A stretch of DNA of 53,048 nt from Limnothrix sp. RL_2_0 (GTDB lineage Bacteria > Cyanobacteriota > Cyanobacteriia > Cyanobacteriales > MRBY01). The DNA lies in assembly GCA_012033055.1 (NCBI GenBank), contig JAAUPR010000013.1:1-53048 (forward strand), read 5' to 3'. Each line of letters begins with the position of its first letter. The first letter of the stretch is position 1. Positions 1 to 53,048 of the stretch are shown here, in pieces. Made by a program: the position numbers and the translations under genes. The notes beneath the pieces are model-generated. The model worked only from the letters and a program-made list of their open reading frames with translations. It did no database searches and had not been told where the DNA came from.

Positions 1-314
1 AAAATAGATTCCCCTGTTTTGATCTCCGGTGGCACAGGATAACGATTGGGATATTCTTGCCGCAAAGCCGCCGTCAATGCTCGACAAATCCCCTTTGCCT
101 GCGGGAAACCATCATCCCAACCAAAAACTTTGACATAGGTTGTCCGCTGCACTGACCAAGTAAAAACGGCTAACTCTTTACCCTCGGCGATAAGCTGAAC
201 ACCATCCGGCGTAGACGCTTTGGCTACACCATCCACCTCCCAAGACTGCTGGAGCCAATGGCAAACCTTTTCGGTGTCGGGGGTAGGGACTTCGATGTAA
301 AGCAGTTCTTCCAT
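1..314 (-). CDS. Unrecognised protein, N-terminal part only (cut by window edge)
   Basis: An open frame starts at the ATG whose complement lies at 312-314 and runs without a stop to the left edge, giving about 104 residues beginning MEELLYIEVPTPDTEKVCHW. The piece is soluble in character and rich in Trp and Tyr, with no signal peptide, membrane segment or motif I recognise. It is divergent from the ferredoxin gene, with about 170 bp between the starts. Codon use and an acidic N-terminus look like a real gene. The C-terminal part, which would identify the family, is outside the window. Confidence 0.6.
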   Translation of the reverse strand, partial: MEELLYIEVPTPDTEKVCHWLQQSWEVDGVAKASTPDGVQLIAEGKELAVFTWSVQRTTYVKVFGWDDGFPQAKGICRALTAALRQEYPNRYPVPPEIKTGESI

Positions 315-487
315 GAAAGTTGTAGTCTTGGGGCTAAAATTTCCGCTCTGGAGATTTATCATACCCGCTTTATACAGGGCAATGGAGCCGTTCTCTGGCA
401 CACTGGGGACAGGTCTTTGTAAAATTTCTTATAAAAACTTAACCTTGTTAAAATAAAATACAACCAGCATAAACATTAGGAGACCCC

Positions 488-802
488 ATGGCAGACATCA
501 CCTACATGCCGGATAATAAAGTCGTAATCGCATCTGATGGCGCAAACCTCAGGGAAAAAGCGTTGCAGAATGGCGTCAGTATTTATACTTTCGGTGCCAC
601 GCTCATGAACTGTGGCGGCGTGGGTCAATGTGCAACCTGCGTGGTGGAAGTTCTTGAAGGGATGGAAAATCTTTCGCCTAGAACTGATTTTGAGCAGCGT
701 CGCCTCGCTAAGCGTCCTGATAGCTATCGCCTTGCTTGTCAAACCATCGTGAATGGTAAAGTTGTTGTCGAAACGAAGCCGAGCCGCAAGAAGAAAAAAT
801 AA
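488..802 (+). CDS. 2Fe-2S ferredoxin
   Basis: The 104-residue protein has the ferredoxin cluster motif around residues 41-52 ([11 protein letters not shown]) and a fourth cysteine at 84 (LACQT). The ligands are therefore C42, C48, C51 and C84. The CX5CX2C spacing is nearer the adrenodoxin/Isc-like pattern than the CX4CX2C of the photosynthetic PetF, so this is probably a specialised electron carrier and not the main photosynthetic ferredoxin. The C-terminus ends in a lysine run. An AGGAG ribosome site lies just before the ATG. It is followed about 160 bp downstream by psbM on the same strand. The specific redox partner cannot be told from sequence. Confidence 0.9.
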
Positions 803-958
803 TTACGGTTAATGGCGATCGCCGATAGAGTCAAAACTTGAGATAAGGTTATCGTGCCCGTCGTAGAACAGGATCTATAGAATTGTGGGCTTCTCAAAGG
901 AGCCAGAAGTGATATTCTTGAGATACCGTGACCTAGCTCAATCAGAGGCGATTATTTA

Positions 959-1060
959 ATGCAAGTTAACGATCTTGGTTTCATTGCAACTATTCTTTTT
1001 GTTCTTGTTCCTACAGTATTTTTGTTGATCCTTTATATCCAGACCAACAAGACTGCATAG
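959..1060 (+). CDS. psbM: Photosystem II reaction centre protein M (PsbM)
   Basis: This 33-codon frame encodes [20 protein letters not shown] followed by a short hydrophobic stretch and a polar tail ending NKTA. The length, the MQVN start and the single transmembrane helix are those of PsbM, a small thylakoid subunit at the photosystem II dimer interface. An AGAGG sequence precedes the start. A clear Rho-independent terminator follows at 1115-1150, so it is probably monocistronic or the last gene after the ferredoxin. Identification rests on recognising the conserved sequence. Confidence 0.95.
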
Positions 1061-1114
1061 TAAGAACAGCATCTTCAAAAAAATAAGCGTTAAAAAAAAT
1101 TTTTGATAAATCAC

Positions 1115-1150
1115 AAGGGTGAAGCTGTTACTAGTTTCACCCTTTTTGTT
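1115..1150 (+). terminator. Rho-independent terminator after psbM
   Basis: The nine-base arms AAGGGTGAA (1115-1123) and TTCACCCTT (1136-1144) pair perfectly around a 12-base loop and are followed by T residues. It lies 55 bp after the psbM stop. The minus-strand stress-protein gene ends at 1167, so the hairpin sits between converging genes. Confidence 0.85.
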
Positions 1151-1166
1151 GTTGGGAGAAGAAAAA

Positions 1167-2021
1167 CTACGGAGTATCCTCTGTCCGAGCGAGGAGCACT
1201 GGGCAAGGCGCATTTACCCGTACATAGTCGGAGAGAGATGTGCCAAGCAGACGATCTAGATCTGGCAACGTCTTAGCAACCGAAGGACGACGATCAGGAG
1301 AACCCAATACTAGTAAATCGATATTCTCATCAGCAGCAAAATTACAGATAGTTGCGCCGGGTCTGCCACCAGTGACAAGGGTTCTATATTTAACGCCCAT
1401 TTGCTTGGCCCGTTGAATGGCTGGAGCAAGGGTAGGATTTGCATCCATTTCCGCTTGAGATAGCTCAATATTTGCCGGAAGATCTGGGTTAACCCTGAGC
1501 AACACTAGTTCGCAACTAGGATAGTCTCGCAGCATTTGTAAGGCTAGATCGAGACCATAAATTGCAGCCTCGGATTTGTCGATCGCCACCATGACTTTTT
1601 TGAGGGTGCGCACATAGATGTCGTCTTTCACCAACAGCATGGGGCGATTTGTGAGCTGAAAAACGTACTGACTGACTGAGTTCGAAAGAATCGACTGGAG
1701 CCGCTTGAGACCTCTAGAACCCATCAAAATCAGGTCTGCATCGATCTCATCCGCAACTTGACGGACAACATCTTTAGGATCCCCTTGGCGGAGAATCGTA
1801 TTCACTTGTTCGGGGTTAAGCTTCAGGTCTTGAATCGCTTGGGCGAGGAGCCTGCCGCCTGCTTCGTAATTTTCTTGTTCTGCGTCTGGGGTGAGTTGTT
1901 TTTTGACAACATGCAGAATGTTAATGCTCGTGTCCTTGAGAGCTGGGAGCTTGAGCAGATTTTTTAACATGTCTTGGATTTGCCCAGTACCGGAATCTGC
2001 GAAGAGAATTTTTCTAATCAT
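1167..2021 (-). CDS. Tandem-domain universal stress protein (UspA family)
   Basis: The 284-residue protein contains two UspA-like domains, about residues 1-135 and 140-284. Each starts with a hydrophobic beta strand (KILFADSG and KVMVAIDKS). The first ends with a nucleotide-binding-loop-like segment (LMGSRGLKRLQSILSNSV); the equivalent in the second (VLGSPDRRPS) is degenerate. Tandem Usp proteins are soluble and usually bind ATP or AMP in stress responses, but the specific role is unknown. The start ATG has no competing upstream candidate. It diverges from the ECF transporter gene at 2152. Confidence 0.85.
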   Translation of the reverse strand: MIRKILFADSGTGQIQDMLKNLLKLPALKDTSINILHVVKKQLTPDAEQENYEAGGRLLAQAIQDLKLNPEQVNTILRQGDPKDVVRQVADEIDADLILMGSRGLKRLQSILSNSVSQYVFQLTNRPMLLVKDDIYVRTLKKVMVAIDKSEAAIYGLDLALQMLRDYPSCELVLLRVNPDLPANIELSQAEMDANPTLAPAIQRAKQMGVKYRTLVTGGRPGATICNFAADENIDLLVLGSPDRRPSVAKTLPDLDRLLGTSLSDYVRVNAPCPVLLARTEDTP

Positions 2022-2151
2022 GAGACGAATCTTAACGGTTTTTATATTGGGGTTTTATGCCTATGGATCCAGCATACTCTCTTCTGAGTTCGGTAAATTT
2101 TAAAGGATATTACATAATGGAGAGCGGTTCTTTGGATGGAGTTTTTGGGTT

Positions 2152-3015
2152 ATGGATTTGATGCGATCGCTGCCCCTTGGGTTGTATTTAGAGCAGCCCC
2201 GCACTTGGCTTCACCGTCTCGATCCGCGCACTAAGTTAGTGTGGTTGATGACATTTTTAATTGCGCCTATTTTGGCGAATAATCCATGGCGGATTGGCTT
2301 GGCTGGGATGTTAATTGTGATTACCTTGACGGCACTCATCCCCCTCCGGGTTTGGAAACAGCAGATGGGACTATTACTCTTTTTTTGTACGGTTTTATTT
2401 GTGATGACTCTGATTGCGCCGGATGGTTTGGTGCTGGATCATCAGCCGCGTTTACCTGCTGAAAATTTGGCGATCGCCCAACCCTATGAGTACGTTTTGT
2501 GGCAGTTTAAATTTATTACAATTACCCGTCTCAAGCTCGATCTAGGGATTAAACTCAGCACCCAGATCTTTACATTGCTTTACAGTACGAACCTCTATTT
2601 ATTGACCACCGCCTCAGAAGAGATTACGGCGGGACTAGAATCCATCTTTGGCCCCTTGCGACGTTTCAATTTGCCCGTGACCGAGACTTTACTCACCCTG
2701 ACTTTATCCTTACGGTTTATCCCCCTCGTCCTAGAAGAAATTCAAAACCTGATTCGCTCCGTGCGTACCAGAGCTATCGACTGGAAAAAATTGGGTCTAA
2801 AACAAGGTTTCCAATTGTGGTTGCTTGTCTCCGAAAAACTCCTCGAAAACCTGTTGATGCGCGCCGAACAGATCGCCACAGCCATGGATATTCGCGGCTT
2901 CACTAGTCCAGATAAACACCTTGTGCAATGGCATAAACTCCGCTTTCGCTCTTGGGATTGGATCTTTTTAACTGTTCTAATTCCCTTCTGGTATCTACGG
3001 TTTTCTTTGGGTTAG
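2152..3015 (+). CDS. ECF-type transporter T component (CbiQ/EcfT family)
   Basis: The 287-residue membrane protein has the T-component layout: several hydrophobic helices in the first half, a conserved LDPRTKLVW motif near residue 28, and the coupling-helix motif ATAMDIRGF near residue 245 that contacts the ATPases. T components transmit ATP hydrolysis from the EcfA ATPases to a substrate-specific S component, so this is one part of a vitamin or metal importer. No EcfA or S gene lies next to it in the window, and the substrate cannot be stated. Cyanobacteria often have such solitary T genes. Confidence 0.88.
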   Translation: MDLMRSLPLGLYLEQPRTWLHRLDPRTKLVWLMTFLIAPILANNPWRIGLAGMLIVITLTALIPLRVWKQQMGLLLFFCTVLFVMTLIAPDGLVLDHQPRLPAENLAIAQPYEYVLWQFKFITITRLKLDLGIKLSTQIFTLLYSTNLYLLTTASEEITAGLESIFGPLRRFNLPVTETLLTLTLSLRFIPLVLEEIQNLIRSVRTRAIDWKKLGLKQGFQLWLLVSEKLLENLLMRAEQIATAMDIRGFTSPDKHLVQWHKLRFRSWDWIFLTVLIPFWYLRFSLG

Positions 3016-3038
3016 TCGTGATTAATTCAGAGCTTGAG

Positions 3039-3434
3039 TTAGTGGGAATGGGGCATCTCTTCTTCCATGGGGGCTGATTCCATTTCCATGGAGTCGGGGG
3101 AAGGTGTTGTGTCCATTTTTTGTTGAATATTTATGGGGGCGGTATGGGCGTGGGGTTCAAAGAGGCTCATATTCTGCTTGCCGAGGGAATGTAAACCCAT
3201 GGATACGGCTCCTAGGCTCAATGCTCCCATGGAAACTAATCCGCAGGAGATGACTCCCATGGCTACGACTCCGATGGAAATAATACCGTGGGTTGCTATG
3301 CCGATCGCCACAATGCCGTGGGCGGAAATACCGATGGCGATCGTTCCGTGGGCGCTGGTTCCGACGGAGAGAAATTTAGTGCGGGAAAGGTATTTTTTAC
3401 GTTTTGAGATGGATTCAGGGTTGAAGGTCGTCAT
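3039..3434 (-). CDS. Protein with about 12 glycine-pentad repeats; function unknown
   Basis: The 131-residue protein has a basic N-terminus (residues 1-25), then roughly 12 consecutive five-residue units with glycine in the fifth place and mostly Ala or Ser in the third, such as TIAIG, ISAHG, IVAIG, IATHG, VVAMG and LVSMG (about residues 27-86). A Met/His/acid-rich tail ends PHSH. The strict period of five, with small and hydrophobic positions alternating, suggests a solenoid-like fold. It differs from the A(D/N)LXX pentapeptide family. Histidines in early repeats and the tail could bind metal, which is inference. It lies 13 bp after the DUF92 gene, likely co-transcribed. Confidence 0.7.
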   Translation of the reverse strand: MTTFNPESISKRKKYLSRTKFLSVGTSAHGTIAIGISAHGIVAIGIATHGIISIGVVAMGVISCGLVSMGALSLGAVSMGLHSLGKQNMSLFEPHAHTAPINIQQKMDTTPSPDSMEMESAPMEEEMPHSH

Positions 3435-3446
3435 AAATGCTGGGGG

Positions 3447-4202
3447 TTAAATGCTGATTACTGACCAATATAGCAAAGCTAAACTAATCGCGACGGCTGC
3501 GCCGATCAAAGTATTGATAATATTCACAACTTCGTTGGTGAGGAGATCGAATTTTTCTTGGATGGTTGCACCGATCACGCTTTCTAGGTTTGTGGCGATA
3601 AATGCGGCGATCGCACACCAGATAATTCCCAACCCATCAATCATTCCAACGGCATAACCCACAACGGCGATCGCCAAGGATGCGACCACTCCAGCGAGAG
3701 TTCCTTCCAAACTCACAGCACCCTCGGTTCCGGGGGGGACAGGGCGAAAAGTCGTGATCAAAAAGGTGCGTTTGCCGTAAGCCTTACCCACTTCGCTAGC
3801 CGCAGTATCAGAAAGCTTAGTGCTAAAACTGGCAATATAACCGAGGAAAAATAGTAATTGCCAAGTTTCTGGACTGAATAAAGAGGCTAGAGCGCAAATT
3901 GTCCCAATAATCGCCGAACCCCAAACATTTTCTGGGCCCCGTAAACCGCCGCGACCTTCCGCAATGCCTGCCGCTTCTTTAATTTCTTTGCCAATTTTGG
4001 TGACCCCGACTCCGACGACGAAGTAAAACATCACGACTACATAACCTTGCCATTGCAAGCTACCCCACACCAAAACCCCCAACAGCCAAGCGTGGAGGTA
4101 GCCCATGGGGGTCAATAATTTTTTGGGCGCAATAAGAGCCGCAGCAATCAGCACTGTATTGAGGGCGATCGCCACAAACCAAGAATTTTCAAATAAAGCC
4201 AT
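3447..4202 (-). CDS. DUF92 / TIGR00297 membrane protein (phytyl-phosphate kinase-like)
   Basis: The 251-residue polytopic membrane protein has family landmarks including GPENVWGSA near residue 90, KLSDTAASEVGKAYGKRT near 127 and GTEGAVSLEGT near 157. Plant VTE6 and the cyanobacterial homologues belong here; VTE6 phosphorylates phytyl phosphate to phytyl diphosphate for tocopherol and phylloquinone synthesis, recycling phytol from chlorophyll. The length is usual for bacterial members. Function is assigned by family and the kinase role of this copy is inferred. The start ATG overlaps CCATGG at 4199-4204. Confidence 0.82.
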   Translation of the reverse strand: MALFENSWFVAIALNTVLIAAALIAPKKLLTPMGYLHAWLLGVLVWGSLQWQGYVVVMFYFVVGVGVTKIGKEIKEAAGIAEGRGGLRGPENVWGSAIIGTICALASLFSPETWQLLFFLGYIASFSTKLSDTAASEVGKAYGKRTFLITTFRPVPPGTEGAVSLEGTLAGVVASLAIAVVGYAVGMIDGLGIIWCAIAAFIATNLESVIGATIQEKFDLLTNEVVNIINTLIGAAVAISLALLYWSVISI

Positions 4203-4264
4203 GGCAGAAATAGGGAAATTATCAAAATTTTCTTCGTTTTAATTATGACGGCGATCGCCTAGCG

Positions 4265-5053
4265 TTAAAAATTAGGATCAATTGTTAGCTTGAGAAAATA
4301 CGATTGAAAAACAGGTTGCCCACCCATATAAGTCGGTTCAAATTCCCACGACTCTAAAATTTTGCTGGATAGCTGTATTGCCTGTGCTTCAGTCAAAGAA
4401 TTTTGAGGATTTGTTGCTTTTAAAACTTCGTCAACCTTGCCCCGATTATCAATCACCACAGTAATATCAAGCACCAATCTTTCCGTCAGTTTTACGCTCG
4501 GCGGAATGAGATAACTAATATTTTCTAGTCTTTGCTGGTTTTGTTTAGGTTTCGCCTGTCCATCAGCATCAGGCACAGTAATATCTGGGCGAGTTAGCGT
4601 TAATGCGCCCAATTGTACCGATAAAGATGTTGGCGTAGTGGATGTCGGGCTTGGACTAGGAGGAGTTGGAGTCGGAGTTGGACTGGGAGGAGTTGGAGTC
4701 GGCGTTGGACTAGGGGGGGGCGGAGTCGGCGTTGGGCGAGGATTGGGAGAAGATGGTGATTCTGGTGTGGGGGGAGGATTGGGATTTGGCGTAGATGAAG
4801 GAATGGGAGGGGCGATCGCCGGAGCTTGAGGAGGAGGCGTTGGTGTTGGAGTGAGAGATTCTGTGGGCAAGGGAAGTACTTCCACTTCAACCCAGTCAGT
4901 ATTACCAATAGCCTCAGTCCCAATCGTTTCTATGCGGACAATTTTTTGAAATACCAGCACGGCGATCGCCCCATGTAGCCCCACAGAAAAAGCACTGAGC
5001 AGTAGCCAAAAAAGAGGTGAATCGCGGAAATTTGCCGTGGACGGATATCTCAT
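4265..5053 (-). CDS. TonB-like protein with proline-rich spacer
   Basis: The 262-residue protein has one N-terminal membrane helix (about residues 12-35), a long Pro/Thr/Ser-rich spacer (about 60-150) and a C-terminal TonB-type domain (about 170-262) containing YLIPPSVKLTERLVLDITVV and the final WEFEPTYMGG region. TonB proteins span the periplasm and energise outer-membrane receptors for iron chelates or vitamins. The spacer includes three 27-bp DNA repeats. No ExbB/ExbD or receptor lies beside it. A generic role in secretion or envelope assembly by a TonB_C domain is possible. It starts just beyond the end of the disrupted modB. Confidence 0.8.
   Translation of the reverse strand: MRYPSTANFRDSPLFWLLLSAFSVGLHGAIAVLVFQKIVRIETIGTEAIGNTDWVEVEVLPLPTESLTPTPTPPPQAPAIAPPIPSSTPNPNPPPTPESPSSPNPRPTPTPPPPSPTPTPTPPSPTPTPTPPSPSPTSTTPTSLSVQLGALTLTRPDITVPDADGQAKPKQNQQRLENISYLIPPSVKLTERLVLDITVVIDNRGKVDEVLKATNPQNSLTEAQAIQLSSKILESWEFEPTYMGGQPVFQSYFLKLTIDPNF
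4654..4734 (-). repeat. Three 27-bp tandem repeats in the TonB-like spacer
   Basis: Near-identical units start at 4654, 4681 and 4708. They encode nine-residue SPTPTPTPP-type units on the minus strand. The perfect multiple of three keeps the frame, so copy number could vary without breaking the gene. Confidence 0.8.
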
Positions 5054-5065
5054 ATCTTGTCGAAC

Positions 5066-5749
5066 TTACTGCCGTAAAAATTGCCGATTTAGCATTGATT
5101 TTCGTTCTAAATATTGCGTTAACACTAAACTCAGTAACGAGATGCCAGTCAAGATTGCCACAAAACCATCGCTAACCCTTGATTATCCGTTTGAATCGCC
5201 TCATAAACCGCCATCGGCATCGTTTGAGTCAGCTTTGGAATATTTCCCGCCACCATCAACGTTGCCCCAAATTCCCCTAAAGCCCGCGTAAAACTCAACA
5301 AAATCCCGGCAATAATGCCCCGACTCGCCAACGGAAACCAAACTTTATGGACAATGCCCCATTCCGATTGCCCCAAAGTTGCTGCCGCCTCAAGGTAGAT
5401 CGGATCAACACTTTGCAGAGCTGCTTTTGTGGTTTTAAACATTAATGGAAAAGCCATCACCGCTGCCGCAATCGTCGCCCCCTGCCATGAAAAAATCAGG
5501 CGAATGCCAAAGCTCCCATTTAACCAAGCCCCTAACCAACTACGTTGTCCAAATAGTTGCAAGAGATAAAATCCCACCACTGTCGGCGGCATCACGAGGG
5601 GTAAAGTGGCGATCGCCTCCAGCCAGAACTTGCCCCAAAACTGATATCGCACCACCACATAGGCCAGATATCCCCCCCCAACATCGCCAATATCGTCGCC
5701 AAACCCGATACCTTTAAAGAAATCCATAATGCTGAAAAACTACATCCAC
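5066..5749 (-). pseudogene. modB: Molybdate ABC transporter permease ModB, broken by three single-base gaps
   Basis: The core reads as ModB: LPLVMPPTVVGF, the inner-membrane loop EAAATLG and FTRALGEFGATLMVAGNIP. ModB forms the membrane channel of the molybdate importer. Three frame breaks are visible. A T5 run at 5735-5739 needs one T to join a GTG start (5749) to SALWISLKVSGLATILAM. A G8 run at 5672-5679 needs one G to enter the core frame. A T4 run (minus strand of 5162-5165) needs one T to reach the natural end VAILTGISLLSLVLTQYLE, stop at 5066-5068. All three are homopolymer shortenings, so sequencing error is more likely than decay. No modA or modC is adjacent. Confidence 0.8.
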
Positions 5750-6087
5750 AATCGTTGCCAAAATCCCCTTATCGATGCCTAGGTTTAAGTACTTAGCAAA
5801 ATCTAAAAAATGCCCAAAAAGATGGAAGTTTTACACAAGCTTCACATAGTTATTGCATGATCATCGATCTATTGTTACCTAGATCACCGTTTATCCTGAA
5901 TGCTTTATCGATACTGGGATCAAGTTAAGAGATAAATAACTTTCTCCCCCATTTCTGATTGGTCTAAATCTAGCTAATAGCAACGAAATCAAGACTCATC
6001 TAATGCGGATTCTCTTCTAACAGCGCGGGGAATTAGTTTAAACTCTGCCCCCCGAACTCATTATTAACCTCGAAAGAGGCGATCGCC
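5750..6087. other. Intergenic region between divergent modB and the Mo-nitrogenase-like gene
   Basis: This stretch of about 340 bp has stops in all frames that I followed and no RNA gene or strong hairpin. It must hold the promoters of both flanking divergent genes. A GAAAGAGG ribosome site lies just before the ATG at 6088. I could not identify a ModE-type operator or a molybdenum-cofactor riboswitch. Confidence 0.5.
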
Positions 6088-6408
6088 ATGGAACTTTCCA
6101 ACAGCAACCGCAGCAACATCCAATACTCTGGCTCCTTCACAAATCGCCGTATCGATATTTTTCAATCCATCCGCTTCTGGCTCAACTCCATCGATTTCAA
6201 GGACAGCGAAGCCGCTCACCTCGTTTGTCGCCTAATTCCTGCCCAGTGCCCCTTTGCCCGCGATGTCAGTCTTTTAGGACGTGTACTGTTCAGCATTCCC
6301 CCCCTCTGTAAACTCAACCCCGTCTACGAAGAACTTGTTGCCCTCCGCTTCCGTGCCCTTTGTTTCCTCGCCGATGAAATGGGTGAAGATATTGCGGCTT
6401 ACTGCTAA
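6088..6408 (+). CDS. Mo-dependent nitrogenase C-terminal-domain family protein
   Basis: The 106-residue protein contains the block FARDVSLLGRVLFSIPPLCK and LNPVYEELVALRFRALCFLA (about residues 52-97), which I recognise as the family named after the C-terminal region of Mo-dependent nitrogenase (PF06967). The family is common in cyanobacteria that do not fix nitrogen, so the name says nothing about nitrogenase activity, and its function is unknown. The start is supported by GAAAGAGG upstream. It diverges from the molybdate permease gene. Confidence 0.8.
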   Translation: MELSNSNRSNIQYSGSFTNRRIDIFQSIRFWLNSIDFKDSEAAHLVCRLIPAQCPFARDVSLLGRVLFSIPPLCKLNPVYEELVALRFRALCFLADEMGEDIAAYC

Positions 6409-6444
6409 GATCATTAGTACTGTTTTTGATCCGAGTGGCATCCT

Positions 6445-7203
6445 ATGGCAATTATCGCGCTCAAGGCATGGTATTTAGAGCATTATCAGCCGATCGCCGA
6501 AGTGATTCAGCGTCCCCATGACCTAAGGCTAAACCGTAATAGTTTATTAAAGTCGGCTCTGCGGGCGGATTTTCTCGATGAAGCCCATGTAATTGAGGGT
6601 GCTGTTTGGTTTCAGCGTTACCTTGAGGGGGAGGAGATCGAGTTCTACATCGAGGGTAGTGGCTCCTACATGATCGCCAATGTGGATCTGCGATCGCAGG
6701 AAATTTATTTCACGAAAAAAGACACGGCAAACTGGCTTCATCCCTACATTTATGTCAGTGCCCAGTCCGTTAATCTCACAGCACAAGAGGCGATCGCCGC
6801 CGCCCTACAGCAAAGCCTTCAGACCATTAACAAAACCAGTCGCGTCCCTATCGAACTAAAATTTTCTAGCCCCGATATCAAAGAACCCTGGCGTGTGAAC
6901 AATACCCAGCTCAGACAGATTCGCCGCAGCCTGCTGCATATCGTAGATCTCACGCCCCTCGCCGCCAATTCAGGACGATTAATGTGTGATCCCCAAGCCT
7001 GTTTGGAATTGGGTTATAGCCTTCAAAGCAAGCATACTAATCAAATTTTGCTCCTCTCCCAGCAGGACTTGGATCTAGAAGGGGTAATGCCATTTAACTT
7101 GCCAGAGCACCGTCAACTTAGCTTTAACAATGGCGCAGAACTACTTAAAACATTGCCGACAATCCTAGAAAGCTGCCTGCAATCCTACCGTCTCATTTCT
7201 TGA
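6445..7203 (+). CDS. Conserved-looking hypothetical protein
   Basis: The 252-residue soluble protein shows no signal peptide or membrane segment. It follows the preceding gene by 36 bp, suggesting co-transcription. It mixes Tyr/Trp-rich segments (WYLEHYQP; WLHPYIYVSA) with a C-terminal half ending in a helical segment (LLKTLPTILESCLQSYR). I do not recognise the family. Internal HIP1 sites and ordinary codon use suggest a long-resident cyanobacterial gene. Confidence 0.65.
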   Translation: MAIIALKAWYLEHYQPIAEVIQRPHDLRLNRNSLLKSALRADFLDEAHVIEGAVWFQRYLEGEEIEFYIEGSGSYMIANVDLRSQEIYFTKKDTANWLHPYIYVSAQSVNLTAQEAIAAALQQSLQTINKTSRVPIELKFSSPDIKEPWRVNNTQLRQIRRSLLHIVDLTPLAANSGRLMCDPQACLELGYSLQSKHTNQILLLSQQDLDLEGVMPFNLPEHRQLSFNNGAELLKTLPTILESCLQSYRLIS

Positions 7204-7234
7204 ATTGCATTCTCAGCAACCTAAGATACACTGA

Positions 7235-7257
7235 ATCATGAGATCATATTTCATGAT
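7235..7257 (+). terminator. Inverted repeat, possible terminator
   Basis: ATCATGA (7235-7241) and TCATGAT (7251-7257) form a seven-base-pair stem with a nine-base loop, 30 bp after the stop at 7203 and followed by TATTTTCCC. The stem is AT-rich and the T tract short, so termination is only possible. Confidence 0.4.
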
Positions 7258-7295
7258 ATTTTCCCAGTTACAAACCTTTTGACAATACAGCCGCC

Positions 7296-7547
7296 ATGCC
7301 TAGACAAGCAGACGAATATGCAGTTCATTTTTTGATTGAAGGGGGTCACCGCGAAGAAGTCCGCTTCAGCGATATCAAAGAATTTCAAAAATGGTATAGC
7401 AATATCCTGATTCCAAAATCAGATGAAGAGAATTTTATCAACATCCCCATCAAAAATATGCAGGGGGAATTTATGGTAGTTCGTCCGGTCAGTATTAAAG
7501 CAATTCGTGTGGAACCTGTTTTCCTTGGTAGTGTTGAACGTTTCTAG
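7296..7547 (+). CDS. Small hypothetical protein
   Basis: The 83-residue protein begins MPRQADEYAVHFLIEGGHRE and ends VFLGSVERF. It is soluble and highly charged, with alternating strand-like segments and no cysteines. I recognise it only as the kind of small conserved protein seen in cyanobacteria and cannot give a function. It stands alone between two gaps of about 90 and 185 bp. Confidence 0.6.
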   Translation: MPRQADEYAVHFLIEGGHREEVRFSDIKEFQKWYSNILIPKSDEENFINIPIKNMQGEFMVVRPVSIKAIRVEPVFLGSVERF

Positions 7548-7732
7548 GGAATATAGTCAGAGTTAATGTAGGGGTTACTTTTTGAACTGGACTTTTTTGA
7601 TCTGGTTGAGGTATTCGGCGATCGCCTGTTTTAGTAAGACATATTCCTTTTAAATCACGATTTTCATCAATTTGGCGATCGCCCTCTAGAGTATTTCTAT
7701 AATTGGGGCGATCGCTCTTTTTTTATTGCCCT

Positions 7733-10558
7733 ATGCAGAAAGCAGAACTGACTCAGCCAGAACCCATCGACTTTTCAGGACAACCGGAGCTAGTTCGTTC
7801 TTTTAAAACTATTTTGGGTGAAATTGAAACAGCTCTTGATATTTTACAGAGAGAAAAACTTGATTTTGAGTTATTACTAAAAGTCAACAGCGGCTTACTT
7901 CAAGATTTTCAATTGACGATTAATCAATACCCAGAAGCACAGCAATATTACGAACAAAATCGATATCAATTAACTGCTTTAGAATACATCTCAGAAGAGC
8001 TAACAGATAGCGAATATGTAGAACGTCACAGAGAGCAATTCATCGAAGAATTAAAGCAGGCTCATCAATGTATCCAGTCACCTATTAAGAAAGCTAACTC
8101 TATAGAAAAATTTAATGTAAATTATATTCCTCAAGGAATTAATAATGATTTAGCGGTTGGGGAGGATCAGCTCAGTATTGAAGACGAACTTCAGGCGATC
8201 GCCGACGTTTTATTATTGCGACAACTCCAGCCGCCGATTGCAGTGGGGATTTTGGGCAATTGGGGTAGTGGCAAATCCTTCGGGATGCACCTGATCCAAG
8301 AGAGAGTCCACGAGATTCGCTGTCGCCCCTTAACACCTGCCGAAGCTTGGGGGGAAGGCTTAGAAAATGACCCTGACCGCGAGAAAAAATTGTCGCCCTA
8401 TGTCGGTCATGTTTATCAGATCAAATTTAATGCATGGAGCTATGCTAAAGCGGATCTCTGGGCAAGTTTAATGCAGGAAATTTTCGCAGAACTCGACCAA
8501 CAAATCACCCTCGAAAACCAACTCAAAGAAGCCGGACTTGATCTCCTTTCCCATCAAAATCTCAGTGAAATTCTCGCCAAAGTAGAATCCGGCGATCGCC
8601 AATGGTTTATCGACTATTTAGACAAAGCAGGGCAACAAGAAAACTTCAAAACAGTTCAAGAAAAAGATCAATTGCAAAATATGGTTTTGAAGACTATTGC
8701 CGATTCAAAAACGGAAGCTGTCCAGAGCTTTGAAGCCAAACAGAAAAAACTCCAAAAAACCAAGCTAAATTTCGAGCAAAAGCAAAAAGAAATCATTACA
8801 AAAGCCGATACAGGCCAACATCTTTTGATTGGCGCATCGATTAATATTATCGAAAAACGTATCGGTAATCCCCTGCTCGACAAACTCCGTGAAGATGTTA
8901 AAAAAGAATTAGAAAAACATCATGTAGATACTGAAAATGTGCCTGATTTCAAAGAAGTTATCAAAGGCATTATGGCTCGCAAAATGGAAGACCGTTCCCA
9001 AGCTATTTCGTGGAGTCTCTTTAACCGTTGGTCGCAAAAAAATTGGCGAATCCTTTTAGTCTTAATGGCTCTTATTGGAATTTGTGTACTCGTTGCATAT
9101 ATCCTCATTCACTCAAATAAACCTGATTTGATCACCCAAATTTTCGGGATGTTAGCACCTTCTCTACCCACTGTTGTTGTTGCTCAAAAATTAGTTGATA
9201 GCTTCCTAAAATGGAAAGAAGAAGCCGAACTTGCGCTCCATGAATCCCAAGAACAAATAGAACAAGCCATTGAGCAACGCATCGAAACAGACCCAGAACT
9301 CCAAGAACTCCAAAATGATATTAATCGCCTCGAACAAGAGCTAGCTGAAGATAGTAAAAAATTACCTAAAGCTGAGTATGTTTCCCTCGCAGAATTTGTC
9401 GGCGATCGCCTAAAACCTGAAAATTACAGTAACCATCTCGGCATCATGCAGCAAGTTCAACAAGATCTAAAAACTCTCAGCGATCGCCTGTTACCGCCTG
9501 ACCAAAACTGGGACAAAATCAAAGATATGTTCCCCCGTGGTATTCCGAGGGTAATTCTCTATATTGATGACCTAGATCGTTGCCCACCAAATCGCGTTGT
9601 TGAGGTATTAGAAACCGTTCAGTTATTATTGAAAACTCAACTTTTTGTGGTCGTATTAGCTGTTGATGATCGCTACATTGCTAGGGCTTTAGAGGAAGTT
9701 TATTCTGGTGTTTTAAAGAGGCGGGGCAAACCTTCTGGGATTGATTATCTCGAAAAAATCATCCAGATTCCCTATCGGATGCGTCCCATTTCCTCTGATA
9801 CCGTCGAAGGATATCTCAGCTCCCAAATTCAAGTCGTGATTCCCGAAGAAATCCCAGATTCCACCCTAACCCCAAAAGCCTCACAAGCATCCCAAACCCA
9901 GCAAAATCAACCAATTCTCCAAGCCAGTGAACCCGATTTAATCCAACAACAATCCACAAATTTTGCCCAAGACTTTTCCCAATTAGAACAAAGTTCATTG
10001 CCCGAACTACCAAATCCAGAACCCACAGAAACAAACCGATTAAGCAATCTCAACGAAATTAATACGATCACCGCTCAAGAATTAGAACTCATCGTTAACT
10101 GTTGCAAGTATGTTGATATTACACCGCGCACAGGGAAACGATTAATTAATATCTATAAAATCCTAAAAATCATCTGGCAACAGCGCACAGAACCCACAAA
10201 CGAAACAAAGATAATTCTCTTTTCATTTTTAGCATTGTCTGGTCGATATCCTGATTTTATGCGTAATCTTTTTGAAGAAATGGATACTGAATTTCAAGAG
10301 CAATTAGAAGCGGCAGAAAACATATTTGATTACACTATTTTGTTAGAGAAACTTTCTGTTCAAGTGCCAAAAACTGATTATCATGCGCAACGGGAATGGC
10401 GTAAGTTTAAAAGTGATATCCAGCAAATGATTAATCCTAATCCATTTACCCTGAAAAAAGATGATTTTTATTTAGCCTTATCGTTCTGTTTTGTGGGCGA
10501 TATTGGCTATGACCCCGATGATTTTTCCAAGAGTCCAGTGATGCCAGCCCAACAGTAG
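7733..10558 (+). CDS. KAP family P-loop NTPase with membrane segments
   Basis: The 941-residue protein has Walker A GILGNWGSGKS near residues 172-182 and Walker B VILYIDDLDRCPP near 605-617, typical of KAP NTPases. Between them are a coiled coil (about 330-370), two hydrophobic segments (about 441-490) that should form a membrane hairpin, and a second coiled coil (about 500-560). A Gln/Pro/Ser-rich linker (about 705-770) precedes a helical C-terminus. KAP proteins include the plasmid PifA phage-exclusion protein and animal Kidins220; most bacterial roles are unknown. The ATG at 7733 is chosen over an upstream TTG at 7703 because the extra residues look unstructured. Confidence 0.85.
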   Translation: MQKAELTQPEPIDFSGQPELVRSFKTILGEIETALDILQREKLDFELLLKVNSGLLQDFQLTINQYPEAQQYYEQNRYQLTALEYISEELTDSEYVERHREQFIEELKQAHQCIQSPIKKANSIEKFNVNYIPQGINNDLAVGEDQLSIEDELQAIADVLLLRQLQPPIAVGILGNWGSGKSFGMHLIQERVHEIRCRPLTPAEAWGEGLENDPDREKKLSPYVGHVYQIKFNAWSYAKADLWASLMQEIFAELDQQITLENQLKEAGLDLLSHQNLSEILAKVESGDRQWFIDYLDKAGQQENFKTVQEKDQLQNMVLKTIADSKTEAVQSFEAKQKKLQKTKLNFEQKQKEIITKADTGQHLLIGASINIIEKRIGNPLLDKLREDVKKELEKHHVDTENVPDFKEVIKGIMARKMEDRSQAISWSLFNRWSQKNWRILLVLMALIGICVLVAYILIHSNKPDLITQIFGMLAPSLPTVVVAQKLVDSFLKWKEEAELALHESQEQIEQAIEQRIETDPELQELQNDINRLEQELAEDSKKLPKAEYVSLAEFVGDRLKPENYSNHLGIMQQVQQDLKTLSDRLLPPDQNWDKIKDMFPRGIPRVILYIDDLDRCPPNRVVEVLETVQLLLKTQLFVVVLAVDDRYIARALEEVYSGVLKRRGKPSGIDYLEKIIQIPYRMRPISSDTVEGYLSSQIQVVIPEEIPDSTLTPKASQASQTQQNQPILQASEPDLIQQQSTNFAQDFSQLEQSSLPELPNPEPTETNRLSNLNEINTITAQELELIVNCCKYVDITPRTGKRLINIYKILKIIWQQRTEPTNETKIILFSFLALSGRYPDFMRNLFEEMDTEFQEQLEAAENIFDYTILLEKLSVQVPKTDYHAQREWRKFKSDIQQMINPNPFTLKKDDFYLALSFCFVGDIGYDPDDFSKSPVMPAQQ

Positions 10559-10568
10559 ACGACGAAAA

Positions 10569-11591
10569 CTAAACGCCTTTGAATGGGACAGATTCTGACA
10601 TTTCCGTTTGGGTAGGTGGTGCAATGTTTTTCATGGCATTAATTTTCTGCACACCGACTTGATTGAATGCAATCCCAATTAAAATCACGACGCCGCCAAT
10701 ATATTGAGCTGTGGTCGGTGCGTCACCCAAAACGAAATAAGCAGCAAGTACGCCAACCAAAGGATTAAAAGCTGTAGCTAAGGACACTTCACTCGCTGTA
10801 CTGAGCTTTAAACCACTCAACCAAAGAAGCTGACCACCCACAACAATGATGCCGCTATAGATAAACATCCATCGCCACAGGAAAGGGGTCGCCACATCCA
10901 TAAAATGATGGGGGCCATATAAAACGTTTGTGGCAATAAAAAAAGCAATGGTGCCGATCATCATTCTGAAGGTACTAAAAATACCGAGGGGAATATCCTC
11001 TAGGGTGATTTTGGTGATGAGATTGTTAAATGCTTTCAGGACTGCTGCCACCAACACTAGTACTTCTCCCCGACCAATCATCAAGCCTGTCATTTCTGTG
11101 CCGCCGGAGGGTTGGAGGAGCACTGTTAGACTGACACCAAAAAATGCCAGTATTGCCCCTGCGATCACCCAGCGATTCACTTTCGCTGAAAGGAACAGGA
11201 CGGACAGGAATAGGACAAGGGGAGTGTCGATCTGACCGATCAAAACCACGTTATTCACTGCGGTGATCGCCAAGGCGGAGAAGATCATAGTTGGTACGAT
11301 CGCCGCCCCAATGATGGCGACAAAAGTCATGGCTAACCAACTTTTTTTATTGATTTTTTTAAGGGTTTCCCAACGCCATTGTTTCTGATAAATCACACTG
11401 AGTAAAATAAGTGCGCAGAGATTCCCTACAAAGAGGACATTACAAAAAGAAATGGGATTACGACCATCGATTAGATTCTCTGCACCAATCTCGGTAATTC
11501 TCTTGGTTACGGCATTGGCTGTCCCGAAAATGGCGATCGCCGTCATGAGATATGCTCGCCCGGAAAGTTGAAAGCCTTGCTGTTCCTGCAC
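10569..11591 (-). CDS. EamA/DMT-family transporter
   Basis: The 340-residue protein has about ten hydrophobic helices arranged as two EamA repeats, as in drug/metabolite exporters. Features include the helix-end GVSLTVLLQPSGG in the middle and the second-repeat motif ATAFNPLVGVLAAYFVLGDA near residue 285, close to the usual EamA pattern. Substrate cannot be predicted. The frame opens at a GTG (11589-11591), and a later start is possible. It converges on the KAP gene with only 10 bp between stops. Confidence 0.85.
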   Translation of the reverse strand: MQEQQGFQLSGRAYLMTAIAIFGTANAVTKRITEIGAENLIDGRNPISFCNVLFVGNLCALILLSVIYQKQWRWETLKKINKKSWLAMTFVAIIGAAIVPTMIFSALAITAVNNVVLIGQIDTPLVLFLSVLFLSAKVNRWVIAGAILAFFGVSLTVLLQPSGGTEMTGLMIGRGEVLVLVAAVLKAFNNLITKITLEDIPLGIFSTFRMMIGTIAFFIATNVLYGPHHFMDVATPFLWRWMFIYSGIIVVGGQLLWLSGLKLSTASEVSLATAFNPLVGVLAAYFVLGDAPTTAQYIGGVVILIGIAFNQVGVQKINAMKNIAPPTQTEMSESVPFKGV

Positions 11592-11800
11592 TATGACTTA
11601 CTCACAAAAAAACGCTATTTGCGCCATTAATGTAGCGTGTATCTTGCAGGAAAGCGATAAGAAAGTTAGAAAAAAGAGATATGGTGGCGATCGCGCATAC
11701 ATAAGCAAGTAAAAAAACACAAAAATACCATGGTCAAAACGCATCAACCATGGCACAAAAACAAGATCACAATGCTATTTCAGCGTTGGGCAATCATCCC

Positions 11801-12409
11801 TTACAACTTAGACAGTCCAGTCAGATCCACCTTCGCCAACCATGCTTTACGATCCGCCTCGGTAAATGCATCGTCCCGGGACATGACTTTGACTTGGTAG
11901 CGATCGCCGACTAAAACAGCACTCGCTTTTTTACCTTGGGCAATAGCCGGAAAACCATCAATGGCATCCGTCGCACCTTCAAACTTACTGCGGGCAGTCA
12001 GATTGGTCACAGTGTCAGAAATCGAAATCTTCGCCATCTCTGTACCATCCATGGTCAACTTGATTTCAGCAAAGCCCTCTTTTTCTTGGGTAAAGACTGT
12101 GTCGTAGTCGGAGCCTGTGCCGTCGGGAAAAAACTTATTAAACGCAGCACCCTTTTGGGGGGGCAAACCAGCAATATCCTTCATTGAGGAAGCTGGAGCT
12201 GTAGGGGTTTCTGTTGGCGCAGCAGATTCTGTGGGAGTCGTTGCGGGGGGCGCGGCTTCAGAAGTCTTGGCTGTCTCGGTGGTGCCTGTGTTCGAGGTGC
12301 TCCCATCGGTACCCACTGGCGACGGGGCAGTTGTATCGCAGGCTGTCAGTAACAGCATGGCTGAAAGCAAAATAGGGGCGATCGCCCGATGAATCGGTTT
12401 CATGTTCAT
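11801..12409 (-). CDS. Hypothetical lipoprotein
   Basis: The 202-residue protein has a signal peptide with a lipobox (LLLTACDT, Cys about residue 24), then a low-complexity Thr/Ser/Pro/Ala linker to about residue 75 and a folded domain of about 125 residues (from MKDIAGLPPQ) with two VKV/KVD strands near the end. It should be anchored on the outer face of the plasma membrane or the outer membrane. I do not recognise the domain. Starts at 12409 or two codons later (12403) are equally plausible. Confidence 0.7.
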   Translation of the reverse strand: MNMKPIHRAIAPILLSAMLLLTACDTTAPSPVGTDGSTSNTGTTETAKTSEAAPPATTPTESAAPTETPTAPASSMKDIAGLPPQKGAAFNKFFPDGTGSDYDTVFTQEKEGFAEIKLTMDGTEMAKISISDTVTNLTARSKFEGATDAIDGFPAIAQGKKASAVLVGDRYQVKVMSRDDAFTEADRKAWLAKVDLTGLSKL

Positions 12410-12504
12410 ATCATTCCAGACGAAAATATCGCATCACATCACCTTTCATTCTGAAGGCAACTTTCTGAAAAACCAAAAAAAATTAACAATCTGGCAAGAA
12501 ATAC

Positions 12505-13722
12505 TTACTCTACAGACATCGCAATGTCGGGTTGTTTCCCTTTCTGTCCCGCCATTAATTTCAGGGCAAATAGACGTAATGGGGCGATCGCCGACATCAG
12601 CATCAGCCCAAAACGCCGCAGTAAAACAATAGGTAAAAAGCGATTAGAAAACAGTCGATTAAGTAAATCAGTAAAGCTCAGAATCAATAAATTCTCTAAT
12701 TTGCGCCACCGCTCATAACGACGCAGCACCGGCAACTGACCAATATCTTTTTGTTGGGTGTAGGCTTCTGTCAAAATCTGCGCCAAAGCCACCGCGTCAC
12801 GGATACCCAGATTCAAACCTTGTCCTCCCACCGGATGACAGCAGTGAGCCGCATCGCCAATTAAGGCCAACCGTTCTTTTACGTAGCGATCGCTCTGCAT
12901 AAGTTGCACCGGAAAAATCTGGCGATCGCCCACCAATCTCACCTGACCCAAAGGCTTTACAAAAGGCTGGAGCTGCGCCAAAAAACTAGCATCATCTAGA
13001 CTTTTTAAACGCTGCGCCTCAGCGTGGGGATTTGTCCAGACGATCTGACAGCGATTCCCCGGTAAAGGCAAAACCCCCATCGGCCCCGTCCCCCAAAACC
13101 GCTCAAAAGCAATATCATTCCGAGGGGCATCGTGCTCCACCACAAACGTCACACAAGACTGCCAATATTTCCAACCCTTCGTGCCAATGCCCGCACCCTC
13201 CCGCACCGGCGATCGCGCCCCATCAGCCCCCACCACCAAACGCGCCTGAATTTGTAACGACCCACTATCCACCGTTGTTAAAGATACCGTTGCCGCATCC
13301 GCCCCATAACTCACCCCCATCACCCGCGCCGGACAAAACCATTGCACTTGTTCAGAAGTAGCCAGTGTTTTCTGTAATGCCGTCAACATAGCTTCATGCT
13401 GCCCAGAAAACCCTAAAAAATCCGTGTGCAAATCCTGCGGACGAAACCGCACAACTTGCGAAAAATCCTCATCAGATAGCTGAATATTACGGTACTTACC
13501 ACTCGCCGATTCAATCTCCGACCATAACCCCAAACCCTGAAAAATCTTTTGGGATAATAAAGACATCGCATAGGCACGCTTCCGTTGAGTCACCACATCC
13601 AAAGGTTGCGTTTCGACGATCGCCACCCTGAGACCACTAGGCTTTAAAGAGGCCGCGAGCACAGACCCAACAATACCTCCCCCGACAATGACCACATCAA
13701 AAATAGACTCGGACTCTTGCAT
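12505..13722 (-). CDS. UbiH/Coq6-type FAD-dependent hydroxylase
   Basis: The 405-residue flavoprotein monooxygenase has the FAD-binding Rossmann motif VVIVGGGIVGSVLAASL near residue 10, the DG motif VVGADGARSPVR near 155 and the GD motif LIGDAAHCCHPVGGQGLNLG near 285. This combination marks the UbiH/UbiF/VisC/Coq6 group, which hydroxylate aromatic rings. Cyanobacteria make plastoquinone, so a role in quinone or related ring hydroxylation is inferred from family. The ATG at 13722 is preferred over a TTG at 13743 because it starts just ahead of the FAD motif. Confidence 0.85.
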   Translation of the reverse strand: MQESESIFDVVIVGGGIVGSVLAASLKPSGLRVAIVETQPLDVVTQRKRAYAMSLLSQKIFQGLGLWSEIESASGKYRNIQLSDEDFSQVVRFRPQDLHTDFLGFSGQHEAMLTALQKTLATSEQVQWFCPARVMGVSYGADAATVSLTTVDSGSLQIQARLVVGADGARSPVREGAGIGTKGWKYWQSCVTFVVEHDAPRNDIAFERFWGTGPMGVLPLPGNRCQIVWTNPHAEAQRLKSLDDASFLAQLQPFVKPLGQVRLVGDRQIFPVQLMQSDRYVKERLALIGDAAHCCHPVGGQGLNLGIRDAVALAQILTEAYTQQKDIGQLPVLRRYERWRKLENLLILSFTDLLNRLFSNRFLPIVLLRRFGLMLMSAIAPLRLFALKLMAGQKGKQPDIAMSVE

Positions 13723-13800
13723 AACCCACTCAAACAAATTCAATTCACGAAGGCAAATAAACTCTCATTACAAAAGGTAACATTTCCTTCAAAGAGAATG

Positions 13801-14301
13801 CTAAAAGCCGAAGCAAACATCATGGATGACGAGTTGTCCGTCCAAAGAATTAAGTGTCACCCGTTCAATATTCAAAGCCTGAATTTTGACATTAAGATTG
13901 GGTGGTGGCGCACTAACTAACCGATCAGCTTCCTTATAGTCAGCGGTTTCCGTATCAAAGAGAGCCAAAGACTCGCCATCACAATCGTATGCCTGCACCT
14001 TAGTATGTTGAGAGCTAGTGAGGCGGCAAGCAAAATAATTGATGGGAATGGTAAAAGTAATCTCGATCCAGCCATTGCGGGGCGCACCCATCAACACCAT
14101 CTCGCCAACTTCTGGAAAATAGGTGGCGTTTGAAGGCTGTAGTACAAAAGCGTTGTCGAAGAGGACTCCTAAGTCGGAAAATTGCTCCTTAACGGTGTCG
14201 AAGCTCCTCAATTTATCTAGGGGCAGCTCAATAATTTTATTGATATCAGCGACATTATCCGGCATAGGATTTGGTTTCGAAGGAAAAGACTCCGCTGTCA
14301 C
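13801..14301 (-). CDS. Hypothetical protein, probably beta-rich
   Basis: Up to 166 residues, opening at a GTG (14301), or 154 residues from the ATG at 14265. The composition is strand-rich with repeated aromatic/hydrophobic alternation (GWIEITFTIPINYFACR; KVQAYDCDGESLALFD; KIQALNIERVTL), suggestive of a carbohydrate-binding-like sandwich that would sit in the cytoplasm, since no signal peptide is seen. I do not recognise the family. It is followed by the UbiH-type gene in the same direction. Confidence 0.6.
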   Translation of the reverse strand: MTAESFPSKPNPMPDNVADINKIIELPLDKLRSFDTVKEQFSDLGVLFDNAFVLQPSNATYFPEVGEMVLMGAPRNGWIEITFTIPINYFACRLTSSQHTKVQAYDCDGESLALFDTETADYKEADRLVSAPPPNLNVKIQALNIERVTLNSLDGQLVIHDVCFGF

Positions 14302-14340
14302 AATTTTGGCTCAACATTTCCGCTGTTATTGTATCTTGAT

Positions 14341-14826
14341 TTACTGAGTGAACATAGGCTTGTCCACAGATTTTTGCAGAAGATCGCGCATTCTCATCAG
14401 CAATTTCCCCAGATGGTTGTAACCACTGCCGTCTTCTCCACAGCCCCAATAGTAATCTACGGGAGAATCTTCAATGATCTCGGCATCGCCAGTATCTAGA
14501 AGGATTTGGGCAATATCGGTATGGGTTTGAAACTTGGCTAGGAGTCCTTGCCACATGACTTCTTGTTTCAGCTTAGGCCAGTCATGTCTGGGGGAATATT
14601 TGGGGTTGCGACCGATAGCGGCGGCGGCTTCTGGGGTCAGGGTTTGGTGAATTTTGAGGATGATGGCGGCATCTGGAGTGTTAACAAATTTTTGGGCTTG
14701 GTAAAAATGCTCAACGGTGGGCCAATGGCGATCGCCGCAATGGATCGGGTGGGGCGAAAAGTTGGAGAAGCAGCCATAGGGGTCATAAGCTTTGTAGAAA
14801 TAGATCACCTTGGCTTCAGACTCCAT
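14341..14826 (-). CDS. NADAR / YbiA family N-glycosidase
   Basis: The 161-residue protein has the family landmarks FYKAYDPYGCFSNFSPHPI at the N-terminus, WPTVEHFYQAQKF near residue 35, and VDYYWGCGEDGSGYNHLGKL near 124. NADAR proteins hydrolyse N-glycosidic bonds in riboflavin intermediates (YbiA) or in ADP-ribosylated products, and some protect cells from DarT-type ADP-ribosylation toxins. No DarT-like gene is visible nearby. The length is usual for the family. Substrate assignment within the family is not possible. Confidence 0.88.
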   Translation of the reverse strand: MESEAKVIYFYKAYDPYGCFSNFSPHPIHCGDRHWPTVEHFYQAQKFVNTPDAAIILKIHQTLTPEAAAAIGRNPKYSPRHDWPKLKQEVMWQGLLAKFQTHTDIAQILLDTGDAEIIEDSPVDYYWGCGEDGSGYNHLGKLLMRMRDLLQKSVDKPMFTQ

Positions 14827-14860
14827 TGCAACTCCTGTTCTTGGTATTCTGCTGTGGTTA

Positions 14861-15505
14861 TTATAATTTTTTGCTTGTCATTATTACGCTAGGATTTTTC
14901 TTGAACCATTCGGCGCCGGTCTCACCGGTAAAGACCCATAGTATGGAACGAAGTCCGTCTCGTAGACATTTAATTTTGCCTTCGGGAGGATTTTCGGAGG
15001 GGACAGCGACGGGTTTGATAGCGATCCCTTGACTACCAAAAATGATCTGGGCAACGATTTGGGCGCGTTCCATGTGGTTTTCGGAGGTGACTAGGTAGAC
15101 GCTATCGATGTCTTGTTTTTTAAATTCATCGACGAGGCTGGTGAAGTTGGTAACGGTGTCTTGGGCTTCGTAATTGAGATGCAGGCGATCGCCGTCTATA
15201 CCGTAGTGCTCAAAAATATGTTCGGCGTAGGCGGGGGGACTGCCGGAAGAGACCCAAATCTCGAGGTCGGGGTGCTGCTGGGCGAGTTCTGCGGCAAACT
15301 TTTCCCGTTCTTCGTGGCCACCCAAAACAAATACGGCTTCTGGTTGGAGTAGGGCTTGGTGAATTTTGTGGTACGCAATGCCGCCCATCGTGAAGAGCAA
15401 GGTGAGACCGATTACACTGCGTCGGAAAAATTTACGGGGGTGGGGCGATCGCCGTCGTTTGTGGTTGGCACGAGGCCTGACAAATTCACCGGGAGAAATA
15501 GTCAT
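14861..15505 (-). CDS. YdcF/SanA-like (DUF218) membrane-anchored protein
   Basis: The 214-residue protein has a basic N-terminus, one membrane helix (about residues 30-47), and a DUF218 domain with AVFVLGGHEEREKFAAEL near residue 57, WVSSGSPPAY near 84 and the strand VYLVTSENHMERAQIV near 130. The family acts on the periplasmic side in envelope integrity and glycan-related processes (SanA and ElyC are members); the precise reaction is unknown. It converges on neither neighbour and lies 35 bp upstream of the NADAR gene, possibly in one transcript. Confidence 0.78.
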   Translation of the reverse strand: MTISPGEFVRPRANHKRRRSPHPRKFFRRSVIGLTLLFTMGGIAYHKIHQALLQPEAVFVLGGHEEREKFAAELAQQHPDLEIWVSSGSPPAYAEHIFEHYGIDGDRLHLNYEAQDTVTNFTSLVDEFKKQDIDSVYLVTSENHMERAQIVAQIIFGSQGIAIKPVAVPSENPPEGKIKCLRDGLRSILWVFTGETGAEWFKKNPSVIMTSKKL

Positions 15506-15649
15506 ACAGGTCAGAGAAAGCGGAGCAAATACCGCTAATAATAGCAGTCAATTCTTTGAAAAATATCGTTATGTGGGCAGACACTTATTACAAATCAAGG
15601 TTCCTTAATAACTGTGGCTTATCAGGGCAGACAAAGTGTCAAAACAAGT

Positions 15650-16246
15650 CTATGAGCGGCGTTGGAAAGGTTGCCCCCAGTATCGCCAACATTCTTTATT
15701 GAAGGGCGATCGCCACCGCAGAATCAGATCTCTTTCTAAAGCCAAACGCTGGTGGTGGTCACTGGGCACAGACACGTTAAACGCCATATTGACCGCAAAT
15801 TCCAAGTCATACTTTCGGTGCAAACTCACATAGGCATCAAGGTATTCTTTGCAATCGTGGACTCCCTTCCAACGCTGTTTAATCGATAATTTCGTTTCGC
15901 CCACATAGAGTAAGAGGGGCACGGCGTGATCGAGTACAAAATAAATGTTAGCTTGTCCTTCGCTTAGGGGATCATACTGTTCCCGATAAAAATCCCACGG
16001 CTTACGGGGAAGAGCAAAGGGATCAATTTTTTCGGCATCCCAATGATCTGGCTGGGGGTTCACGTCATAAATTAGGCTGCCTTGGGTGGTACTCGGTTCT
16101 TGGCGGGCGCGTTCTTGAAAGGTGAACAGCCTCTGTTTCCATACCAACAAAGTTTTTCGACTCATCTCTAATTGCGGCGATCGCCCGACAATATAGGAAG
16201 TAGACGCATCAGCGACAGAAAATAAATCGAGTTGCTTATCGGTCAT
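15650..16246 (-). CDS. GIY-YIG-like nuclease family protein
   Basis: The 198-residue protein has, near residue 108, a GIY-YIG-like pair of strands (NIYFVLDHAVPLLLYVGET), then KQRWKGVHDCKEYL and the distal ALERDLILRWRSPFNKE with a conserved Glu. The core motif reads IYFV and LYVG, so it is a variant of the GIY-YIG signature. The first 100 residues are an unrecognised N-terminal extension. It may be a DNA repair or structure-specific endonuclease by family; activity is inferred. Confidence 0.65.
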   Translation of the reverse strand: MTDKQLDLFSVADASTSYIVGRSPQLEMSRKTLLVWKQRLFTFQERARQEPSTTQGSLIYDVNPQPDHWDAEKIDPFALPRKPWDFYREQYDPLSEGQANIYFVLDHAVPLLLYVGETKLSIKQRWKGVHDCKEYLDAYVSLHRKYDLEFAVNMAFNVSVPSDHHQRLALERDLILRWRSPFNKECWRYWGQPFQRRS

Positions 16247-16289
16247 AGTTGGACGGGGAAATCTTGCGGGTTTTGCAGTTTAACAAAGC

Positions 16290-16727
16290 TCAAGCTCGCT
16301 CGCCTTGGAGTCGGATAAATTCGAGGGGCAAACCATCACCATCGGCTAAAAACATCACTTCATAAATGCGATCGCCGATCATTTGTTGCTGGGGCGGTAA
16401 TAACACCTGAATTGGTTCTGGTGCAGACCGTTGTAGCTCGGCTAACCATTCCAGCAAATTGGGCGTGATTTCAGTGAGATCAAAGGATAAATGATAGTAG
16501 CCCACATAATGCTCATCCCCAAAAGCGTCAGGAGCGGGGTTTGGCTGGGGAATTTGGATCAGTTCAAGCCGCCCAAGATCCCCCTTTAACCAACAAGCAA
16601 GGGTTGCCCCCGTCGTAAATTGTGTTTCGATAGCAAAACCGAGGTGACCATAAAAGGCGATCGCCCGGTGGATATCCGCTGTCCGAATTGAAACATGGTG
16701 CATAAACAAACCTCGATCAACAGACAT
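16290..16727 (-). CDS. VOC superfamily (glyoxalase-fold) protein
   Basis: The 145-residue protein shows the paired beta-alpha-beta-beta-beta pattern of the vicinal oxygen chelate fold: MHHVSIRTADIHRAIAFYGH at the start with a possible metal His, a Glu-containing strand (LELIQIPQP), a second module with YYHLSFDL and the final VMFLADGDGLPLEFIRLQ. Two His and two Glu residues sit at positions suited to metal binding. Specific substrate is unknown. A second ATG at 16703 directly ahead of the fold is an alternative start. Confidence 0.8.
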   Translation of the reverse strand: MSVDRGLFMHHVSIRTADIHRAIAFYGHLGFAIETQFTTGATLACWLKGDLGRLELIQIPQPNPAPDAFGDEHYVGYYHLSFDLTEITPNLLEWLAELQRSAPEPIQVLLPPQQQMIGDRIYEVMFLADGDGLPLEFIRLQGERA

Positions 16728-16806
16728 CTAAAGTCATCTCAGTAATCAGGCGATCGCCTTGAGACTATGACCACGCCGCAGACAGAGAAACTTCTTGCGC
16801 AGACTA

Positions 16807-17793
16807 TTATGCGTTACCCTCGGTGACATTGGGATCACATTCAAGATCACTACCATAGTCTTCATGCCTAGGAAACTCTGAATCTTCCCCAGTCCCTTGA
16901 TTATCAGTCGCGCCTTCTTCGACATTCCCCTCAATGGCACTAGGATCACAGTCGATGTCACTGTCATAATCTTCATATTTACGAGCCTCGATATCATCTG
17001 CCAGCATCGCAAATTCACCGGGAGTTAGCTCTTTTTCAAGATCTATGCCCTTCTCTTCTAAAAGTTCTAACAAAATCGCTTTTTCCTGCAACTCGTTATG
17101 GACGAGTTCTTCTAGCTCTTGATATTTTTCCTGTAAGTCTGCATAGTCTGAACGAGCTAAGGCCATCTTCTGCCACTCTCGGCTGTATTCATCTTGGAGC
17201 ACAGTGTTCGCATCAACTTCTTCCTGCATGAGTGTGGCATAGGAAGGGGGGTGCAAAATATCATCGACAGTGAGATCGAGATCGGGGAATTGGGCAGAGA
17301 CGATGACATCTTCGCCGAAATAATCTTTATGTTCGTAACCATCTTCTCGGTTGGGACTTGTCCAGATTCTGACTCGCCGTTGCTCTGGGTCTACCATCCA
17401 CACTTCTGGGATTTCGATGAGGGCATATTCTGCTTTTTTCAGGAGATAATCTGCGCGATTTTCTTGGACTTCGATGGCAAGCATCGGGATTTCGCCGAAA
17501 TTTAATACTGCTGCACCGGGGCGATCGCCAACCACTTTCCATAGCTCTTGGGGGCAGACCATCAAATCGGGGACGCGGGAAGTATCCAACCCTGTACGCA
17601 CGCCAACATTAAAAAGAGTGATCAATTCCAAATCTTCTTGGATCGAGAAATATTGCTGCAATTTAAATAAGAGAAACTGACAAATTTTATTTTTGATATT
17701 AGTTGGGATAGATTGTTGTACCAAGCGTCCACGATACAATTCAAAGCGAAGATCGGGGGTATTGTCTTTGTAAATGAGATTGGTGTCTGTCAT
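16807..17793 (-). CDS. Uma2 family protein with acidic repeated tail
   Basis: From the ATG at 17793 the protein has 328 residues. Residues about 10-180 form a Uma2 domain (PD-(D/E)XK nuclease fold) with SRVPDLMVC, MLAIEVQENR, ADYLLKKAEYALIEIPEVWM and VDPEQRRVRIW, which hold the expected Asp, Glu and Lys. A coiled coil follows (about 195-260). The tail carries two degenerate copies of an acidic motif, YDSDIDCDPSAIEGN and YGSDLECDPNVTEGN. Uma2 proteins are abundant in cyanobacteria; a nuclease role is inferred. A farther upstream frame opens only at TTG. Confidence 0.8.
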   Translation of the reverse strand: MTDTNLIYKDNTPDLRFELYRGRLVQQSIPTNIKNKICQFLLFKLQQYFSIQEDLELITLFNVGVRTGLDTSRVPDLMVCPQELWKVVGDRPGAAVLNFGEIPMLAIEVQENRADYLLKKAEYALIEIPEVWMVDPEQRRVRIWTSPNREDGYEHKDYFGEDVIVSAQFPDLDLTVDDILHPPSYATLMQEEVDANTVLQDEYSREWQKMALARSDYADLQEKYQELEELVHNELQEKAILLELLEEKGIDLEKELTPGEFAMLADDIEARKYEDYDSDIDCDPSAIEGNVEEGATDNQGTGEDSEFPRHEDYGSDLECDPNVTEGNA

Positions 17794-17932
17794 GGTTTCA
17801 CCGGGCATCAATGAAGTCTTCGTCATTTTCGCACTGAATTTCTGGAATGAAGCCAGTTGTTTGACAATGTTTGACAAACCTTCAATATCGCTGCTAATTC
17901 AATATCCTTTGCTGTAATTTCTCTGTAATGCC

Positions 17933-18256
17933 ATGGCTCGCAAAAAAATCGTTTATCAAGAATTTGGGACAGCTACCCCGGAGGTGCAAGCCACAGCCAT
18001 CGATCTGCCACCCAATCAGCAACAAATTCGCATCCAATCAACACGTTCTGGTCGCAAAGGCAAGACGGTCACCGAGATTAGGGGTTTTCAACATACTCCT
18101 GAAACGTTAATAAAATTACTCAAACAACTTAAAAATAAATGTGGTGCGGGGGGAACTCTGAAGGACCAGATCATCGAAATTCAAGGCGATCGCCGCCAAC
18201 AACTTCTAGAGTTACTGACCGAACAGGGATACAAAGCCAAAATCAGTGGCGGTTAA
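17933..18256 (+). CDS. SUI1/eIF1-family translation initiation factor (YciH-like)
   Basis: The 107-residue protein has a variable N-terminus and a SUI1 domain from about residue 30, with the TRSGRKGKTVTEIRGF basic loop, KNKCGAGGTLKDQIIEIQG and the final LLTEQGYKAKISGG. Family proteins bind the small ribosomal subunit and influence start-codon selection. The length fits bacterial YciH. It diverges from the Uma2 gene and precedes the pentapeptide protein. Confidence 0.92.
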   Translation: MARKKIVYQEFGTATPEVQATAIDLPPNQQQIRIQSTRSGRKGKTVTEIRGFQHTPETLIKLLKQLKNKCGAGGTLKDQIIEIQGDRRQQLLELLTEQGYKAKISGG

Positions 18257-18389
18257 ATTGGCATATCCGAGACTTCCTTCTTTAGGTAAATTTAGGGTAG
18301 TACTTGATTCATCCCACCGCACCATCACAAGACCCGTGGCGATCGCCCCACAACTATCCCCGACTTTTCCAGAGGCAAAAACACGACCC

Positions 18390-19313
18390 ATGGCCCAATT
18401 CACTGTTTCCGAAATCCTAGAAAAAATAGCAGCAGGAGAATCCATCGCCCAAGCCGAATTGAGTGGTCTCGACCTCAGCGGCCAAACCTTGGATCACAGT
18501 GATTTTTCCGGAGCCTATCTAAGGCGAACCAATCTCCAAAACGCCTCCTGTATCGGCATCAACTTTTCCAAAGCAACCCTGATTTTGGCAGAGTTACAGT
18601 CCTGTAACCTCACGGCAGCCAACCTCGAAAGTACCGTTTTAACCCAAAGCAACCTCAGCAATGCCAAGCTCAATAATGCCCAAGCAAAAAAAATCAAGCT
18701 CCAAGGCGCATCCCTAGATCACGCCAATGGCATTGATGGCTGTTTTGACGAAGGCGATTTCAGTACAACCAAAGCAAACCATGCACACCTAGAGCGGGCT
18801 AGCCTGATCCAAGCCAAAGTTGATCAAGCAGACTTTACCGAAGCCAATCTGACAGGAGCAAACCTTAATCGATCCCGCTGGCAAGAAGCAATTTTATCCA
18901 GAGCCATCTTAGTTTCAGCAGATCTGGGCCAAGCCCACTTCACCAGAGCAGTACTAGTCGGCGCGAATCTTTCTAAAATCTATGGCACAAATGCCACTTT
19001 CCACGAAGCAGAGTTAGCCCAGGCTATTTTTCTGTCAGCACAACTGGAATGGGTAGATTTTTGGCGTGCCAATCTGACCGGTGCAAACTTACAACAAGCG
19101 TCTTTGTTTAACGGCTCTTTGGAACTAGCTAACTTAACCGGGGCTGATTTAACCGGGGCAGATTTACGGGAGGCGAATTTTGCTCGGGCAAATTTAACGG
19201 ATGCCTGTCTCGATAATGCCAAAGTGGAAGGCGCGATGTTCGAGGAAGTGATTGGCTTAAGCGATGCACAAAAAACATTTCTTAAACATAATGGCGCTCA
19301 GGGTCTGGTGTAA
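18390..19313 (+). CDS. Pentapeptide repeat protein
   Basis: From the ATG at 18390 (MAQFTVSEILEKIAAGESIA) the protein has 307 residues. From about residue 24 to 295 it is almost entirely A(D/N)LXX pentapeptides, for example LSGLDLSGQTLDHSDFSGAY and ANLTGADLTGADLREANFAR, forming a right-handed quadrilateral beta helix. The upstream frame from 18246 overlaps the SUI1 stop and looks unlike the family, so the internal ATG is preferred. The N-terminal 20 residues match a small helical motif seen ahead of such repeats in cyanobacteria. Function unknown. Confidence 0.88.
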   Translation: MAQFTVSEILEKIAAGESIAQAELSGLDLSGQTLDHSDFSGAYLRRTNLQNASCIGINFSKATLILAELQSCNLTAANLESTVLTQSNLSNAKLNNAQAKKIKLQGASLDHANGIDGCFDEGDFSTTKANHAHLERASLIQAKVDQADFTEANLTGANLNRSRWQEAILSRAILVSADLGQAHFTRAVLVGANLSKIYGTNATFHEAELAQAIFLSAQLEWVDFWRANLTGANLQQASLFNGSLELANLTGADLTGADLREANFARANLTDACLDNAKVEGAMFEEVIGLSDAQKTFLKHNGAQGLV

Positions 19314-19458
19314 AAGGATCCGCTAAAAAGCTTTGATGGAAAATCATGGGGGCGATCGCCGCTTTACAACCCACACAGCAACCACGGAGAAACATTACCC
19401 CAAGAGATGAAAAAACAGCATACATGTTATTGACTTTCAACAATTCGCCGAAACAAAA

Positions 19459-19500
19459 GTAACAAACAATACAAAGCGCGCCGATCCGAATCGATACTTT
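19459..19500 (+). promoter_or_regulatory. NtcA-activated promoter of nirA
   Basis: GTA-N8-TAC lies at 19459-19472, an exact match to the NtcA box, and TACTTT (TAN3T form of the -10 element) lies at 19495-19500 with 22 bp between. This is the classical arrangement of an NtcA-activated class II promoter, placing transcription just before the nirA start at 19569. It implies induction by nitrogen limitation and repression by ammonium. Confidence 0.88.
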
Positions 19501-19568
19501 AGTTCCATATCTTTAGGCCCCCATCCCATTAAGATGGTGGAGTCTATAACGGCACAAGGACAATCTCC

Positions 19569-21119
19569 ATGACTGACACACCCAAAAAAGTCAAACTCAC
19601 CAAGATCGAACAAGCAAAAATCGAAAAACCCGGTTTAGCGATTAAAGACGAGATTGAACAATTTGCCCAGACCGGTTGGGAAGCGATGGATCAAGACGAC
19701 CTCATCATTCGTCTCAAATTCTTGGGATTGTTCCACCGTCCCGTGACCCCCGGCAAATTTATGATGCGGATGCGTACCCCCAATGGTGTCATCAACAGTA
19801 ACCAAATGCGCACCCATGCAGAAATTGTCCAGCGTTATGGCCAAGATGGTAGCGCCGACATCACTACCCGACAAAATATTCAACTCCGGGGTGTACACCT
19901 CGAAGACATACCCGAGATTTTCCGCAAGTTTAAAGAAGCCAACATGACCAGCGTTCAAACCGGTCATGACAACATTCGCAACATCACTGGCTCCCCCATT
20001 GCTGGCATCGACTCAGAAGAATATTTCGATACCCGTGAGCTAGCCGACAAACTCCAAGACATGATTACCAATGGCGGTGAAGGTAGCTTTGAATTTAGCG
20101 ATCTCCCCCGGAAATTTAACATTTGCCTCGAAGGCGCGCCCGATAACTCCTCCCACGTCGAAATTAATGACATCGGTTTTGTCCCTGCGTTTAAAGACGG
20201 AGAATTTGGTTTTAATGTCCTAGTTGGGGGCTATTTTTCAGCCCAGCGTGCCGCAGAAGGCGTACCAATTAATGTCTGGATTCCGCCCACAGATGAAGTA
20301 CTAGATCTTAGTCGCGCCATCATCGCAATTTATGCCCGCCACGGTGCAGAAGAAGGGCTGAGAGGAAACCGTGCTAAATCCAGAATTCTCTGGTTAGTCG
20401 AGACTTGGGGCGTTGAAAAGTTCCGTGCCAAGCTAGTGGAAGAATTGGGCAAGAGTTTATCGGAAGCAGCGCCAGAGGATGCTTTCACCATGGATAAGCG
20501 TGACCATATTGGTGTCCATCCCCAGAAGCAAGAGGGCTATAGTTTTGTGGGGCTCCATGTACCTGCGGGTCGTCTGACGGCAGAAGATATGTTCGAGATG
20601 GCGCGTCTTGCGGAAACCTATGCTGATAGTGAGATTCGTCTAACGGTAGAGCAAAATTTCATTATTCCCCATGTCAAAAATGAGAATGTGGAAGCGTTAT
20701 TAAAGGAGGATTTACTCGAAAAATTCTCTGCAAATCCAACACCGCTAGTGCGTTCTTTTGTGTCTTGTACAGGTAATCAATATTGCAACTTTGCACTCAT
20801 TGAAACGAAGGGTCAGGGCTTGGCATTGGCGCGAGAATTGGATGCGGAATTAGAGATTCCCCAACGGGTGCGGATGCATTGGACAGGTTGCCCCAACTCT
20901 TGTGGTCAGGCTCAGGTAGGTGATCTCGGGATGTTGGGTGCGAAGGCCAAGGTGGATGGCAAAATTGTTGAGGCAGTCAATCTCTATATGGGCGGCACGG
21001 TTGGCAAGCACGCTAGTCTTGGTGAGGTTGTTGAGAAAAAAGTACCTTGTGGCGACACGCTTAAGGAGAAGGTTAAGGGTATTTTGATTGAACAGTTTGG
21101 GGCCACACCCAAGGCATAA
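19569..21119 (+). CDS. nirA: Ferredoxin-nitrite reductase
   Basis: The 516-residue enzyme reduces nitrite to ammonium with six electrons from ferredoxin, using sirohaem and a 4Fe-4S cluster. The cluster/sirohaem motif is present as SCTGNQYC (about residues 397-404) and TGCPNSCGQAQVGD (about 439-452), and TTRQNIQLRG occurs near residue 100. Length is usual for cyanobacterial NirA. A canonical NtcA site precedes it and a strong terminator follows at 21149, so it is a single-gene unit here. Nitrate transporter and reductase genes are not adjacent in the window. Confidence 0.95.
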   Translation: MTDTPKKVKLTKIEQAKIEKPGLAIKDEIEQFAQTGWEAMDQDDLIIRLKFLGLFHRPVTPGKFMMRMRTPNGVINSNQMRTHAEIVQRYGQDGSADITTRQNIQLRGVHLEDIPEIFRKFKEANMTSVQTGHDNIRNITGSPIAGIDSEEYFDTRELADKLQDMITNGGEGSFEFSDLPRKFNICLEGAPDNSSHVEINDIGFVPAFKDGEFGFNVLVGGYFSAQRAAEGVPINVWIPPTDEVLDLSRAIIAIYARHGAEEGLRGNRAKSRILWLVETWGVEKFRAKLVEELGKSLSEAAPEDAFTMDKRDHIGVHPQKQEGYSFVGLHVPAGRLTAEDMFEMARLAETYADSEIRLTVEQNFIIPHVKNENVEALLKEDLLEKFSANPTPLVRSFVSCTGNQYCNFALIETKGQGLALARELDAELEIPQRVRMHWTGCPNSCGQAQVGDLGMLGAKAKVDGKIVEAVNLYMGGTVGKHASLGEVVEKKVPCGDTLKEKVKGILIEQFGATPKA

Positions 21120-21148
21120 AACGAATTTATTTATTCTTAAACCAACAT

Positions 21149-21186
21149 CGAGCCCAAAGTGTATTTCATTTCAGGCTCGGTTTTTA
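21149..21186 (+). terminator. Rho-independent terminator after nirA
   Basis: CGAGCC (21149-21154) pairs with GGCTCG (21174-21179) around a long loop, followed by GTTTTTATTT. It starts 30 bp after the nirA stop. Confidence 0.75.
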
Positions 21187-21315
21187 TTTGGGGCAGTGGG
21201 GGAGGCGATCGCCAATTTCCCTAACAGAAAAAACGGGGTACAAGCCAGCTGCGATATTCAAAAAATCAAAACTTTACCCCCAATAATTACCAATCACGCA
21301 AGGAGAAAACCAACA

Positions 21316-21834
21316 GTGTCCTATGTCATGGTGGATATTGAATCCGATGGGCCGATTCCGGGGGATTATTCGATGATTTGCTTTGGTGCAGTGATCGTCG
21401 AGCCGAAATTAAATCGGACTTTTTATGGCATGGTCAAACCAATTTCGAAGCAATTTATCCCAGAAGCCCTCGCTGTAAGCGGATTCTCTCGGGAAGATTG
21501 TGAAAGTTTTGAGGAGCCAAAGCTGGTCATGCAGCAGTTTGAAACGTGGCTAGCCACGAATTGCACAGATCGATTGATGTTTATCTCAGATAATAACGGC
21601 TTTGATTGGCAATTTATTAACTGGTATTTCCATCATTTTCTCGGCAAAAATCCCTTTGGTTTTAGCTCCACAAATTTGGGTTCACTCTATAAGGGAATGC
21701 AAAAAGATACTTTTACAAACTTTAAACATCTCCGACAAACTAAACATACCCACAATCCCGTGGAGGATGCTTTAGGGAATGCTGAGGCGTTATTGAAAAT
21801 GAAAGAGATGGGGCTAAGAATCAAGCTTTCCTAG
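21316..21834 (+). CDS. DnaQ-like 3'-5' exonuclease domain protein
   Basis: From the GTG at 21316 (AGGAG ten bases upstream) the protein has 172 residues. It begins MSYVMVDIESDGP, whose DXE pair is the first exonuclease motif of the DEDDh group. FISDNNGFDWQF near residue 96 and HNPVEDALGNAEALL near 148 supply the second Asp and the HX4D motif. The protein is a stand-alone exonuclease domain and not a polymerase. The open frame upstream to 21088 overlaps nirA and is unlikely to be translated. Confidence 0.8.
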   Translation: MSYVMVDIESDGPIPGDYSMICFGAVIVEPKLNRTFYGMVKPISKQFIPEALAVSGFSREDCESFEEPKLVMQQFETWLATNCTDRLMFISDNNGFDWQFINWYFHHFLGKNPFGFSSTNLGSLYKGMQKDTFTNFKHLRQTKHTHNPVEDALGNAEALLKMKEMGLRIKLS

Positions 21835-21872
21835 CGTCCCATCCCTATAGTAATTAGATTTTTCACTCTCAA

Positions 21873-22346
21873 TTAAGACAATTTCACGTAAACCAAATCG
21901 CCTTCGATCATCGCGGTGAATGTACCGAGTTCTTTGGTGGCAGGGCCAGTGGCAACGGAACCATCGGTGTTAAAGGAAGAACCATGGCAAGGGCAGGCAA
22001 ACTTACTAGCGCCATCCCATTTAACGGTGCAGCCTTGGTGGGGGCAGAAAGCATTCACGGCAATCAAATTCTCAGCATTCCCTGGATCACGGATCACGGC
22101 CACTTGCTCGCCATTAAAGTTCTTATCCCCAACATAGCCATCGGCATCTAGGGCAGCCACTGTACCAATAGCGGCAAAGCCATCGGCGCGGGGAGTTGTA
22201 TCAATCTCCACTTCTTCGGCTTCTGGTGGTGTGGTGGGGGCTTCGGCTTCTGGCTCTATGGGACTGGAACAGGCGGCGATCGCCACCGGGATAGAAGTGG
22301 CTAATGTCCCCAAACCGACCCAACTCAAGAATTCACGACGTTTCAT
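21873..22346 (-). CDS. Rieske [2Fe-2S] lipoprotein with twin-arginine signal
   Basis: The 157-residue protein starts MKRREFLSWVG, a twin-arginine signal, and has a lipobox ending at Cys26. After an acidic Pro-rich linker, a Rieske domain contains CPHQGC (C101, H103, C106) and CPCHGSSF (C118, C120, H121), giving the two Cys and two His cluster ligands plus the disulfide pair. It is a membrane-tethered exported electron carrier. It is much simpler than the PetC of the b6f complex. It is the last gene of a minus-strand group with ccsA-like and resB genes, 72 bp downstream of ccsA, so it probably serves the same haem chain. Confidence 0.88.
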   Translation of the reverse strand: MKRREFLSWVGLGTLATSIPVAIAACSSPIEPEAEAPTTPPEAEEVEIDTTPRADGFAAIGTVAALDADGYVGDKNFNGEQVAVIRDPGNAENLIAVNAFCPHQGCTVKWDGASKFACPCHGSSFNTDGSVATGPATKELGTFTAMIEGDLVYVKLS

Positions 22347-22418
22347 TAATTATTCTCCTGATATAACTTGAACAATTTTCTGTGACGGTATTTTGCCTAC
22401 CGGATAGGATGACACAAT

Positions 22419-24131
22419 TTAATTGGGATTTTCAGCCGTGGTGAGGGGTTCCGCTTCGGCAGAGCTAAACCAGCCTTTATGCTTGGCTGCGGTTGCTAAA
22501 ACGAGAAGTAAATCCAAACCCACAACTCCAGCAATAAGTAATTCGGAGCCACCAGTGCCAAAACCGTAACTGTGCAAACCAGTGCCCAGGACGAAATTAA
22601 CGCCATACCAAGCCATGAGCACAGCATTAAACGAAATGATGCTCGATACATGCACACCAAAATCACCAATCCAACCCACCAAACGACCATGGAGCGGCGC
22701 AAGGTAGCAAAGGAGGGCGATTAATGCCCAAGTCTCCTTCGGATCCCAGCCCCAAAAACGTCCCCAAGAAAAGTGTGCCCAGATGCCACCGAGAATAATT
22801 CCGGCGGTTAACAGCAATACACCCACTTGCAACACGCGGTAATTAAGCTGGGACAACATTTTCAGCCGTGAACTTGCGTTAGGGGTAAATAAATAGTTAC
22901 CGATCGCCACATGACCGAGACCCATCGCCAAGGCAAAACTAGCATAACTAAGGGCAATGGTGGGGACGTGGATGCTCAACCAGAAATTATCGCGTAACAC
23001 AGGGACAAGGGGCGAAATGCTGGGATCTAATACCGCCGGCAAACTATCCGCCAACAGTAGACACATCACTGAGAGGGGAGCCGCTGCCAAAATGTAATAG
23101 CGATTGCGGGTAATTAGTTCAAAAATTAAGGCGATCGCCGCGATCCCGAAACCGACCCAAACCACCGACTCATACATATTCGTGACAGGAGGACGACCCG
23201 CGATTTGCATTCTGAGGAAAAAGCCGTAGGTCTGTACCGCAATGCCCGTACTAAACAGCCCCATCGCCGTCCAGTAGATATTCCATGGCTTAACCCAAAG
23301 GCTAACCAACATCGCGATAAACGCTAAACCATAGAGCTGCCAAGCCTTAGCAAAGGGGTGAAAATGATTGAAATGAGCTTCCCGCGCCAACACAAAATCA
23401 CTGGGATAAATGTCCGGACTCAGATTACGCAACCCGGTTTTTAGTTCATCGGTGATGCCCGTCAGCATCGATAAATGATTGATGCCTCCGTTTAAAACTG
23501 TCTGTTGCACCATCGCAAAATCGCCCACAAGCGGCGCAAATTTTTCTACGTCATACAATTCTGTAGCGTTATTAAACCCAGCCCATTTCCCTTTGATGTC
23601 CGTGGGGTGGGGCACAATGGGCAAACTCTGATCGCCGACGGAAGTATAAAGCAAATTAAGACGTTCTTCGATAGTCAAAGCTTCCCGCTCATCTCGGTTT
23701 AGATCCTGCTCATTAAATTGTTTTTCGTGGGCAAGATCCACCACTGCCGCCAATTTTTTATTGGTCATTAATTCTCGAAAAGAAAAATGCTTTTGCTCTA
23801 AATTCAGTTCAGCAATTTCCTTAAGGGGGCGATAGCTCACCAACACAAATGGCTCTTCATTCCAATTGCGGGTGTTGAACCATAGCTCTAAATAGGTGCT
23901 CAGATAATCTTCTGTTGAACCATCGGTCTGTTGATAGGTTATGGAGCCGTGAATCTTGGCGACGGTTTCTTTGGCAACGGTGTCGAGGGGCTTTTTGCGA
24001 CCATCGAGCTGCACTGTGAGGGTGCGTAGGGATTCGAGTCCGTCGGGTTGAAACTGGCTAATTGGCAGGAATAGCAGCATACAGCCGAGGCACAGACCAA
24101 TAAAATATTTGATCAGATTAGTGGCTTTCAT
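22419..24131 (-). CDS. Long CcsA/ResC-type cytochrome c biogenesis protein
   Basis: The 570-residue protein has the haem-handling Trp-rich motif WGRFWGWDPKETWALI near residues 453-470 and the surrounding His-rich helices of CcsA/ResC, which delivers haem for attachment to CXXCH. It has an extra N-terminal part of about 260 residues with one membrane helix and the segment LDGRKKPLDTVAKETVAKIH near residue 43. Standard cyanobacterial CcsA is about 320-350 residues without this part. The GR-KPLD motif reminds me of ResB/ResC pairs of Bacteroidetes and delta/epsilon-proteobacteria; this resemblance is from memory. It lies 76 bp after resB. Confidence 0.82.
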   Translation of the reverse strand: MKATNLIKYFIGLCLGCMLLFLPISQFQPDGLESLRTLTVQLDGRKKPLDTVAKETVAKIHGSITYQQTDGSTEDYLSTYLELWFNTRNWNEEPFVLVSYRPLKEIAELNLEQKHFSFRELMTNKKLAAVVDLAHEKQFNEQDLNRDEREALTIEERLNLLYTSVGDQSLPIVPHPTDIKGKWAGFNNATELYDVEKFAPLVGDFAMVQQTVLNGGINHLSMLTGITDELKTGLRNLSPDIYPSDFVLAREAHFNHFHPFAKAWQLYGLAFIAMLVSLWVKPWNIYWTAMGLFSTGIAVQTYGFFLRMQIAGRPPVTNMYESVVWVGFGIAAIALIFELITRNRYYILAAAPLSVMCLLLADSLPAVLDPSISPLVPVLRDNFWLSIHVPTIALSYASFALAMGLGHVAIGNYLFTPNASSRLKMLSQLNYRVLQVGVLLLTAGIILGGIWAHFSWGRFWGWDPKETWALIALLCYLAPLHGRLVGWIGDFGVHVSSIISFNAVLMAWYGVNFVLGTGLHSYGFGTGGSELLIAGVVGLDLLLVLATAAKHKGWFSSAEAEPLTTAENPN

Positions 24132-24207
24132 GGGTTCAACAAATGAAGGGGTAAGGGAGCAACGAAGGTTACAAAAGTTGGGTGAGCTTATGGCGATTAA
24201 AGCCCGA

Positions 24208-26007
24208 TTAGGAAGATTTTTTCAAGATGGTTAAATCTGATAGGGCTTGAAAAATAGGGATGGTGTTTGGGGTTTCTGGTTCGTCTGGCTGAATATTGGG
24301 GATAGCCTTGGGTTTGAATTTTTTGGCGATCGCCCGACCATAGAACATTGTAGTGATCCCGCTAACGACAAGGACAGAACCAAGCCAAGTTAAGCCCGTT
24401 ACCCACCAAGGTTCCCGCTTGAGCTGAAGAGTCGATTGCTGGAGATCGCCCGGATTCCAAGAAGCCTGTGCCAGTTTCCAGCCCCGGAACCAAGTGGGGT
24501 GATTCATCCAAACACGGCGGGGGGCAGCGGTGTCAGTGGCAGGATCAAATAAAGTCACTTCACTTGTCCACATGGCGACGGATTCACTACCCTCATTGCG
24601 TTCTACGATAAAGTCATTCAGTTTTACATAGAATGGCAATTGCAAAATTTTTGGGCTAAAGGCGGCAAAATAACTACCCTCTTCGGTAGCAAGACTGGCG
24701 GGTTCATTCCAAGGTAACCAAGCATCTTTCCCATCCGCCGTAGCCACATGGAGGGCTGGTGCACCGGATTTTTGATCGCGCAATCCTTGGGCAACGGGGG
24801 CTACAGGAACGACTTGCCGTTGTACGATCGCCTGATCAATTCGTTCTGCGAGGGAAATTTTAAAATCTGCCCAGCCGGGAGTCACGGCTTCACCGGGGAC
24901 AAATTCGCCAGACTTAAATCCTTTGGACGATGCTGCTGCGTAGAAAAGCTGATGATTGGGGGTTTCGACAATGCGGAAATAGTCTGTGCGCGTCGTTTTG
25001 GGGGCAATGTAGCTGGCAGTAAAATTAAAATCATCACCGGCACGAATCGGCTCAAAGTCGGGTTTGGCAAAAATGAACCACCGCCCTTGGCGATCGCCAT
25101 CTTTCAAGATCACTTGCAACGCCGGATTATTAAACGATTCGGAAGCAGACGTAGGTTGATTATTTTTATCTAGCCGAAAATCCGCCCAAACATCCGTAAT
25201 CTCAGCCGTAACCCCTTGGGAGAGCTTGACCAATTGACCGAGGGACTCTTTGACATCGAGACGCTTTGTGCCAATTTGCAACTCCCCAAAAACGTGATTA
25301 TTTTCAGTAGGAGCCGCCAATAATTCTGTTAATTCTTCGCCATCAGAGGCTTTCGCAATTTCCAGATGGGCAGGGCCAATGTCCATTTGTTGATAACCAA
25401 ACGGGGCGATCGCCAACCACCTTTCCAAAGTCTGACCCATGCGATCGCTCTGCAACCGGACTTTTACCGCCAGATTATCCACCGTGCCACCGTCCTGAAA
25501 TTGCACCGTAGTAATGGCGTTATCGCTATAGCCGAGCAGGGATAAGCCTGCTACTTTTTCGGGATAAACCGAGCCATCCGGGCGAATAAAAATATCAGTT
25601 TGTTGGCGATCGCCGTTGGGAGTCGCAACCTCTAAAACGTCACCCTCCACCCGAATTTGATCCACCGCAGTGCCATCCGTCCGCACCAACAGCATCCCCT
25701 CCGTACTTAGGTGAATACCGCCGCCGAGCCTGCAATAATCACGACCAAACCCCAGTGGGTCAGGGCAAAACCGATCTTCCGCGCACCGCGCCAAGGATAA
25801 CGACTCGCTGTAGAAATGCCCAGATTTGTAGCCAGCAAAAACATCAATGCCCCAAACCATGGACTCTTAATAAATCAGCGTCTGCACCGTTGCCGAGCCG
25901 ACATTCGATTCATAAAAAGTTGCGCCGATTAAAATTAGGGCGATCGCCGCCAAAAGGGGAACAGCCAAGCGAACCGATCCTAAAAACCGAACAATTTTTG
26001 AGTCCAT
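24208..26007 (-). pseudogene. ResB/Ccs1 cytochrome c biogenesis protein, two compensating frameshifts
   Basis: ResB/Ccs1 works with CcsA to keep apocytochromes and haem ready for ligation. The gene starts at the ATG 26005-26007 (MDSKIVRFLGSVRLAVPLLA), then hits TAA at 25867-25869. Reading one base over restores KSPWFGALMFLLATNLGIST and THWGLVVIIAGSAAV up to about 25715, where a second shift returns to the first frame (IHLSTEGMLL onward). One extra base near 25870 and one missing near 25714 explain it; the corrected protein is about 600 residues. The C-terminus (MNHPTWFRGWKL, WWVTGLTWLG) resembles ResB. Natural decay is unlikely to leave such clean frames. Confidence 0.8.
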
Positions 26008-26688
26008 AATGAATTTCAAATAGGCCTACAAATTAATCACACAACATCTATTATTTAGATTGCTGCAATTGCATTATTCGCTACCAAACAACTTTAGCAA
26101 TGCAAAAACAGATACTTAAGTATGCACAAATGCAATCAGAATAAAACTTAGCTCATATCCTAAATCACCGCAATTATCGACCGCACTAAATTGTTGCAAT
26201 TCCCTACACATTGAAACACTTTTGTCCTAGCATTGCCCAGCACCAAAGAAACCGATATTGACCAAAACCATATTACAAAAAAGAACCAAGTAAGTAACAA
26301 TTCACACCCAATGTAAAAAATGTAAAAAATGCATAAAAGTCATTCATTCATAACTCAAAAGCCGAACCTTTGTATCTGATTTAACAAAAGCAGAATGGAT
26401 TCCCCCGTAGCGTGATTACTCAAGTTTTAGGCCAAAGAAATTTGCCAGCGAACTTCCCCATCCTTTTTGTGACAAGTATTTACAACATTTTGAAACAAGT
26501 GGAAATATACAGCATTTATGCATAAGATTCTCAGGCAACCCCACCGACTTAAGCTGTCATATCAACCCTAAAAGAGTCATAAACTTTACACTTGCCACAA
26601 CCTTTATGGAGTTCGCACAGACTTAAGATCCTTAGATTTGAATTCAGGAAAATCAAGCCCCCTTTATTTTTTAGGAGAAGCAGAGAAC
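26008..26688. promoter_or_regulatory. Divergent regulatory region between the cytochrome-assembly and globin operons
   Basis: About 680 bp with no gene. It is AT-rich, lacks HIP1 sites, and holds several symmetrical sequences: TGCAATTGCA (26064-26073), ATACTTAAGTAT (26112-26123) and TTGTGA-N7-TTACAA (26467-26485), plus a direct TGTAAAAAA repeat at 26312-26330. It must carry promoters for resB (minus) and the di-globin (plus). The globin start has a strong AGGAGA site at 26673-26678. I cannot name the regulator. Confidence 0.5.
26467..26485. promoter_or_regulatory. CRP/FNR-like inverted repeat
   Basis: TTGTGA (26467-26472), seven bases, then TTACAA (26480-26485): an imperfect inverted repeat of the half-site type used by CRP/FNR-family regulators, but the spacer is one base longer than usual. 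It is about 200 bp before the di-globin start. Tentative. Confidence 0.3.
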
Positions 26689-27699
26689 ATGGCTGAAAAT
26701 GAAACAGGATTACAAGTTGAGCTACTAGAGTCAAGCTTTGCAAAAGTAGTACCGCAAGCAGAAGACTTTGCGAGTAGCTTCTATAAAAATCTCTTTGCTG
26801 ATTATCCCGCAGCAAAACCCCTGTTTACAGAGACCGATGTAAAAGCACAAAGTAAGAAATTATTAGCATCATTAGTATTCGTTGTTGAGAACTTAAAGAA
26901 TCCTGAGGCCTTAACGGATGCATTAAAAGGTTTAGGGTCACGCCACGTAAAATATGGTGCTTTGCCAGAACACTACCCCCTCGTTGGCAACACCCTCATC
27001 AAAACTTTCAGTCAATATTTAGGTGATGACTGGACTCCCGAGGTGAATGACGCTTGGGTGGGAGCTTACGGTGTGATTCCAGAAGTCATGCTAGATGGTG
27101 CTGATTATTCGACAGAGGAAGTTCAATTAGATCCCCCCAGTGCTGAAGTGGATGAAGCCACGGGTTTACAAGTAGCGTTGCTGGAATCTAGTTTTGCACT
27201 GGTTGTACCGAAGGCTACTGAATTTTCCGAAAGCTTTTATGCAAATCTCTTCACGGATTATCCTGCTGCGAAGCCTCTGTTTTCCGGTACTGATGTAAAG
27301 GAGCAAAGCAAAAAGCTATTAACCTCGCTCATTTTTGTAGTGGAAAACTTGAAGAAGCCTGAGGCTTTAACGGATGCTCTCAAGGGTTTAGGGGCACGCC
27401 ACGTAAAGTATGGTGCTTTGCCAGAACATTATCCCCTTGTTGGTAATACTCTACTGAAGACTTTTGAGCAATATCTCGGCTCTGATTGGACACCTGAGGT
27501 GAAAGATGCATGGGTCAAGGCCTATGGGTTGATCACTGAAGTGATGCTTGATGGTGCTGATTATTCAACGGATGAGGTGGCTCTTGATTCGGCAGTGGCA
27601 GTGGAGGCTCCGGGCAGTAATGTGGCGCAAGGAGCGGTGCCTTTTGTCGTTGGTGGTAGTGTGATTACGCTCATCATCTATCTCTTGATCTTGCTGTAA
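26689..27699 (+). CDS. Tandem two-domain globin with C-terminal membrane anchor
   Basis: The 336-residue protein has two globin domains (about residues 6-146 and 158-298) that are closely alike, and a final hydrophobic helix (about 315-336) like a tail anchor. Each resembles Vitreoscilla haemoglobin/flavohaemoglobin: FY(K/A)NLF with B10 Tyr (Y32, Y184), CD1 Phe (F46, F198), E7 Gln (Q54, Q206), proximal His (H86, H238) and the following Tyr (Y96, Y248). There is no reductase domain. Such globins bind O2 or NO; flavohaemoglobins dioxygenate NO. The anchor would put both domains in the cytoplasm at a membrane. It heads the multihaem operon. ATG 26689 follows AGGAGA. Confidence 0.88.
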   Translation: MAENETGLQVELLESSFAKVVPQAEDFASSFYKNLFADYPAAKPLFTETDVKAQSKKLLASLVFVVENLKNPEALTDALKGLGSRHVKYGALPEHYPLVGNTLIKTFSQYLGDDWTPEVNDAWVGAYGVIPEVMLDGADYSTEEVQLDPPSAEVDEATGLQVALLESSFALVVPKATEFSESFYANLFTDYPAAKPLFSGTDVKEQSKKLLTSLIFVVENLKKPEALTDALKGLGARHVKYGALPEHYPLVGNTLLKTFEQYLGSDWTPEVKDAWVKAYGLITEVMLDGADYSTDEVALDSAVAVEAPGSNVAQGAVPFVVGGSVITLIIYLLILL

Positions 27700-27729
27700 T
27701 TCAGAAGCTGGGATTGGGAGAGAAACAGT

Positions 27730-28380
27730 ATGGCACAGGAATCTAAAAAGAAAGGGTTTGGTTGGCGATCGCTGATTAATTTTAAGGTGGCAACCATTGC
27801 GGCTTGTCTTGCTTTGATTGGTTTATTTGCGGCGGCGTTTGCCCTAGATGCCAAACAGGTGTTTTTGCCGGGGGAGACTTCGGTGGGTCACTATCTTTTT
27901 GAAACGTCCTGTGCTTCTTGCCATGAGGGTTTTAAGCCTGTCACCAATGACACTTGTATGAGTTGTCACGAGGCGGAGCTGGCGCAGGATCTCCATGGGG
28001 CCTCAAAGTTTCGGGATCCCCGCTGGGCGGGCGATTTGGAAAAGATTGCGGCTTTAACTTGTACCACCTGCCACGAAGAACATGTGCATATGTTTGATCG
28101 GGGGGTCAATCTCCAACCGGATCTTTGTATGGCTTGTCATGAGGGCATTATCAATGGTGACCTCAAAAGTCATGATGGTTTTACGCCGGATGGTTGCTGG
28201 ACTGCTGGTTGTCATAATTACCATGATCACCGCACCATTTCGACAGGCTTTCTGCGCGCAAATCTGGATCAACCGCCGATGTTACCGGTACAGCAAATGC
28301 CTGATCGCACGGTGGTGACCACTGTGGAGACTGCGCCAAAACCGGATCTGAGCCAAGAATTTTTAGGAGGTAGCCAATGA
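27730..28380 (+). CDS. Membrane-anchored multihaem cytochrome c (five haem motifs)
   Basis: The 216-residue protein has an N-terminal membrane helix (about 17-40) and five haem c motifs: CASCH (61-65), CMSCH (76-80), CTTCH (111-115), CMACH (133-137) and CWTAGCH (156-162), the last a CX4CH variant. Extra His residues (H54, H118, H120, H165, H167) could be distal ligands. The topology resembles a membrane-bound NrfH/NapC or c3-like electron-transfer cytochrome, but I do not see a definite family match. Its stop overlaps the start of the next gene in ATGA, a sign of translational coupling. Confidence 0.85.
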   Translation: MAQESKKKGFGWRSLINFKVATIAACLALIGLFAAAFALDAKQVFLPGETSVGHYLFETSCASCHEGFKPVTNDTCMSCHEAELAQDLHGASKFRDPRWAGDLEKIAALTCTTCHEEHVHMFDRGVNLQPDLCMACHEGIINGDLKSHDGFTPDGCWTAGCHNYHDHRTISTGFLRANLDQPPMLPVQQMPDRTVVTTVETAPKPDLSQEFLGGSQ

Positions 28381-29147
28381 GGATTTTAATCACGCTACTT
28401 TTTGCTTGCTCTTTGTTTTTTGGCTGGGGCCATCCGGCGATCGCCGCCGACCAAAATTTAGTCAAGGAGACCACCCAGCTATGGGAAGACAGTCTGCACG
28501 CCCTAAACGATGTGAATTGTTCAAGCTGCCACACCGATGAAAAAACCAAGGAGTTTGTCGCAAAACCCCAAACCAGTTGTCGGTCTTGCCACGAGGCAGC
28601 GGTGGATACGTTTCTCTTGGGTAAGCATGGTATTCGTCTACGGGAAGGGAAACCGGCCTTAACTCCGGCGATCGCCCGATTACCGATGCGAGAAGATGCC
28701 CACAATCTTCAGATGAACTGCAACACTTGCCACGATGTTCATTCAGTAAAAACGGTACCAGCAGCGGTGGATTCCTGTTTAACCTGCCATGCCGATAACC
28801 ATTCCCTGAACTACAAAAATTCGCGCCATGCGGAGCTGTTCGATGCCGATCGCAATTTACCCAGACCCTCCGCCGATTCAGTGAGCTGTGCCACCTGCCA
28901 TTTACCTCGCCACGAAGCGAAGCTCAGCGATCGCACCACCGCTTTGGTCAATCACAACAACACCTATAACCTGTTACCGCGCGATCGCATGGTGGGGGAA
29001 GTCTGTATGAATTGTCACGGCGTGGAGTACAGCTACAACAGTATTTTTGATGACAAGTTAGTGGAGGCGAATTTCGATGCACCGCCCACACTCTCCCTTG
29101 AAACCTTTGACCTCGTCCGCGAACTCGAAAAGCGGCGGGCAGAGTAA
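28377..29147 (+). CDS. Exported six-haem cytochrome c
   Basis: The 256-residue protein has a signal peptide cleaved near AIAA-DQ (about residue 24) and six CXXCH motifs at 48-52, 68-72, 115-119, 134-138, 171-175 and 210-214, so it should carry six c haems in the lumen or periplasm. The segment NHNNTYNLLPRDRMVGEVC before the last haem is unusual and could be an active-site-like region. No Lys-type (CXXCK) catalytic motif is present, so it is not an NrfA. It follows a strong AGGAGG site within the preceding gene. Confidence 0.85.
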   Translation: MRILITLLFACSLFFGWGHPAIAADQNLVKETTQLWEDSLHALNDVNCSSCHTDEKTKEFVAKPQTSCRSCHEAAVDTFLLGKHGIRLREGKPALTPAIARLPMREDAHNLQMNCNTCHDVHSVKTVPAAVDSCLTCHADNHSLNYKNSRHAELFDADRNLPRPSADSVSCATCHLPRHEAKLSDRTTALVNHNNTYNLLPRDRMVGEVCMNCHGVEYSYNSIFDDKLVEANFDAPPTLSLETFDLVRELEKRRAE

Positions 29148-29168
29148 CAAGTTGCCATCAATGTCAGT

Positions 29169-29190
29169 GTTCGCTTCTACGAACGTTTTT
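29169..29190 (+). terminator. Weak hairpin-T tract after the six-haem gene
   Basis: GTTCG (29169-29173) pairs with CGAAC (29180-29184), loop of six, followed by GTTTTT. The five-pair stem is short, so it may only attenuate read-through into the Tll0287-like gene. Confidence 0.4.
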
Positions 29191-29263
29191 ATATCTTTTA
29201 CCTAATTTTTTTAGGTATCTACCACACTTACTCCCCTTGGATTTTTAGGAGAAACCCCTAACT

Positions 29264-29917
29264 ATGGCATTCATAGAAAATTGGCTCACAGCGATTCGGA
29301 CTCGTACCGTCGCTTTCCTCGCTATTGTCTTGGCGATCGCCGTAACAGCCGTATCCTGTAGCGGAGGTGCTCCCACAGCATCTGCCCCCGCAGGCATCGA
29401 TCCCTCACTAGTAGCAGAGTACATTCATACTGTCCTTGCCGCTGACCGTACCGCCTATACCAAGCATGTCGTCAGTCGCGCCAAAATGCTTGAAGGCAAA
29501 GAGAAGCCCGATGGTGTTCTCGATATCGAAGCAACAGAAGGTTGGCAACAAACCGATGGCATTCCTCTACCAGCACAAATGTTCCGTCTCGGTTCTGAAA
29601 TTGCCAATGAGTCTGGCTTCTTTACCTACAACCTCATTTCGGAGTGGTACATCAACGATAACCATGCTCCCAAAGGTGAGTTTGAAGAAACAGCCCTTGC
29701 AACCATGACTGAAACCGGCGAAGCAGTGAAAGACTATCAAGAGATTGGTGGTCAGCAATATTATTCTGCAATGTATCCTGATATCGCTGTTGTCGAATCT
29801 TGTGCCACTTGCCACAACACCCACCCTGTCCACCTTGAGCGTTACCCCGACAAGATATTTGAGGTTGGCGATGTCATGGGCGGCGTCGTGATCAATATCC
29901 CCATGGATAATGCTTAA
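29264..29917 (+). CDS. Tll0287-like (DUF3365) haem c lipoprotein
   Basis: The 217-residue protein has a signal peptide with lipobox (AVSC, Cys32) and a domain of the DUF3365/Tll0287 type, ending in one CATCH haem motif (residues 180-184) and the final strand FEVGDVMGGVVINIPM. Tll0287 of Thermosynechococcus is a c-type cytochrome found with photosystem II preparations and its fold resembles a PAS-like/cache sensor. This copy is lipid-anchored and placed inside a multihaem operon. The ribosome site TTTTTAGGAGAA resembles that of the di-globin. A sensor or an electron-transfer role are both open. Confidence 0.8.
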   Translation: MAFIENWLTAIRTRTVAFLAIVLAIAVTAVSCSGGAPTASAPAGIDPSLVAEYIHTVLAADRTAYTKHVVSRAKMLEGKEKPDGVLDIEATEGWQQTDGIPLPAQMFRLGSEIANESGFFTYNLISEWYINDNHAPKGEFEETALATMTETGEAVKDYQEIGGQQYYSAMYPDIAVVESCATCHNTHPVHLERYPDKIFEVGDVMGGVVINIPMDNA

Positions 29918-30031
29918 AAAGTAAACTCTCCACTATGACTAAATAGTGAAGAGCGATAACCAATTTGCTGGGGAAACAAGCAGGGATTGTGCGTTTTCCC
30001 CGGCAATTATTTCTGTAATATACCAAAGCTA

Positions 30032-30730
30032 ATGAGTAGCCCCGGCCAAAATCAAAATATCGTAAATGATGATGCGGCGATCGCCTCTGGGGAGGCCGAA
30101 CTCTCTCTACCGCAACCACCCCGCCGACCGAATAAGCTCCAGCCCACCTTTAAGATTCTGCTGGGACTAACGTTTCTCACGGCATTACTCCTCTTGCCCT
30201 TTGCCTTTAGTGACAGTTACCTCGCCATGCTCCGGGAGAATGCAGTGGATGTCCATGGCCTACTGCGGGGAGAATTGTATAAACAAAGTACAGGTTATAT
30301 TGCATTGGCTTTTTCTGCCTTTGAAATGGCTTTGACCTTACGTAAGCGCGGACGAGGCTGGATTGTACGGATCAAAATTCCCGGCTCCATGAATTTTTGG
30401 CGCAGCACCCATATCTTTTTAGGGGTGGCGATGCTTGGGATGATCTGCATCCATACCATTGGCGCGACGGGGGTGAATTTTAATGCTATTTTTCTGTGGG
30501 TATTTTTTGCGGTGACCTTGACAGCCCTGATGGGTGTGGTCGCTGAAACGGGTATTTTAGAATCATCTCGCCGCTACTTTGGTAAACTCCCCGGGATGAA
30601 TTCTCCTTTCACCAAAGGCCCATTAATTCGAAGCTTGAGGGCGATTTGGTTAACGAGTCATATCTTTTTTGTCAGTATTTTCTTTGTGATGTTAGTGATG
30701 CACATTGCTTTGGTGTATTACTACCAATAA
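30032..30730 (+). CDS. Membrane cytochrome b-type protein (two HX13H pairs)
   Basis: From the ATG at 30032 the protein has 232 residues and about four membrane helices. His127/His141 lie 14 residues apart in one helix and His210/His224 14 apart in another, the classical arrangement for two stacked bis-His b haems across a membrane, as in cytochrome b, NOX and ferric reductases. A further His75 is in the loop DVHGLLRGELY. The soluble N-terminus (1-38) is low-complexity. No flavin domain is present. It probably passes electrons between the exported haem c proteins and the cytoplasm or quinones; direction is unknown. Confidence 0.8.
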   Translation: MSSPGQNQNIVNDDAAIASGEAELSLPQPPRRPNKLQPTFKILLGLTFLTALLLLPFAFSDSYLAMLRENAVDVHGLLRGELYKQSTGYIALAFSAFEMALTLRKRGRGWIVRIKIPGSMNFWRSTHIFLGVAMLGMICIHTIGATGVNFNAIFLWVFFAVTLTALMGVVAETGILESSRRYFGKLPGMNSPFTKGPLIRSLRAIWLTSHIFFVSIFFVMLVMHIALVYYYQ

Positions 30731-30747
30731 TGGAGCTAAATTATTTT

Positions 30748-30760
30748 TGTGATAATCACA
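30748..30760. promoter_or_regulatory. Perfect palindrome before txlA
   Basis: TGTGATAATCACA is a perfect 13-base inverted repeat around a central A, 18 bp before the TTG start of txlA and 17 bp after the cytochrome b stop. It contains TGATAATCA, as found at the core of Fur boxes, and TGTGA half-sites spaced more closely than in CRP sites. It could be an operator. Confidence 0.35.
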
Positions 30761-30778
30761 GATTTGGGGTGAAGGGCT

Positions 30779-31245
30779 TTGGCAGAAAAAGTAGCGGGCA
30801 AAAAATCTAGTGTGTTGGCGATCGCCGTAATTGTCATTTTTGCGGTGGGGGCGTTTTTCCTCACTCGTCCGGTGACTGGCACAGAGACAGTCTCTTCGGT
30901 GTCTGGTTTAATGAGCCTCCAAGTCGCGGCGCAGCAAGCCACTCCCTATAATTTGGCGATCGCAACGGGCAGCCGACCTTAGTCGAATTTTATGCCGATT
31001 GGTGTACCACCTGTCAGGCCATGGCCCCCACCATCGATGCGGTGCATACAGAATTTTCAGACGAACTGAACTTTGTGATGCTAAATATTGACGATCCCCA
31101 ATGGCAAAATCAGGTGGAACAATATAAAGTAAATGGGGTGCCTCATTTCGTTTTGTTACAAAAAGATCTTAATGTGGCGGAAACATACATTGGCAGAGTT
31201 CCTTTCCGAATTTTGGCAGATCGTATTGCAACCCTAGTGAGTTAA
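30779..31245 (+). pseudogene. txlA: TxlA/HCF164-type membrane thioredoxin, one-base frameshift
   Basis: The N-terminal frame starts at a TTG (30779), has a membrane helix (VLAIAVIVIFAVGAFFLT) and stops at 30981. In the next frame the sequence continues naturally as GQPTLVEFYADWCTTCQAMA and the thioredoxin fold to 31245. Adding one A to the AA at 30964-30965 joins them as AIANGQPTLVEF. The active site WCTTC matches HCF164/TxlA, which reduces apocytochrome cysteines in the thylakoid lumen for haem attachment, a good fit to the neighbouring c-type cytochromes. No ATG is available in frame, and the TTG is the first possible start. Confidence 0.8.
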
Positions 31246-31323
31246 AGCGCTGATGCTTTCACCAATATCCAAACAATAAATTCCCCGTATTTTATCTACC
31301 CTAGACGAGGCTCCCGGAAGCAG

Positions 31324-31542
31324 ATGGTCATCCTAAAGTATTTTCTCTATTTACTAGAACTATTAGAGCAAGTGGCAGAATTTATTGAGATGCTAACGAC
31401 CCCAGTGGGCTTGGCGGCGATGGTCTGTCTCACGAGTTATGAAACCTTGATGTTGTTGGGTTGCGATGCGGCAAACTCGGTGGTCTTAGCCGTTGTGGTG
31501 ACCTTGACTTTCCACTCCACCTCCAACCGTCCTAACTTTTAG
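31324..31542 (+). CDS. Small hydrophobic protein, function unknown
   Basis: A 72-residue frame beginning MVILKYFLYLLELLEQVAEF with two hydrophobic stretches (about 3-20 and 25-62), a GGAAG sequence before the ATG, and a gap of 79 bp from txlA. I do not recognise it. The composition suits a small membrane protein, but it could be a chance frame. Confidence 0.45.
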   Translation: MVILKYFLYLLELLEQVAEFIEMLTTPVGLAAMVCLTSYETLMLLGCDAANSVVLAVVVTLTFHSTSNRPNF

Positions 31543-31612
31543 GCAGTCTCGTTTAGTCCCAAGTTTTAGAATAGAAGTATTTAAAATTTTCAAAGATTTC
31601 AGGGGTTTCGGT

Positions 31613-32506
31613 ATGGGATTTTGGCAACGATGTGGTTTTGTGATTTTAGGTGGTTGTTTGGCGATCGCCCCGGTAGCTTGTTCAGCCCCAGAGGAAACCC
31701 AAAATACAGAAATCCAGCCCCCTCCAGCAATGCCGGAGCAATCTTTGGAGCCACTATTGGCGGCGGATGTGGTGTATCTCGGCGAACAGCATGATAGTGC
31801 GGCTGACCACGCGGCTCAGTTGGAAATTATTCAAGCACTCTACAGCGCTAATCCCAATTTGGCGATCGGTCTAGAGATGTTCCAGCGGCCATTCCAGCCC
31901 ATCGTTGATCGATATATTGCTGGGGAAATCACCGAAGCAGAGTTTGTGGAACAGAGTGAATACGAGAAGCGGTGGGGCTTTCCATGGGAGCTTTATGCAC
32001 CAATTTTACGATTTGCGCAGGAAAATCAGATTCCGGTTTTGGCGTTAAATGCCCCCAATGAGGTGGTGAGCTTTGTGGCACGGGAAGGCTTGGTTAATTT
32101 AACCCCCGAAGATTTCACTTATATTCCCCGCGTTTCGGATCTGGATCTGAGTAATACGAATTACAGGAATTTTGTGCAGGGGGCTTTCGGTGCCCATGGG
32201 CAGCATGGCAATTTTAATTTTGATAATTTCTTTGCGGCTCAGGTGGTGTGGGACGAAACGATGGCTACGACGATCGCCGACTTTCGACTAGCTAACCCCG
32301 ACACTAAAGTGGTTGTCCTCGCGGGTCTAGGCCATGTGATTTATGGGTACGGCATTCCTGACCGGGTGGAAAGGCGGCTGGGCAAAGATCTAGAAAGTCA
32401 AATTGTGTTGTTAAATCCTTTGCCTGAACTGACCCTAGATGGCCCGGCGATCGCCGATATGTTTTGGTGGAGTAAAGGATCACCAGAAATCGAAGCGACT
32501 CCTTAG
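31613..32506 (+). CDS. ChaN family lipoprotein
   Basis: The 297-residue protein has a signal peptide with lipobox (APVACSA) and the ChaN/Tiki domain: VVYLGEQHDSAADHAAQLEI near residue 54, GLEMFQRP near 86 and LAGLGHVIYGYGIP near 243. Members are described as haem-binding uptake proteins of the Tiki superfamily. Its placement after the haem cluster may be meaningful but could be chance. It has its own start region and lies 70 bp after the small hydrophobic gene. Confidence 0.82.
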   Translation: MGFWQRCGFVILGGCLAIAPVACSAPEETQNTEIQPPPAMPEQSLEPLLAADVVYLGEQHDSAADHAAQLEIIQALYSANPNLAIGLEMFQRPFQPIVDRYIAGEITEAEFVEQSEYEKRWGFPWELYAPILRFAQENQIPVLALNAPNEVVSFVAREGLVNLTPEDFTYIPRVSDLDLSNTNYRNFVQGAFGAHGQHGNFNFDNFFAAQVVWDETMATTIADFRLANPDTKVVVLAGLGHVIYGYGIPDRVERRLGKDLESQIVLLNPLPELTLDGPAIADMFWWSKGSPEIEATP

Positions 32507-32560
32507 AAATTTGCGTAGGGAGATAAAATCATAGGGTCAGCTTTTGCTTGGTTTTCCGTA

Positions 32561-34192
32561 ATGACGACTCCCCTCCTCGATGTTCAAAATCTCCGCATTG
32601 CCTACCCCCCTCGAAATAACGAACTGCAATGGGCGGTGGATGGGGTATCTTTTGCGGTGGGTACAGGCGATCGCCTCGGTTTAGTGGGAGAATCCGGCTG
32701 CGGCAAATCCACCATCGGGCGAGCTTTATTGCAACTATTACCTAGGGGTTCACAAATTACCGGGGAAGCAACATTTAAAGACGAATCGATTTTAAGTCTG
32801 ACAGGCAAAGAACTGCGGCAATATCGCGGCGAAGTGGTAGGTTTAATTTTCCAAGATCCCATGACCCGTCTCGATCCGCTGATGACCATCGGTAACCATT
32901 GCCTCGAAACCCTCAAATGTCACAGCCCTGAACTGAACAAACAAGAAGCCAAACAAAAAGCCCTAAAAACCCTTGCTGCCGTTAGAATTCCCGCCGACCG
33001 CTGGAGCCAATATCCCCATGAATTTAGTGGTGGTATGCGTCAACGGGTGGCGATCGCCCTAGCATTATTACTCGACCCCAAATTCATCATCGCCGACGAA
33101 CCGACGACTAGTCTGGATGTCACCGTCGCCAACGAAATTTTGCAGGAGCTGACCCGTCTTTGTGCCGAGCGGGATATGGGTTTGATGTTGATTTCCCACG
33201 ACTTAGCAATGGTCGCAGAATATTGCACCGAAATCGCCGTGATGCACCAAGGTAAAATTGTCGAGATAGGCAACGTCCAAAAGATTTTTAAAACACCCGA
33301 ACATCCCTACACCCAATCTCTCCTCGAAGCGGCTTTGCATTTGCATGATGCAACAGAAGTCAAACCAGAAGAAACCCAAATACCATTACTTTCCCTCGAT
33401 AATTTAGAGCAACACTACATCCTTGAAAGTAATTTTTTCCAGCAGATCATCACTGGCGAAAAAAGTAAAATTATTCGCGCGGTGGATGGCATTAATCTTG
33501 ACATTTATGAAGGGGAAATTCTCGGTTTAGTCGGAGAATCAGGCTGTGGAAAAAGCACCTTATCCCGCACCATTTTGCAGCTCGTCAAACCCACTGGAGG
33601 CAAAGTTGTTTTTGAAGGTAAAGAATTAAATCGTTTATCCGTAGCGGAGATGCGCCCTGAACGTCGCCATTTACAAATGATTTTTCAAGATCCCCATGCT
33701 TCTTTAAATCCGCTCATGACCGTTGGTGAAAATGTCGGTGATCCGCTACGAATTCACGCTTTAGCAGAAGGAGAAGAGATAAAAAAACAAGTGATGTTAA
33801 TGTTAGAAAAAGTTGGTCTCACGCCAACAGCAGAATACTATGGTCGTCTACCGCGTCAATTGTCTGGTGGTCAACAGCAAAGGGTAGGTATTGCACGGGC
33901 GATGATTACGCGGCCTCGGCTTGTGATTTGTGATGAACCAGTGAGTATGTTGGATGCCAGTATTCAGGCGCAGGTGTTGGAGTTGATGCAGGCTCTCAAG
34001 GCAGAATTCAACTTGACTTATTTGTTTATTACCCATGATCTTTGGGTGGCGAAATTCCTCTGCGATCGCATTGCGGTGATGAATCAAGGCAAGATTGTGG
34101 AGCTGGGTAAAACGGAAGAGATTTTTAATGATCCTCAGCATCCTTACACTCAGAAATTGCTCGGTGCGGCTCCTCTTTTGCAAAATATATAG
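32561..34192 (+). CDS. Fused dipeptide/nickel-type ABC transporter ATPase (two domains)
   Basis: The 543-residue protein has two complete ABC ATPase domains. Walker A GESGCGKST occurs in both (about residues 44 and 327). Signature motifs are SGGMRQRVAIALAL in the first and SGGQQQRVGIARA in the second, each followed by a Walker B (FIIADEPT; LVICDEPV). This is a DppD-DppF (OppD-OppF) fusion, as for peptide or nickel importers, or the YejF type. No permease or binding protein is adjacent, so the substrate is unknown. Confidence 0.9.
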   Translation: MTTPLLDVQNLRIAYPPRNNELQWAVDGVSFAVGTGDRLGLVGESGCGKSTIGRALLQLLPRGSQITGEATFKDESILSLTGKELRQYRGEVVGLIFQDPMTRLDPLMTIGNHCLETLKCHSPELNKQEAKQKALKTLAAVRIPADRWSQYPHEFSGGMRQRVAIALALLLDPKFIIADEPTTSLDVTVANEILQELTRLCAERDMGLMLISHDLAMVAEYCTEIAVMHQGKIVEIGNVQKIFKTPEHPYTQSLLEAALHLHDATEVKPEETQIPLLSLDNLEQHYILESNFFQQIITGEKSKIIRAVDGINLDIYEGEILGLVGESGCGKSTLSRTILQLVKPTGGKVVFEGKELNRLSVAEMRPERRHLQMIFQDPHASLNPLMTVGENVGDPLRIHALAEGEEIKKQVMLMLEKVGLTPTAEYYGRLPRQLSGGQQQRVGIARAMITRPRLVICDEPVSMLDASIQAQVLELMQALKAEFNLTYLFITHDLWVAKFLCDRIAVMNQGKIVELGKTEEIFNDPQHPYTQKLLGAAPLLQNI

Positions 34193-34290
34193 GGTTGACC
34201 GGGACTAGGGCTGGGCGATCGCCGGAAACATTTCCCAAAGCGTAAGTAAAAACCGATAATAGTTGACGGTTTACAGCTTGGTGATGTGCG

Positions 34291-35243
34291 ATGTCCGGTT
34301 ACATTTTGACTGCCCCTGCGAAAATAAATCTCTACCTCGAAATCTTGGGCGATCGCCCCGACGGCTTCCACGAGTTGGTCATGGTGATGCAGACTATCGG
34401 TTTAGGCGATCGCCTCGAAGTCCGGCCAAACCGCAGCGGCGACATCAATCTTTTTTGCACCCATCCCCAAGTGCCCCTGAATGATCGCAACATCGCCTAT
34501 CGCGCCGCCCAGCTCATGATGACCCGATTCGCCAAGACCTACGAAAATACCGGGGGCGTAGACATCACCATCGAGAAAAATATTCCCGTTGCCGCCGGAT
34601 TAGCAGGCGGTTCTACCGATGGGGCAGCGGTTTTAGTTGGCTTAAATTTGCTCTGGCAACTCGGATTAACTCAGCCCGATCTCCAAGAACTCGCCGCAGA
34701 ACTCGGCTCCGATGTGCCCTTTTGCATTGCTGGTGGTACGGCGATCGCACCGGACGCGGAGAAATACTCGACCCCCTCCCCGACCTCGACGGCATCCCCA
34801 TCATCCTCGCAAAATATAGCAATATTGCCGTTTCTACCCCATGGGCGTACCAAACCTACCGCGCTCAATTTGAAGAGGGTTATATCCGTGAAGCTGATGG
34901 TTGGCAGACTCGCATGAAACAACTTCATTCTGGTGAACTGATCAAAGCTATTCAAGCAAAAAATGTAGCGGCGATCGCCGCAGAACTATACAATGACCTC
35001 GAAAAAGTTGTCCTGCCCGAATTCCCCCAAGTCCAAAAATTACGTAACCGCTTCACCGCCGCAGGGGCGATCGGCACCATGATGTCCGGTTCCGGGCCAA
35101 GCGTCTTTGCCCTATGCAACTCTATCGACCAAGCCCAAACGATCAAAACCCAAGTCGCAAACCAGCTCAACGATCCAGACCTCGACCTTTGGGTTACCCA
35201 AATTTCTAACACAGGTATCCAAGCCACCCCCCTCAGCACCTAA
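34291..35243 (+). pseudogene. ispE: 4-diphosphocytidyl-2-C-methyl-D-erythritol kinase IspE, one-base frameshift
   Basis: IspE phosphorylates CDP-methylerythritol in the MEP isoprenoid pathway that cyanobacteria need for pigments and quinones. The first frame carries [13 protein letters not shown] at the start and the GHMP-kinase ATP loop [14 protein letters not shown], and breaks at about 34749. The next frame carries [15 protein letters not shown] on to [11 protein letters not shown] and the stop at 35243. Adding one A in GCGATCGCACC (34741-34751) gives AIATGRGEIL. The gene should be essential, so I regard the break as a sequence error. Confidence 0.85.
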
Positions 35244-35403
35244 ACCGCCCCCACAGGTTCGGAAACCTACACTACTAAGATCAAGAGATTACAGCGCAAT
35301 ATAGATGTATTCAGAAACAAACAGACTCACCACAACGAGCCTCGTTTGTAATTTAGAACAACACTTGTTTATATAAATCGCTCAATTTTGGAGTCACACT
35401 GCC

Positions 35404-37341
35404 ATGGGAAAAGTCGTCGGTATTGACCTAGGAACTACTAACTCTTGCGTCTCTGTAATGGAGGGCGGTAAGCCCACCGTAATCGCCAATGCAGAGGGTT
35501 TCAGAACAACACCTTCTGTTGTCGCCTACGCAAAAAACGGAGACCTACTTGTAGGGCAAATCGCTAAGCGTCAAGCCGTGATGAACCCTGGCAACACCTT
35601 TTACTCCGTCAAGCGCTTCATCGGCCGCAAGCACAGCGAAGTTAGTAACGAATCCACAGAAGTTGCATATACCGTTGAGAAAGACGGTAGCGGCAACGTA
35701 AAAATTGATTGCCCCGCAAAAGATAAGAAATTTGCCCCAGAGGAAGTTTCTGCCCAAGTACTACGCAAACTGATCGAAGATGCAAGTACTTACCTCGGTG
35801 AACCCGTAACCCAAGCCGTTATCACGGTTCCCGCATACTTTAACGACTCCCAACGTCAAGCCACAAAAGACGCAGGTAAAATTGCTGGCGTAGAAGTGCT
35901 CCGGATCATTAACGAGCCTACCGCTGCATCCCTCGCCTACGGCCTAGACAGAAAGAGTAACGAAACCATTATCGTCTTTGACCTTGGTGGTGGAACCTTC
36001 GACGTTTCCATCCTCGAAGTTGGCGACGGTGTATTTGAAGTACTAGCAACCTCCGGTGATACCCACCTTGGTGGTGACGACTTCGACAAAAAAATCGTTG
36101 ACTTCCTCGCCGGAGAATTCGAGAAAGCAGAAGGCATTGACCTCCGCAAGGATAAGCAAGCCCTCCAACGTCTGACAGAAGCGGCAGAAAAAGCAAAAAT
36201 CGAGCTGTCTAATGTTACCCAAGCGGATATCAATCTCCCCTTTATCACGGCAACTCAAGACGGGCCTAAGCATTTAGATACTAGTTTGACCCGTGCAAAG
36301 TTCGAGGAAATCTGTGCTGACCTCATCGACCGTTGCCGCATCCCTGTTGAGAATGCTATTCGCGACGCTAAACTCGATAAGTCTGCCATTGATGAAGTGG
36401 TACTTGTGGGTGGTTCGACTCGTATTCCCGCAGTGAAGGACGTTGTTGAGCGTGTTCTCGGCAAAGCGCCTAACCAAACGGTTAACCCTGATGAAGTTGT
36501 GGCGATCGGTGCTGCGATTCAAGGTGGTGTACTAGCTGGGGAAGTGAAGGATATTCTGCTCCTTGACGTTACGCCTCTCTCCCTTGGTGTGGAAACTCTC
36601 GGTGGTGTAATGACCAAGATTATCCCCAGAAACACGACTATTCCTACGAAGAAGTCTGAGGTTTTCTCGACTGCTGTGGATGGTCAGACCAATGTTGAAA
36701 TCCATGTTCTACAGGGTGAGCGGGAAATGTCTAAGGACAATAAGAGTCTGGGAACTTTCCGCCTCGACGGTATCCCCCCTGCACCCCGTGGTGTCCCCCA
36801 AATCGAAGTTACTTTTGACATCGATGCGAACGGTATTCTTCAGGTAATGGCGAAGGATAAGGGTACTGGTAAGGAACAGTCCATCAGTATTACTGGTGCA
36901 TCGACTCTGCCTGATGATGAGGTGGATCGGATGGTTCAGGAAGCTGAGGCTAATGCTTCTAGTGATAAGGAACGCCGCGAAAAGATCGACCGTAAGAACC
37001 AAGCTGATTCTTTGGTTTACCAAGCTGAGAAGCAAATCGAAGAGCTGGGCGATAAAGTCCCTGCTGACGATAAGACGAAGGCTGAGGGCATGATCAAGGA
37101 TCTGAAGGAGGCTGTGGCTCAGGAAGATGATGAGAAAATCTCAACGCTCATGCCTGAATTGCAACAGGTGCTGTACACGATTGGTAGCAACATCTATCAG
37201 GAGGCTGGTGGCGATCCTTCTGCGGCTGGTTTCGATCCTAATGCTGCGGCTGGTGGCTCTGCGTCCGGTGATGCGGGTTCTGCGCCAAGTAGTGATGGTG
37301 GTGATGATGTGATTGATGCGGAATTCTCTGAAACGAAGTAA
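35404..37341 (+). CDS. dnaK: Hsp70 chaperone DnaK
   Basis: The 645-residue chaperone begins [20 protein letters not shown], with the ATPase motifs [13 protein letters not shown]-like [10 protein letters not shown] near residue 195 and [10 protein letters not shown] near 335, followed by a substrate-binding domain (IPRNTTIPT..) and the C-terminal DVIDAEFSE. It folds nascent and stress-damaged proteins with DnaJ and GrpE. The length and ending are usual for cyanobacterial DnaK2-like proteins. No CIRCE element was found in the 160 bp before it. A terminator follows. Confidence 0.95.
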
Positions 37342-37398
37342 TTCTTGCCTCGCGTCATGGTTAACTCCATCACACTGTAAATACGTTTAAGTAATTAG

Positions 37399-37429
37399 AG
37401 AGATCGATTTTGTATCGGTCTCTTTTTTT
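37399..37429 (+). terminator. Rho-independent terminator after dnaK
   Basis: AGAGATCGAT (37399-37408) pairs with ATCGGTCTCT (37414-37423), one G-T wobble, loop of five, followed by T7. Confidence 0.85.
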
Positions 37430-37786
37430 GTGACAATTTTTACAGGAACAGGGGAAAGAATATTGGGCGATCGCCGGCCATTGAGATTAATACTATGGGC
37501 AGTTTATTGTGTCAGCTTCTTTGTCAGCATTAATGGCAGGTTATCTGAGGTGAACTAAATATCGAGTCACGAGTTTTATTTCTGTCAAGATATCAGCATT
37601 TTTATTGTCCGATTTAAATGTCGTCAGTACGGTGCTGTATCGGGGATCAGTGAAGCAACATAGCAATTTTTAAAGAAATCTAAAGGGATCTTCAAATCAT
37701 TTTTAGGCTGCGTTACAACGAAGGAGATGGGCAGAATGCTTCGGTAATAGAAAAACGATTAAGAAGCCCCATTGAAATCATCTTCG
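37430..37786. other. Intergenic region, no gene seen
   Basis: About 360 bp with one HIP1 site and no open frame, RNA gene or repeat that I can support. It must contain the promoter of the terminal oxidase gene. An AAGGAG near 37721 is too far from the oxidase start to be its ribosome site. Confidence 0.45.
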
Positions 37787-38508
37787 ATGGAGAAGAACGT
37801 AATGATCAATGCATTAGTTGGAATTCTGGTATTTGTGATCAATAAGGTTTACGCAAATCGCCCTTATCCCAGATTTTATGTTTTGGAGACGGTGGCACGA
37901 ATTCCCTATTTTTCTTATCTATCAGTTTTGCATCTCTACGAAACATTGGGTTTCTGGCGCAAGGCGGATTGGCTAAAAATTCATTTTGCTGAATCGTGGA
38001 ATGAACTACATCATTTATTGATTATGGAATCCCTCGGTGGTGCTGCATTTTTAGGCGATCGCATCCTCGCAAAGACAACCGCAATAATTTATTACTGGAT
38101 TGTTGTGGTGCTGTACTTGCTATCGCCAAAGTCTGCCTACCGTTTTATGGAGTTGGTAGAAGAACATGCCTATGAAACTTACGATAAATTCTTGACGGCT
38201 GAGGCTGAGACTCTTAAGAATCAAGCTGCTCCGGCGATCGCCATCAATTATTATCGTGATGGAGATCTCTATTTATTCGATGAATTTCAGACGGGTCAAG
38301 TCCCTGAACATCGCCGCCCGAAAGTAGACAATCTCTATGATGTTTTGTGGCAATCCGTGATGATGAACAGGAGCATGTTAAAACCATGGCGACCTGCCAA
38401 AAGGGTGATGCCCAAGAAATGTTGGTTAGTCCCCATGCGGCCGTAATTGAGCCGGGTCAACCCCAACTTGATGAACCATCAATAAATGTTTTACCAGAGC
38501 CTTTGTAG
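37787..38508 (+). pseudogene. Plastoquinol terminal oxidase (PTOX / alternative oxidase), one-base frameshift
   Basis: The diiron quinol oxidase passes electrons from plastoquinol to O2. From the ATG at 37787 the protein has PYPRFYVLETVARIPYF (E34), NELHHLLIMESLGG (E73, H76, E81) and EEHAYETYD. At T4 (38343-38346) the frame breaks: it would read VLWQS, while adding one T gives VFVAIRDDEQEHVKTMATCQ, which contains the last EXXH ligand pair, and ends naturally at 38508. The rest of the protein is well preserved, so an error is likely. It is monocistronic. A nearby ATG at 37802 is an alternative start. Confidence 0.82.
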
Positions 38509-38573
38509 TATTTGTGAGATAGTTTAACCGTATTTTACGGCAATGTTTTGAGTGAAGTTTTAAATATTCCTGA

Positions 38574-38597
38574 GGCGATCTGGCGATCGCCTTTTTT
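38574..38597 (+). terminator. Terminator built from a HIP1 core
   Basis: GGCGATC (38574-38580), loop TGGC, then GATCGCC (38585-38591) and T6. The right arm and part of the loop form a GCGATCGC octamer. It lies 66 bp after the terminal oxidase stop. Confidence 0.8.
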
Positions 38598-38944
38598 ATT
38601 TAGTGTTACTTCTGAGATTCCCCCTAAAAATACAAGGGTTGAGCATATTTTGAATTTAATAGGTGAGGCTTTATCTCGCTCTGAAAATAAGAGATGCAAT
38701 AACTATTTTCACGTCTCTTTTTAGGTTTAAAACTTTCTTGTGTTTTGATGATTTACAAGCAGTTTCTAGGGATTTTTTGGCTAGCAATGTTGGTGCTATT
38801 ACATTATTGAATTTAGAGATTATTTTTAGGCAATAGGTCTCTAAAAAGCAAAAAACATCAGAGTAGAACCCTAATGTTTTCATTTTTGCTTGCGCCAGTA
38901 TCTATCGTGGCGATCGCCTTTAATATTCAAACAACATTTAGAGA
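38598..38944. other. AT-rich stretch without a gene I can support
   Basis: About 350 bp, AT-rich. A 70-codon frame on the minus strand (38671-38883) and a frame on the plus strand cover parts of it, but neither resembles a protein I know and both look accidental. ATTAGGGT-like ends and short inverted repeats could be a remnant of an old element, but I cannot support that. Confidence 0.35.
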
Positions 38945-39154
38945 CTAAATCAGTTCAAACTCATCTTCTTTAAGGTGGGCAGCGTATCGTTTTTCAAACC
39001 GCACCTTAACGGGGAGAGTAGCAGTAACCGGGCGACCAATAATTTCTTCGATTTCCCCTTCCATGCCATTGAGATCATAGGCAACTTTGCGGTTCTGGGG
39101 ATGGTTATAAACAACGACAGATGCCGTCACACGGATGCGATCGCCAACATTCAT
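38945..39154 (-). CDS. ftrV: Ferredoxin-thioredoxin reductase variable chain
   Basis: The 69-residue protein begins MNVGDRIRVTASVVVYNHPQ and has the SH3-like barrel pattern GMEGEIEEIIG...LPVKVRFE ending LKEDEFELI. This is FtrV, which shields the catalytic FtrC subunit in the light-driven reduction of thioredoxins by ferredoxin. Length and sequence are as usual. FtrC is not in the window. Confidence 0.93.
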   Translation of the reverse strand: MNVGDRIRVTASVVVYNHPQNRKVAYDLNGMEGEIEEIIGRPVTATLPVKVRFEKRYAAHLKEDEFELI

Positions 39155-39393
39155 AAAACTCTTTTTTCCTCTCTCGAAACTCTAGGATCTAGACGCTCAA
39201 TGTCCAGCAAACAACCCCACTATTGTACATAGCAGCGGGAATTCTGTTTCACCGTTTCTATATTTTTCAACGCTAGCGGCGATCGCCAGACCCATAGCTC
39301 AGAGCAAATCGATGTAAATATTATTGAGCAGCCCGAAGCATTTCCGAGACGACCATGCAAAATTAAAGAGTGATTCCATCAAGGGCATTGAGC

Positions 39394-41457
39394 ATGAAGT
39401 TTTGGCTAACCTTTCTAGAAATCTTACCCGGACTAAACGACACAGAACTGACTGAAATTGAAGCCAGTGGTCTATTCGCACCCCAGACCACCGAGCGAGA
39501 AAGCACAGTAGTTTCCGCCAGCCTCGGAGCCAGTACGCCCACCACACCCGCTATTTTGCCCCTAAGTGGAGCCGCCGTTATCTTCCCCGGTATCATCGTC
39601 AGCCTGATCATCCTCTTCCTGATGAGCATCTGGGCCTATACCCGCGTTTATGTAATCACCCCCAACAACGAAGCTTTTGTCCGCACTGGCGGCGTGATCC
39701 GCAAGAAAAAAACAGTCATCCTTAACGGCGGCTGCGTTGTTCTCCCCGGCTTCCATGAACTTACCCGTGTGCCCCTCCGGGAAATTTCCATCGACGTAGA
39801 GCGCACTGGGAATCTTGCCGTCCGCACCCAAGACTACCTCCGGGCGAATATGCGCGTCACCTTTTACGTCTGCATCAACGCCAAAGAAGAAGACGTTTTA
39901 GTGTCCGCTGCCCGACTGTCAAAACAAGGCCGCATTTCCGAAAACGATATCAAAGATGCCTTGGAGAAACGGGCAGACGATGCCATTCGTGCCGCCGCAA
40001 AACGGAAAAGTATTGCCGAAATTGATTCAGACAAGTTGGGCTTTGCCGATGAGGTATTGAACCTGATTCAACAAGACCTTAAAAAAGTGGGTCTGACCCT
40101 CAACAATATTGCTATTTCCGAAATTGAAGAAAGTGATACTTACGATGAAAATAATTTCTTTGATGCCCAAGGGGTTAAACTTCGTACGGAAACTATTCAA
40201 AAATCGATCCAGCAAAAACTCGATGTGGAGCTGGGGATTCTCAAGGAAAAGCGTGAGTTAGAACTCAACACCAAAGTCGAAATTGAAGAGCAAGAATTGG
40301 CGGCGGAAGAAAAATCCCTCAAATTAGCGAAGCAGAAAGAGGAAGCCACCATCAACCAAGCGAAGGAAATCGAGTTCTTGAAAGCTCAACAAGCCCAAGA
40401 AATTCAGGCTTCTCAGGATAAGGAGATGGCAAAAATCGAGCGGAATAAAATTTTGCAAGAGAAGGCTGTGGAGGAGGAAAAAATCCAGAAAAAATTAGCG
40501 TTGCAGCAAAGTCAAATTCTTGCAGACATTGAGCTAGAAGCACAAAATAAAGCTCTAAAAGTTGCCCGCACGCAACAGCAGCAGGAGGCGGAAATTGCTG
40601 AAATTACGCGCAAAAAGACTATCGATGCTTCTCAATTAAAGGCTCAGGTGGCCGTGGCGGAGGCGGAACAGGAATCGCGCATTGCTCAACAGGAGGCGGC
40701 GATCGCCATCGCAAATAAAGAAAGAGAACGCTTTGTCGCAGAAGCAGAACGTACCCAAGCCGAAGAAGCCGTGTCCACTGCCCAAGCCGTTGAACAGGCC
40801 AATCGTGAGCAACGTTTAGCAGTGATCGATGCCGAGAAATCTGCCCAACAGGTGCGTATCGCCGATCAAAACGTCGTGGAAATCGATGTCTTCCGTCGTC
40901 GTCGTCAAGCCGAAATTGCCCGCCAAGCCGCTGATTTAGAAGCCGATTCCATTCGCACCCTCGCCGAAGCTAATCGCTATAAAGCCCTCGCCGAAGCTCA
41001 AGGTAAACAGGCGCTAATTGAGGCGGAAAATGCCCTGAGTAACGCCAACCGCACCGCTGATTTGATTAAGTTAATGTTGCCGGAATTGTCTGATCAGTTA
41101 CCAGAAATTATGCGTGCCCTGTCGCCCCAGCCCGGTGTATTGGGTGATGCCAAGATCTTTGCGTTCCCCGGTGCTAATGGCAATGGCTCTGGTGCTGGCA
41201 TTGGCGATATCAACAAATTGTTGTTTTCTACTAGTGGTTTATCGCTGCTGAATACGTTGCTCGATGAAGGTAAACTTGGTCAATTATTGGGTCAGGTCAC
41301 TGCTTTTTTGCAGGATAATTCGGCGGATTCTGGTTCGTCACAGGTGCTTCAGGACATTGAGTCTTTATTAGATGCTTTTCAAAATCCAGATCCGATGGTT
41401 GTTAGTGAACCAACTCCCATTATTCCGACTCCCACCGAAGATGAGGCTGGGGCTTAG
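39394..41457 (+). CDS. Flotillin-like SPFH/band 7 protein
   Basis: From the ATG at 39394 the protein has 687 residues. A membrane segment (about 53-76, FPGIIVSLIILFLMSIWAY) is followed by an SPFH domain (about 85-260, with VYVITPNNEAFVRTGG and LREISIDVERTGN) and a long coiled coil of EA-rich repeats (about 265-560), then a flotillin C-terminal region. Flotillins scaffold membrane microdomains. The upstream GTG at 39370 is less likely. It seems to be monocistronic or linked to the SLH lipoprotein gene 51 bp downstream. Confidence 0.88.
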   Translation: MKFWLTFLEILPGLNDTELTEIEASGLFAPQTTERESTVVSASLGASTPTTPAILPLSGAAVIFPGIIVSLIILFLMSIWAYTRVYVITPNNEAFVRTGGVIRKKKTVILNGGCVVLPGFHELTRVPLREISIDVERTGNLAVRTQDYLRANMRVTFYVCINAKEEDVLVSAARLSKQGRISENDIKDALEKRADDAIRAAAKRKSIAEIDSDKLGFADEVLNLIQQDLKKVGLTLNNIAISEIEESDTYDENNFFDAQGVKLRTETIQKSIQQKLDVELGILKEKRELELNTKVEIEEQELAAEEKSLKLAKQKEEATINQAKEIEFLKAQQAQEIQASQDKEMAKIERNKILQEKAVEEEKIQKKLALQQSQILADIELEAQNKALKVARTQQQQEAEIAEITRKKTIDASQLKAQVAVAEAEQESRIAQQEAAIAIANKERERFVAEAERTQAEEAVSTAQAVEQANREQRLAVIDAEKSAQQVRIADQNVVEIDVFRRRRQAEIARQAADLEADSIRTLAEANRYKALAEAQGKQALIEAENALSNANRTADLIKLMLPELSDQLPEIMRALSPQPGVLGDAKIFAFPGANGNGSGAGIGDINKLLFSTSGLSLLNTLLDEGKLGQLLGQVTAFLQDNSADSGSSQVLQDIESLLDAFQNPDPMVVSEPTPIIPTPTEDEAGA

Positions 41458-41508
41458 GGGATGGTTGTAAAAGTGAATAGGGTAGGATAGCAATCGACAA
41501 ACTTTTGG

Positions 41509-42705
41509 ATGAAGGATTTGCGATATTTTTGGCGGGCATCTGGGGCAATGTTTTTAATGCTGGGGTTGTGGGGCTGTAATCAGCAAGGCTCTCTGGAGGA
41601 TAGTTTGGCTCCGGATCCGGGTCTTTCTCAGCAGCCAGCGGTCTTGGGTAATGATGCCCCGACGACTAATTTGCCAAAGGATTTTCCCTCGGAGATTCCC
41701 ATTTATCCGAATGCGACTTTGATTCAGTCGGAACCGAATTCGACGGTGTGGGCGATCGCCGATAATGTGACGCAGCTAGAAACCTTTTATCGGGACAAAT
41801 TAGCGGCGGAAAATTGGAGTATCGTACCGTCCGAATCCACTGCGAATAATTTCATTCAACTGGTGGCGACAAAAGATAATATCGAAATCAGCTTGGCTTT
41901 ACCTACGGCATCTGCTCCGGCGGCGGAGGACTCTGACCGGGCGGTGGTGGGCACAACTTTTGTTTTGAATTATCAACTTCTTGATAGTCAACCGGAACTT
42001 AATGGGGACAATGCGGGCACTGGTACAGAACCTGCTGATACAGCCACCGAGGAAGAGAAAAAAGGCAACGCAACGACGAATAATACAGATCCGTCGCAAA
42101 TGGTTAAAGATTTGGAGCAATTGGGGGTATTTACTGCGCAGGATTATCAGCCTGATGAGGTGATCAGTCGCCGTCAGTTTGCTCGCTGGCTCCTGCAAGC
42201 CCACAATGCGATCTACGGCGATCGCCAAAACCAGCAAATCCGACTGGCCAACAACGCGAGCAAACCCGTGTTTTCCGATGTGCCGACGAGTGACCCCGAT
42301 TTTGACGTGATCCAAGGTCTCGCCGAAGCTGGATTTATTCCTTCCAGTCTGACCAACGACACCAGCACCCTCGCCTTCCGCCCCGATGCCCCCCTCACCC
42401 GCGAAACCCTCGTAGCGTGGAAAGTCCCCCTCGACCGTCGCCAAGCCCTTCCCAAAACCACCCTCGATCAAATTGACGAAACATGGGGCTTTCAGGATGC
42501 TGCGAAAGTAGATACCCGCGCCCTCCAAGCCCTCTACATCGATTTTCAAAATGACGATAAATCTAATGTGCGGCGTTTATTTGGCTACACCACGCTATTC
42601 CAACCCAAAAAAAGTGTCACCCAAAAAGAAGCGGCGATCGCCATCAGCTATTTCGGTTTCCAAGGAGACGGTTTAAGCGCAGCCGAAGCATTGCCCCAAC
42701 CATAA
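41509..42705 (+). CDS. SLH-domain lipoprotein
   Basis: The 398-residue protein has a signal peptide with lipobox (GLWGCNQ), a low-complexity linker, an unrecognised domain (about 55-165) and an S-layer homology region (about 205-390) containing VISRRQFARWLLQAHNAIYGD and KPVFSDVP. SLH domains bind peptidoglycan-linked polymers, so the protein likely tethers membrane or outer layer to the wall. It follows flotillin by 51 bp. Convergent ho1 is separated by a terminator hairpin. Confidence 0.8.
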   Translation: MKDLRYFWRASGAMFLMLGLWGCNQQGSLEDSLAPDPGLSQQPAVLGNDAPTTNLPKDFPSEIPIYPNATLIQSEPNSTVWAIADNVTQLETFYRDKLAAENWSIVPSESTANNFIQLVATKDNIEISLALPTASAPAAEDSDRAVVGTTFVLNYQLLDSQPELNGDNAGTGTEPADTATEEEKKGNATTNNTDPSQMVKDLEQLGVFTAQDYQPDEVISRRQFARWLLQAHNAIYGDRQNQQIRLANNASKPVFSDVPTSDPDFDVIQGLAEAGFIPSSLTNDTSTLAFRPDAPLTRETLVAWKVPLDRRQALPKTTLDQIDETWGFQDAAKVDTRALQALYIDFQNDDKSNVRRLFGYTTLFQPKKSVTQKEAAIAISYFGFQGDGLSAAEALPQP

Positions 42706-42732
42706 AAAAAAGCCCCAATCCGTAGATCGAGG
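42703..42732 (-). terminator. Terminator after ho1 (minus strand)
   Basis: On the minus strand CCTCGATC, loop TACG and GATTGGGG form eight pairs (two wobbles), followed by a C and T8. On the plus strand this lies at the end of the SLH gene. It ends ho1 transcription. Confidence 0.75.
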
Positions 42733-42776
42733 AATTTTAAAAGTTGAAATTTAAGACCAAAACGCCAAACTAAAAA

Positions 42777-43493
42777 TTAGTTACTAGCAGGACTCATATT
42801 AGTGCTGCCCTTAGCCTTACGACGGGTCAAAGTATTAAAGAGCATCGTGCCGATCGCCTTCACGAGATTACCCTCTAGCTCTTGGAACATTTTCATGTTC
42901 ATGCTAAACGCATCATTCGCTTCATCCACAATTTGATCCGCCATTTCTTGGCTGACATCAAGATCGTTCATCGCCGCACGGTACATGTCCTTAAACGCTT
43001 TCTCGTCGTCAATATTATCAAACTCATAAAACGCTGTGCCTGCCCCCTCAAGGTTCATGGCATTTTGAGCAATTTTCTTGAGGATTTGACCACCAGAGAG
43101 ATCGCCAAGGTAACGAGTGTAGGAGTGGCTCACTAACAGCTCAGGCGCTTGATTGGCAACTTCATGGATACGGTCAACATAGGCTTGACCAGAAGGGGTG
43201 ATCTGAATTTCGGACTGCCAGTTTGCACCGTAGTAGAAACGGAGATCTGTCTCAAGACTCTCTCTACGGTTGAGTTCAGGGAAATAAATTTTAGAGACAA
43301 CGGGATGATCCTTGAGGCGTTCCATCTCGTCTTCCATGGCAGAGTAGACAAAATAGAGGTCTGTCACTAATTTCCGATAGGACTTCTTCTCTACCACACC
43401 CTTGAGGAAGCATTTCACGAAGCCAACGTTCTCTGCCATTGTGTGGGATGTCTTGGTTCCCTCTCGTAACATTGTTGCTAGGTTAGCGACCAT
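42777..43493 (-). CDS. ho1: Haem oxygenase
   Basis: The 238-residue enzyme opens haem to biliverdin, iron and CO, the first step to phycobilin pigments. It has TKTSHTMAENV with the proximal His (H17), FYYGANWQS near residue 88, and the distal-helix motif YLGDLSGGQILKKIAQ near 129. Length and sequence match cyanobacterial HO1. It should be cytosolic and use ferredoxin. The upstream region (43494-43768) holds no gene and so its promoter. Confidence 0.93.
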   Translation of the reverse strand: MVANLATMLREGTKTSHTMAENVGFVKCFLKGVVEKKSYRKLVTDLYFVYSAMEDEMERLKDHPVVSKIYFPELNRRESLETDLRFYYGANWQSEIQITPSGQAYVDRIHEVANQAPELLVSHSYTRYLGDLSGGQILKKIAQNAMNLEGAGTAFYEFDNIDDEKAFKDMYRAAMNDLDVSQEMADQIVDEANDAFSMNMKMFQELEGNLVKAIGTMLFNTLTRRKAKGSTNMSPASN

Positions 43494-43768
43494 AGGAGTA
43501 AATACCTTGTCTTTAATAGGACGAATAAATATAAAAAGGTTTGTTAAAAAAAATTAACAAATTGAAAAAAGTGCTTAGTTCAGTAGGTTAACTGCTTTTC
43601 TTGTGAATTGGCATTAAGTTTTTTTACAAAGAATAGGCTGGGAATCTTGCCTAATAATGGTTTGGTTTTTGTTGGGGCTATAAGTGATCTGGCGATCGCC
43701 CCATCCACAAAGCGAGACATAGATTAATCCCAACCCATGCCCTCAAATTCCCGGCCAATTAACATTTA
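43494..43768. other. Intergenic region, no gene seen
   Basis: AT-rich stretch with one HIP1 site and no frame I can support. It contains the promoter of ho1 and leads into the futA terminator. Confidence 0.4.
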
Positions 43769-43811
43769 GAAAAAAAAAGATTCTTCCTGAAATAATCACC
43801 CAGAAAGAATC
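43769..43811 (-). terminator. Terminator after futA (minus strand)
   Basis: On the minus strand GATTCTTTCTG (43801-43811) pairs with CAGGAAGAATC (43779-43789), ten pairs plus one G-T wobble, loop of 11, followed by a run of T. It lies 38 bp after the futA stop. Confidence 0.85.
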
Positions 43812-43848
43812 AATTACACTTGCAGAGGAAAATTTGTCGGGAAAAGCG

Positions 43849-44943
43849 TTACTTCCAGCCAGCGCGATCCATGAGCTTTACCGCATCAGCATTCTTTTCA
43901 CCAAAACTCTCTAGGGGCAGATCTGACGCGATCCAATCCCCAAATTCTTTAACCGTCTCATTCGGCTCAAGTCCTTCAATAACGGGATATTCATTATTAT
44001 TGTTAGCAAAAATCTCTTGGGCTTCCGGCGTTACCATAAATTCCAAAAACTGCTTGGCTGCGTCGGCGTTCGGAGCGTTGGCTACAATACCTGCGCCGCT
44101 GATATTAATGTGTGTTCCCCCGGCATCTTGGTTGGGAAAAAACGCGCCAATATTTGCGACGATTTCTTGATCTTGGGGATCTTCTGAACTGCGTAACCGG
44201 GCGACATAATAGCTATTCACTAAGGCAACATCGCATTCTCCAGCGGCAACGGCTTGAATTTGTGCCGTATCATTACCCTCTGGTTCCCGGGCAAAATTGC
44301 TGACTAAGCCTTTCACCCATTCTTCGGTGGCGGGTTCTCCTAGTTCAATGATTTTTGCGGCAACAAGGGATTGGTTATAGGTGTTGCTAGAGCTACGCAC
44401 GCAGAAACGTCCTTTCCACTTTGGATCGGCGAGGTCTTCGTAGGTGGAGAGTTCGGAGGCTTCGACGGTATCGGTGTTGTAGACAATAATTCTTGCTCGT
44501 TTAGTTAGGCCAAACCAGGTATTGTCGCTACTGCGTAATTGTGCGGGAATTTCACTGACTAATACTTCTGATTCAATGGGTTTTAATAGGCCATCTTGCT
44601 GCGATCGCCACAACCGAGCCACATCCACAGTGATCAAAACATCCGCCGGACTATTCGCCCCTTCCGTTTTAATGCGTTCGATCAGTTCGTCGTCATTGCC
44701 TTCGATCAAATTCACTTCGATGCCAGTGGTCTGCGCAAACTTCTCATAAAGCTCCGCGTCACTATCGTAGTGGCGAGAGGAATAAAGATTGATCTCCCCA
44801 GCCTCCTCGACTGGTGCTGGAGTCGTGCTACTAGAGCTTGACGAATCCGGTGCTTCGTTGTCAGTCGTTGCATTTGGGGTGCAGCCAGCACTGAGTGCTA
44901 GACCGAGCATTAGCCCCCACAGGGGCAAGGAACGCAGTTTCAT
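43849..44943 (-). CDS. futA: Iron(III) ABC transporter substrate-binding lipoprotein (FutA family)
   Basis: From the ATG at 44943 the protein has 364 residues, a lipobox (LSAGCTP), a Ser/Thr/Pro linker, then the FutA fold with NLYSSRHYDSDAELYEKF, DVLITVDVARLW, TYNQSLVAAKII and the paired tyrosines NSYYVARLR that bind Fe(III). It captures iron for the FutB/FutC importer in the periplasm. The frame begins upstream at a TTG (44958), less likely. A GAGAAT half-site before the start might belong to a Fur box, not strong enough to call. It lies downstream of ho1 in the same direction, but a terminator separates them. Confidence 0.9.
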   Translation of the reverse strand: MKLRSLPLWGLMLGLALSAGCTPNATTDNEAPDSSSSSSTTPAPVEEAGEINLYSSRHYDSDAELYEKFAQTTGIEVNLIEGNDDELIERIKTEGANSPADVLITVDVARLWRSQQDGLLKPIESEVLVSEIPAQLRSSDNTWFGLTKRARIIVYNTDTVEASELSTYEDLADPKWKGRFCVRSSSNTYNQSLVAAKIIELGEPATEEWVKGLVSNFAREPEGNDTAQIQAVAAGECDVALVNSYYVARLRSSEDPQDQEIVANIGAFFPNQDAGGTHINISGAGIVANAPNADAAKQFLEFMVTPEAQEIFANNNNEYPVIEGLEPNETVKEFGDWIASDLPLESFGEKNADAVKLMDRAGWK

Positions 44944-45054
44944 AAAGGGTTTTGCCAAATAATGATGTTATGTTTGCCAATGCATTAGATTCTAACAGCT
45001 AATGCAACTTATTCTCAAGTAAAAATATTAAGGGCATATTTTTTAAGGGTCGTT

Positions 45055-46206
45055 ATGGAAAAATATTATTGGGTTGCTTGGTCGCAGATTAAAGGGGTGG
45101 GGCCTGTCTTACTGAAGCGTATTTGGCAGCGGTTTGGGTCTTTAGAGCAGGCATGGCAAGGCTCTCGTACGGAATTGGGGGAGGTGGAAGGGCTGGGGGG
45201 GAAGTTGATTGATCGGGTGATTGAAAGGCGATCGCCGCTAAATCCTCCGGAAGTTTACGCTAAACACCTTGAGAAAAATCCGCAATTCTGGACTCCTGCC
45301 GATCAAAATTATCCAAAGTTATTGCTAGAAATTCCGAGTCCGCCGCCAATTTTGTATTACCGGGGCAAAGTGGGCTGGCGCGAAAATGAGGGTAAAACCC
45401 CGGCGATCGCCATGGTGGGAACCCGTCACCCGACGGAACATGGCAAACGTTGGACGACCCGCATTAGTAACGCCCTTGCCGAAGCTGGGTTTACGATTGT
45501 GTCCGGGATGGCGAAAGGTATCGATGGGATTGCCCATACTGCCTGCCTCAAAGCATCGGGACGGACGATCGCCGTTTTGGGTACTGGGGTGGATATCGTC
45601 TATCCGGCTAATCACCGCGCCCTCTACGAGCAGATCTGTGATCGGGGTTTGATTGTCAGTGAATATCCCGCAGGCGATCGCCCAGATCGGAGTCATTTCC
45701 CCGCCCGCAACCGCATCATCGCTGGACTGACCCGCGCCACCCTCGTCATGGAAGCCCCCAAACGTTCCGGTTCCCTGATCACTTCCCACTACGCCATGGA
45801 CTTTAACCGGGATGTCTATGCCCTGCCCAACTCCCCAGAACAACAACAATCCAGCGGTTGTCTAGATTTGATTCGCCGTGGCGCAGCCATGATTTTAGAC
45901 GAAAAAAGTTTAATCGAAGACCTCGGTGGTATGCCTCGACTCGACGAAGTAGCGCCCCAACTCTCCCTATTGCCAACAACCCAAATAGACGAGCCAATAC
46001 CAGAATTACCCAAGCCGATGGATTACACCCAAATCCCCAAGGCATTATTACCTCTGTGGCATGCCATTTCCCCTGAGCCGACCCCCTTTGATCTGATCAT
46101 TGTCCAGTCGGGGCTTTCTGCGGATAAAGTCTCTGCAACGCTTTTGGAATGGGAGTTAGAGGGGTTGATCAGTCAGTTGCCGGGGATGCGCTACCGTCGT
46201 CTCTAG
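45055..46206 (+). CDS. dprA: DNA processing protein DprA
   Basis: The 383-residue protein loads RecA on incoming single-stranded DNA during transformation. It has an N-terminal helical region, then the Rossmann-like DprA domain with VGTRHPTEHGKR near residue 119, IVSGMAKGIDGIAHTACL near 146, AVLGTGVDIVYPANH near 172 and SEYPAGDRPDRSHFPARNRI near 201, and a C-terminal winged helix (about 325-383). Length is typical. It stands in its own unit after a divergent futA promoter. Confidence 0.93.
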   Translation: MEKYYWVAWSQIKGVGPVLLKRIWQRFGSLEQAWQGSRTELGEVEGLGGKLIDRVIERRSPLNPPEVYAKHLEKNPQFWTPADQNYPKLLLEIPSPPPILYYRGKVGWRENEGKTPAIAMVGTRHPTEHGKRWTTRISNALAEAGFTIVSGMAKGIDGIAHTACLKASGRTIAVLGTGVDIVYPANHRALYEQICDRGLIVSEYPAGDRPDRSHFPARNRIIAGLTRATLVMEAPKRSGSLITSHYAMDFNRDVYALPNSPEQQQSSGCLDLIRRGAAMILDEKSLIEDLGGMPRLDEVAPQLSLLPTTQIDEPIPELPKPMDYTQIPKALLPLWHAISPEPTPFDLIIVQSGLSADKVSATLLEWELEGLISQLPGMRYRRL

Positions 46207-46368
46207 GGACAGAAAAAAATGCAGCAGCCCCCTTACCTTCGTCATTTAAGTGAACCTATTTAATGGGGGTTTCAGTGATCAAAACAGGTTTTTTGGGAAA
46301 AGACTAGAGTGTTTCCGGCGATCGCCACTACCTGCTTTGCACGATAAAAAATTACCATAGAAAAATCG

Positions 46369-48006
46369 ATGCCTCGTCATTACTCTGGAGTCGCCCGAAA
46401 GTCTATGCAATTCGCCGTTGATCCCGCCGTCACCAAAAAAATACAGGCTATGCAACGCCGAGTACGCTGGCAAAGCACCGTAGTCCAAGAGCAAGGCATT
46501 AATCAAACCCACCTTGTTCTAGATAATGCCCCCGCATCTGGCGAAGACTTTTCTTTTTTGGTGATTGGTGACAGTGGAACCGGCAAACAGGGACGTTACG
46601 ATCCCCAATATGCGATCGCCGAGCAGATGCAAGCCCAACGGGATAATGCCAGTTTCGTTATGCACACCGGAGATGTGGTTTACCTCGTGGGATCCAGAGA
46701 ATATTACCAGGATAATTTCATTCGTCCGTACCGACATTTTTTACAGGGGGGAGAGAATAATGCTCAGGCGATCGCCTACGACAAAATGGTATTTAACCTG
46801 CCCTTTTTACCCGTACCCGGTAACCATGACTATTACGATCTGCCCTTGCCGTACGGCCTGTTGATGGGACTCACCCAGAAAGTGCGCCAGTGGTTTCCCA
46901 TCGGGGTAGATTGGGATGTGGGTTGGCATGGTTCCTTCACCGGCGAAGCCTATGCCCGCGCGTTTATGGATTGCCTAGATCGGTTTAACAATGACCGCGA
47001 GATCACAAAACATTTTCAACAACATTACGCTCCCCACACCATTCATCCCGGTCAGACCGCCCCCTGTCTCCATTACAAAACGGGAGAATTTACCCGCATT
47101 CCTAATCGTTACTACTCTTTTCGCATGGGCGATATTGATTTCTTTGCCCTCGATTCCAATACTTTTAACGTGCCGCTAGCAGGATCTGGGCAGGCATTGA
47201 CATCAGAGCAACGGGATCAGCTCAAGCAAAAATTAGAAGACCTTGTTGCCGAAAAACAGACCATCCGCGAATCGATGGATAAGATGCGTTTTGAACTGGA
47301 TAGGGATGGGGAAGATCTTGAGGAAATGCGGGGGGAATTGGAGCAGATTGATGAGATCCGCCGGGATATTGAGAAGCAGTTAAATCCGCATACGGGGGAA
47401 CTTGATGGGGTGCAGCTTAAATGGCTGGAAACGGGACTAATTGCGTCGTGGAATGATGAGGCGGTACGCGGTCGAGTGCTCTTTTTTCACCATCCGCCCT
47501 ATGTGACGGAAACTTCGAAATGGTATCAGGGGCAGACCCATGCGATTCGGGATAATCTCCGTACGGTGCTGGACAAAGTTGGGTTTTCCATTGGCTGGAA
47601 AGTCGGCGATCGCCCGTTAGTAGACCTCGTGATTAATGGCCATGCCCATTGTTTAGAACATTTAGAAACCTTGAATACAGGACATGGGGATGCCTATACA
47701 AATTGGTTAGTTTGTGGCGGTAGCGGCTATAGTCTCCGGCGGCAGCGGCAGGAAGGGGCAACATTACGGGTAGTTGATTTTCAGCCAGATAGTCCGGCGA
47801 TCGCCGAATCAAAAGTTTTTTTCGGGAAGACCGGCAGTGGTCGCAAAAAAAGTCGTGCTTATTCTTTCCTTCACATCAACGTGACCACAGGCAAGATACC
47901 CAAATTTGTGGTGCGCCCCTTCATTTCAGAACGGTTTCAAAGAAGCTGGCAACATTACCCAGCCCAACCCTTTACGATCCAATCCCGTGCGCCGGGAGCA
48001 GAGTAG
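46369..48006 (+). CDS. Metallophosphoesterase with coiled-coil insertion
   Basis: The 545-residue protein has the calcineurin-type metal motifs in order: VIGDSGTGKQ near residue 64, MHTGDVVY near 101, PVPGNHDYYDLP near 148, FFHHPPYV near 370 and NGHAHCLEHLE near 422. Between the fourth pieces lies a charged coiled coil (about 283-335), an insertion not part of the usual domain. No signal peptide is evident, so it may be cytoplasmic. Substrate unknown. It is preceded by a 160-bp spacer after dprA. Confidence 0.82.
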   Translation: MPRHYSGVARKSMQFAVDPAVTKKIQAMQRRVRWQSTVVQEQGINQTHLVLDNAPASGEDFSFLVIGDSGTGKQGRYDPQYAIAEQMQAQRDNASFVMHTGDVVYLVGSREYYQDNFIRPYRHFLQGGENNAQAIAYDKMVFNLPFLPVPGNHDYYDLPLPYGLLMGLTQKVRQWFPIGVDWDVGWHGSFTGEAYARAFMDCLDRFNNDREITKHFQQHYAPHTIHPGQTAPCLHYKTGEFTRIPNRYYSFRMGDIDFFALDSNTFNVPLAGSGQALTSEQRDQLKQKLEDLVAEKQTIRESMDKMRFELDRDGEDLEEMRGELEQIDEIRRDIEKQLNPHTGELDGVQLKWLETGLIASWNDEAVRGRVLFFHHPPYVTETSKWYQGQTHAIRDNLRTVLDKVGFSIGWKVGDRPLVDLVINGHAHCLEHLETLNTGHGDAYTNWLVCGGSGYSLRRQRQEGATLRVVDFQPDSPAIAESKVFFGKTGSGRKKSRAYSFLHINVTTGKIPKFVVRPFISERFQRSWQHYPAQPFTIQSRAPGAE

Positions 48007-48048
48007 CTTACCCATTAATCAGTTGTTCGTAGCAATAATATTCCGAAA

Positions 48049-48552
48049 CTAGGCACAAACAGCGGTAGCCAACAAACCATTGGTGGATGACATGAAATCT
48101 TCAGACCAATAGGTCAATTGATACCAAGTGCTGAGGTCAAATTCGCCAGTAGCCTCCACGCCAAGGTCATTCTGGAGCTGCATCAGACTCCGTTCTGTAC
48201 GAAACCCAAAGTCACCATCAAGGGATTCTAGGTACAAACCGAGTTCTTTGAGAGTGAGTTGAAGGCGTTGAACATCCCTACCCGACTCCCCAAGTTTGAG
48301 AGCACAATCCGGTTCTAGACTCTGGACTGCGGTGAATGCAATGGGAGAAAGGGGACGAGAGGCGAGGGTAATCATAGCTAACATTCCAGAAGAAATCGTT
48401 GGTAGGTGTTCGATGTTTGTATTGTCCGGCGATCGCCAGAAAAGTTCTGTGAGCCAGATGGCGTAGTCTCTGTACCCTTGATCAATCCGGACTGCCGGGC
48501 AAGGTACGCATAAATACCGACCGAAAACAGGAAGGCTCGTGATCGAGATCAC
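48049..48552 (-). CDS. Peptidoglycan-binding-domain protein
   Basis: The frame spans up to 167 residues. A peptidoglycan-binding type 1 domain occupies about residues 87-150 (LKLGESGRDVQRLQLTLKEL ... DGDFGFRTERSLMQLQNDLG ... GEFDLSTWYQL). The first 56 residues are not typical of the family; an ATG at 48384 (MLAMITLASRPLSP) is a likely real start, and the upstream part then untranslated. It probably binds the cell wall; no catalytic domain is present. Confidence 0.65.
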   Translation of the reverse strand: MISITSLPVFGRYLCVPCPAVRIDQGYRDYAIWLTELFWRSPDNTNIEHLPTISSGMLAMITLASRPLSPIAFTAVQSLEPDCALKLGESGRDVQRLQLTLKELGLYLESLDGDFGFRTERSLMQLQNDLGVEATGEFDLSTWYQLTYWSEDFMSSTNGLLATAVCA

Positions 48553-48893
48553 TTATTCTATCTTTTTACTAAGTATAAAGACGGATGTCAACCATAAATA
48601 GGTAACAAGCTTACCGTAAGTATATTATTACCTTACGAAAACTTTAATCAAGAGAGAATGTTGTGTCCAACAACAATCCACCAAGATTGAAACTATGCCA
48701 ATCCATAAAAAAAGCCCCCGGCACAGCTAATGGCTAGGGGTTTAGTTCAAGGGAAAAATACAAGAAAAATATTGTGCGGCTCGAATCAATTAGGACAACA
48801 TTGCGTAGGACAACATTACGTCCAATCCTTTTGGAGTGAGCTTGATTAAATGATTAAAATCTTTGGGCGATCGCCTCCACCTGTGCGCCGGAC
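48553..48893. other. Intergenic region with a minus-strand terminator
   Basis: About 340 bp without a frame I can support. The only clear structure is the hairpin at 48700-48745. The 48553-48650 stretch holds short AT repeats such as TAAGTATATTATTACCTTACG and should contain the promoter of the peptidoglycan-binding gene. Confidence 0.45.
48700..48745 (-). terminator. Likely terminator for the small membrane gene upstream (minus strand)
   Basis: On the minus strand the GC-rich arms AACCCCTAGCC and GCCGGGGGC pair with one mismatch and a wobble across an AT loop, followed by T7. It is about 150 bp after the stop of the small gene at 48894. Confidence 0.55.
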
Positions 48894-49091
48894 TTATTCA
48901 CCAAATGCACGCCACATTTCGCCTTCGTGGGGAATAACATTATGGGTTGCGGCAACGTTATCTGCCAAAGAGACTTCAGCCAAAACCATACGACTCGCAG
49001 TATAGCCAGCCACAAACATCACCAATGCAGCCATCACAGCCATTGTGACGCGATCGCCAGTAGAAGTCTGATTTAGAGATTGAGTTCCCAT
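48894..49091 (-). CDS. Small single-helix membrane protein, unrecognised
   Basis: The 65-residue frame starts MGTQSLNQTSTGDRVTMAVM, with one membrane helix (about 17-37), and ends with a polar tail DNVAATHNVIPHEGEMWRAF. A GAGGTG ribosome site precedes the ATG. Size and layout resemble accessory subunits of photosystems or the cyanobacterial respiratory/b6f complexes, but I cannot match it to a named Psb, Psa or Pet subunit. Confidence 0.65.
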   Translation of the reverse strand: MGTQSLNQTSTGDRVTMAVMAALVMFVAGYTASRMVLAEVSLADNVAATHNVIPHEGEMWRAFGE

Positions 49092-49178
49092 CGCTCGGCA
49101 CCTCGTTGTTCTTAATGAAGAGTACCCACATATTCTCCCAAGGGAGGTTCTGTAACAAGCGATACGCTTCGCAAAAAT

Positions 49179-49331
49179 TTAGTTTTGGAAAGATGACTTA
49201 ACCTGTAGCGGCTCAGTGATCTGTTCTGCCAGAGAAAAAGGTAAATCTGCATGGTGGGAAACAATGCCATGACCGATGCCTGCGATGAGACCGAGAACGG
49301 CTGGTAGGGCAAGGGAAGCAAGATTGTTCAT
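49179..49331 (-). CDS. Small single-helix membrane protein, unrecognised
   Basis: From the ATG at 49331 the frame encodes 50 residues, MNNLASLALPAVLGLIAGIG then HGIVSHHADLPFSLAEQITE. The N-terminal half is one membrane helix with GXXAGXGHG, the rest a polar His-rich tail. It lies 88 bp upstream of the previous small gene in the same direction, so both may be co-transcribed. A thylakoid accessory-subunit role is a guess. The longer in-frame start (49439) is not preferred. Confidence 0.55.
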   Translation of the reverse strand: MNNLASLALPAVLGLIAGIGHGIVSHHADLPFSLAEQITEPLQVKSSFQN

Positions 49332-49592
49332 TAAATTCTCTGGGTACATGTGGCTAGAGTATCGCTTAGTCCAATACGGCATTAGGTAGTATATGTAACC
49401 ATTTCGCAACAAAAAGAGATGTGTCCGCATAAAAATCATGCTAATTTTGCATCAATGCATTAGGGATTGGGGGAGATGATCGGCGATCGCCGCCTATTTA
49501 TCGCTTATTTATCGCCTATTTGTAGAGGGACACCCCAGCAAATCGCCTGACTTACAATAGAGAGTTAAACCGCCAGCCCCTTTGTTTGCCCA

Positions 49593-50819
49593 ATGCTCAC
49601 CGAAATCCAGACCCTCGCCGAGAACCTTGCACCGCGCCTCATCGAAATTCGTCGCCATCTCCACACCCACCCAGAACTCAGTGGCAAAGAGTACCAAACC
49701 GCTGCATACATTGCCGGGGTGATGTCTTCTTTTGGCATTCCGGTGGATGAAGCTGTCGGAAAAACGGGGGTCGTGGGCAATCTTTTGGGGAGTTCCGATG
49801 AAAAAACCTTGGCGATTCGGGTGGATATGGATGCGCTGCCGATCCAAGAATGTACGAATCTCGAATTTGCCTCAGGGACGCCGGGGGTGATGCATGCCTG
49901 TGGTCATGATGTGCATACGACGGTGGGGTTAGGGACCGCCATGGTTTTGTCGCAGCTATCGGAGGCGATCGCCGGAAATGTCCGTTTTCTGTTCCAACCC
50001 GCCGAAGAAATTGCCCTCGGTGCAAAATGGATGGTGGAAGCTGGCGTACTAAAAAATGTCGATGACGTTTTAGGGTTGCATGTTTTCCCGACAATTCCCG
50101 CAAAGTCTATTGGTATTCGCTACGGTGCATTGACCGCCGCCGCCGACGATCTTGAAATTTTTATCTATGGCGAATCTGGCCACGGCGCAAGACCCCACGA
50201 AGCCATCGATGCCATCTGGATTGCCTCCCAAGTCATCACCACCCTCCAGCAATCGATCAGCCGGACTCAAAATCCCCTGCGTCCCATTGTGCTCACCATT
50301 GGCAAAATTACTGGTGGTCGAGCCGCCAACATCATCGCCGACCAAGTACAAATGACCGGGACAGTGCGATCGCTACACCCAGAAACCCATGCCGATCTAC
50401 CAAGCTGGATTGAAAATATTGTTGCCCATGTCTGCCAAACCTACGGCGCAAAATACAAAGTTAATTACCAGCGGGGTGTTCCCTCAGTACAAAACGATTT
50501 CAAACTAACCCAACTGCTAGAACAGGCTAGCCGCGAAGCCCTTGGCGATGAACATATCCAAATTTTGCCGGAGCCTTCCCTTGGGGCAGAGGACTTTTCT
50601 GTTTATCTCGAAAATACCCCTGGTACAATGTTTCGCCTCGGTGTCGGGCACCAAAACAGACTGAATTACCCATTGCACCATCCGCTATTTGATATTGATG
50701 AAAGTGCCATTCTCACAGGGGTGACCACCCTTGCCTATACGGCGTATAAATATTTCCAACAGTCTGCGGCGAACAAAAATGAACTGGAGAAAATGGGAAA
50801 AGTATCAGCAATCCCATAA
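49593..50819 (+). CDS. M20 family amidohydrolase (N-acyl amino acid / IAA-amide hydrolase type)
   Basis: The 408-residue metallopeptidase has the M20D motifs LAIRVDMDALPIQE near residue 71, MHACGHDVHTTVGLGTA near 95 and FQPAEEIALGAKWM near 129, with the expected His, Asp and Glu ligands for two metals. Members hydrolyse N-acylated amino acids, such as N-acetyl or indoleacetyl conjugates. The length is usual. Physiological substrate in cyanobacteria is unclear. It starts a plus-strand group with the small membrane gene and pheA. Confidence 0.9.
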   Translation: MLTEIQTLAENLAPRLIEIRRHLHTHPELSGKEYQTAAYIAGVMSSFGIPVDEAVGKTGVVGNLLGSSDEKTLAIRVDMDALPIQECTNLEFASGTPGVMHACGHDVHTTVGLGTAMVLSQLSEAIAGNVRFLFQPAEEIALGAKWMVEAGVLKNVDDVLGLHVFPTIPAKSIGIRYGALTAAADDLEIFIYGESGHGARPHEAIDAIWIASQVITTLQQSISRTQNPLRPIVLTIGKITGGRAANIIADQVQMTGTVRSLHPETHADLPSWIENIVAHVCQTYGAKYKVNYQRGVPSVQNDFKLTQLLEQASREALGDEHIQILPEPSLGAEDFSVYLENTPGTMFRLGVGHQNRLNYPLHHPLFDIDESAILTGVTTLAYTAYKYFQQSAANKNELEKMGKVSAIP

Positions 50820-50847
50820 ATTTACTCGCTCGTAGGAATTGATCATA

Positions 50848-51135
50848 ATGGCATTCGATAAACGCAATATTCGTCAACTACACCGCCGTCTTGTACCGGT
50901 CATGGTTGCGCCTCTACTAATTACAGTGTTAACGGGGTCTTTGTTTCAGGTGGCTGCGTTGACTGGGAAAGGAGCGGATTTTTATTGGTTGCTGAATGTC
51001 CATCGGGGTAAGTGGGGCTTGCTTAATTTGGAGATGATCTATCCGTTTCTGAATGCGTTGGGGCTGTTGTTGTTGATGGCAAGCGGTGTGGTGATGTGGT
51101 GGAATGGTCGCCCGAAGAAGCGGAAGGGCACTTGA
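50848..51135 (+). CDS. Small PepSY-associated-like membrane protein
   Basis: The 95-residue protein has two hydrophobic helices (about 15-38 and 60-82), a conserved RQLHRRLVPVMVAPLL start and LNVHRGKWG in the loop, like the membrane part of PepSY-associated proteins. Two His residues could bind a haem, but this is only a thought. The ATG at 50848 follows AGGAATT. It sits 28 bp after the amidohydrolase gene and 40 bp before pheA, likely one transcript. Confidence 0.65.
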   Translation: MAFDKRNIRQLHRRLVPVMVAPLLITVLTGSLFQVAALTGKGADFYWLLNVHRGKWGLLNLEMIYPFLNALGLLLLMASGVVMWWNGRPKKRKGT

Positions 51136-51175
51136 AACTTGATAGGATTGGGACATTTGCGAGTGATCGTGGGGT

Positions 51176-52051
51176 ATGACCATCAAAATCGCCCATCTAG
51201 GCCCAGCGGGAACAAACGCGGAGGCGGCTGCTTTTATTTATCAGGAATGGTTGCATGGGGAAGGGCCGAACTCGGTGGAGCTGGCTCCTTGTCAGAGTAT
51301 TGCCCAGAGTTTGTATACGTTGGCTCAGGGGGATGTGGATCTGGCGGTGGTTCCGGTGGAAAATTCGATTCAGGGGAGTGTGGCTATTTCGCTGGATTTG
51401 GTGTGGGAGCTGCATCCGCTGTCGATTTGTCATCAGATCATTTTGCCGATTCACCATGCGCTAATTTCTTTTGCGGCAAATTTTGGGGAAATTCGGGAGG
51501 TGCATTCTCACCCGCAGGCTCTGGCTCAATGTCAGCGGTGGCTGGAAACTCATTTACACCATGCGGCACTACTGGAAGCGAAGTCTACGACGGCAATTTT
51601 GGGGCAATTGGAAATGGATCGGGGGCTGGCGGCGATCGCCTCTCCTCGTGCAGCACAGCTCTACGATTTACCGATTTTGGCGGACACAATTAATGATTTC
51701 CCACAGAATTGCACGCGGTTTTGGGTGTTAGGCAAGCAAGAAGAAACCGATGGCGAACTAATTTCTTTAGCGTTTACTTTGCCTGCAAAAATCCCCGGTG
51801 TGTTGGTGGCTGCCCTTGAAGTATTTGCCCGCCGCAAGATTAATCTCAGCCGCATTGAGTCCCGCCCGACCAAGCGATCGCTAGGGGAATATTTATTTTT
51901 TGTAGACCTAGAAGGTTGTCTCACAGATCAACGATTACAAGATGCTTTGGCAGAGCTACAAACCCACACAGAAATTCTTAAAATCCTCGGCAATTATCGA
52001 ACAATTCCCCAATCCATTCCCATCGGTAAATCACCTCAAGCCATTGAGTAG
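51176..52051 (+). CDS. pheA: Prephenate dehydratase
   Basis: The 291-residue enzyme converts prephenate to phenylpyruvate for phenylalanine. It starts MTIKIAHLGPAGTNAEAAAF, has VVPVENSIQGSVAISLDLVW near residue 60, the catalytic NCTRFWVLG near 178, and an ACT regulatory domain (about 200-275) with NLSRIESRPTKRSLGEYLFF. It is a stand-alone dehydratase without a chorismate mutase domain. A glycine-rich frame on the same strand within it is a shadow. Confidence 0.93.
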   Translation: MTIKIAHLGPAGTNAEAAAFIYQEWLHGEGPNSVELAPCQSIAQSLYTLAQGDVDLAVVPVENSIQGSVAISLDLVWELHPLSICHQIILPIHHALISFAANFGEIREVHSHPQALAQCQRWLETHLHHAALLEAKSTTAILGQLEMDRGLAAIASPRAAQLYDLPILADTINDFPQNCTRFWVLGKQEETDGELISLAFTLPAKIPGVLVAALEVFARRKINLSRIESRPTKRSLGEYLFFVDLEGCLTDQRLQDALAELQTHTEILKILGNYRTIPQSIPIGKSPQAIE

Positions 52052-52236
52052 GATGCTGTGGAGACGGCGAAAAAACATTGCATTAACGAATAAAATTTCA
52101 ATCCGTCGTAACGCATCTTGTGGGGATATATTGAAATCAAAAATAGTGGGTTTAGTCCGACTTTAAATTATCAGCAACAAGCCATCTCATAGATCTATTT
52201 AACCTTGTATCTTGTCTAGTGAAATCAGAGAAAAAT

Positions 52237-52917
52237 TCAGTTTATGCAGTTATTTTTTTTCGTAAAAATCCAAGTTGCAATAGGCCAATCTGGATCATTA
52301 TAAGTTGCTATCCAGTGTGCGGGATGCCACTTTGCATGGGGAATCGGTTGGAATCGTAAACCAGCACCAACCATTAACCAAACATAGAAATTTCCCCAAC
52401 CACCACAATCCAATGTTTCGCCATGTTTCACGGTCAAAAGTTTGAGGGCTTCGGGTGTGAATCGCCAGAAATCATAGGGGCAGCCATGGACGGGATTAAT
52501 AAAGCAAGTCGTATGCAAGGCGATGCCGTTGGGTTTTAGCACACTAAACAATTCATTAATCGCTTGTTGAGGTGAACCTTCGACATGTTCAAGGACTTGA
52601 TCTGAAATTACAGCATCAAATTCTCCATCAGCAAAAGGCAAGTCTAAAATATTGTAATCGGGGTAAGAAGCATCGAAAATTTGTGATTGCTCAAAGCCTA
52701 AAATCATTGCTAATTTTTCGGAATGGCTAATGCTGAGAACTTTGATGTCTTTAGGTCTTGGTTCTGCATATTTTTCAAAGTGGCAATACATAAAATAACG
52801 GGTGATGTGCAGTCCTTTTTTCATCCCCAATGTAAGCAGTTGATACAGTGTCGCTGTTAGTTTATTTGGGGCTATATCTTGAATGGTATCTGAATATTGT
52901 TTTTGATTTGAATACAT
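52237..52917 (-). CDS. Class I SAM-dependent methyltransferase
   Basis: The 226-residue protein has methyltransferase type 11 landmarks: DLPFADGEFDAVISDQVLEH near residue 95 and a post-loop LKPNGIALHTTCFINPVHG near 132. The usual glycine-rich SAM loop is less clear at the N-terminal side (KVLSISHSEKL). The gene and the last 130 bp are AT-rich and lack HIP1 sites, unlike most of the window, which may point to a later arrival such as a cell-envelope sugar or lipid cluster. Substrate unknown. Confidence 0.78.
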   Translation of the reverse strand: MYSNQKQYSDTIQDIAPNKLTATLYQLLTLGMKKGLHITRYFMYCHFEKYAEPRPKDIKVLSISHSEKLAMILGFEQSQIFDASYPDYNILDLPFADGEFDAVISDQVLEHVEGSPQQAINELFSVLKPNGIALHTTCFINPVHGCPYDFWRFTPEALKLLTVKHGETLDCGGWGNFYVWLMVGAGLRFQPIPHAKWHPAHWIATYNDPDWPIATWIFTKKNNCIN

Positions 52918-53048
52918 AATTATTAGACTTTTTTTCTTGTCTTGCTACCAACACAAAATAATTATTTAAAGATTATCGACAAAATAGTACCATAATCTTC
53001 TTGGTTCTAAGATAATGAGTTTTGTTTGATATCAATGAATGAAAAAAA

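Follow-up and report, generated by a model that had tools for sequence, protein, structure and literature searches.

Gene order across cyanobacterial genomes shows that the tandem globin of Limnothrix sp. RL_2_0 belongs to one conserved gene set, together with two multihaem cytochromes (MHC1 and MHC2), a Tll0287-type protein and a membrane cytochrome b. The globin gene lies in a stretch of 53,048 nucleotides (contig JAAUPR010000013.1), which was analysed as a whole and is called here the window. The original prediction on this DNA dealt with the similarity between the two halves of the globin, and the larger finding is its gene context, not that similarity. Each part of the cluster is of a known kind, and the combination was not found described in the literature searched, which was mostly non-subscription and was judged by title and start of abstract among the matches listed.

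Composition and distribution of the gene set

The following features were assigned in the window, where + and − denote the strand:

21873–22346, −: Rieske protein (PF00355), with a leader that looks twin-arginine or lipoprotein-like by eye
22419–24131, −: CCSA, 570-aa CcsA paralogue
24208–26007, −: CCS1, divergent ResB-like haem-attachment protein, frame disturbed near its start
26689–27699, +: GLB, tandem globin open reading frame P0001, 336 aa by translation
GLB residues 1–150, 151–302 and 317–335: domain 1, domain 2 and predicted C-terminal membrane helix (split and hydropathy)
27730–28380, +: MHC1, pentahaem c-type cytochrome whose last haem motif is CX4CH (CWTAGCH), with a membrane helix at the N-terminus
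28377–29147, +: MHC2, hexahaem c-type cytochrome with an N-terminal hydrophobic leader
29264–29917, +: TLL, Tll0287/sCache_heme lipoprotein-like protein with one CxxCH (PF11845)
30032–30730, +: CYTB, cytochrome b-like membrane protein with an invariant pair of His in each of two helices (PF14358 and PF01292, below cut-off)
30779–31245, +: TRX, thioredoxin-like protein with an N-terminal hydrophobic segment, frame broken here
31324–31542, +: 72-aa small hydrophobic protein (family of 17 loci; the window frame was placed by eye)
31613–32506, +: ChaN-like haem-binding protein (PF04187, 238 bits)

The conservation of the cluster was studied in 40 stretches, coming from the 36 other genomes with MHC2 in the class draw, from the congener G001 and from the globin-only locus L106, with two genomes giving two, and 20 more stretches were added to these first 40. 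The order globin, MHC1, MHC2, TLL and CYTB, usually followed by the thioredoxin and often by the 72-aa and ChaN-like proteins, was nearly constant. Apart from the window, MHC1 was detected in 39 loci, 37 of them with a readable upstream side (the stretches of L074 and L099 end within 170 bases of MHC1 and are outside this count), and in all 37, as well as in the window, the globin is the nearest upstream neighbour of MHC1 on the same strand, at a gap of −35 to 275 bases. No TLL was called in L002, in which an overlapping frame is present. CCSA was found in 30 of the 41 cluster stretches, many of which are cut by contig ends, and the Rieske protein in 21 of those 30; the ChaN-like protein was found in 13 of the 41, some of them also cut. 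Ccs1 and a second paralogue of CcsA are frequent neighbours of the cluster.

Regarding its distribution, MHC2 was present in 37/388 genomes of the class draw (24/334 of the good ones), and MHC1 in 4/386 genomes of the phylum draw, each time with the cluster, a figure that may be an undercount as at most seven first-look candidates per genome were scored. The frequency of the cluster depends on the genome draw. Multihaem cytochrome pairs are best known from metal-reducing bacteria; with these counts they become a recurrent part of cyanobacterial genomes, and one that appears tied to nitrogen control. Within the genus, two of six genomes carry the globin cluster, namely that of the window and G001. 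The congener G004 lacks everything from CCS1 through CYTB, of which a 3' remnant is left at 76% identity, and keeps CCSA, the thioredoxin, the ChaN-like protein and, judged by eye, a 78-aa counterpart of the 72-aa protein; a Rieske match was likewise not seen in it. The long CcsA being kept in G004 in the absence of the cytochromes, this protein may not be dedicated to those of the cluster. Plasmid-borne spread was rejected, with no match to MHC1 at 1e-10 in 72,556 plasmid records, and so was a phage origin, the two proteins tested (the globin and MHC1) having no PHROG match.

Some further observations were made around the cluster. In the window, the reading frames of TRX and of the beginning of CCS1 are broken, whereas relatives have them intact; either assembly errors or decay would be the cause. 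A ferredoxin-nitrite reductase, NirA, is encoded nearby at 19569–21119, and no match to it was seen in the cluster stretches of relatives. Close to the cluster there are also recurrent pentapeptide-repeat proteins, many with a length of about 308 aa (35 of them in 26 loci when grouped by similarity), and a frame of this kind was assigned by eye at 18246–19313 of the window.

The tandem globin and its two halves

The PF00042 model recognised two globin stretches in GLB (140.8 bits for the whole protein, with a cut-off of 22), which are the sole PF00042 matches of the Limnothrix sp. RL_2_0 genome; likewise, GLB gave one match in its own draft genome (4.13 Mb, 97% complete). The only further Pfam match, RamC_N, was below cut-off. 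The AlphaFold model presents two all-helical domains (mean pLDDT of 70.6, with the tail poorly predicted), and Foldseek matched it to engineered tandem haemoglobins, to syNOS chains and to Hell's Gate globin I (HGbI), the latter with a TMt of 0.90 over one domain. As had been predicted for each domain, Tyr32 (B10), Phe46 (CD1), Gln54 (E7) and His86 (F8) are kept, and they were found to be invariant in 75/75 aligned core globin domains, the B10 position being fixed through alignment to 3tld (the Vitreoscilla Y29F entry). Two of these 75 domains are from the window and five from four non-cluster globins (L106, L003, L004 and L088.9); five rows, one of them a contig-cut fragment and the other four divergent second globins whose B10 residue is His, had been set aside before the core alignment. 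Having the 3/3 globin fold and these residues, GLB belongs to the flavohaemoglobin class (F/M family).

No FAD/NAD(P)H reductase domain was detected in the Pfam scan of GLB, in agreement with the original prediction, and the best stretch of NF009805 on the protein is under its cut-off and covers only positions 7–135 of 399, so that GLB, lacking the C-terminal reductase domain, is not a flavohaemoglobin proper. The Glu H23 of the flavohaemoglobin proximal triad appears to be replaced in this globin family by an invariant Ala138, although this residue is two positions past the end of the alignment to the solved relatives. No signalling transmitter domain was found either, GLB having just two globin domains and a tail, and by this measure it is not a globin-coupled sensor.

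Hydropathy analysis gave a single hydrophobic segment, at residues 317–335, and none at the N-terminus, which supports the membrane attachment proposed earlier for the C-terminal helix; by default, the globins would lie inside, held by a C-terminal tail anchor. Among the cluster globins, five have three domains, 24 have two (including those of the window and L075) and nine have one, the contig-cut globin of L105 being outside this tally. The hydrophobic tail was found in 5/5 of the three-domain proteins, in 22/23 of the two-domain ones with an intact 3' end and in 4/9 of the single-domain ones, the tails of L129 and L130 being judged by eye. A homology search for two-domain globins with a C-terminal helix had been suggested, and in its light the predicted membrane tail is a frequent feature of the cluster globins, but not a defining one.

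The two halves had been described as near-identical and, because of their long identical stretches, as the product of recent duplication or gene conversion. The two domains were confirmed, but their identity is 79% at the protein level and 71% at the DNA level, and the comparison of the halves gave a synonymous difference of 0.78, which means saturation and speaks against a recent duplication. Identical codons were found at 52 of the 115 degenerate positions that encode the same residue, and shuffling gave P = 0.14 for the best or densest local run of identical codons, with no significant conversion tract. The shared peptide VKYGALPEHYPLVGN is 77–100% conserved per position across the 75 core domains, and the stretch quoted in the original prediction is likewise conserved up to VGN, in such a way that the identity of the halves can be attributed to purifying selection, that is, to a family-wide constraint. 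In a tree of 79 domains, domain 2 of the window groups with domain 2 of the congener G001 (support 96/94), so the duplication predates the split of these species; one clade of 17 rows is mostly sorted into first domains and second domains, and in other clades the domains of one gene group together. A recent duplication or conversion of the halves was consequently rejected.

The globin family extends beyond the cytochrome cluster. Globin matches at 1e-20 or better were detected in 93/388 class genomes, which include 35 of the 37 genomes with MHC2 (contig ends truncate the loci of the remaining two, G221 and G377), and L003 and L004 hold close relatives with no cytochromes alongside. The globin-positive genomes lacking MHC2 were examined in part, through the 20 extra stretches and L106. 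A globin scan of genome contigs gave three loci, all of them cyanobacterial. In L068, L071, L074 and L105 a second, distinct globin gene is located between CYTB and the thioredoxin, coding for a protein of 175–176 aa with His at B10 and a conserved C-terminal extension. Fusions of 618–669 aa, with a tandem globin, a membrane helix and pentapeptide repeats, were recognised by eye in L106, L133, L134, L135, L137 and L139; by eye, they share with GLB the two related globin domains and the membrane segment, whereas no cytochrome cluster accompanies them in the stretches of 7–16 kb around them. The same class of globin is fused, also by eye, to cyclase-like sensors, MscS-like channels and a histidine kinase in L140–L145.

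A putative nitrogen-control promoter

Upstream of the globin gene, two elements were located in the window:

26372–26385, +: NtcA-type site GTATCTGATTTAAC, with one mismatch to GTAN8TAC
26408–26413, +: −10 box TAGCGT, of TAN3T type, 22 nt after the NtcA-type site

The canonical NtcA-activated promoter is described as a GTAN8TAC site with a TAN3T box (PMC3898017). The site was present in 16/37 globin upstream regions compared with 15/176 control regions, and the complete GTAN8TAC-N20-24-TAN3T arrangement in 12/37 compared with 2/176, with P = 1e-8, a value that is too small because the 37 loci are related. When one mismatch was allowed the numbers were 29/37 and 18/176, and an earlier, looser control had given 12/142 for GTAN8TAC and 2/142 with the TAN3T box. 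The L074 region, one of the 37, belongs to the wrong globin gene; it had no site and entered the tally as negative.

Regarding the geometry, the spacing from site to box is exactly 22 in 12 of the 16 strict sites, which are distributed in 7/10 families (counted by hand). The GTA/TAC half-sites are separated by 8 bases in 16/38 loci, and by 4–7 or 9–14 bases in 0–4 loci. Among the 64 half-sites at an 8-base gap, TTT (20 of 38 loci) and AAA (18) exceeded GTA (16), these being A+T-rich stretches. Patterns of FNR, NsrR and CRP type were found upstream in at most 2/38 loci. These data support that the cluster family has the site and box of a canonical NtcA-activated promoter, the putative site of the window carrying one mismatch.

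Haem proteins of the cluster and possible function

The five haem motifs of MHC1, including the conserved CX4CH, are accompanied by 6 further invariant His in 17 sequences, and the six CxxCH of MHC2 by another 6 in 16 sequences; with a spare invariant His per c-type haem, both proteins look like bis-His wires. A search of both sequences for an open catalytic haem gave none. MHC2 resembles parts of HAO-like and NrfA-type chains (best E = 2.8e-8), but all its motifs are CxxCH and none is CxxCK, so that, judged by this motif and by open coordination, it would be neither an NrfA or octahaem nitrite reductase nor an HAO. Both cytochromes also resemble cytochrome c3/c7, and 16/17 MHC1 weakly match MtrC/MtrF domains.

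In CYTB, His127/141 and His210/224 are invariant in 20 sequences, each pair being 14 residues apart within one of two helices, which is the usual layout for two b haems. DUF4405 was weakly matched by 11/20 members, the similarity to b561 is also weak, and the CYTB profile had no match at E 1 in the PDB; the structural model is poor (pLDDT 52.8). TLL has a hydrophobic leader ending near a conserved Cys32, followed by one CxxCH, and gave a weak match to 5b82 (E 0.027). It shares with Tll0287/sCache_heme proteins the PF11845 match and the CxxCH. Stand-alone Tll0287 is described as having Cys/His ligation (PMC12889525); as Cys32 and the CxxCH pair are the only conserved cysteines in TLL, this ligation is probably unavailable, and, in contrast with the stand-alone protein, the second axial ligand of TLL is probably a residue other than Cys.

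The clearest open haem sites among the cluster proteins are those of the globin, from which we infer that the cytochromes feed or drain it. The reading that we favour, which we hold tentatively and put at slightly below an even chance, is that the globin, tethered to the membrane, acts on NO and/or O2 and is re-reduced by a transmembrane haem wire that replaces the flavin reductase. Within a membrane module for electron transfer, the tandem globin would be the end that binds the ligand and probably carries out the catalysis, with its domains in the cytoplasm at the membrane surface. MHC1 and MHC2 would be periplasmic, and CYTB, with its two haems, would join the outside c-type haems to the inner face, in such a way that single electrons could pass along the wire to the ferric globin, in place of the FAD/NAD(P)H reductase of flavohaemoglobin. 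The globin would then bind O2 and convert NO to nitrate, as an NO dioxygenase, or reduce NO or O2, mainly under shortage of combined nitrogen. The NO reading is based on the globin class, on the nitrogen control and on the globin of cyanobacterial NOS, described as an NO dioxygenase (PMC6104048, PMC12922734). The electrons could flow in either direction; proteins of the CbcL/MtoC/MtrH type are described as probably working both ways (PMC6295460).

Several observations count against the haem-wire model: the tail-less globins in 5/9 single-domain cluster loci; the cytochrome-free globins elsewhere, with 93/388 globin-positive genomes and 37 with MHC2; the likely loss of the proximal Glu; the mismatch in the NtcA-type site of the window; the poor CYTB model; and the absence of NOS from the genome of the window. 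Regarding the latter, PF02898 was detected in 2 of the 22 genomes searched (18 with the cluster and 4 congeners), both of them cluster genomes (G087 and G146), and a partner NOS as the source of NO was rejected.

It is possible, but unlikely, that the globin is instead a gas-sensing regulatory subunit in which bound O2 or NO opens or closes the passage of electrons along CYTB and the periplasmic cytochromes, and that the main activity, either the oxidation of quinol or the export of electrons, belongs to the latter. Cyanobacterial relatives joined (by eye) to apparent histidine kinase, cyclase, MscS and pentapeptide parts fit with such a role, as do the variation in globin copy number from 1 to 3 and the optional tails, and stand-alone Tll0287 proteins are described with likely redox roles and sensor-fused ones as binding NO (PMC12889525). 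However, the cluster globin has no transmitter domain, and sensing would leave the wire with no recognised catalytic haem protein, having in mind the spare His of MHC1 and MHC2. Storage or delivery of O2, or a role as electron safety valve, has been proposed for Vitreoscilla haemoglobin. A similar role here, with the globin storing and delivering O2 at the membrane or acting as an O2-reducing valve, seems improbable to us: the nearest solved relatives do include Vitreoscilla haemoglobin and HGbI, tandem domains would raise the local haem concentration and NtcA control could fit the protection of nitrogenase from oxygen, but an oxygen store does not need an 11-haem cytochrome pair and a terminal oxidase was not seen in the scan of nine window proteins. 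Moreover, nifD was present in 16/37 cluster genomes and 114/351 others (P = 0.20, counted by hand, with soft absences since some cluster genomes are incomplete) and is lacking in the genome of the window, so nitrogenase protection as a common purpose of the cluster was rejected.

More doubtful still is a conduit for extracellular or inter-compartment electron transfer, formed by a CbcL-like quinol oxidoreductase and periplasmic carriers, in which the globin would be a passenger or a scavenger of NO or O2 protecting the haems. The likeness of MHC1 and MHC2 to cytochrome c3/c7, the weak MtrC/MtrF matches of MHC1 and the CbcL-like layout of CYTB with multihaem c proteins would be expected from it. 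Against it, no outer-membrane porin was recognised among the same nine proteins, the presence of the globin in 37/37 assessable loci is unlike that of a passenger, and NtcA-type promoters fit nitrogen better than metals. CbcL, MtoC and MtrH share with the cluster a di-haem b-like membrane part and a multihaem c part, but here the b and c parts are separate proteins with a globin alongside; the one-protein HydC/FdnI-like b/c arrangement of the CbcL type is thus not what the genes predict, although a similar working is possible.

Among the known counterparts of GLB, flavohaemoglobin (Hmp) and the single-domain globins of its class (VHb, Cgb and HGbI) have in common with it the globin class and its Tyr B10, Gln E7, Phe CD1 and His F8, whereas GLB has no FAD/NAD reductase and adds tandem domains, a membrane tail and a multihaem cytochrome operon. 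The NOS of Synechococcus PCC 7335, also cyanobacterial and with two globin-like domains (a globin and a pseudoglobin), was matched by GLB over 292–295 alignment columns in Foldseek. One of these domains is described as binding no haem, and the globin as reduced by the flavin part of the same protein (PMC12922734); in contrast, His F8 is retained in the two GLB domains, and the nine window proteins scanned include no recognisable flavin protein. The electron donor is reported as not known for most such globins (PMC3820574), and the cluster offers a candidate donor beside the globin in every assessable locus, which makes the question testable. The driving mechanism stands a fair chance of being new, and we regard it as a tentative possibility, less likely than not, that this is the first globin enzyme on a transmembrane multihaem wire, with 11 periplasmic c haems and two membrane b haems under nitrogen control. 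If true, the respiratory or photosynthetic chain would be coupled to the removal of NO or to the recovery of its nitrogen, and the system would have its own haem-attachment genes.

Concerning these genes, the CcsA of the cluster is possibly part of a machinery for haem attachment that is adapted to multihaem proteins or to CX4CH motifs. Its N-terminus carries a long additional region, and the genome of the window also has a shorter CcsA-like frame of 342 aa on contig C191, which we take to be the canonical CcsA.
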